A DNA stretch of 33,131 nucleotides from Beijerinckiaceae bacterium (GTDB lineage: Bacteria > Pseudomonadota > Alphaproteobacteria > Rhizobiales > Beijerinckiaceae). Both the position numbers and the translations under genes were made by a program. Location: assembly GCA_947476075.1 (NCBI GenBank), contig CANJPM010000014.1, forward strand, positions 1 through 33,131, read 5' to 3'. Below are positions 1-33,131 of the stretch, one piece after another (within the stretch, counting starts at the first letter, position 1; every line of letters begins with the position of its first letter). The notes beneath the pieces were generated by a model. The model ran no database searches and was not told where the DNA came from. It saw only the letters and a program-made list of their open reading frames with translations.

Positions 1-273
1 CTTGTGTTTCTTCCTGGGCATTCCACGTTCCTCCATCAGGCTCAAAAGCCATACTTCAGGGAGGACCACTTTTCAGGGGGCAGACCACTGGGAAGGCATG
101 GTAGATTGATTGTGCGGTCCTCCGGAACAGAGCCTGTGGTGCGCGTGATGGGAGAGGGCAACGATGAGGGGTTGGTGGCGAAAGCTGTTGATGAGGCTTG
201 TGCTGCTCTTCGGGATTTGGCCGCGCGCATGGCCACAGGGGTTGGCGAGCAGGGGCTTAGACAGGCGTCGTGA
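1..273 (+). pseudogene. 3' remnant of phosphoglucosamine mutase (glmM-like)
   Basis: The last 55 to 60 codons read as the C-terminal domain of GlmM, the enzyme interconverting glucosamine-6-phosphate and glucosamine-1-phosphate for peptidoglycan and LPS. The phosphate-binding signature [15 protein letters not shown] is clear (about nt 112-156). The reading frame is open to the left edge, but the roughly 30 residues before the match (nt 1-85) do not resemble GlmM, and neither of the other two forward frames supplies the missing part. I therefore read it as a truncated copy joined to unrelated DNA, not an intact gene cut by the window. A recent rearrangement or an assembly junction would look the same. 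The stop is TGA at 271-273, followed by an AT-rich stretch (274-400) before the next gene. Confidence 0.5.
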
Positions 274-428
274 GTCAAAATTAATTATTTATTATCTTCA
301 TTTGGGTTGCAATGAACATCATACTTCCTGGATGTTGGGGGCTCTCGCGCTTTTGAACCTTCCTTTCGTAAAGTGTTTTCTTGTCGTTGGGAAACGCCTA
401 TAAGATGAAGGTACCCGACGAGCGAGCT

Positions 429-1559
429 ATGTCTGACAGGCAAAAGACAGATTCCCGATTATTGATGTTGGAGCGCGCAGCCGAACGCTTGGCGGTTCTA
501 TGCCCGCCCGTTTGCCCTTGCTTGCTGGAGCTTGAAAAATGCGTCGAGGGTTTCGTTGCCCGTGATGTGTTTGCAACTCAATGTCTGCCTGCCGCTGATG
601 TGGCTGCTCGGGACGGTTTTGCGGTCTCTAGCCTCGACCTTATTGGGGCTAGCAGTTTCTGCCCGGCGCTTCTTAAAGCTGCGCCGCAGCGCGTCAGCGT
701 CGGTCAAGCGCTGCCCGATGGCTTTGATTGCGTGATAGATACGGGATGCGTCGATTTGTCCGGTCCCCCTTTCGCAATCAGCGTCGAGGCCCACCCAGGC
801 GAGGGTGCACGACGCATCGGCTCCGACGCATCTGCAGGCTCAGTTCTTATGCTGGCGGGGATGCGCTTTTCTGCTGCTGCGGTTACGCTTTTACAGATGG
901 CGCGGATAGAGACGGTGGCTGTGCGTCGTGCGCTTGTGCGTCTGGTAATCGTGCCGGCAGTCGATGGCGCTTCGCATACGGGTGAATTGATTGCGGCATT
1001 AATGCAGGAAACGGGCGCTGTGCTTGAGCGGGTTGTGTGCGCGTCCCGTAACCGTGACGATGTCGCGCTGCATCTCCCTGCTGCTGGGTGCGATCTGCTG
1101 ATTACAATTGGGGGTACGGGTACGGGGCCGGACGATCATACTGTTGAGGCGCTGCGCGAGGCTGGCGAAAACGTTGCGCATGGGCTTGCCTTGTCGCAGG
1201 GGTCCACAATCGCGATCGGCGAAGTGCGCTCAAAGCCGGTGATATGTCTTCCTGGTCGGTTCGATGGCGCGCTCGCTGGCTGGATAGCGCTTGTTATGCC
1301 TGCGCTGCAATCGCTTTGTTTCGCTCGCCCAGCTGTCGAGTTGGAGAGTGCGCCGTTGACGCGCAAGATCACGTCTGCGGCCGGGATGACGGATGTGGTG
1401 CTGCTTGAGCGCACGCAGGCCGGATGGGCGCCGTCCGCATGTGGTGAGATGTCTCTTGCTCAGGCGTTGCGGGCTGATGGATACTTGCTTGTATCTTCGG
1501 GTAGCGAGGGGCTTGCGGAGGGCGCCCTCGTGCGTCCATTACCTTTGCGTGGTGGTTAG
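429..1559 (+). CDS. Degenerate MoeA-like molybdopterin-binding protein
   Basis: A 376-residue relative of MoeA, which inserts molybdate into adenylylated molybdopterin. The fold is recognisable: an N-terminal block with RDGFAV (residues 61-66, equivalent to the MDGYAV motif), IGSDASAGSVL (130-140, equivalent to GEDI), and the MoCF-binding region DLLITIGGTGTGPDD (222-236), then CLPGRFDG (273-280) in place of LPGNPVSA. Several hallmark segments are lost: the STGDEL motif is replaced by VPAVDGASHT (175-184), the KPGKP motif by LSQGST (255-260), and TGAPLPxGAD by VGQALPDGFD. It probably binds molybdopterin but may not catalyse insertion. ATG 429 is chosen because it gives a normal MoeA N-terminus; ATG 405 and TTG 381 are in-frame alternatives. 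The next gene follows after 10 bp, so the two are co-transcribed. Third positions are less GC-rich than in the fdh genes. Confidence 0.8.
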   Translation: MSDRQKTDSRLLMLERAAERLAVLCPPVCPCLLELEKCVEGFVARDVFATQCLPAADVAARDGFAVSSLDLIGASSFCPALLKAAPQRVSVGQALPDGFDCVIDTGCVDLSGPPFAISVEAHPGEGARRIGSDASAGSVLMLAGMRFSAAAVTLLQMARIETVAVRRALVRLVIVPAVDGASHTGELIAALMQETGAVLERVVCASRNRDDVALHLPAAGCDLLITIGGTGTGPDDHTVEALREAGENVAHGLALSQGSTIAIGEVRSKPVICLPGRFDGALAGWIALVMPALQSLCFARPAVELESAPLTRKITSAAGMTDVVLLERTQAGWAPSACGEMSLAQALRADGYLLVSSGSEGLAEGALVRPLPLRGG

Positions 1560-1569
1560 GGGATGATTT

Positions 1570-3507
1570 ATGAAGCCGTCTGAGTCAGTCGACTTCAGCC
1601 AACAGCAGTTTCTTGATGTGCTCAGTCGCGAGGAAGCGTTGAAGCGCTTTGAGGTCGCGTTGTTTCCACGCGAGCAGGCCGTGGTCGAATGCGGGCTTTT
1701 GGCTGCGCTTGATTTGCCGCTGGCGCGGGACGTTATCGCGCCTGTGGACGCGCCGCCGTTTGATCGTTCGAACGTGGATGGGTTTGCGGTTCGGGCTGCG
1801 GATCTTGCGCGCGCCGGGCAAGGAAGCCCCGTGATCCTGCGATTAAATGACGAGAGCGTGCGCTGTGGCGTCACGCCTAAGATTTCGCTCGCGACCGGCA
1901 CTGCGACGCCGATTGCAACAGGCGCGCCCTTGCCGCGCGGCGCCGATGCTGTGGTGATGGTGGAGCACACGCACCCTTGCGGCGATTCCGAGATCGAGGT
2001 GACGCGCAGCGTCACGCCCGGACAGGCGGTTTCTTTCGCAGGATCGGATATTGCGCGAGGCGAGACATTGTTGCGCGCAGGAATTGTGATCGGGTCGCGC
2101 GAGATTGGGATGCTGGCTGCGTGTGGCATTGGCGCAGTGTCGGTCGTGCGTAAACCGCGCGTGAAAATCCTGTCCACCGGTGATGAATTGCGCTCTGCGG
2201 GACAGGCGCTTTCGTCCGCCGCAATCTATGACGCCAATGGCCCGATCATAAGTGCGGCGGTCACTGAATGCGGTGGCGAATCTATGTTTCTTGGCGCGAT
2301 CGGAGATGACGAGAGATTGCTTGGCGCTGCGATAAAATCAGCGTTTGACGATTGCGACATGCTGATCCTTTCAGGTGGTACGTCGAAGGGCGCGGGCGAT
2401 CTCACTTACAAGCTGATTGCCGATCTGGGCGCGCCGGGCATTGTGGCTCATGGAATTGCATTGAAGCCCGGCAAGCCGTTGTGCCTTGCTGTGTGCGCCG
2501 GCAAGCCGGTCGTTATTTTGCCTGGCTTTCCAACGTCCGCCATGTTTACGTTTCACGACATGATCGCGCCTGTGTTGCGACGCATGGCGGGTCTGCCGCA
2601 GCGGGCGGAGTCGCGCGTGGCTGCCCGCGTTCCAGTGCGCATCGCGTCTGAGCTCGGGCGACGCGAATATGTTATGACCTCGCTTGTTGAAGGGCGTGAG
2701 GGGTTGACAGCCTATCCTTCAGGAAAGGGCTCTGGCGCGGTCACATCTTTTGCTCAAGCCGACGGTTTCGTCGTCATTGACGCATTGAGCGATCATTTGC
2801 CGGCGGATTCAGAAGTTGAGGTAAACCTTTTCACCGCGCACGCACGCGCGCCCGATTTGGTGGCTATTGGCAGCCATTGCGTGGGGCTTGATGCAGCGAC
2901 TGCGCCGCTTGCGCGCGCGGGCTTGCTCGTGCGCTCGATCTCTGTTGGCAGTCTCGGCGGGTTGGCGTCGGCCAAGCGCGGAGAGTGCGACATTGCGCCA
3001 ATGCACTTGCTCGACGAGAAGACCGGTGAATGGAATACACCCTATCTAAGCGCGGGTCTTGAACTTGTTCCTGGATGGCGACGCATGCAGGGTATTGTTT
3101 ATCGATCAGGTGATGAACGCTTTGAGGGAAGAGATGCCGCCGACGCAATCGCTGCGGCGTTGAGCGATTCTGGTTGCATGATGGTGAACCGCAACATGGG
3201 CGCAGGCACCCGTGTTCTTATTGATCAGGCGCTAAAGGGTGCGCGGCCGGAGGGTTATTTCAACCAGCCGCGTTCCCATAACGCGGTTGCGGCTGCTGTC
3301 GCGCAGGGGCGCGCGGATTGGGGTGTTGCGATTAAGCCTGTGGCGCAAGCCTATGGGCTTGGGTTCATTGCGCTGTCGCAGGAGCATTATGATTTTGCAC
3401 TCGTCTCAGAGCGCAAGAACCGGTCTGGCGTGCAGGCGTTTCTGAGCTCGCTCGCAAGCAATGAGACGCGCGAGGCGCTGCGCGCCATCGGCTTTGAGCC
3501 GGCGTGA
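1570..3507 (+). CDS. MoeA fused to a PBP-like substrate-binding domain
   Basis: A 645-residue two-part protein. Residues 1-420 are a complete MoeA domain with FDRSNVDGFAV (64-74), TGAPLPRGADAVV (117-129), GSDIARGE (158-165), LSTGDEL (201-207), LSGGTSKGAGD (267-277), ALKPGKP (297-303) and LPGFPTSA (317-324). Residues 430-645 match the periplasmic-binding-protein-like domain (PF12727) seen in archaeal and some bacterial MoeA proteins, with MHLLDEKTGEWNTPYL (478-493), VNRNMGAGTRVL (539-550) and GRADWGVAIKP (580-590). There is no signal peptide, so the binding domain is cytoplasmic. It may sense or recruit molybdate or tungstate, but that is inference. A GGGGA sequence precedes the ATG. Its TGA stop (3505-3507) directly abuts the stop of convergent mobA, with no room for a terminator. 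Together with its upstream neighbour it supplies molybdenum-cofactor functions to the FDH cluster. Confidence 0.9.
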   Translation: MKPSESVDFSQQQFLDVLSREEALKRFEVALFPREQAVVECGLLAALDLPLARDVIAPVDAPPFDRSNVDGFAVRAADLARAGQGSPVILRLNDESVRCGVTPKISLATGTATPIATGAPLPRGADAVVMVEHTHPCGDSEIEVTRSVTPGQAVSFAGSDIARGETLLRAGIVIGSREIGMLAACGIGAVSVVRKPRVKILSTGDELRSAGQALSSAAIYDANGPIISAAVTECGGESMFLGAIGDDERLLGAAIKSAFDDCDMLILSGGTSKGAGDLTYKLIADLGAPGIVAHGIALKPGKPLCLAVCAGKPVVILPGFPTSAMFTFHDMIAPVLRRMAGLPQRAESRVAARVPVRIASELGRREYVMTSLVEGREGLTAYPSGKGSGAVTSFAQADGFVVIDALSDHLPADSEVEVNLFTAHARAPDLVAIGSHCVGLDAATAPLARAGLLVRSISVGSLGGLASAKRGECDIAPMHLLDEKTGEWNTPYLSAGLELVPGWRRMQGIVYRSGDERFEGRDAADAIAAALSDSGCMMVNRNMGAGTRVLIDQALKGARPEGYFNQPRSHNAVAAAVAQGRADWGVAIKPVAQAYGLGFIALSQEHYDFALVSERKNRSGVQAFLSSLASNETREALRAIGFEPA

Positions 3508-4116
3508 TTATTGCAAAAACGTTTCCGCCGCAGTCAGATCTTCCGGGGTGTTGGCGTTGAAGAACGGGTCGACTGGCTCGTTGCTCCAATCTATTTGGGC
3601 TATTCGATAACGCGCAGTCCAGCGGTCAATTTTGCGCATTTGTTCTTCGACCAAAGCGCGGCGTAAATCTTCGCGCAGGCCCACGCGCCAGAGTGCGATC
3701 ACCGGATGAGCCTGCCCGCCAGAGCTTGCGACGATTATGTCTGAATCGTTTTCACGTTGCGCTGCGGCTAGACGCGACACTAGATCAAGCGGCAGGAACG
3801 GACAATCGGCAGCGACGCTTAAAAGCCATTCGCCCTGCGGCGCCGCCCAATCCATCCCTGCCAGAACGCCCGCCAGCGGGCCGACGAAGCCCTCAATGCT
3901 GTCGGCGATGACGGGGAGGCGCCATTGCGCAAAGCGGGCGGGATCGCCGTTCGCGTTGAGCGCCAGCGTTGAACATTGGGGAGCGATGCGCGCGATCACG
4001 TGGTCCAGGATCGTGCGGCCGCCTATGGGCCGCAGCGGTTTATCGCCGCCGCCCATGCGGCGAGCGAGGCCTCCCGCGAGGATGACGCACGAGGGGGTGA
4101 GCCCGGGCGCTTTCAT
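3508..4116 (-). CDS. mobA: Molybdenum cofactor guanylyltransferase MobA
   Basis: A 202-residue cytoplasmic nucleotidyltransferase that joins GMP to Mo-molybdopterin, giving the MGD form used by formate dehydrogenases of the DMSO reductase family. The nucleotide-binding signature [16 protein letters not shown] is at residues 13-28 and the metal-binding AADCPFLP at 102-109. NANTPEDL at 188-194 is the usual C-terminal MobA motif. The start is ATG at 4116, overlapping the mrp stop as ATGA, so the two are translationally coupled. A much longer open frame runs upstream, but that extension is an out-of-frame read of mrp and is rejected. It is the last gene of a minus-strand operon (4Fe-4S protein, mrp, mobA). 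MobB, its usual partner, lies on the other side of the fdh genes. Confidence 0.95.
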
Positions 4117-5237
4117 TCGATCACGATGGGCGGCGCGGGCTTGGCTCCGCCGCCAGCTTCCAGCGTTTCCCAAACGCGCTTTGCAATGGCGATATAGGCC
4201 ACGGCGTGCGGGCCGTCCGGATCTGTCGCGACAACGGGGCGGCCTTCGTCCGATGTGGCGCGAATGTCCATGTGCAGCGGGATTTCGCCCAGGAATTGCA
4301 CGCCGGTTTTCTCTGCTTCCGTGCGCGCGCCGCCATGGCCGAAGATGGGTGAGACGTGGCCGCAATTTGGGCAGCAGAAATTGGCCATGTTCTCGATAAT
4401 GCCGAGCACTGGGACGCTGACCTTGCGGAACATTGCGACGCCGCGACGGGCGTCTATCAGTGCGAGATCTTGCGGCGTCGAGACGATAACCGCTCCAGCC
4501 AGAGGCGTTTGTTGCGCCATGGTGAGCTGTGCGTCGCCAGTGCCAGGCGGCATGTCGACGACCAGAACATCGAGTTCGCCCCAATTCACTTCGCGCAGCA
4601 TCTGCGTGAGTGCGCTCATCACCATCGGTCCGCGCCAGATCATCGCGGTGTCTTCTTCGACAAGGAAGCCGATGGACATGACTTTCACGCCATAACGCTC
4701 CATTGGCTCCAGCTTGCGCTGTTCGTTGACGCGCGGCTTGCCGGAAAGACCAAACAGTTTTGGCTGCGAGGGGCCATAGATGTCTGCGTCCATCATGCCG
4801 ACCTTGAGGCCCATGGCGGCGAGGCCCAGCGCAAGGTTGCATGAGGTGGTTGATTTGCCGACGCCGCCCTTGCCCGACGCCACTGCGATAATGTGTTTTA
4901 CGCCTGGAACGCCGGGGTTTTTGCTGGTGGCGGCAGGTTGGTTTTTAGGTCCGCTGCGCAGCGGCGTCGGTGCCCCGGTCCCTGCGCTTACGGGCTTGTC
5001 CGCCGTAAGACCGACGAGCGCGCGGCTCACGCCGGGCAGCGCCTTGACGACGTTTTCTGCCTGCGCACGAACAGGTTCCATGACGTTCACTTCGGAAGGG
5101 TCGATCTGAATCGAGAAGATGACCCTGCCGTCGTCTACGCTGATTTGAGTCAGCCGTCCGGACTCGGGCAATGACCGCCCGTCGGTTAGTTTAACGGCCG
5201 CGAGCGCGCGCAGGACGTCTTGGCTGGAAATCGACAT
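4113..5237 (-). CDS. apbC: Mrp/ApbC iron-sulfur cluster carrier P-loop ATPase
   Basis: A 374-residue Mrp/NBP35-family ATPase that binds and transfers [4Fe-4S] clusters. The N-terminal MIP18-like (DUF59) domain occupies about residues 1-80, followed by a Pro/Ala/Ser linker (81-112). The ATPase domain has the deviant Walker [11 protein letters not shown] (121-130), [11 protein letters not shown] (149-159) and [10 protein letters not shown] (226-235). The bridging cluster ligands are at Cys289 and Cys292 (CCPNCG). Length and architecture are normal. The ATG is preceded by GGAGG five bases upstream. It lies 45 bp after the multi-4Fe-4S gene and overlaps mobA by 4 bp. In this setting it probably loads Fe-S clusters into FDH subunits or the large ferredoxin next door; that role is inferred from context, and ApbC also serves the general Fe-S supply. 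Confidence 0.95.
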
Positions 5238-5282
5238 AAAGCCTCCAATTGGCGGGGATCAAAGCTGAGAACGTAGCGACGT

Positions 5283-7316
5283 TCAGATGACGTCGTCGCC
5301 CTTGGCCTCACGCGCCTTGAGATAATCTTCCGTGGTCATTACGGGCGGCCGCGCAGGCGCGGCATGTGGATCAAAGCCTTCATTGACGACGGCGCTCACG
5401 CGGCAGGTGTCGCACATGCGAACCACGTCGATGCGTTTTGCATTTGCGCCGGAGAACATCCAGTGCTTGTCCTGCAACTTGCCTACGATGCGTTCCACTG
5501 CGCTGCGCGAGCCAAACGGCTTGTTGCACGCAATGCATGGGTAGGGCTCTTCTTCCTTCAACACTTTGTGGCCTGAGGCCCAGGCGTCGAAGTCGAGGCG
5601 CGGTTCGATGCGGATTACTTTTTCCGGGCATGTCGATTGGCATAGTCCGCATTGCACGCAAAGGCTTTCGGAGAAGCGCAGCATCGGCACGTCTGGATTG
5701 TCGCCCAAGGCGCCTGTCGGACAAGCGTTAACGCAGGCGTGGCAAAGCGTGCAGCCGTCGACATCGAGTGTGACGCCGCCAAACGGCGCGCCTTTGTCGA
5801 GAGCGATTACGCTGGCTGGGTTGGGCGCCGCGTGATGCAATTCGCGGAAAGTCGTCTCCAGCACGCTGCGCTTGGCGCCGCGCGCAATAAAGCTTGCTGG
5901 TTTTGTTGTCGCAACGCCCTGGGGCGCAGCGCGAAGCTGCTCAAGCAAAGCGTCGGGATCGTCGCTCTCGATGATGCTGGCGATCCCGGCTCCAAAGCCA
6001 AGGGCTTCAGCGATGCGCGCGCTTGCTGAAACTATATTGTGCGATCCGCTCATGTCGTGTTTGGGTTTGGCGTGCGCCAGCAGATGCACGCCAGCTGCGC
6101 CATAAGCGAAAGCGGCGGCGAACGCCTCTGGCCCGATCTGCGTCACTTCGTTCACGCGCACAGGCAGAACATTGGCAGGCAAACCATCGCCAAAGCGCGC
6201 CAAAGCGTCGATCAGCGGCTCGCCATGGTCGCCGTCATGGAACAGAACGATGGGGTTTTGTCCGTCCGCTTTCGCGTAAGTTTGCAAGAGCGCTCGCAGG
6301 CGACGCAGCAATGCATCTGCCGGGGGCAGCGCATAAGCGGCTGCGCCAGTTGGACAAGCTGCCGCGCAGGCGCCGCAACCGGCGCAGATTTCTGCATCAA
6401 TTGCGACATGATCGCCGTTGGGCGTTATCGCGCCTGTCGGGCAAAGATCAAGGCAACGCGTGCAGCCGGTGACTTTTGAACGCGAATGGGCGCACAGGCT
6501 CGCGGTAAAATCGACATAGCGCGGCTTGTCGAACGTGCCGATCAATTGGCCAGCGTCCGCAATCGCGCGCTCTACGGCGACGGGGTCTTTGGGGTCGGGC
6601 CGCAAATAGCCGGGGCGCAATTCGTGCGCGGGAAAAAGCGGCTGTCCGCCGCTGAGATCCAGCACTACGTCGCAATTTGACACGGCGCCGTTTCGCGGCG
6701 CGCCAAAGCGCAAGGAGGCGCGTGAGGAGGGGAGAGGCGAAGCGTAATCGTCAACGATCACTTCAAAGGCGCCGAGCCGTCCCTTGGCGTTGCGGATTGT
6801 GCCGCGCAAGATCGGGAAGTCATATTCGCGCGGCGGCGTCAGGTCGCGCGGCTGTGTGAGAAGCACGGTCACGTCGAGTCGGTCGGACAGGCGCCTGGCG
6901 GCTTCAATCGCGCTTTCGTCGCGACCGTAAATCAGCGCGACGCCTTCGCTCACAAGGCTTGTGAGCATGATGGGAGGCATGATTTCGGCGGCTGCTGCGA
7001 TCAGCGCGGCGATTTTTGGCGCCGCCTGAGCCCCCTCGCTCGACCAGCCCGCTGTCTCTCGTATGTTTACGTAGGTGATATCTGCATTGCCGCCTGCGTC
7101 TTCCGCCATTTCGCGAAACAATGGCGCCTGCGCGGTGCAAGCGATTGTGATTGGTCCCGGCAAAGCGAGTGCGGCGGCTATGCGGGAGGATTCGGCGCCG
7201 CAGAACTGCGAGCCGGAAATAACCTTTCCACCGCAGGCCTTTGAAATAACTTTGAGATCAAAGTCCATCGTTTGCTCGCATGAGCATACGAAACTTGTGC
7301 GTCCGGCATCGGCCAT
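5283..7316 (-). CDS. Multi-[4Fe-4S] protein of formate dehydrogenase clusters
   Basis: A 677-residue soluble iron-sulfur protein. Three canonical CxxCxxCxxxCP motifs sit at Cys311-321, Cys522-532 and Cys553-563. A fourth, modified set (Cys275, 285, 288, 292) precedes the first. Two CxxC pairs, CIAC (594-597) and CDTC (635-638), near the C-terminus could hold a further cluster or zinc, and CSC at 11-13 with Cys28 and Cys39 forms an N-terminal cysteine group. The segment at about 355-415 resembles the MvhD-type delta domain of electron-transfer proteins. No signal peptide or membrane span is visible, so it acts in the cytoplasm. Homologues sit beside DUF3305/DUF3306, TorD and fdhABC in other proteobacteria; the exact role is not established. 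Start ATG 7316 is chosen over an upstream GTG because GGGGG lies just before it. It is divergent from the ligase-like gene. Confidence 0.85.
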   Translation of the reverse strand: MADAGRTSFVCSCEQTMDFDLKVISKACGGKVISGSQFCGAESSRIAAALALPGPITIACTAQAPLFREMAEDAGGNADITYVNIRETAGWSSEGAQAAPKIAALIAAAAEIMPPIMLTSLVSEGVALIYGRDESAIEAARRLSDRLDVTVLLTQPRDLTPPREYDFPILRGTIRNAKGRLGAFEVIVDDYASPLPSSRASLRFGAPRNGAVSNCDVVLDLSGGQPLFPAHELRPGYLRPDPKDPVAVERAIADAGQLIGTFDKPRYVDFTASLCAHSRSKVTGCTRCLDLCPTGAITPNGDHVAIDAEICAGCGACAAACPTGAAAYALPPADALLRRLRALLQTYAKADGQNPIVLFHDGDHGEPLIDALARFGDGLPANVLPVRVNEVTQIGPEAFAAAFAYGAAGVHLLAHAKPKHDMSGSHNIVSASARIAEALGFGAGIASIIESDDPDALLEQLRAAPQGVATTKPASFIARGAKRSVLETTFRELHHAAPNPASVIALDKGAPFGGVTLDVDGCTLCHACVNACPTGALGDNPDVPMLRFSESLCVQCGLCQSTCPEKVIRIEPRLDFDAWASGHKVLKEEEPYPCIACNKPFGSRSAVERIVGKLQDKHWMFSGANAKRIDVVRMCDTCRVSAVVNEGFDPHAAPARPPVMTTEDYLKAREAKGDDVI

Positions 7317-7431
7317 TTTAATCCCCCGGCGCTTTTGTTCGCGCACTCGCGGCTTGGCTGGCCGCGTCGTTCACCTAAATAGGAAGCTCGGGGGGAATGC
7401 AAACCCCCGCAAAGCGGTGTATCGGGGCGAT

Positions 7432-8178
7432 ATGGAACATTCTTTCAAGCTTGATCTGCCTCCGGGTTATTCCCGCGTTTCTCCGCCCCCGGGTGAAAAT
7501 GCGTTCGTGCACGCCTGCGCAATCGCCAGCGAGCAGGGCGCGGGCGCGTTTGTGCATGTGCGACGGGCCGATCTCGTCGATTTCGCGGTTGTGCTTGAGC
7601 CAGACGAGCCTTTGGTTGGAGCACGGCGGGCATTCTTCGCGTGCATGCACGCGCTTGCAGAAGCGATTGCCGCGCATTGTCCGCCAGAGCGCGAGGTTGT
7701 GTTCAGATGGCCCGATGCCATCATCTTCGACGCCGGGCTGGTAGGCGGCGGCAGGCTTGCCTGGCCGCAAGGGTGCCGCGAAGACGAGGCGCCTGAATGG
7801 TTGGTGTTCGGCGCGATGCTGCGTGCCGTGGACCCGGCTGACGCCGATACAGGCGCCTACCCCGACAGCACGTCGCTTGTAGGCTCCGGCTTTGAGCCGC
7901 ATCAGATTGATGCTGTGGTGGAGAGCTTCGCGCGCCATTTGATGCTGGCCTTCGACACATGGGGCGAACATGGGTTTCGCGCTGTTGGGCAGGATTATCT
8001 GAAGCGGCTGCCGAAGGCTGACGGCCAAAAGAAGCGTATCATCGACGTCAACGGCGACCTCGTGACGTCGCTTGCTGGCGGCGCCTCGCAGCGTTCTGCG
8101 CTGGCCGGGGCGCTGAACGAGCATGAATGGTATGATGCTCTGAGGCACGCGCCCACGCTTACGCCCAAGTGGAGATAA
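7432..8178 (+). CDS. Biotin/lipoate-protein-ligase family protein (DUF4444 type)
   Basis: A 248-residue cytoplasmic protein of the biotin/lipoate A/B ligase superfamily. The N-terminal two thirds look like the catalytic fold, with an acyl-carrier-pocket-like GLVGGGRLAWPQG (about 103-115). The C-terminal third matches DUF4444, seen as DAVVESFARHLMLAFDTWGE, then IDVNGDL. No lipoyl or biotinyl acceptor domain is present in the window, and the proteins around it are FDH accessory factors, so its substrate here is unknown. It starts the plus-strand operon that runs through DUF6505, DUF6352, DUF3305 and DUF3306. The gap to the next start is 5 bp. It is divergent from the multi-4Fe-4S gene across 115 bp; that gap has a GGGGG/CCCCC hairpin (7389-7409) but no promoter I can call. 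The family is fairly certain and the function open. Confidence 0.8.
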   Translation: MEHSFKLDLPPGYSRVSPPPGENAFVHACAIASEQGAGAFVHVRRADLVDFAVVLEPDEPLVGARRAFFACMHALAEAIAAHCPPEREVVFRWPDAIIFDAGLVGGGRLAWPQGCREDEAPEWLVFGAMLRAVDPADADTGAYPDSTSLVGSGFEPHQIDAVVESFARHLMLAFDTWGEHGFRAVGQDYLKRLPKADGQKKRIIDVNGDLVTSLAGGASQRSALAGALNEHEWYDALRHAPTLTPKWR

Positions 8179-8183
8179 ATCCT

Positions 8184-8741
8184 GTGAAACTGCCGCGCAC
8201 CATTCGGCTCGATCCGTCCGATACGTTCATCTTTGAGCGTGCCGCGGAGCCCGGCGAATGGGCGGTTTCTGGCGGTTTTCTTTTCGCCGATTGCGAGCCT
8301 GATACGATGGAGGCCAAGGAGCGCCATGCGTTTCGCTCCGGTTTTCTGGGCGTCGATACGTTGGGCTTCTCCACGCTGGCGGTGATCGTTGAGGCCAGCG
8401 AAGAGGATCGCGCGAGAGCGATTAGGGCTCTGGCGCAGCGGTTTCTGGCGTTGGGTGCGCCTGATCAGTCGGCGGCGGAGAAGGCTGCGCAGGATGAGGT
8501 CGCGTTTGCGGTCTCGCTTTGCGACCATCCCGAGGGAACGTTGCTGGCTGTGGAGCGGCGCATGGAAGACGGCGCGTTGCGAGAGCGTTTCCGCACATTC
8601 AAGGCGCGAGAGCGGATTGCCGGCGCCGACAAAATGCACGCGTCGTCGCGCGCGTTCACCTTTCTGGAAATTGAAGGCGAAGAGGATGCGCCTGAAGAGC
8701 GCGTCGATCTGGTTTCGCTGATGGGGAAAAAAGAGCGATGA
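8184..8741 (+). CDS. DUF6505 family protein, FDH accessory operon
   Basis: A 185-residue protein without signal peptide, membrane span or cysteine cluster. The N-terminal pattern LPRTIRLDPSDTFIFERAA and GFLGVDTLGFSTL match the family I know as DUF6505, which occurs in alphaproteobacterial FDH loci. Function is unknown. The middle is rich in Glu, Arg and Ala, consistent with helices, and the tail (EIEGEEDAPEERVDL) is acidic. GTG 8184 is preferred to GTG 8169 because GGAG (8171-8174) sits nine bases upstream and the shorter protein begins directly with the conserved block. The stop overlaps the next ATG as ATGA, so expression of the two products is coupled, which suggests they act together in fixed ratio. 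Confidence 0.75.
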   Translation: MKLPRTIRLDPSDTFIFERAAEPGEWAVSGGFLFADCEPDTMEAKERHAFRSGFLGVDTLGFSTLAVIVEASEEDRARAIRALAQRFLALGAPDQSAAEKAAQDEVAFAVSLCDHPEGTLLAVERRMEDGALRERFRTFKARERIAGADKMHASSRAFTFLEIEGEEDAPEERVDLVSLMGKKER

Positions 8742-9751
8742 GAGAATTCTGGGTCTCGTCCGGCCATCAATTGTCCCGTCGCAACGAGCGCGGCGAGCTT
8801 GTAGCTACGCCCGAGTTGCTGATTGCGTGGCTGGCGAGGCCGGAGCTGGCGCCGCCCCCGGAGGCTTGCGCGGCGGAGCGCGGATTGCATCTCGCTATGC
8901 TGGATGATCCGTTGCGCGTTGTGGCGCCTCTTGAGCTGAGTGCGGTTCTTGACGCTGACGCGCGCGAGAACTGGGCTTTTTTCCTGAAGTTTCGCGATCT
9001 GCTGGTTGAAACAGGCTCGATTGAAGCTGCATATATAAAGCTTGCAAACGCGCAGCGGGTTGAGCTGCCGCCGCTGTTTCTGGACCAGATGGCGCATCTG
9101 ATTTTACGCAATGCGCTGGATGGCTGCGACGATCCGTTTACGCTGCGCGCAGGCGAATTGTTCTTCCGTCAGCAAAAGGCGAACGTGCACGAAGGCGTTC
9201 TGCTGCTTGCCGATTCTGAACTTGTCGAGGAGCGTGAAAAGTCCAAAGCCGCGATGATGCATGTGGCGCCGCTCTCGGCGATGATGGAAGATGATCTCGA
9301 CGTTATGGACGCTGAGAACGCCTGGACTTATTGGTCGCGCTCCGACGCCAATTCAATGGCGATGAATTTCGGCGGCGATCCGCGCGCCAGAGCAGGGCTT
9401 GCACGCGCGATTGAGGCCTGGATCAAACATCTGACCGGTTTTGCCGTTCATGCTGAGGCGATTGCGAAACTTGAGGACAAGGACTGGCGTTGGTTCATCG
9501 GGCTTGATTCAGAGGGCACGCGCATCGGGAACACGCTCTGGCGTGGAGATAGTTTGCGCGAGGAGGATCTTGATCGCGTGGTCGCGATCATGCGCGTGAG
9601 CTTCGATGACGACCGGCGCGTGCAGCAGCGTTTGAAGGAGCGCGTGCGTGGCAAACCTTTCTATCTGTTTCTTGGCGCCAATGTTGATCGCATCGTGCGT
9701 ATGAAGCCGCAGAATCTCGTCAGCGGATTGCCTTTGGAGAGCGTGCAATGA
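8738..9751 (+). CDS. DUF6352 family protein, FDH accessory operon
   Basis: A 337-residue cytoplasmic protein whose opening (REFWVSSGHQL, then LLIAWLARPELAPPPEACAAE) fits the family DUF6352, always seen near FDH genes as far as I know. It appears mostly alpha-helical, with a charged, hydrophilic composition, a few scattered cysteines only and no recognisable nucleotide-binding motif. The segment AENAWTYWSRSDANSMAMNFGG near residues 200-220 is a distinctive aromatic stretch followed by a helical C-terminal domain. The start overlaps the DUF6505 stop by 4 bp, and its own stop overlaps the DUF3305 start by 4 bp. Coupling of four genes in a row points to a multi-subunit assembly. Its biochemical role is not known to me. 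Confidence 0.75.
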   Translation: MREFWVSSGHQLSRRNERGELVATPELLIAWLARPELAPPPEACAAERGLHLAMLDDPLRVVAPLELSAVLDADARENWAFFLKFRDLLVETGSIEAAYIKLANAQRVELPPLFLDQMAHLILRNALDGCDDPFTLRAGELFFRQQKANVHEGVLLLADSELVEEREKSKAAMMHVAPLSAMMEDDLDVMDAENAWTYWSRSDANSMAMNFGGDPRARAGLARAIEAWIKHLTGFAVHAEAIAKLEDKDWRWFIGLDSEGTRIGNTLWRGDSLREEDLDRVVAIMRVSFDDDRRVQQRLKERVRGKPFYLFLGANVDRIVRMKPQNLVSGLPLESVQ

Positions 9752-10254
9752 ATGCAATGCGCGAAGTCGGAATCGTCGTGCGTCGCGCAAAGGTTGACAA
9801 TCCCTGGATCGATCATGTCTGGAGCCCGGAGGCGGTTCTGGCTGAGGCGCCCGCGACGCTGCCCGGCGCCTTGTTGTCGCGCGAGGCCGAGGCCGAATTG
9901 TTCTACGCCGGCGCCGCCATTATCGAGCTCTACAAGTCGGAAACCGGCAATTACCGGGACAACCTCATCGACGGCGCCCCGTTTCTCTGGGTCGCGTTGC
10001 GGGAGACGCCAGAGGGGCTTGTGGAGCTGGCCGCCGTTACCGCCGATCCCACCGAGGGCGAATCGCTGTTTGAGAGCGGGTTGCTAGTCGGCAAGGCGGC
10101 GATGCCGGCGGAGATTGCGTCCTGGATCGCCGCCTATGTCGACGAATTCCATGTCGAGCGCGTTTTCCTGAAGAGAGAGAGAGACAAGTCCGGCCCAGAT
10201 CCACGCAAGACTCCCGGGGTCCGCAAGGGGCGGAAATCCGGAGACGGCGCATGA
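9748..10254 (+). CDS. DUF3305 family protein
   Basis: A 168-residue protein beginning with EVGIVVRRAKVDNPWIDHVWSPEAVL, the characteristic DUF3305 block, followed by AELFYAGAAIIELYKSETGNYRDNL and a C-terminal basic tail (KRERDKSGPDPRKTPG, about 143-158). DUF3305 proteins are consistently next to DUF3306, TorD-type chaperones and Tat-dependent FDH genes, including in Shewanella, and are thought to aid FDH maturation; no activity has been assigned that I know of. There is no export signal. It overlaps DUF6352 upstream and DUF3306 downstream by 4 bp each. The purine-rich run near 10170-10185 encodes the KRERDK segment and also provides Shine-Dalgarno-like sequence within the gene. Confidence 0.85.
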   Translation: MNAMREVGIVVRRAKVDNPWIDHVWSPEAVLAEAPATLPGALLSREAEAELFYAGAAIIELYKSETGNYRDNLIDGAPFLWVALRETPEGLVELAAVTADPTEGESLFESGLLVGKAAMPAEIASWIAAYVDEFHVERVFLKRERDKSGPDPRKTPGVRKGRKSGDGA

Positions 10255-10934
10255 GCGATAATGATTCGGATGCCGGATTTCTCGGTCGCTGGGCCAGACG
10301 CAAAGCGGAAGCACGCACGCAAGAGAAAACAGAAGCGCCTGCGCCCCAGAGCGAATCTGTGTCGCCACAAAAGGCTGACGATGAGGAAGAGCCGTTTGAT
10401 CTGGCCAGCCTTCCAAGCCTCGACGACATTACCGGAGAGACCGATGTTACAGCGTTCCTGCGCCGTGAAGTGCCAGACTGGTTGCGGAATGCAGCGCTAA
10501 AGCGCGCCTGGGCCGCAGACCCTGGCATTCGTGATTACGTGAATCCGGCGATGGAATACGCTTTTAACTGGAACGTGCCAGGCGGCGTGCCCGGTTCCGG
10601 TGAGCTTGAAGCTGGGTATGACGCCGCCAGCCAGGTCGCGAAAATGTTCTCTTCTCCGCTTAAGGCCAAGGACGAAAAAGTAGAGGAGGGCTCTGATACT
10701 TTAGTGGGGCGAGTTTCTACGGAGGGGACTGCCGCAGGGGCGCTGGACGGTGAACAGACCGAGGAGCCAGCATCCGATCCATTGCGGATCAGCACTAAAG
10801 CAGAAGCAGATAAAGAGGAAGAAAATCAGTCACCTGGGGAAGGTGGCGATAAGGACGCAAAAGTTGCGGAGCTTTCGTCGCCTCAGCCTCCATTGGTTGT
10901 ACGGCGCCGGCATGGCGGGGCAACGCCGTCTTAG
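10251..10934 (+). CDS. DUF3306 family protein
   Basis: A 227-residue protein. The N-terminal FLGRWARRK (10-18), the central segment from VTAFLRREVPDWLRNAALKR through NPAMEYAFNW (66-107), and the terminal RRRHGG (about residue 217 onward) are the three conserved parts of DUF3306. Between them are long acidic, Glu/Ser-rich, probably disordered stretches, especially residues 140-210. Codon use in that tail (nt 10680-10870) is less GC-rich than in neighbouring genes, as expected for a weakly constrained linker. The family accompanies DUF3305 in FDH clusters and its function is unknown. It ends the operon that began with the ligase-like gene: a 140-bp gap containing two back-to-back inverted repeats separates it from the HTH-TorD gene. 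Confidence 0.85.
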   Translation: MSDNDSDAGFLGRWARRKAEARTQEKTEAPAPQSESVSPQKADDEEEPFDLASLPSLDDITGETDVTAFLRREVPDWLRNAALKRAWAADPGIRDYVNPAMEYAFNWNVPGGVPGSGELEAGYDAASQVAKMFSSPLKAKDEKVEEGSDTLVGRVSTEGTAAGALDGEQTEEPASDPLRISTKAEADKEEENQSPGEGGDKDAKVAELSSPQPPLVVRRRHGGATPS

Positions 10935-10940
10935 CGCCGG

Positions 10941-10976
10941 GACAAAGGCTGATTTGTCACATAGGAACATCCTATG
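10941..10976. promoter_or_regulatory. Two adjacent inverted repeats upstream of the TorD/fdh operon
   Basis: Directly after the DUF3306 stop lie GACAAA-N6-TTTGTC (10941-10958) and, touching it, CATAGGA-N3-TCCTATG (10960-10976), both perfect. A third perfect palindrome, TTTACGTAAA, sits at 11021-11030, followed by an A-run. The first could be a weak hairpin ending the DUF operon, but it lacks a T-tract. The second has the size and spacing of an operator. They sit 100 to 130 bp before the HTH-TorD start, so they are candidate binding sites for that regulator or for another FDH regulator. I see no convincing sigma-70 or sigma-54 promoter to anchor them. Confidence 0.4.
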
Positions 10977-11074
10977 CTGTCGTTGAAGTGGACGCGGCTT
11001 CGTGGCACAGGTAATCAGCGTTTACGTAAAAAAAACGTCTGGAAGCGCGATCCGGGCTTTAGTCTGAGGGGCTA

Positions 11075-11863
11075 ATGAGGGACATCGGGCTTGAAAAGGC
11101 CATTACCGCTGCTGGCGGCGTCGCGTCTTTGGCGCGGGGGCTTGGGATTGCGCAGCCGTCAGTGTCCGGCTGGTCGCGGGTTCCTGCCGAGCGCGTTTTG
11201 GCTGTCGAAGCTCTCACGAAGGTTCCCCGGGCGCTGCTTCGCGCCGATTTGTTCGACGGAGGCGTTATGGCTGACGGCTCCAGTTCCGAGATCGACGAAA
11301 TAGACAGCCTGCGGGCTGCCGAATGGGGCTTGCTGGCTGTGCTGATGGGCCGTGCGCCCAATGGAGATTTGCTGGCGCGTATCGCGGGGCTTACGGGTGA
11401 CGCGACCGCCATGGGGCTTGCACACATCGCCCTTGGCCAGGCTGCCGCCAGTGCTGACGAGACGCTTGTCGGGCGCGAATATTTCGATCTGTTCGTAGGC
11501 GTCGGGCGCGGTGAGTTTCTGCCCTACGGATCGTATTACCTGACCGGCTTCCTGCATGAGCGTCCTCTGGCGCGCTTGCGGGCAGATCTTGAGCGGCTGG
11601 GCGTGGAGCGCGACGGCGCCCGCAGCGAACCGGAAGATCATATCGCCATCGTTTGCGAGATCATGTCGAACTTCGCCTCCGGTGTGTTCGAGGTTGATTT
11701 CGACACCCAGCGCGCCTTCTTCGAGGCCCATGTGAAGCCATGGGCGAGCCGCTTCTTCGCAGATCTTGAAATCTCGCAGAGGGCTAATTTTTATCGTGCG
11801 GTCGGACAAGTCGGCCGCGTGTTTCTGGAACTGGAAGCTCAAGCCTTCACGCTGCCTGCGTGA
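11075..11863 (+). CDS. YdaS/Cro-type HTH fused to TorD-family chaperone
   Basis: A 262-residue protein with two domains. Residues 6-62 are a Cro/YdaS-like helix-turn-helix: AITAAGGVASLARGLGIAQP, then SVSGWSRVPAERVLAVEAL. Residues 75-262 are an all-helical TorD/DmsD-type chaperone, with the family signature EPEDHIAIVCEIM at 185-197. Such chaperones bind the Tat signal of a molybdoenzyme and hold the apo-protein until cofactor is inserted; here the client is almost certainly FdhA, encoded 260 bp downstream. GAGGGG precedes ATG 11075. An internal ATG at 11267 has GGAGG four bases upstream and would give a 198-residue plain TorD, the normal family length, so two products are possible. A fused HTH suggests autoregulation tied to the amount of free client. 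That link is inference; the domains are visible. Confidence 0.85.
   Translation: MRDIGLEKAITAAGGVASLARGLGIAQPSVSGWSRVPAERVLAVEALTKVPRALLRADLFDGGVMADGSSSEIDEIDSLRAAEWGLLAVLMGRAPNGDLLARIAGLTGDATAMGLAHIALGQAAASADETLVGREYFDLFVGVGRGEFLPYGSYYLTGFLHERPLARLRADLERLGVERDGARSEPEDHIAIVCEIMSNFASGVFEVDFDTQRAFFEAHVKPWASRFFADLEISQRANFYRAVGQVGRVFLELEAQAFTLPA
11258..11269 (+). promoter_or_regulatory. Candidate internal ribosome binding site and start for TorD alone
   Basis: GGAGG at 11258-11262 is followed four bases later by an in-frame ATG (11267) exactly in the linker between the HTH and TorD domains. Initiation there would give MADGSSSEIDEIDS as the N-terminus and 198 residues in all. Gly-Gly codons in the linker could produce GGAGG by chance, so this is a candidate only. 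Confidence 0.45.
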
Positions 11864-11901
11864 TCGCCAGATTTTATCATGAGACCATGAGAGGGAATGT
11901 C

Positions 11902-12108
11902 ATGAGCAAGGACACGGATCGGAAGGCCGTCGACAGACGCAGCTTTTTCCGCGGCCTGAGCGGCGCCGCTGTCGTCGCCGGCGCCGCTGCGGCCACTGGG
12001 GCGTCAACAGCGCCTGCGCAAGCGACCGAGTCGAAAGATGAGCGCACCAAGGCGCGCTATAAAGAGACCGAACACGTGAAGACCTTCTACCGCACCAACA
12101 AATACTGA
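11902..12108 (+). CDS. Formate dehydrogenase region Tat-target small protein
   Basis: A 68-residue protein of the FDH-region Tat-target family (TIGR02811). The twin-arginine motif DRRSFFRG is at residues 11-18, followed by an Ala/Gly/Val-rich hydrophobic stretch and APAQA, a likely signal peptidase site. The mature part is only about 30 residues and highly charged (TESKDERTKARYKETEHVK), ending RTNKY. It precedes fdhA by 10 bp and follows TorD by 38 bp. The start is ATG 11902, preceded by GAGAGGGA; an in-frame upstream start at 11860 overlaps the torD stop and is less likely. The family is always next to periplasmic FDH genes. It may be a small FDH subunit or an export aid, and its role is unproven. 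Confidence 0.85.
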   Translation: MSKDTDRKAVDRRSFFRGLSGAAVVAGAAAATGASTAPAQATESKDERTKARYKETEHVKTFYRTNKY

Positions 12109-12118
12109 GGGGGCGAGC

Positions 12119-15100
12119 ATGCTCATCAAGAGAAGAGATTCCTCGGCTCGCGCCGCACGCAGCGATTCGCGTTTGCAGGCGATGTCATCCGGGTTGGCGT
12201 CCGGTACGCTGGACCGCCGTTCGTTCCTGCGTCGTTCTGGCCTTGCGGCCGGCGGCGTGGCGGCTTTGGGCGTGGGTACGCTTGGCAGCGTAAAGAAAGC
12301 CGAAGCGATTGCGATGCTCGACCACACCAAGAAGGTCGAGCTCAAAAAGAACATGTGCACCCATTGTTCGGTTGGCTGCACGGTCATCGGCGAAGTTCAG
12401 AACGGCGTTTGGGTCGGGCAGGAGCCTGCCTGGGACAGCCCGATCAATCGTGGCACCCATTGCGCCAAGGGCGCAGCCTCGCGCGAGCTGGTGTTCGGCG
12501 ATCGTCGTCTCAAATATCCGCTGAAGCTCGTCAATGGTCAGTGGACCCGCGTCTCTTGGGATGTCGCGATCAACGAGATCGGTGACAAGATGACGGCGAT
12601 CCGCGAGAAATCCGGCGCCGATTCCGTCTACATGCTGGGCTCCGCCAAGTTCACCAACGAAGGCGCGTATCTGTTCCGCAAGTTCTCCGCCTTCTGGGGC
12701 ACGAACTCGGTCGATCATCAGGCGCGCATCTGCCATTCGACCACGGTGGCCGGCGTCGCCAACACCTGGGGCTATGGCGCGCAGACCAATTCCTACAACG
12801 ACATTCGCAACGCCAAGACGATCATCTTCATGGGATCGAATGCGGCCGAAGCCCATCCGGTGTCGTTGCAGCACATCCTCACCGGCAAGGAAACCAACCG
12901 CGCCAACGTGATTGTGTTCGATCCGCGCTTTACGCGCACAGCCGCTCACGCCACTGAATATGTGCGTTTCCGTGGCGGTACTGACATTGCGGTGATCTGG
13001 GGCCTGATGCACCACATCTTCGCCAATGGCTGGGAAGACAAGGAATTCATCCGCCAGCGCGTGGACGGCATGGATGCGATCCGCGCTGAAGTCGCCAAGT
13101 GGACGCCGGCTGAAGTCGAGCGCGTCACGGGGATTCCGGGCGAGCAGCTGAAGAAGGTCGCCGAGACCTTCGCAAAACAGCGTCCCTCGACGTTCATCTG
13201 GTGCATGGGCGGCACGCAGCACACGGTCGGCACGGCCAATGTTCGCGCCTATTGCAACCTGCTGCTGGCCACCGGCAACGTCGGCTCCAACGGCACGGGC
13301 GCCAACATCTTCCGCGGTCACACCAACGTGCAGGGCGCGACGGATCTTGGCCTCGATATCGGTACGCTGCCGTTGTATTACGGGTTGGTTGAAGGCGCCT
13401 GGCGCCATTGGGCTCGCGTTTGGGACGTGCCCTACGATTATTTCGTCGACCGTTTCGACGAAGTGCCCGCCAAGGCCGGTCGCCCTGCGCGCACGAAGAA
13501 ACAGAACATGGAAACCCCCGGCATCCCCTCGACCCGCTGGTTCGACGCCGTGTCATTCAAGGCCGACGATGTCGACCAGAAGGACAGCGTCAAGGCGATG
13601 GTGGTGTTCGGCCATGGCGGCAACACGATTCCCCGTATGCCCGATTCCGTGAAGGCGCTTGAGGATCTCGATCTGCTCGTGGTCGCCGATCCCCATCCAA
13701 CCACGTTCTCCGCGCTCTCAGGCCGCAAGAACGGCACGTATCTGCTGCCGATCTGCACCTCCTTTGAGGTTGATGGCTCGCGCACAGCGTCTAACCGTTC
13801 CATTCAATGGGGCGAGAAATTCGTCGAGCCTATCTTTGAATCCAAGGACGATTACGAGGCGATCTACCTGCTCTCGAAGAAGCTCGGCTTCGCCGACGCC
13901 ATGTTCAAGAACATCAAGGTCGTGAACAACAAGCCTGTCCCGGAAGACTTGTTGCGCGAAATCAACAAGGGCGGTTTCTCGACCGGTTATTCCGGCCAGT
14001 CGCCTGAGCGCATCAAGATGCACATGGCCAATCAGGGCAAGTTTGACATCGTGACCTTGCGGTCGGCGGCGAACGAGCCGGGCCTTGGCGGCGATTATTA
14101 CGGTCTGCCGTGGCCTTGCTGGGGCAAGCCGGAGATCAAGCATCCGGGCACGCATATTCTCTACAACACGAACCTTCACGTGAAGGACGGTGGCGGCACC
14201 TTCCGCGCCCGCTTCGGCGTCGTGCGTGAAGAGAAGGCGGCTGACGGAACCGTGACTCAGGTGAGCATGCTCGCCGACGGCTCCTACAGCAAGGGTTCCG
14301 AGTTGACCGACGGTTATCCGGAATTCACGCTGGGCGTGCTGAAGAAGCTTGGTTGGGACAAGGACCTCACAGAGGCCGAATCCAACCAGATCAACGCTCA
14401 GGGCGGCGCAAATGCTGATGGCGTCGGCTGGGCGGTGGACCTGTCAGGCGGCATTATTCGCGTCTGCCTCGAGCATGGCGTATTGCCCTATGGCAACGCC
14501 AAGGCGCGCGCCGTGGCCTATAATCTGCCCGATCCGGTGCCGGTGCATCGCGAGCCGATTTATAGCCCGCGCACGGATCTCGTCGCGCAATATCCGACGC
14601 GTCCCGACGGTCGCCAGTTCCGCATGGCCAACATCGGCGCAACGGTTCAAAAAGCTGCGCTGGACAAGGGCGTGGCCAAGCAATTCCCGATCATCCTCAC
14701 CTCCGGCCGTCTGGTCGAATACGAGGGCGGCGGCGAAGAAACCCGCTCGAACAAATGGCTTGCCGAGCTTCAGCAGGACATGTTCGTCGAGATCAACCCG
14801 GCTGACGCAGCCGCGCGCGGCGTGCGGGACGGCGGTTGGGTCTGGGTCTCCGGCCCCGAGGCGAATTCGAAGGCGCGCGTGAAGGCGCTCGTCACCGAGC
14901 GCGTTGGCAAGGGCGTGGCGTTCATGCCGTTCCACTTCGCCGGCTGGTTCCAGGGCGTCGATCAACGCGGAAACTATCCCAAGGGAGCTGATCCGATCGT
15001 GCTCGGCGAGAGCGTGAACACGGTCACAACCTACGGATACGATCCTGTCACCGGCATGCACGAAGGTAAAGTGACCCTTTGCCAGATCAGCGCAGCGTAA
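12119..15100 (+). CDS. fdhA: Formate dehydrogenase, catalytic alpha subunit (Mo-bisMGD, Tat-exported)
   Basis: A 993-residue member of the DMSO reductase family that oxidises formate to CO2 in the periplasm. The long N-terminus carries the twin-arginine motif DRRSFLRR (32-39) and a hydrophobic segment ending near residue 64. The [4Fe-4S] ligands are Cys80, Cys83, Cys87 and Cys115. The molybdenum ligand is Cys205 in ARICHSTT (codon TGC at 12731), with the catalytic His206 next to it, so this is a cysteine enzyme, not a selenocysteine one. IFMGSNAAEAHP, the G-rich MGGTQHTVGT region and the C-terminal molydopterin-dinucleotide domain (about 840-990) are all present, so the protein is full length. 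GGGGGCGAGC precedes the ATG. It is followed by fdhB 10 bp later. Maturation should need MobA, MoeA, the TorD protein and an FdhD encoded elsewhere. Confidence 0.97.
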   Translation: MLIKRRDSSARAARSDSRLQAMSSGLASGTLDRRSFLRRSGLAAGGVAALGVGTLGSVKKAEAIAMLDHTKKVELKKNMCTHCSVGCTVIGEVQNGVWVGQEPAWDSPINRGTHCAKGAASRELVFGDRRLKYPLKLVNGQWTRVSWDVAINEIGDKMTAIREKSGADSVYMLGSAKFTNEGAYLFRKFSAFWGTNSVDHQARICHSTTVAGVANTWGYGAQTNSYNDIRNAKTIIFMGSNAAEAHPVSLQHILTGKETNRANVIVFDPRFTRTAAHATEYVRFRGGTDIAVIWGLMHHIFANGWEDKEFIRQRVDGMDAIRAEVAKWTPAEVERVTGIPGEQLKKVAETFAKQRPSTFIWCMGGTQHTVGTANVRAYCNLLLATGNVGSNGTGANIFRGHTNVQGATDLGLDIGTLPLYYGLVEGAWRHWARVWDVPYDYFVDRFDEVPAKAGRPARTKKQNMETPGIPSTRWFDAVSFKADDVDQKDSVKAMVVFGHGGNTIPRMPDSVKALEDLDLLVVADPHPTTFSALSGRKNGTYLLPICTSFEVDGSRTASNRSIQWGEKFVEPIFESKDDYEAIYLLSKKLGFADAMFKNIKVVNNKPVPEDLLREINKGGFSTGYSGQSPERIKMHMANQGKFDIVTLRSAANEPGLGGDYYGLPWPCWGKPEIKHPGTHILYNTNLHVKDGGGTFRARFGVVREEKAADGTVTQVSMLADGSYSKGSELTDGYPEFTLGVLKKLGWDKDLTEAESNQINAQGGANADGVGWAVDLSGGIIRVCLEHGVLPYGNAKARAVAYNLPDPVPVHREPIYSPRTDLVAQYPTRPDGRQFRMANIGATVQKAALDKGVAKQFPIILTSGRLVEYEGGGEETRSNKWLAELQQDMFVEINPADAAARGVRDGGWVWVSGPEANSKARVKALVTERVGKGVAFMPFHFAGWFQGVDQRGNYPKGADPIVLGESVNTVTTYGYDPVTGMHEGKVTLCQISAA

Positions 15101-15110
15101 GGAGAGCAAC

Positions 15111-15707
15111 ATGGCTCGTGTAAAATTTCTCTGCGACGCTGACCGCTGCATTGAGTGCAACGCCTGCGTCACCGCCTGCAAGAACGAACATGACGTGCCG
15201 TGGGGCATCAACCGCCGCCGCGTCGTGACCATCAACGACGGCCTGCCGGGTGAACGCTCGGTTTCTATGGCCTGCATGCATTGCACCGACGCGCCCTGCG
15301 CGGCGGTGTGCCCGGTGAATTGCTTCTATACGACGGTTGACGCCGTGGTTCTTCACTCGAAGGATCTGTGCATTGGCTGCGGCTATTGCTTCTACGCGTG
15401 TCCCTTTGGAGCGCCGCAATATCCGCGCGTCGGCAATTTTGGTTCGCGTGGCAAGATGGATAAGTGCACTTATTGCGCCGGCGGTCCGGAAGCTGACCTC
15501 ACCCAGGCGGAATACGTCAAGTACGGCGCCAATCGTCTGGCGGAAGGCAAGCTGCCGATCTGCGCCGAGATGTGCTCGACAAAGGCTCTGCTTGCCGGCG
15601 ACGGCGCCATCATCGCGGAAATCTACAAGGAGCGCGTGACGCGTCGAGGCTATGGCTCCGGAGCGTGGGGCTGGAAGACGGCCTACAAGGACGGCGTCGC
15701 ATTGTGA
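15111..15707 (+). CDS. fdhB: Formate dehydrogenase, iron-sulfur beta subunit
   Basis: A 198-residue four-cluster ferredoxin-type subunit that passes electrons from FdhA to the cytochrome b subunit. Cysteine sets are Cys13/16/19/23, Cys55/58/63/67, Cys87/90/93/97 and Cys119/122/151/155, the standard arrangement for FDH and related enzymes. It has no signal peptide and presumably travels to the periplasm bound to FdhA. Unlike E. coli FdnH (about 290 residues) it has no C-terminal transmembrane helix, ending in GAWGWKTAYKDGVAL, so it must dock on FdhC without its own anchor. AAGGAGAG lies before the ATG. It is between fdhA (10 bp) and fdhC (65 bp). Confidence 0.95.
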   Translation: MARVKFLCDADRCIECNACVTACKNEHDVPWGINRRRVVTINDGLPGERSVSMACMHCTDAPCAAVCPVNCFYTTVDAVVLHSKDLCIGCGYCFYACPFGAPQYPRVGNFGSRGKMDKCTYCAGGPEADLTQAEYVKYGANRLAEGKLPICAEMCSTKALLAGDGAIIAEIYKERVTRRGYGSGAWGWKTAYKDGVAL

Positions 15708-15772
15708 CGTCGCCAAACAGGGCGCGGTCCTTTCGGGCCGCGCGGGTCCAGTTTCGAACAGAGAGCACGCCG

Positions 15773-16780
15773 ATGAACACGGCCATTCAATTCGTCAGAG
15801 CCGGCGCCTTTGCGCTGCTTCTGATCTTCGTCGCGGCTGCGCAACCCGCAGCCGCCCAGCAGGCGCCAAACCCCACCGCACAATCGGTGAAGGAAGAGCA
15901 ATTGCTGAAAGCGCTTCAGCCGGGGGCCAGCGTCTCCGGACGCATCACCATTCCGGACTCACATTCTGCGACGCTGATCCAGCCCGAAGGGCAGGACTGG
16001 CGCAAGTTTCATCAGGGCGTCCTGCCGGTGATTGGCGGCGTCGCCATTCTGGGCATCATTGCGCTGCTCGCGCTGTTTTATGCCACGCGCGGCCGCATCA
16101 AGGTTGATGCGGGCCTTTCGGGCCGCACTGTCACCCGCTTTGGCGGTTTTGATCGCTTCGTGCATTGGGTGACGGCGAGCACGTTCATCGTTCTGGCGGT
16201 GTCGGGACTCAATTTGTCGTTCGGCAAGACGGTTGTTCTGCCGCTGTTTGGCGACGCCGCGTTCGCCACGCTGACGGGTTACGGCAAGCTGGCTCATAAT
16301 TACCTCTCGTTCCCGTTCATGGTCGGCGTGGCGTTGATGTTCATCATCTGGGCCAAGGACAATATCCCCAACAAGCTTGATCTGGATTGGATCAAGGCTG
16401 GCGGCGGTCTGTTCGTGAAGGGCGCGCATCCTCCGGCCAAGCGTTTCAACGCGGGCCAGAAGGGCATTTTCTGGATCGTCGCATTTGGCGGTCTGATCAT
16501 GTCCGTGTCCGGCTGGCATCTGCTGTTCCCCTTCGAGGGCGGCTCCACCGTCGGCGACCAGCAATTCTGGGTGAACGTCCACGCGGTGCTGGCGATGATC
16601 TTCATCGCCGTCATGCTGGCGCACGCCTATATCGGCTCGGTTGGCATGGAAGGCGCGTTCGACGCCATGGGCTCGGGCGAAGTCGACGAGAATTGGGCGA
16701 AGGAGCATCACTCCCTTTGGCTCGAAGAGCGCAAGAAGCTTGCCGGCAATGCGCCCAAGGGCTCCGTTCCGGCCGAGTAG
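15773..16780 (+). CDS. fdhC: Formate dehydrogenase, cytochrome b gamma subunit
   Basis: A 335-residue membrane cytochrome b556-type subunit that anchors the enzyme and delivers electrons to quinone. It begins with a cleavable signal-like segment (residues 5-28, ending AAAQPAAAQQ), then a periplasmic stretch and five predicted spans at about 83-103, 130-147, 173-193, 231-253 and 266-288. Candidate haem ligands are His131, His175, His249, His270 and His284. The longer N-terminus with signal peptide and extra span separates it from E. coli FdnI (about 217 residues) and matches the Wolinella/Shewanella/Fdh3 type. ATG 15773 is chosen because upstream codons in the same frame read through fdhB out of frame. 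It ends the fdh operon and is followed by a strong terminator. Confidence 0.93.
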   Translation: MNTAIQFVRAGAFALLLIFVAAAQPAAAQQAPNPTAQSVKEEQLLKALQPGASVSGRITIPDSHSATLIQPEGQDWRKFHQGVLPVIGGVAILGIIALLALFYATRGRIKVDAGLSGRTVTRFGGFDRFVHWVTASTFIVLAVSGLNLSFGKTVVLPLFGDAAFATLTGYGKLAHNYLSFPFMVGVALMFIIWAKDNIPNKLDLDWIKAGGGLFVKGAHPPAKRFNAGQKGIFWIVAFGGLIMSVSGWHLLFPFEGGSTVGDQQFWVNVHAVLAMIFIAVMLAHAYIGSVGMEGAFDAMGSGEVDENWAKEHHSLWLEERKKLAGNAPKGSVPAE

Positions 16781-16795
16781 CCCGTTACTGCATGT

Positions 16796-16830
16796 CCCCT
16801 CTCCCGCTTCGCGGGGGAGGGGTTGTTTTA
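16796..16830 (+). terminator. Rho-independent terminator after fdhC (also REP-like)
   Basis: A 12-bp stem with one G-T wobble (CCCCTCTCCCGC, 16796-16807; GCGGGGGAGGGG, 16811-16822) and a TTC loop, followed by TTGTTTTA. It begins 15 bp after the fdhC stop. The palindrome resembles a family of CTCTCCCGC/GCGGGAGAG intergenic repeats common in proteobacteria, so it may be a recruited repeat. Confidence 0.85.
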
Positions 16831-16855
16831 GAAGTATCCGCCAAAGGCATCCGAC

Positions 16856-17389
16856 ATGAAAATCATCGGACTGGCGGGCTGGAGCGGCGCAGGCAAGACC
16901 ACGCTGCTCGCAAAACTGATCCCGGTGCTGAATGCGCGCGGTCTGAGCGTCTCAACCATCAAGCATGCCCATCATGCGTTCGACGTCGACGTTCCGGGCA
17001 AGGATTCCTGGGTCCATCGCGAGGCGGGAGCGCGGGAGGTTCTGGTCGCCTCGGCCAATCGCTTTGCCCTGATGCACGAATTGCGCGGCGCTGCTGAATG
17101 GACCCTGCCGCAATTGCTGGCAAAGCTCACCGTTGTCGACCTCGTTCTTGTGGAAGGCTTCAAGCGCAGCGCCCATCCCAAGATCGAGGTTCATCGGGCG
17201 GCGAACGGCAAGCCGTTTCTGTGGCCGGACGATCCAGATATTGCTGGCGTCGCTTCCGACGTTGCGCCCGCTGATGGCGCGCCGCCACATGTTGGGCTGG
17301 ACGACATTGAGAGCATCGTCGATATGATGCTGGGCGCGGCGCTCTCAATCGAGGCCGTGCAGGCGCTTCTATCTGCCCGGGGCGAATGA
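16856..17389 (+). CDS. mobB: Molybdopterin-guanine dinucleotide biosynthesis protein MobB
   Basis: A 177-residue P-loop GTPase that binds MobA and helps guanylylate molybdopterin. The Walker A is GWSGAGKTTLL (8-18), followed by STIKHAHHAFDVDVPGKDS (33-51) and the MobB-typical VLVEGFKRSAHPKIEVHR (98-115). Length is normal. The start codon follows the fdhC terminator by about 25 bp with no strong Shine-Dalgarno, so expression may come from read-through or a promoter I cannot see. The moeA start codon immediately follows its stop (TGAATG). In many genomes MobB sits next to MobA; here mobA is 12 kb away on the other strand, but both flank the same FDH locus. Confidence 0.95.
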   Translation: MKIIGLAGWSGAGKTTLLAKLIPVLNARGLSVSTIKHAHHAFDVDVPGKDSWVHREAGAREVLVASANRFALMHELRGAAEWTLPQLLAKLTVVDLVLVEGFKRSAHPKIEVHRAANGKPFLWPDDPDIAGVASDVAPADGAPPHVGLDDIESIVDMMLGAALSIEAVQALLSARGE

Positions 17390-18640
17390 ATGGCTCAACT
17401 CAGCGACGATTGCTTCGCCTTTGGCGGGCCGATGCTGTCGGTCGACGCCGCGATTGATCTTATAATAGCCCGCGCACTGCCGGTGGGGGCGTGTGAGCGC
17501 GTGTCGCTGATGGAGGCAGATGGTCGCGTGCTTTGCGAAGATCTGGCCGCACGTTTTCCGCTGCCGCCGTTCGCAAATTCCGCCGTCGACGGTTATGCGG
17601 TGCGCTTCTCCGACCTGGTTCCAGATCAGCTGACCAGCCTGCCGGTGCTTGGTCGCGTCGAGGCGGGCGCCGGGGCGCAGGCGCTTGAGATTGGAGCGGC
17701 CGCCCGCGTGTTCACCGGCGCGCCGATGCCGCCTGGCGCCGACACTGTATTCATGCAGGAAGACGTGACGCTTGAAGGCGATCACGTGATTTTGCCCAGC
17801 GGCCTCAAGCGAGGCGCCAATATGCGCCCGGCGGGCGAGGACATTGAGGCGGATCAGATCGCCTTGCGAAAAGGCGCTCGCCTGCGCCCGCAGGACGTAG
17901 CTTTTGCAGCAGCTTTGGGAGCCCATGAACTCAACGTCGCGCAGCGTTTGCGCGTCGGCGTGTTCTCAACCGGTAATGAATTGGCGGCGCCGGGAACGGA
18001 GCGCAGCGGCGCCCAGATTTATGATTCCAATCGCTTCATGCTGCTGGCCATGTTGCGCCGTCTTGGCTGCGCGCCGCATGATCTGGGCGTGCTGCGCGAC
18101 GATACGGCTCATCTGGCGGGCGCGCTGAAAGCGGCTGCGGGAGAGCATGATCTTTTGCTCACCTCCGGCGGCGTCTCGACCGGTGAGGCTGATTACGTCA
18201 AGAGCGCGCTGGAGCAAATCGGTTCGCTAACGTTCTGGCGCATGGCGATCAAACCAGGGCGCCCGGTCGCTATGGGCGTGATCGACGGCACGCCGTTTGT
18301 CGGCCTGCCGGGTAATCCGGTCGCCAGCTTCGTGACGTTCGCTTACGTCGTGCGACCGTTGGCTTTGGCTTTGATGGGCGCCGATGTCGCCCGCTTCCAG
18401 CCGCTGCCGGTGCGCGCGGCCTTCTCCTACAAGAAAAAAGCTGGGCGGCGCGAATTCGTCCGCGTCAGTCTCATGCCCGGCGCGGATGGCGTGCTGGAGG
18501 CGCGCAAGTTCCCGCGTGAAGGCGCGGGGCTGTTGTCGTCGCTCACGCAAAGCGATGGTTTGGTGGAATTGCGCGAAGACGTTACGCGTGTCGAGCCCGG
18601 CCAGAGCGTTGGGTTTTTAGGGTATGCGGCGCTGGATTAG
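17390..18640 (+). CDS. moeA: Molybdopterin molybdotransferase MoeA (canonical)
   Basis: A 416-residue MoeA that inserts molybdate into MPT-AMP. All family motifs are intact: PPFANSAVDGYAV (59-71), FTGAPMPPGAD (108-118), RPAGEDIEADQI (146-157), VFSTGNEL (191-198, with Asn where many have Asp), IYDSNRFML (210-218), LTSGGVSTGEADYV (257-270), MAIKPGRPVAMG (285-296) and GLPGNPVASFV (305-315). The C-terminal domain IV is complete. It is adjacent to mobB with no gap. It is presumably the housekeeping enzyme of this genome, in contrast to the divergent copy and the PBP fusion at the other end of the cluster. A 266-bp stretch of REP-like palindromes follows. Confidence 0.97.
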   Translation: MAQLSDDCFAFGGPMLSVDAAIDLIIARALPVGACERVSLMEADGRVLCEDLAARFPLPPFANSAVDGYAVRFSDLVPDQLTSLPVLGRVEAGAGAQALEIGAAARVFTGAPMPPGADTVFMQEDVTLEGDHVILPSGLKRGANMRPAGEDIEADQIALRKGARLRPQDVAFAAALGAHELNVAQRLRVGVFSTGNELAAPGTERSGAQIYDSNRFMLLAMLRRLGCAPHDLGVLRDDTAHLAGALKAAAGEHDLLLTSGGVSTGEADYVKSALEQIGSLTFWRMAIKPGRPVAMGVIDGTPFVGLPGNPVASFVTFAYVVRPLALALMGADVARFQPLPVRAAFSYKKKAGRREFVRVSLMPGADGVLEARKFPREGAGLLSSLTQSDGLVELREDVTRVEPGQSVGFLGYAALD

Positions 18641-18654
18641 CGCCCAACCGGATC

Positions 18655-18882
18655 GCAGGCTTCCAGCCCGGATATCTTCGTGCGCCAAAAGATGCGGGCT
18701 TGAAGCCCGCTGTCCAAAGATGAAAAGCGAAAATTGCTGCTGCAATGGGCAATGCTTGAAAACCAAACGCCCGCGTGAATTCCGTCATGTCCGGGTAAAG
18801 CCCGGCCATGACGTGTTTTGGATCGCTGCGGGTAATGCTTCAGATAAGTTTGCTCCAGCAAACGCGCGGGTTGGAAGCCCGC
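18655..18882. repeat. Cluster of REP-like palindromes
   Basis: Three related palindromic units of the form GCGGGCTT-AAGCCCGC lie at 18655-18670 (degenerate), 18694-18710 (perfect 7-bp arms) and 18866-18882. Between them a different palindrome (18783-18813) pairs CGTCATGTCCGGG with CCCGGCCATGACG, 14-bp arms with two non-Watson-Crick positions. Both kinds resemble intergenic REP families widespread in Hyphomicrobiales. No coding potential is seen from 18641 to 18906. They may serve as the 3' end for convergent transcripts of moeA and the minus-strand cytochrome operon. Confidence 0.7.
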
Positions 18883-18887
18883 AGTCA

Positions 18888-18915
18888 GAAGCTTACTTGC
18901 CGAAGCTTACTTGCC
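18888..18915. repeat. Perfect 14-bp tandem duplication at a stop codon
   Basis: The unit GAAGCTTACTTGCC occurs twice head to tail (18888-18901 and 18902-18915). Read on the minus strand it duplicates the Gly-Lys-stop end of the small exported peptide, so the second copy lies just past the stop. It looks like a slippage event next to the REP cluster. Confidence 0.85.
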
Positions 18916-19059
18916 GATCAGGTTGTGGCCCGGATCGCCGACGCGTGCGCCAGTGGTTGCAAACGCCTGCGAGGCGCTGGATTGCTGGCTTTCGAGCACG
19001 TTGGCGGCAACCACCGCGCCTACGGTCGCAAACAATACCGCAGCTATAAATGACTTCAT
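18907..19059 (-). CDS. Small exported or membrane-tethered peptide, 50 residues
   Basis: A short gene below usual length cut-offs. It starts with ATG 19059, preceded by a strong AGGAGG about nine bases upstream, and ends TAA at 18907. The protein begins MKSFIAAVLFATVGAVVAA, a typical signal peptide or membrane anchor, then a Gln/Ser/Ala-rich stretch and a conserved-looking tail ARVGDPGHNLIGK. It lies 61 bp downstream of the WD40/cytochrome c gene on the same strand and is probably co-transcribed. I do not recognise a family. A periplasmic partner of the cytochrome is possible but only suggested by position. Its last codons are duplicated beyond the stop. Confidence 0.65.
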   Translation of the reverse strand: MKSFIAAVLFATVGAVVAANVLESQQSSASQAFATTGARVGDPGHNLIGK

Positions 19060-19120
19060 GAGCATCACCCTCCTTGACAACTCAACATATGCTTTGTCTT
19101 GGGCCTGTTATCAAGCCGTA

Positions 19121-20431
19121 TCAGGGTTTATTGGCCATTGTAGCCTGCGACAGAAAGTCAATCAGGGCGGCGCGATCAGCGGGATCGGTCACGCGCTGCT
19201 CGGGCATTTTCGTGCCGGGCGTGTAGGATTGCGGGCCAATCTCGAACAGTCGTGAGATCGTTTCCGCGCTCCATACCAGATCCAGCTTTCTAAAGGCGTC
19301 CGAGTAATCATAGCCTGGCGCCGTTCCGGCCTTGCGCCCAAACACGCCATGCAGGGTAGGGCCTGCGCGGTTGTCGTCGCCCGGCTTCAGCGTGTGGCAG
19401 ATGGCGCAGGCGCGAAAGACCTCTGCGCCGCGCACACCGGCATAGGCGGACAGCTCATCACCAGGGCCTTGCGCGACGACGGCGCCGATGTGCTCGCCGG
19501 TTCGCGCATCCCAGCGCCGCACCAGCTTGTCGCCGCCACCTGTCAGCAAAGTGCGCCCGTCGGGCGAATAGCTGAGCGACCACACCGGCAGGCCGGGGCC
19601 GTTGAGAGTGAAGCGGACTTTTGCGCCCGGCTCGCCGACATTGATGATAGCGACCGAACCGCGCGGGCTTGCCGCGGCGAGGTCGCGTCCGTTGGGCGAG
19701 GCGGCGAGCGCGATGATGGGCGCCTCTGCGGCTTGCGTGCGCGACAAGATTACGCCGCTCTCGTTGAGGATAAGAACCATGCCGTCAGCGCCGCCGGCGG
19801 CGATGCGGCCATTATCGAGGACAGCCAAAGCGTTCTGCGGCGCAGGGGTTTCTACGATTTTCGGCGGCTGCGTCTTGTCAGTCGGCCAGATCCGCAAGGT
19901 CGCGTCATAGCTGGCGGTGACAAGGCTTGGCCCGAGCCAGACGAGCGCATTCACCGCGCCGCGATGGCCAGCGAAGTCTTCGACCGCAATTCCGGTTTCC
20001 AAAGAGAACGTGCGCGCGAGATTGTCCCACCCTGCAGTGGAATAACTGGCGCCGTCGCTTGAAACGGCAAGGCCTGCGATCGGCGCCTCATGGGCCTTGT
20101 CGACCCGCAACGGGCGCGCGCCGTCTGATCCCCAAAGCGCGACGCGACCATCTTCGCCTGCGGTCAGAAAGCGCCCGCTCGGCAGCGCCGCAACCGCGTT
20201 CACCGCGCCCTCATGGACGCGCAACACGCGCAGCGCTTTTCCCGCCTGCAAGTCCCAGACGATGGCCGATTGATCGAAGCCGCCGCTGATGGCTGTCCTG
20301 CCGTCAGGCGCTATGGCCAGCGTCCGCACAGGACCGCCGTGTCCGCGCAGCCCGTCCTGGGCGGAGGCAGGGGCTGCGAGCAGGGACAGGGCGAAGAGTG
20401 TGGAGGCGAGGATGGTTGAGGCTATACGCAT
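19121..20431 (-). CDS. Periplasmic WD40 repeat protein with C-terminal cytochrome c domain
   Basis: A 436-residue exported protein. A Sec signal peptide occupies residues 1-24 (ending APASAQ). Residues 27-325 form about seven WD40-like blades, with repeats such as GHGGPVRTLAIAPDGR, IVWDLQAG, HRGAVNALVW and VRRWDARTG. The C-terminal 110 residues are a class I cytochrome c with haem motif CAICH (342-346) and axial methionine Met409 in GTKMP. A beta-propeller joined to a monohaem cytochrome suggests periplasmic electron transfer with a docking surface; partner and substrate are unknown. Start ATG 20431 is set by the signal peptide; the open frame continues further upstream only as an antisense shadow of tusA and DUF971. 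It is divergent from tusA across about 98 bp, and the small peptide gene follows. Confidence 0.9.
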   Translation of the reverse strand: MRIASTILASTLFALSLLAAPASAQDGLRGHGGPVRTLAIAPDGRTAISGGFDQSAIVWDLQAGKALRVLRVHEGAVNAVAALPSGRFLTAGEDGRVALWGSDGARPLRVDKAHEAPIAGLAVSSDGASYSTAGWDNLARTFSLETGIAVEDFAGHRGAVNALVWLGPSLVTASYDATLRIWPTDKTQPPKIVETPAPQNALAVLDNGRIAAGGADGMVLILNESGVILSRTQAAEAPIIALAASPNGRDLAAASPRGSVAIINVGEPGAKVRFTLNGPGLPVWSLSYSPDGRTLLTGGGDKLVRRWDARTGEHIGAVVAQGPGDELSAYAGVRGAEVFRACAICHTLKPGDDNRAGPTLHGVFGRKAGTAPGYDYSDAFRKLDLVWSAETISRLFEIGPQSYTPGTKMPEQRVTDPADRAALIDFLSQATMANKP

Positions 20432-20529
20432 GAGCACAGAATAGGGCAGACTGGCGGTCGCGCCCAGCTTTGTCATGGGGAAAAACTGGCAGAGTTGACG
20501 CAGGGCTCCAGAGCGGTCATCTGGCGGAT

Positions 20530-20772
20530 ATGTCTTCATCGCCCGCGCCGCTTCGCCTTGATCTGACCGGACTGAAATGCCCGCTGCCCGTGCTGCGCAC
20601 GCGCAGGGCGCTTCGGGCGATGTCGCCGGGAGCTGTGCTGGAGGTGATCTGCACGGACCCGATGTCGGCGATTGATATTCCCAATATGGTGCGTGAGAGC
20701 GGCGATATTCTTCGTGAAAAGCGCGCGCAGGACGTTTCCCTGTTTTTCTGCATTGAAAAGGCCGCACCATGA
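20530..20772 (+). CDS. tusA: TusA/SirA-family sulfurtransferase
   Basis: An 80-residue sulfur carrier with the TusA core LDLTGLKCPLPVLRTRRAL. Cys17 in KCPLP is the persulfide-bearing residue. TusA proteins accept sulfur from IscS-type desulfurases and pass it to tRNA thiolation, Moco synthesis or FdhD-linked sulfuration of FDH. In this locus delivery to the molybdenum cofactor is attractive but unproven. The start ATG 20530 is chosen because upstream codons add no family sequence. The stop overlaps the DUF971 start as ATGA. Confidence 0.92.
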   Translation: MSSSPAPLRLDLTGLKCPLPVLRTRRALRAMSPGAVLEVICTDPMSAIDIPNMVRESGDILREKRAQDVSLFFCIEKAAP

Positions 20773-21143
20773 ACGCGCAAAGCTGGCCCACGGAAATCCG
20801 CCTCGGCAAGGAACGCCGCACGCTTATCGTCGTTTTTGACGATGGCGCCCGGTTTGAATTGTCGGCCGAGATGCTGCGGGTGATGAGCCCGTCTGCGGAA
20901 GTGCAGGGGCATTCTGAATCCGAGCGCAAAACCGTCGGCGGCAAGCGCAACGTCTCGATCATCAAAGTCGACGCGGTGGGCAATTACGCCGTGCGGATCG
21001 GCTTCGACGATATGCACGACAGCGGTATCTATTCATGGACGCTGCTGCGCGAGCTTGGGCAAAACGCCGAAGCAAAATTCGCCAGCTACCTCACCGACCT
21101 TGCCGCCAAGGGGCTGGACCGCGACAAGCAAGGCGCAAAATAA
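20769..21143 (+). CDS. DUF971 family protein
   Basis: A 124-residue protein of the DUF971 / gamma-butyrobetaine-hydroxylase N-terminal-like family. TEIRLGKERRTLIVVFDDGARFELSAEMLRV is the usual opening, and later AVRIGFDDMHDSGIYSWTLLRELG contains the conserved DxHxSGIYxW core, which here reads DMHDSGIYSW. In other bacteria it is often encoded beside Mrp/ApbC or other Fe-S factors, so it may work in cluster or sulfur handling; no activity is assigned. It is translationally coupled to tusA. It converges with phoX across 73 bp. Confidence 0.92.
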   Translation: MNAQSWPTEIRLGKERRTLIVVFDDGARFELSAEMLRVMSPSAEVQGHSESERKTVGGKRNVSIIKVDAVGNYAVRIGFDDMHDSGIYSWTLLRELGQNAEAKFASYLTDLAAKGLDRDKQGAK

Positions 21144-21146
21144 TTC

Positions 21147-21204
21147 CAGGCGCTAGATAACGCCTGCCGGAAGATGACGCCCGACGCGATTTGGCGCGCC
21201 GGGC
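21147..21204. terminator. Tandem hairpins between convergent DUF971 and phoX
   Basis: CAGGCG/CGCCTG (21147-21152 with 21161-21166) and a second stem GCCCG-a-CGCG/CGCG-c-CGGGC (21179-21204) fill the 73-bp convergent gap. Neither has a good T-run, so bidirectional termination is plausible but not secure. Confidence 0.4.
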
Positions 21205-21216
21205 TGCGTTTATCGC

Positions 21217-23196
21217 TTAAGCGCCGATCTTGCCGCCGCCGCGCTTGGTGATCGCGACGATGGCAGGACGGGGCGGCATGTCGGGCTTGAAATCGGGCCA
21301 CCGGGTCGTCGGGGCTTCGAACGTGCCTGCATTATCGTCGTCGCCCTCGCCGGGATGCTGGATTGCGACGAACATTGTCTGCCCATCGGGCGTGAACAAC
21401 GGGCCGCACGCTTCGGCGCCATTGGGTGTGCGGTAGAAGTGCTTTGATTGCCCACGCATCGGGCCTTCGGTTTCAAGCGCCCAGATGCCATCGTTGCGGC
21501 CTGTCGCTTTGGGGCTGTTGCCATCGGTGGCGACCCACAAGCGGCCATCGGGATCTACCGCGACATTGTCGGGCATACCAAACCAGCCGTCTTTCGTGGT
21601 TCCCGCGTGAAAGCTTGCGCCAGTGGTCGTCACCGTGTGATCGCCGCAGGTGACGAGCACTTCCCATTTGAAGCGCAGCGCCGAATGGTCGCTGCCTTCG
21701 GGCGCCATTTCGATGATGTGGCCGAAGCGATTGTTGGCGCGCGGGTTCGCCTTGTCGATCTGGGCCTCGGTCCGGCGTGAATTATTGGTGAGCGCCACAT
21801 AGACCTTGCCGGTCTTTGGATTGGCCTCGACGTCCTCCGGGCGGTCCATTTTGGTGGCGCCGAGCGCGTCTGCGGCAAGGCGCGTGTCGATCAGCACGTC
21901 CGCTTGCGAGGCGAAGCCGTTGGCGGCGATCAGCGGGCCCTGTCCGTGAACAAGGGCCATCCATTCGCCAGAGCCATCAGCGTTGTACCTGGCGACATAA
22001 AGTGTGCCGCGATCAAGAAGATCCATGTTGGCGGCGCGATTGGCGGGATCGAAGCGACCTTCGCTTACGAATTTGTAGACGTAATCGAAGCGCTCGTCAT
22101 CGCCCATGTAGACGACATAACGACCGTCGCTGTTGACGATTCCTTCGGCGCCCTCATGCTTCATGCGGCCAAGCGCAGTGCGCTTCTTTGGCGCTGACGC
22201 AGGATCGAACGGATCAATCTCTACCACCCAGCCAAAGCGGTTGATCTCGTTTGGCTCCTTGGCCAGCTCGAAGCGCTCTTCAAATTTGCCCCAAGCATAT
22301 TGATTGGCGGGCGCGCCATAGCGCTTGAGCTGCTTTTCCTCCGGCAATCCATTTGCGGAGCCCCAGAAATAGCCGTTGAAATTTTCCTCGCAGGACAGCC
22401 ACGTGCCCCAGGGAGTTACGCCACCGGCGCAATTATTCAACATGCCGCGCACGCTGCGACCCTCCGGATCGGCTTTCGTGCGTAGACGGGGATGTCCTGA
22501 AGCGGGGCCTGTGATCGTCATCGGCGTTTCGGCGTCGATGCGACGCGCAAAGGTGGAGGCGCCTTCAACGCGCCACTTGCCAGCTTCACGCTTGATTTCC
22601 AGAACGGAGCCGCCGTGAGCCGCCTTCTCGATCGCCACAAGCTCCGGCGTCATTTTTGCGAAGGCCGCGGCTTTTGTTTCCTGAACGCCGATGCCGGGGA
22701 ACATGAGTTCCTCATTGGTGTATTCATGGTTCACCACCAGCAAGCCGTGCGATGAAGGATCGGCCGCGCCGCGCATCGGGATATAGCCCAGATAATCGTT
22801 GTTATAGCCAAACTGACGCTGCTGTGCGGTTGCGGTCTGGTTCATCGGATCGAAGGCGGGCGCATCGCGTAGAACTGCGTCGCCCCAGCGGATCAGGACG
22901 TCGGCGTCATAGCCGTCGGCGACAAGATGCTGTTCGCTTGAGCCTGCGGCGATTTCCTTGAAGGGCAAGCGCGGTGAAGAAACCGCCTGCGCCAGAGCGC
23001 GATCCAGCGCCAGCGGTGCAATACCCGCCAATGCGGCCACGCCAAGCGCGCCGCGCAAAACGTCGCGCCGCGCGAGACGGGTTGCGATGACGTCGCCAAT
23101 AGTTGCGTTCGTCGATACGTTTGAGCCAATGTCCTCGGCGGCCTCAGCAGCCTGGGCGCGGGTCAAATTGGGCGTGGATGAAAACTGGTCATTCAT
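21217..23196 (-). CDS. phoX: PhoX-family alkaline phosphatase (DUF839), Tat-exported
   Basis: A 659-residue periplasmic phosphatase of the PhoX family, which hydrolyses phosphate monoesters using calcium and iron. The twin-arginine motif ARRDVLRG is at 42-49, followed by a hydrophobic stretch and a cleavage site near residue 70 (RALAQ). Family blocks are clear: NNDYLGYIP, LVVNHEYTNEELMFPG, NNCAGGVTPWGTWLSCEENF, RFGWVVEIDPFDP, GRMKHEGAEG, KMDRPEDVEANP and MPDNVAVDPDGRLWVATDG. Length is normal. A GGAG sequence precedes the ATG. I looked for a Pho box upstream and found none convincing. It is unrelated in function to FDH but uses the same Tat export route. Confidence 0.93.
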   Translation of the reverse strand: MNDQFSSTPNLTRAQAAEAAEDIGSNVSTNATIGDVIATRLARRDVLRGALGVAALAGIAPLALDRALAQAVSSPRLPFKEIAAGSSEQHLVADGYDADVLIRWGDAVLRDAPAFDPMNQTATAQQRQFGYNNDYLGYIPMRGAADPSSHGLLVVNHEYTNEELMFPGIGVQETKAAAFAKMTPELVAIEKAAHGGSVLEIKREAGKWRVEGASTFARRIDAETPMTITGPASGHPRLRTKADPEGRSVRGMLNNCAGGVTPWGTWLSCEENFNGYFWGSANGLPEEKQLKRYGAPANQYAWGKFEERFELAKEPNEINRFGWVVEIDPFDPASAPKKRTALGRMKHEGAEGIVNSDGRYVVYMGDDERFDYVYKFVSEGRFDPANRAANMDLLDRGTLYVARYNADGSGEWMALVHGQGPLIAANGFASQADVLIDTRLAADALGATKMDRPEDVEANPKTGKVYVALTNNSRRTEAQIDKANPRANNRFGHIIEMAPEGSDHSALRFKWEVLVTCGDHTVTTTGASFHAGTTKDGWFGMPDNVAVDPDGRLWVATDGNSPKATGRNDGIWALETEGPMRGQSKHFYRTPNGAEACGPLFTPDGQTMFVAIQHPGEGDDDNAGTFEAPTTRWPDFKPDMPPRPAIVAITKRGGGKIGA

Positions 23197-23389
23197 TTAT
23201 CTGCTCCTTCAAGCGCATCCACGCTCTACCGGCTGCATGTGACGCTTTGTTGAAGCAGAATTTTCCGGCCCCGGATCGCCGCCGTCATATGCGCGAAGCT
23301 CAAACGGGCTAGCATACGCCCCGTTCTGGAACCGCAGCATGAACGCCGCGTTTGGCTGTTGTTAATCGAGAGAGAGGAGACTGGTCCCA

Positions 23390-23596
23390 ATGGAGGATTC
23401 AGTGCGTTTCAACCGTAAATCTATCGGCGCCTTGCGTCGCGCCGCCGATGCAGCAGGTCATGCAGGCGTCTGTATGCTGGATTACGATCCGCAGGTTTAT
23501 GATCCTGCGCCGCGGCGACGCCGCAATGCGCAGGTCGTGGTTTCCTGCGCAGCGTTCCTCGTCGTTGGTTTCGCCGTGATGGCGCTGGCGCTCTAG
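23390..23596 (+). CDS. Small single-span membrane protein, unknown
   Basis: A 68-residue open frame with AGAGGAG about ten bases before its ATG. Residues 1-46 are polar with a basic patch (PRRRRNAQ, 41-48), and residues 49-67 form one hydrophobic span (VVVSCAAFLVVGFAVMALAL), giving a likely N-in tail anchor. No family recognised. It is divergent from phoX across about 190 bp. Composition and Shine-Dalgarno support coding, but size leaves doubt. Confidence 0.55.
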   Translation: MEDSVRFNRKSIGALRRAADAAGHAGVCMLDYDPQVYDPAPRRRRNAQVVVSCAAFLVVGFAVMALAL

Positions 23597-23958
23597 GGCG
23601 AGGCCAGCAAAGCTGCAAGTTAGCGTCCGATTGCGCTCGCGCGAAGAGAAGCATCGCCGGGTCCACGATGGAAAAGGTCCGGGCGGCTGGCGTCGCGAGG
23701 CGAATCCTGTCGGGTGATTGCCGCCTGAAGGCGCTCAGGCTGGCCAAGAAGATAACGGGTTGCATCGGCTTTGGCGCCGACGAAGCCGGGGAATTACACG
23801 CCGGATGGCTGCGCTTGGTAACCCAACCATCAAACTGGCCCGAAATGGCGGCGGGGCCCCCGATTTTTCCCTCGCATCCATCGATCCGCATGTTATAGAG
23901 CGCGCTCCGGGGGGTAAGCCGGTTGGGGTGCGCACTTCAGGGTGCGTGCTTCTTGGTC
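23597..23958. other. Intergenic region without a supported gene
   Basis: A 362-bp stretch before the tRNA. Open frames exist on both strands (for example 23668-23898 plus and 23421-23891 minus) but lack a Shine-Dalgarno, family resemblance or biased third positions. The tRNA-Leu promoter presumably lies near 23900-23940; I cannot define it. Confidence 0.6.
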
Positions 23959-24043
23959 GCGGGCGTGGCGGAATTGGTAGACGCAGCAGGTTTAGGTCCT
24001 GCCGCCGAAAGGCGTGGGGGTTCGAGTCCCTCCGCCCGCACCA
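23959..24043 (+). tRNA. tRNA-Leu (anticodon UAG)
   Basis: An 85-nt class II tRNA including encoded CCA. The acceptor stem GCGGGCG (23959-23965) pairs with CGCCCGC (24033-24039), with discriminator A and CCA at 24041-24043. The anticodon stem GCAGG/CCTGC encloses TTTAGGT, anticodon TAG at 23993-23995, reading CUA. The long variable arm CGCCGAAAGGCG and TTCGAGTCC T-loop are intact. It lies about 100 bp upstream of tig, a usual alphaproteobacterial arrangement. Confidence 0.97.
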
Positions 24044-24144
24044 TACCCCGGAGGCGCGCCGCGCCGCAGGTCGCCCCATCCAATAGGTTTAATGATCGCG
24101 CGGGGCTGGACCCGTCGCACCGCAGGATTTGAAAAGGGAAGATG

Positions 24145-25503
24145 ATGCAGGTCACCGAAACCCTCTCTGAAGGCTTGAAGCGCGCTTACAAGGTGGTTCT
24201 GCCGATGCAGGACCTCTCGCAACGCCTTGAAGCTGAACTCGTCAGCCTGAAGGACAAGGTCCGCATCAACGGCTTCCGTCCCGGCAAAGTGCCGATGGCG
24301 CACATGCGGAAGGCCTATGGCCGTCAGGTCATGAGCGACGTGTTGCAGAACGCCGTCAACGAAGCCAACCAGAAGATCGTGAGCGAACATGGCCTGAAAT
24401 TGGCCAATTCGCCCAACATCGAGGTCGAGGGCGGCGAAGAGGGCGTAAAGCGCGCGATTGAGGCAGAGGGAGATCTGGCCTTCACCGTAAGCGTGGAAGT
24501 ATTGCCGAAGTTCGACATCGGCTCCTTCGACGACGTCGTGCTCGAGCGTCTCGTAGCCAAGGTTCCTGATTCGGAAATCGACGTCGCGCTGGAGCGTATG
24601 GCTTCCCAGACCCGTCCCTTCAGCGCCAGGGAAGGCGCAGCCGCCAATGGCGACAAGCTGACGATTGATTTCGTCGGCAAGATCGACGGCGAGGCTTTTG
24701 AAGGCGGCGCAGGCGAAGGCATGGACCTCGTTCTGGGTTCCGGCCAGTTCATTCCCGGCTTTGAAGATCAGCTCGTGGGCGCCTCCGCCGGCGAGTCGCG
24801 CGTGGTCAACGTCAAGTTTCCAGACGCCTACCAGGCCGCTCATCTGGCCGGCAAGGACGCCTCGTTTGACGTCACTGTGAAAGAAGTAGCTGCCCCCGGC
24901 GAGCTGGTCATGGATGATGAATTCGCCAAGACCTACGGCCTTGAGAGCCTCGACAAGCTGAAGGACGCTGTCCGCGCCAACATGCAGACTGAGCTCGACG
25001 GTGCAGCCCGCGGCAAGATGAAGCGCGCTTTGCTCGACCAGCTCGACAAGCGCTTCACATTCGAGCTGCCCGAATCGCTGGTTGAACAGGAGTTCAACGG
25101 GGTCTGGCAGAGCGTGCTTTCCGAGCAGCAGCGTTCGGGCAAGTCGTTTGCCGATGAGAACACGACGGAAGAGGCTGCCCGCGTTGAATATCGCGGCATA
25201 GCCGAGCGCCGCGTGCGTCTTGGTCTGGTGATGGCTGAAATCGGCCAGGAGGCCAAGGTTGAGGTGACCGACGACGAAATGACGTCGGCGATCGTCGACC
25301 GCGCCCGCCAGTTCCCGGGACAGGAGAAGATGATCTGGGAGTTTTACCAGAAGAATCAGGAAGCCCTGGCTCAGATTCGCGCCCCGATCTATGAAGAAAA
25401 GGTCGTCGACATCATCGTTTCCAAGTCGAAAGTGACCGACAAGGAGATTTCCAAGGAAGATCTCCTGAAGATCGTCAGCGAAGACGAGGCTGCGGCCAAG
25501 TAA
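24145..25503 (+). CDS. tig: Trigger factor, ribosome-bound chaperone
   Basis: A 452-residue peptidyl-prolyl isomerase and chaperone that meets nascent chains at the ribosome exit. The N-terminal ribosome-binding domain contains the signature-like GFRPGKVPM (about 45-53). The FKBP-type domain spans about 150-240 (AANGDKLTIDFVGKIDGEAFEGG and QFIPGFEDQLVGA). The long C-terminal helical domain follows to the end. Two consecutive ATG codons are available; 24145 is chosen over 24142 because AAAAGGGAA gives a better spacing. It is upstream of clpP, clpX and lon, an order conserved in alphaproteobacteria, but a good terminator separates it from clpP. Confidence 0.97.
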   Translation: MQVTETLSEGLKRAYKVVLPMQDLSQRLEAELVSLKDKVRINGFRPGKVPMAHMRKAYGRQVMSDVLQNAVNEANQKIVSEHGLKLANSPNIEVEGGEEGVKRAIEAEGDLAFTVSVEVLPKFDIGSFDDVVLERLVAKVPDSEIDVALERMASQTRPFSAREGAAANGDKLTIDFVGKIDGEAFEGGAGEGMDLVLGSGQFIPGFEDQLVGASAGESRVVNVKFPDAYQAAHLAGKDASFDVTVKEVAAPGELVMDDEFAKTYGLESLDKLKDAVRANMQTELDGAARGKMKRALLDQLDKRFTFELPESLVEQEFNGVWQSVLSEQQRSGKSFADENTTEEAARVEYRGIAERRVRLGLVMAEIGQEAKVEVTDDEMTSAIVDRARQFPGQEKMIWEFYQKNQEALAQIRAPIYEEKVVDIIVSKSKVTDKEISKEDLLKIVSEDEAAAK

Positions 25504-25544
25504 GCGAAGACGCAAGCAAATAAGTAAACGAAACTGATTCCTTT

Positions 25545-25573
25545 CGCGGCGCGCCCATTGCGCGCCGCGTTTA
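25545..25573 (+). terminator. Terminator-like hairpin after tig
   Basis: A perfect 10-bp stem CGCGGCGCGC (25545-25554) with GCGCGCCGCG (25560-25569), loop CCATT, followed by TTTA. The short T-tract makes it moderate, but the stem is very stable and lies 41 bp after the tig stop. Confidence 0.7.
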
Positions 25574-25624
25574 CATGATTATCTTGGTTTCGCCGCCGAT
25601 TCTGAGCGGTCAGAGAAGAGCACG

Positions 25625-26257
25625 ATGCGCGATCCCATCAGCCTGTACAATTCATTCATTATTCCCAGCGTCGAGGAAGTGACCTCGCGTGGGTCTTATC
25701 GCTACGATATTTTCTCAAGACTTCTGAAAGAGCGCATCATCTTCCTCGCCGGACCGGTTGAGGACCAGATGGCGACGCTCGTCGTCGCCCAGCTGCTCTA
25801 TCTTGAAGCCGACAATCCCAAGAAGGAAATCTTCCTCTACATCAACTCGCCGGGCGGCGTGGTGACTTCTGGTCTGTCAATCTACGACACGATGCAGTTC
25901 ATTCGCCCCAAAGTGTCGACGCTCTGCATCGGTCAGGCTGCGTCCATGGGCTCGTTGCTGCTGTGCGGCGGCGAGAAGGACATGCGTTTCTGCCTCACCA
26001 ATTCGCGCGTGATGGTGCATCAGCCATCAGGCGGGTTCCAGGGGCAGGCGTCTGACATTCAGCGCCATGCCGAGGACATCATGAAGATCAAGAAGCGCCT
26101 TAACGAAATCTACGTGAAGCACACGGGGCGCGAATACGACATCATCGAGCGGACGCTTGATCGCGATCATTTCATGACCGCCGATGAAGCCAAAGCCTTT
26201 GGCATCGTGGATCAGGTCATTGAGAGGCGTCCCGAAGACGTCGCCGAAACCAAGTAA
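25625..26257 (+). CDS. clpP: ATP-dependent Clp protease proteolytic subunit
   Basis: A 210-residue serine peptidase that forms the tetradecameric ClpP barrel. The catalytic triad is visible: Ser107 in [11 protein letters not shown], His132 in [10 protein letters not shown] and Asp181 in DRDHFM. The handle and head regions ([19 protein letters not shown], then FQGQASDI) are normal. The N-terminal [18 protein letters not shown] is typical of alphaproteobacteria with a short propeptide. The clpX gene follows after a 417-bp gap, so the two are probably transcribed separately in part. No sigma-32 promoter is evident directly upstream. Confidence 0.97.
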
Positions 26258-26266
26258 AGCGCTTTT

Positions 26267-26296
26267 GCGAACGCAGCGCTTTGGCGCCGCGTTCGC
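26267..26296 (+). terminator. Hairpin after clpP
   Basis: GCGAACGC-a-GCGC (26267-26279) pairs with GCGC-c-GCGTTCGC (26284-26296) around a TTTG loop: 12 pairs with one A-C mismatch. It begins 10 bp past the clpP stop. There is no T-run after it, so it may protect the 3' end rather than terminate fully. Confidence 0.55.
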
Positions 26297-26674
26297 TTGG
26301 CCCGAGCGCTTTATCGTCCGGTGTGTCAGGGCTGCCTCATCTGGTCCTCAAGATTTGATCTTTTGGTCTCCGGCCTCGTTCCCGGAACGGGCGCGTGGCG
26401 GTTAAGAAGCCTTTATGGCGCCTGATTCGCGGTGTTGTGTGAGCGATCAGACTGCGCTGCGCGCTTGATCCGGGGGCCATACCGTGATTGCATCGTATCC
26501 TGGGCTTTAAGCTTCGCCTGCAACAGTGCGGTTGAGCTTAATTTTCGACCTTGGCCGCTGGTATTGGCGGAAGTATCGAGCATCTCGGCTACGTTTTCTT
26601 AAAGCTGAGTCTATATTCGTTAAATGGTCGTGATTCCGACTCAACTGGGATGATCGGCCGGCACGGAGAATGAA
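26297..26674. other. clpP-clpX intergenic region, no gene found
   Basis: About 380 bp without a supported coding frame. The last 150 bp are more AT-rich (TTTTCTTAAAGCTGAGTCTA near 26600) and probably hold the clpX promoter; TATATT at about 26611 is a possible -10 box but I find no matching -35 hexamer. No sigma-32 consensus is seen here. Confidence 0.5.
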
Positions 26675-27940
26675 ATGAGCAAAGTCAGCGGAAGCGACTC
26701 GAAGAACACGCTCTACTGCTCGTTCTGCGGTAAGAGCCAACACGAAGTTCGCAAGCTGATCGCCGGCCCGACGGTGTTCATCTGCGACGAGTGCGTTGAG
26801 CTTTGCATGGACATCATCCGCGAGGAGAACAAATCTTCTCTCGTGAAGAGCAGCGACGGCGTTCCGACTCCACGCGCCATCTGCAAGGTTCTCGACGATT
26901 ACGTGATCGGACAAATGCAGGCCAAGCGCGTGCTGTCGGTCGCTGTCCACAACCATTACAAGCGCCTGAATCACGCCACCAAGCACAACGACGTTGAGCT
27001 GGCGAAGTCCAACATCCTGCTGATCGGCCCCACGGGCTCCGGCAAGACGTTGTTGGCTCAGACGTTGGCGCGCATCCTAGATGTTCCCTTCACGATGGCC
27101 GACGCCACCACGCTGACCGAAGCCGGCTATGTGGGCGAAGACGTCGAGAATATCATCCTGAAGCTGTTGCAGGCCTCCGACTACAATGTCGAGCGGGCGC
27201 AGCGCGGCATCGTCTATATCGACGAAATCGACAAGATTTCGCGCAAGTCCGACAATCCCTCTATTACCCGCGACGTGTCGGGAGAGGGTGTTCAGCAGGC
27301 CCTCCTGAAGATTATGGAAGGGACGGTCGCTTCCGTGCCGCCGCAGGGTGGGCGCAAGCATCCCCAGCAGGAATTCCTGCAGGTGGATACAACCAACATC
27401 CTGTTCATCTGCGGTGGTGCGTTCTCTGGCCTTGAGAAAATCATCTCGGGGCGCGGCAAGGGGACCTCGATTGGCTTTGCGGCCAAGGTGCAAGGGCCTG
27501 AAGAGCGCCGAACCGGCGAAATCTTCCGCAAGGTGGAGCCTGAGGATCTGCTGAAGTTCGGTCTGATCCCGGAATTCGTCGGCCGCCTGCCGGTGATCGC
27601 CACGCTCGAAGACCTCGACGAGGATGCGCTGAAGAAGATTCTCACCGAGCCCAAGAACGCGCTCGTGAAGCAATATCAGCGCTTGTTCGAGATGGAGAAT
27701 ACCGAGCTGACGTTCCAGGAAGAAGCGCTCAACGTGGTCGCCCGCAAGGCGATCGAGCGCAAGACTGGCGCGCGCGGTCTGCGGTCCATTCTCGAATCAA
27801 TCCTGCTCGACACCATGTTCGATCTGCCCGGGCTAGAGGGTGTGGAGCAAGTGGTGATCGGCCCCGAAGTCGTCGACGGAAATGCTCGCCCGCTTTACAT
27901 TTATTCCGAGCGCACCGAGAAAGCCGGCGCGTCCGCGTGA
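26675..27940 (+). CDS. clpX: ClpX ATPase, specificity subunit of ClpXP
   Basis: A 421-residue AAA+ unfoldase that delivers substrates to ClpP. The N-terminal zinc-binding domain has Cys15, Cys18, Cys37 and Cys40. The Walker A is GPTGSGKT (118-125), Walker B is [10 protein letters not shown], and the GYVGEDVE pore loop is present, as are the IGF-type ClpP-binding loop ([10 protein letters not shown]) and the sensor-2 region [11 protein letters not shown]. Full length. The start is preceded by CGGAGA. It lies between clpP and lon in the conserved order. Confidence 0.98.
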
Positions 27941-27964
27941 TTGACTATCGTGGCGTCCGGAAGC

Positions 27965-27992
27965 CTTGAATCTTGGAATTCGGTCGCCATTT
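27965..27992 (+). promoter_or_regulatory. Heat-shock (sigma-32/RpoH) promoter for lon
   Basis: CTTGAA (27965-27970), a 14-bp spacer and CGCCATTT (27985-27992) match the RpoH consensus CTTGAA-N13/14-CCCCATnT at all but one position. Transcription would start near 28000, leaving a leader of about 200 nt before the lon ATG at 28198. The leader contains two small hairpins (28100-28125 and 28133-28150). The site is in the clpX-lon gap, as expected for a heat-inducible protease gene. Confidence 0.8.
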
Positions 27993-28197
27993 GTTCTGTA
28001 ACGGGGACGGTTTAGGCTTCAGTGCCGAAGTCTTGTTCCCGTATTTTCCAACCGCCGGGGCGCCTCTTTGAGGGCCTTCGGCAAGACGCTCCCAGGCAGC
28101 CATAGCCTCTTCGTGCGGCTTATGGCGTCAACTGGACGGCGTCTCGTCCATCGGTGGCCGCTTGGCGCCGTGCGACGCTGCAACAGGACAGGAAACG

Positions 28198-30630
28198 ATG
28201 ACAACCGAAAAGCGTGAGCTAGCCAAGCCTGGCGAAATCGAGATCTACCCGGTTCTGCCGCTGCGCGACATCGTCGTATTTCCGCATATGATCGTGCCGC
28301 TTTTTGTGGGTCGCGAGAAGTCAATCCGTGCGCTTGAAGAAGTGATGAGGGGCGACCGCTTCATCCTCCTCGCCACGCAGAAGAACGCGGCTGACGATGA
28401 TCCGGCGACGGATTCCATTTTCACGACCGGTACGCTTGCGTCCGTTCTCCAATTACTGAAGCTCCCTGATGGAACTGTGAAGGTTCTTGTTGAGGGCGCG
28501 TCGCGCGCGAAGGTCAAGCGCTATACCCGCACAGAAGACTTCTACGAAGCCGAGGCCAGCGTTTTGGCTGAGGAGACCGGCGCGGCCGTCGAGGTCGAGG
28601 CGCTCGGTCGCTCGGTCGTGTCCGAGTTTGAAGGTTACGTGAAGCTGAATAAGAAGGTTTCGGCGGAAGTCGTTGCTGCTGTTGGTCAAATTGACGATTT
28701 TTCGAAGCTGGCCGATACCGTTGCTTCGCATTTGTCCATCAAGATCGCTGACAAACAGGACATTCTGGAAACCAATTCCGTCGCCAAGCGCCTTGAAAAG
28801 TGCCTTGGGCTGATGGAGAGCGAAATTTCCGTCTTGCAGGTCGAGAAGCGGATCCGTACGCGCGTGAAGCGCCAGATGGAGAAGACACAGCGCGAGTATT
28901 ACCTCAACGAGCAGATGAAGGCGATCCAGAAGGAACTCGGCGACGAGGACGGAAAGGATGAGCTGGGCGAGCTTGAGGAGCGCATCAAGAACACCAAGCT
29001 GTCAAAGGAAGCCCGCGACAAGTCTTTGGCCGAGCTGAAGAAGCTTCGCCAGATGAGCCCGATGTCGGCTGAAGCGACCGTGGTGCGCAATTACCTCGAC
29101 TGGATCCTGTCGATTCCGTGGGGCAAGCGCTCCAAGGTCAAGAAGGACCTGCCGCTGGCCGAGGAAATTCTCAACGCCGATCATCACGGCCTTGAGAAGG
29201 TCAAGGAGCGTATCCTTGAATATCTCGCCGTGCAGCAGCGCGCCAATAAGTTGAACGGCCCGATCCTGTGCCTCGTTGGTCCTCCGGGCGTCGGCAAGAC
29301 TTCGCTTGGCAAGTCCATCGCCAAGGCGACGGGGCGCGAGTTCGTGCGCATGTCGCTGGGCGGCGTGCGCGACGAGGCTGAGATTCGCGGTCATCGGCGC
29401 ACCTATATCGGCTCGATGCCTGGCAAGATCATCCAGTCGATGCGTAAGGCCAAGACGTCGAACCCGCTCTTCCTGCTCGATGAAATCGACAAGATGGGCC
29501 AGGACTTCCGTGGCGATCCCTCGTCGGCTTTGCTTGAGGTTCTTGATCCCGAGCAGAACCAGTCGTTCAACGACCATTACCTCGAGGTCGATTACGACCT
29601 GTCGAACGTGATGTTTGTGACGACGTCAAACACGTTGAACATCCCTGCGCCCTTGATGGACCGCATGGAGATCATCCGTCTGGCTGGTTACACCGAAGAC
29701 GAGAAGGTCGAGATCGCGCGCAAGCATCTGATCCCGGCCGCGACGCAGAAGCATGGCCTGTCGCCGACCGAATGGTCGGTGGACGATGCGGCGTTGCTGA
29801 TGCTGGTTCGTCGCTATACGCGTGAAGCGGGCGTTCGCAACCTTGAGCGTGAAATCTCGAATCTCGCCCGCAAGTCGGTGAAGGAGCTTCTGACTTCCAA
29901 GAAGAAGAAGGTCGCCTTCAACCTCGACAACCTCGCCGATTACCTTGGCGCGCCGAAATATCGCTATGGCGAGGCGGAGACCGAGGATCAGGTCGGCGTG
30001 GTCACGGGGCTCGCCTGGACGGAAGTGGGCGGCGAATTGCTGACCATCGAAGGCGTGATGATGCCCGGCAAGGGCCGCATGACGGTGACGGGCAACCTCA
30101 AGGACGTGATGAAGGAATCGATCTCGGCGGCGGCGTCCTACGTCCGTTCGCGCGCGATTGCTTACGGCATCGCTCCGCCCACGTTTGAGCGTCGCGACAT
30201 CCACGTCCACGTTCCTGAAGGGGCGACCCCCAAGGACGGCCCGTCGGCCGGCATCGCCATGGCCACGGCCATCGTGTCGATTCTGACGAGCATTCCCGTG
30301 CGCCGCGACCTTGCCATGACCGGCGAAGTCACCCTGCGCGGTCGCGTTCTGCCGATTGGCGGCCTGAAGGAAAAGCTGCTCGCAGCCATGCGCGGCGGCA
30401 TCAAAAAGGTGCTCATCCCGGAAGACAACGTGAAGGATTTGGCGGAATTGCCGGCTTCCGTGAAGAATGCTCTCGAAATCGTGCCTGTGGCGCGCATGGA
30501 AGAGGTGCTGAAACACGCTCTGATCCGCCAGCCTGTTCCGATTGAATGGGATGAAGAGAAAGAGGCGGCCGACGCCGCCAAGCATCGCCCACGTGGCGGC
30601 GACGACGTTTCCGGCGTCATAGCGCACTAG
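28198..30630 (+). CDS. lon: ATP-dependent Lon protease
   Basis: An 810-residue LonA protease that degrades misfolded and regulatory proteins. The N-terminal substrate-binding domain begins [20 protein letters not shown] (17-36) and is followed by a coiled-coil linker to about residue 320. The AAA+ module has Walker A GPPGVGKT (361-368) and [12 protein letters not shown]. The C-terminal protease domain has catalytic Ser683 in PKDGPSAG and Lys726 in GGLKEKLL, the expected Ser-Lys dyad spacing of 43. ATG 28198 is chosen over an upstream in-frame start because GGACAGGAAA precedes it and the shorter N-terminus fits the family. In many relatives hupB follows lon; here the next gene is an ABC transporter component after a strong terminator. 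Confidence 0.98.
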
Positions 30631-30653
30631 GCGCGGCTACAAAACTATCGATC

Positions 30654-30683
30654 AGTGGTCGGGCATGTCCCGGCCACTTTTTT
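30654..30683 (+). terminator. Rho-independent terminator after lon
   Basis: The 10-bp stem AGTGGTCGGG (30654-30663) with CCCGGCCACT (30669-30678) has one G-T wobble and a CATGT loop, and is followed by six T residues (30678-30683). It lies 24 bp after the lon stop. Confidence 0.92.
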
Positions 30684-30871
30684 GTTCTGATCTCCCTTTC
30701 AGCTACGCCCGCCTTTTCCATGGTTCAAAAGGTGCGTGAGGATGCGCTCGGTTGAGGTTGGCGCTGTCTGTTTGTCATAATAACGTAAAATGCGGTCGCC
30801 ATTGTCGTAAGCTCGACTTTATGCAACGCTGAGCCCAACGTCGGCTCGAATCTGTCCTGATTGAGGTGAAG

Positions 30872-32206
30872 ATGCTTATGTTTCGCGCACTCGCTGCTGG
30901 AGCGGCTTTTGCTGGCGCTCTTGGATTTGCAACTCTGTCGAGTGCTCAGGCGCCCGCGGGAAAGGTTACGGTCGTCACGTCGTTCGCAAAGGATGTGACC
31001 GATCCCTTCAAGCGCGCCTTCGAGAAGGCCAATCCTGGCCTCACGCTGGACGTGCAGAATCGAAACACCAATTCAGCCGTGAAGTTTATTGAGGAAACCC
31101 GCGCCAACAATCAGATCGATCTGATGTGGGCCTCGGCGCCAGACGCATTTGAGGTGCTCAAGGGCAAGCAGCTGTTGATGAAATATGCGCCCCAAGCAAA
31201 AGGGATCGCCGAAAAGGTCGGCTCCTATCCGGTCAATGACAAGGATGGGTTCTATTTTGGTTTCGCCGCGTCCGGCTACGGCATCATGTGGAACGAGCGC
31301 TATGCGCGGGCCAACAAGCTGCCGGACCCCAAGGAATGGCAGGATCTCGCCAAGCCGGTGTTCTACGATCACGTCTCGATCTCGGCGCCTTCGCGCTCGG
31401 GCACGACGCATCTGACCATTGAGGCGATCTTGCAGGGCGAAGGCTGGGACAAGGGCTGGCGCACAGTGAAGGAAATGGCGGGCAATTTCCGCACAGTGAC
31501 GGACCGCTCATTCGGCGTGCCCGAGGCTGTGAATTCGGGCCAGGTGGGCGTTGGCGTCGTCATCGACTTCTTCGCTTTCTCGGCTCAGGCTGCAGGCTTT
31601 CCGGTGAAGTTCGTATATCCTTCGGTGACGACCGTTGTGCCCGCCAATATCGGGATCATCGCGAATGCGCCCAATAGCACTGGCGCCCAGGCGTTTGTTG
31701 AATTCATCCTGTCTCCCGCCGGCCAGGAAGTGCTGCTTGAGCCGGGTATTCGCCGGCTGCCGGTGAACACGGAAATCTACGCCAAGGCGCCGACCGATTA
31801 TCCCAATCCGTTCAAGGATCCGCAATTCCAGAAGATGATCATGTTCGATGTCGACAAGTCGGAGGCGCGCACCGCTCCCGTCGATACGCTGTTCGACCAG
31901 CTCATCACCTTCCAGCTTGAAGGCTTAAAGGGCGCCACCAAGGCGATCCATGATGCTGAAGCCGCCATAGCCAAAAAAGCAAACGCCAAGGCGTCGGCTC
32001 TCGTAGCCGAGGCGCGTGACCTCATCGCCGCCATGCCGCTCAACGAGACGCAGGCTGCGAGCGCAGAAATCCGCAGCGCCTTCACCGGCGGCAAGGAGAA
32101 GGGCGCCCGGCAGGGCGAACTCGAACAGCAATGGGCGAATTTTGGACGCGAGCGCTATGTGCAGGCCAAAGCGAAAGCCGAGGAAGCGCTGAAGATCGCG
32201 CGCTAG
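30872..32206 (+). CDS. ABC transporter periplasmic solute-binding protein
   Basis: A 444-residue family 1 extracellular solute-binding protein. Residues 1-26 form a Sec signal peptide (cleaved near SSAQA). The mature part begins KVTVVTSFAKDVTDPFKRAFE and carries lobe motifs typical of ferric iron or organophosphate-type binding proteins (GFAASGYGIMWNERY, APSRSGTTHLTIEAIL, VPANIGIIANAPN, then EFILSPAGQEVL). A C-terminal extension of about 100 residues rich in Ala, Lys and Glu looks like a helical or coiled-coil tail, longer than in FbpA-type proteins. The ligand cannot be decided. ATG 30872 is preferred because GAGG lies five bases upstream; GTG 30866 and ATG 30878 are alternatives. The permease gene follows on the same strand. 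Confidence 0.88.
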   Translation: MLMFRALAAGAAFAGALGFATLSSAQAPAGKVTVVTSFAKDVTDPFKRAFEKANPGLTLDVQNRNTNSAVKFIEETRANNQIDLMWASAPDAFEVLKGKQLLMKYAPQAKGIAEKVGSYPVNDKDGFYFGFAASGYGIMWNERYARANKLPDPKEWQDLAKPVFYDHVSISAPSRSGTTHLTIEAILQGEGWDKGWRTVKEMAGNFRTVTDRSFGVPEAVNSGQVGVGVVIDFFAFSAQAAGFPVKFVYPSVTTVVPANIGIIANAPNSTGAQAFVEFILSPAGQEVLLEPGIRRLPVNTEIYAKAPTDYPNPFKDPQFQKMIMFDVDKSEARTAPVDTLFDQLITFQLEGLKGATKAIHDAEAAIAKKANAKASALVAEARDLIAAMPLNETQAASAEIRSAFTGGKEKGARQGELEQQWANFGRERYVQAKAKAEEALKIAR

Positions 32207-32218
32207 ATATTGAAGAAG

Positions 32219-32255
32219 GGCAGGGCCGCGCTTGAACAAAGCGCAACGCCCTGCC
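32219..32255 (+). other. Intercistronic stem-loop between binding protein and permease
   Basis: GGCAGGG (32219-32225) pairs with CCCTGCC (32249-32255), enclosing GCGCTT/AAGCGC (32228-32233 with 32239-32244). There is no T-run. Such hairpins often stabilise the binding-protein mRNA so that it exceeds permease expression. Confidence 0.6.
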
Positions 32256-32283
32256 GTTCATTCATCGGGTTGAGGAACTTCAA

Positions 32284-33131
32284 TTGACTGCTGTCCTATC
32301 CCTGCGCACATGGCGCGCTTCGGCGACGCCGGGGCAGACAGCGCTCGCGCTGTCTATCCTCGCTTTCCTGATGCTGTTTCTCGTGATCCCTGTCGCGACG
32401 GTGATCTACGTCGCCTTCACCGAGCGCGGCACAGGTTCGTTTACGCTTATCAATTTCTACGATTTTTTCACCACGGAACTCTTCGTTCGCTCGTTGTGGA
32501 ATTCGATCTGGGTCGCGTTGATGACGGTGGCTGTCGCCTCGGTTATTGCTCTGCCGCTGGCCTATCTTACAACGAGGTTCGAATTTCGCGGCGCGCTGCT
32601 GGTGCAAACGCTGGGTTTCCTGCCTCTGGTGATGCCGCCCTTCGTGGGCGCGGTGGCGATGCAATTATTGTTCGGCCGCAACGGCTCGATCAATCTGCTG
32701 CTTGATGATTATTTCGGCTTCAAGATCCCCTTCATGGAAGGGCTCTGGGGCGTGATTTTCGTTGAGGCGCTGCATTATTTTCCGTTCATCCTCGTCAACC
32801 TTTCGGTGGCTCTGCGCGCGATTGACCGCAGCATGGAGGAATCGGCGCAGAACCTCGGCGCGTCGGGCTTTCGTCTGTTCCGCCGCATCGTTCTGCCGCT
32901 CGCCATGCCCGGATATGTTGCGGGCGCGGCGCTTGTGTTTGTGAAAGTGTTTGACGATCTGGCCACGCCATTATTGCTGAACGTGAAAGATATGCTTGCG
33001 CCTCAGGCCTATCTGCGCGTCACATCGATAGGCATCGCCGATCCCATGGGCTATGTGATCTCCGTCATCCTCATCATCAGCTCGGTACTGGCGGTGTGGC
33101 TGTCCACTTTGTCGCTGCGCAACAAGGATTA
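32284..33131 (+). CDS. ABC transporter permease, N-terminal part (runs off window)
   Basis: The first 282 codons of an inner-membrane permease of the FbpB/PotB-like type. Hydrophobic spans are visible at about 19-41, 76-98, 108-130, 157-177, 204-224 and 256-274. The EAA-type cytoplasmic loop that contacts the ATPase reads EESAQNLGASGFRLFRRIVLPLAMPG (about 182-207), with the conserved Gly. A TTG start at 32284 is chosen because GAGGAA lies eight bases before it and there is no suitable ATG. The frame is open at the right edge, so the protein is longer; family members are often two-domain proteins of more than 500 residues. It forms an importer with the binding protein upstream; the ATPase gene should lie beyond the window. 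Confidence 0.88.
   Translation, partial: MTAVLSLRTWRASATPGQTALALSILAFLMLFLVIPVATVIYVAFTERGTGSFTLINFYDFFTTELFVRSLWNSIWVALMTVAVASVIALPLAYLTTRFEFRGALLVQTLGFLPLVMPPFVGAVAMQLLFGRNGSINLLLDDYFGFKIPFMEGLWGVIFVEALHYFPFILVNLSVALRAIDRSMEESAQNLGASGFRLFRRIVLPLAMPGYVAGAALVFVKVFDDLATPLLLNVKDMLAPQAYLRVTSIGIADPMGYVISVILIISSVLAVWLSTLSLRNKD

Follow-up and report, generated by a model that had tools for sequence, protein, structure and literature searches.

Background

Chaperones of the TorD family bind the twin-arginine leader of their client and the apo-enzyme, and help to insert the cofactor. Helix-turn-helix (HTH) domains of the YdaS/Cro type usually occur in phages or in toxin-antitoxin modules. BirA, the biotin ligase and repressor, carries an HTH on a post-translational maturation factor, and represses until apo-substrate occupies it. 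In type III secretion and flagellar systems, the free or engaged state of chaperones reports the status of export or assembly to transcription. To our knowledge, the way in which synthesis of Tat-exported Mo/W enzymes is matched to maturation capacity is poorly explained in the field.

The window analysed here is a stretch of 33,131 nucleotides from Beijerinckiaceae bacterium (assembly GCA_947476075.1, contig CANJPM010000014.1, positions 1 to 33,131). It contains a gene in which a YdaS/Cro-type HTH is joined to a TorD-type chaperone, next to formate dehydrogenase genes. This helper protein very probably also sets the amount of formate dehydrogenase, since it has a built-in HTH and a matching DNA sequence is found before its own gene across many bacteria. 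The parts come from known families. The HTH-TorD combination is undescribed in the open-licence literature searched, where no description of an HTH on a TorD-type chaperone was found; the initial annotation of this DNA likewise knew of no characterised example. The main text of a review of molybdoenzyme maturation contains no occurrence of 'DNA-binding' or of 'regulator' (PMC10609526). No HTH-TorD fusion appears in the available portions of PMC13197769, PMC10609526 and PMC12628762.

The formate dehydrogenase locus

The genes lie on the + strand in the order DUF6352 - DUF3305 - DUF3306 - HTH-TorD - TAT-target peptide - fdhA - fdhB - fdhC - mobB - moeA. The features are as follows.

8738..9751, + strand: DUF6352 gene (PF19879, 9e-53)
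9748..10254, + strand: DUF3305 gene, 5' neighbour (PF11749, 1.4e-32)
10251..10934, + strand: DUF3306 gene, 5' neighbour (PF11748, 3e-15)
11075..11863, + strand: HTH-TorD fusion gene, 262 aa, ATG start, intact single ORF
11860..12108, + strand: formate-dehydrogenase-region TAT-target peptide (TIGR02811 above cut-off), likely ATG at 11902
12119..15100, + strand: fdhA, molybdopterin formate dehydrogenase alpha subunit (PF00384, PF01568, PF04879)
15111..15707, + strand: fdhB, 4Fe-4S subunit (Fer4 domains)
15773..16780, + strand: fdhC, cytochrome b561-type subunit (PF01292, 7e-23)

The initial annotation placed a Tat-target peptide and fdhABC directly 3' of the fusion gene, and both TIGR02811 and the domain matches confirm this. 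FdhA has an RRSFLRRS twin-arginine leader, recognised by eye; its top NCBIfam match is Fdh-alpha, under the equivalog cut-off of that model. Among loci with the HTH of this protein and sufficient flank, fdhA is found 3' of the fusion gene in 103 of 103 and DUF3305 is found 5' of it in 99 of 100.

Other genes of the window can be recorded here. Positions 1570-3507 encode MoeA and a periplasmic-binding-protein-like domain (PF12727) in one protein. Its neighbours are another MoeA-like gene, at 381-1559, and a MobA-like domain. MoeA occurs a third time 3' of fdhC, together with MobB. On the - strand, 19121-20983 is an open frame with WD40 repeats and a cytochrome c domain at its end.

Domains and structure of HTH-TorD

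The in-frame union of a YdaS/Cro HTH with TorD holds up: the gene is one intact frame, both profiles score above curated cut-offs, and the HTH half and the TorD half each match when scanned alone. The protein is divided as follows.

11090..11251, + strand: YdaS/Cro-type HTH domain, aa 6-59 (PF15943, 3e-11, 43 bits against a cut-off of 30)
11153..11167, + strand: putative recognition helix, aa 27-31 (QPSVS), the third HTH helix in the model
11258..11293, + strand: linker, about aa 62-73, of low confidence (pLDDT below 50 at 62-70) and, in the alignment, of variable length
11297..11860, + strand: TorD chaperone domain, aa 75-262 (PF02613)

The PF02613 (TorD/NarJ family) match covers residues 110-228 (9e-29, 101 bits against a cut-off of 22). 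An AlphaFold2 model, built on 31 aligned sequences, has a mean pLDDT of 84.5 and a pTM of 0.67. In this model the HTH part has six helices, and residues 1-60 are at pLDDT 88-94 per ten-residue block; the HTH helices fall at residues 4-13, 16-23, 27-31 and 38-48. The TorD domain has a low-confidence part at 143-161. Foldseek places the HTH half with Xfaso 1 Cro (3bd1; TMt 0.78-0.80, rmsd 1.2-1.8), a Cro-like HTH fold, so the DNA-binding fold is present in the predicted structure. For the TorD half the best targets are DmsD (3efp/3cw0) and YcdY (9m26), at TMt 0.64-0.76, with the all-helical TorD/DmsD fold.

There is a GGAGG-4 nt-ATG ahead of an internal Met65 (window 11258-11269). This Shine-Dalgarno sequence makes a TorD-only product possible in the window. 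An internal start at Met65 is ruled out as a general mechanism, as it is found in three of 16 inspected fused genes: that of the window (L001) and those of L002 and L003. The latter two are the closest relatives of the window.

Distribution and selection of the fusion

Full-length matches to the fusion are found in 13 of 101 genomes in a scan of relatives, the window's own genome included; in one more genome of that scan (G045) the fusion is present but split across two contigs. Within the order, 38 of 397 genomes have full-length matches, and these belong to seven families. Within the class, the figure is 10 of 385, with further families among them. A sample of the phylum (398 genomes) gives ten full-length matches, all in the window's own order; among the matches listed for this sample, none outside the class is full-length. 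The named hosts are chiefly Bradyrhizobium, and also Afipia, Microvirga, Rhodoblastus, Rhodovarius and two genomes labelled Rhizobium sp. Q54. The window's own genus is a mixture of fused species and TorD-only species. Since full-length matches recur across genomes, the fusion is no accident of assembly or stop loss.

A survey of homologues had been proposed to see if the HTH and TorD co-occur. Many homologues keep the HTH, and it is under purifying selection: dN/dS is 0.099 for the HTH against 0.126 for the TorD core (36 disjoint pairs). Other matches to the HTH in genomes G000, G001, G003, G013 and G095 do not reach E 0.004. The plasmid-borne fused gene is annotated by NCBI as 'molecular chaperone TorD family protein'. 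This names the TorD part alone, and the HTH is therefore invisible in the product name.

A candidate operator upstream of the fusion gene

The region 10935-11074 had been suggested as the place where the protein might act on DNA. It does hold a palindrome, the proposed operator, which tracks the HTH across genomes.

10960..10976, + strand: proposed operator CATAGGAACATCCTATG, a 17-bp palindrome with perfect 7-bp arms and a 3-nt centre

The proposed operator is located 3' of the DUF3306 gene and 5' of the fusion gene, and has the consensus CATAGG-N5-CCTATG. It is the only site in the window at one mismatch or fewer; 0.14 are expected, and 14 of 100 shuffles have one.

The motif YATAGS-N5-SCTATR (12 scored positions) was written by reading the upstream DNA of a first set of 110 loci, two of which were dropped for want of upstream DNA. 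A score of 11-12 of 12 is reached by 69 of 76 fused upstreams in this set (the motif was derived from those very loci, and two pairs among the 76 are identical genomes fetched twice) versus 0 of 32 TorD-only upstreams. Dinucleotide-shuffled upstreams score at least 11 in 9 of 2140 cases. Thirty loci with a QP[ST] helix were fetched once the motif was fixed; the score is 11-12 in 28 of them and 10 in the other two, three of the 30 (L230, L231, L238) appearing to repeat earlier genomes. The later TorD-only loci (n=20) score at most 9. Further loci with a QP/HP-S helix score at least 11 in eight cases out of eight, as does the one plasmid-borne Bradyrhizobium fused gene (1/1).

When old and new loci are combined and identical upstreams are removed, the palindrome is present in 100 of 107 upstreams with a QPS-type HTH and in 0 of 68 TorD upstreams without the HTH; the loci in these counts are related to one another. 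The seven QPS upstreams which fall short are L037, with a score of 9, and L038, L040, L070, L078, L205 and L254, each with a score of 10. It has to be considered whether the whole arrangement is an effect of chance or annotation, that is, an unrelated HTH read through into TorD beside an accidental palindrome. The internal Shine-Dalgarno sequence and Met65 of the window would allow for this, as they permit a TorD-only start. An explanation of this kind is contradicted by how widely the fusion is conserved (seven families within the order, others elsewhere in the class), and the palindrome count of 100/107 versus 0/68 also stands against it; we regard an artefact as practically negligible.

The information content of the site was taken from 46 loci that are not of the Bradyrhizobium type. 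It amounts to 1.85-2.0 bits at the positions of the ATAG/CTAT half-sites, values which are inflated somewhat by the choice of the best window. Base 1 of the palindrome carries 1.5 bits and its partner at the far end 0.2 bits, and the spacer and flanks are mostly below 0.35 bits. The centres of the half-sites are 11 bp apart, which fits putative binding by a dimer. In five loci of one clade within the Bradyrhizobium family f36 (L232-L235 and L237) there is a second palindrome about TGGAATAATTCCA (CTAGAACAGTTCTAG in L237). It is found roughly 10-15 nt 3' of the operator.

Comparisons between genomes show the two domains, their conservation and, at the level of sequence, the association of helix and palindrome. 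The initial annotation had suggested that the chaperone doubles as a DNA-binding protein. The fold, the conservation and the palindrome association support this suggestion; the contact with DNA is itself a prediction. Read from sequence, the HTH-TorD fusion holds, and the support for it is greater than first stated.

Covariation of the recognition helix and the site

Fused genes with other recognition helices have other sites. The helix QPAIS is found in three species of genus g327, and QPAVS is found in L263, which is from another family. These loci are without the CATAG consensus and carry GATAAGGTCTCATTATC, GATAACCGCTCATTATC or CATAAGCACTTGTTATG; the pattern [CG]ATAA-N7-TTAT[CG] is present in four of four QPA[VI]S loci, from two families. 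The QPA-class and QPS-class sites have the same 17-bp length, and the ATA core is kept. Base 5 of the half-site is G in the QPS class and A in the QPA class; in g327, base 1 is also changed, from C to G. The putative recognition helix has Ser at residue 29 in the QPS class and Ala in the QPA class. A VWHW-type HTH, found in L207, L208 and L209 (two families), is accompanied by ACAAA-N4-TTTGT in three of three loci. The QPA-class and VWHW-class patterns were searched for in the other helix classes and found in none. As each pattern was derived from the class it represents, the counts within that class are descriptive, and it is the absence elsewhere which is informative.

Two single genomes provide leads only. 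In Rhodovarius (L100) the palindrome GTGCA-N7-TGCAC is present twice. L265 (G325) has an XRE-type HTH (PF13560/PF01381) on TorD, with TGCATCG-N4-CGATGCA (7-bp arms) shortly 5' of the start; this XRE-TorD is apparently an independent fusion.

Losses and exceptions

L014-L030, a well-supported clade in the window's genus, have neither HTH nor palindrome. The same is true of L102, L104 and L284, from a Bradyrhizobium TorD branch. In these three loci DUF3306 and TorD are in one frame (PF11748 4e-18 and PF02613 9e-31 in L284), which leaves no intergenic region of the usual kind. Both states are found in genome G609: the fused copy (L233) has the palindrome, and the copy without HTH (L284, at a second FDH copy) does not. 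L092 has a decayed helix (PVVPSSPSNW) and a decayed site (8 of 12).

There are two exceptions, L077 and L090, in which the HTH is partly altered and the site is kept. They could be taken to mean that the palindrome at the fdh promoter belongs to another regulator and that the HTH is a relic. Two genomes also have the site at molybdate- or tungstate-type uptake genes, as might be expected of a metal-responsive regulator. However, the palindrome follows the presence of the HTH and changes with its recognition helix, the HTH is under purifying selection, and TorD-only relatives with the same operon are without the site. A separate owner of the palindrome is very unlikely indeed.

Two quick trees were made from loci thinned by hand, leaving out most Bradyrhizobium and near-duplicate loci. 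The first has 111 rows, 16 loci having been lost for lack of an anchor motif; the second has 107 rows and is short of 15 loci, including that of the window. In the first tree the QPS fusions form a single clade with weak support (76). The VWHW, XRE and L100 types fall in another part of the tree, an arrangement suggestive of repeated fusion. A test on independent pairs in the second tree has two pairs on well-supported branches and seven on all branches, and is underpowered.

Position of the site relative to the promoter

10983..11011, + strand: tentative sigma70-like promoter TTGAAG-N17-CACAGG with a weak -10, chosen by eye against g1 and Bradyrhizobium relatives

The tentative promoter starts 6 nt past the proposed operator; a position weight matrix (PWM) scan ranks other, weak pairs of the window above it. 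The scan used a sigma70 PWM with E. coli weights and is noisy. Of 96 QPS sites, it puts the centre of 61, for the most part from Bradyrhizobium, between -55 and -45, and that of 22 between -25 and -5. Five promoters were printed at more than 12 bits. The site is near -17 in four of these (L084, L206, L258 and L259), a placement which the scan favours because a CTAT(A) half-site looks like a -10 box, and near -60 in L204. In the QPA genus (g327) the site is near -14, and in L263 it is near -35.

A position of -55 to -45 also suits activators. HTH-TorD could be bound 5' of the -35 and recruit RNA polymerase, with either the free or the substrate-loaded form being active. This would account for the 61 of 96 QPS sites, but the distance from the operator to the -35-like box, where the site is upstream, varies from 4 to 9 nt by eye, and in other lineages the site is centred near -17, -14 or -35, over the core promoter. 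Activation is rather unlikely. Two observations favour repression: in several lineages the site overlies the predicted core promoter, and elsewhere its distance of 4-9 nt is variable. A repressor of the fdh operon is more likely than an activator. With respect to repression of the BirA kind, the palindrome association is seen, and the promoter positions fit either sign of control.

Other possible targets

There is no genome-wide excess of the palindrome: 12 fused genomes contain 24 forward matches, versus 30 for the reversed control. Besides the tup and mod sites, those extra sites which can be placed are in coding sequence or beside unrelated-looking genes, and L187 is without a called gene; these were rejected as targets.

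In G003 and G013, tandem palindromes are found about 100 nt upstream of a tupA-like gene, for which the best NCBIfam match is TupA, below the cut-off. These tandem palindromes (L181:1172-1203 in G013 and L180:1663-1694 in G003) consist of two overlapping 17-bp sites, 15 bp apart. The modA and modB genes match above NCBIfam cut-offs. In G003 a palindrome is present 58 nt 5' of modB. The mod site of G013 was ruled out as an intergenic site; it is inside the modA frame (838-1689 of L178), about 40-57 nt past the likely ATG. The modB site of G003 and the tup sites are suggestive only as targets.

TorD-only genomes have a tupA match in 14 of 15 searched, with no site within 500 nt upstream (284 nt in L164). 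In 11 other fused genomes the 500 nt around the modB match contain no site, and neither do those around tupA in the genomes which gave a tupA match; this proximity search would miss sites before modA, as happened in G013. For tupA itself, there is no match in G020, and there are only fragments in G007.

These sites bear on the reading that the HTH is a DNA tether, holding the chaperone at the fdh locus to catch nascent FdhA with little effect on transcription. The operator does adjoin the cluster which encodes the chaperone's client. However, predicted core promoters overlap or adjoin the sites, and the palindromes before the tupA-like gene in two genomes precede a gene whose product is no known TorD client. 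A tether is very unlikely.

Proposed mechanism

We consider it probable that HTH-TorD, taking the explanation as a whole, is a bifunctional protein: a maturation factor and a transcriptional autoregulator of the fdh operon, most likely repressing it. The YdaS/Cro HTH would bind, as a dimer, to the 17-bp palindrome just 5' of its own gene, a step strongly supported by comparison. The bound protein may then repress torD-TAT-fdhABC, as suggested by the location of the palindrome, which overlies the predicted core promoter of several lineages and is at a varying distance from the promoter in the others. The TorD domain is expected to bind the Tat leader of FdhA and the apo-enzyme, like other TorD proteins. 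Engagement of the TorD domain by unassembled FdhA would cause the protein to leave the DNA; by analogy, apo-FdhA may release it as apo-BCCP releases BirA. The operon would be on while enzyme awaits maturation and off when the chaperone is idle. In two related species, stalled FdhA without metal would in addition call for metal uptake via the tupA-like gene.

A wider reading concerns the class. Alphaproteobacteria may have fused several kinds of HTH (YdaS with different helices, and XRE) to the FDH TorD more than once, giving a direct sensor of unassembled Tat-exported enzyme that acts as repressor of the fdh operon and, in certain species, of tungstate/molybdate uptake. We put this at slightly under an even chance.

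If the proposal is true, HTH-TorD is a physical link from chaperone occupancy to transcription, and closes a quality-control loop: transcription is set by the chaperone itself, according to the maturation state which it reads. The palindrome would give a predictive handle on fdh operons, and the protein would be a scaffold on which to build sensors for folding or for the loading of cofactor. The proposal is directly testable, as there is a defined candidate operator, a pairing of residue and base, relatives without either, and cultured hosts (Bradyrhizobium).

Comparison with known systems

HTH-TorD shares its family, its fold and its operon setting with a Tat-exported molybdo- or tungsto-enzyme with the chaperones TorD, DmsD and NarJ (PF02613). 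It differs from them in bearing an HTH. The N-terminal half is of the same family and fold as the YdaS and P22-Cro phage repressor HTH domains (PF15943, PF14549; Xfaso 1 Cro, 3bd1). It also resembles them in having a putative palindromic site near its own start, which goes with the HTH; unlike them, it is joined to a chaperone and is located in a metabolic operon. Chaperones of type III secretion and flagellar systems work via partner regulators, whereas HTH-TorD has an HTH of its own. BirA is like HTH-TorD in that DNA-binding and maturation domains are present in one chain, the maturation role of HTH-TorD being assigned by family. The domains of the two proteins are unrelated, and the regulatory loop, which is experimental in BirA, is inferred for HTH-TorD.
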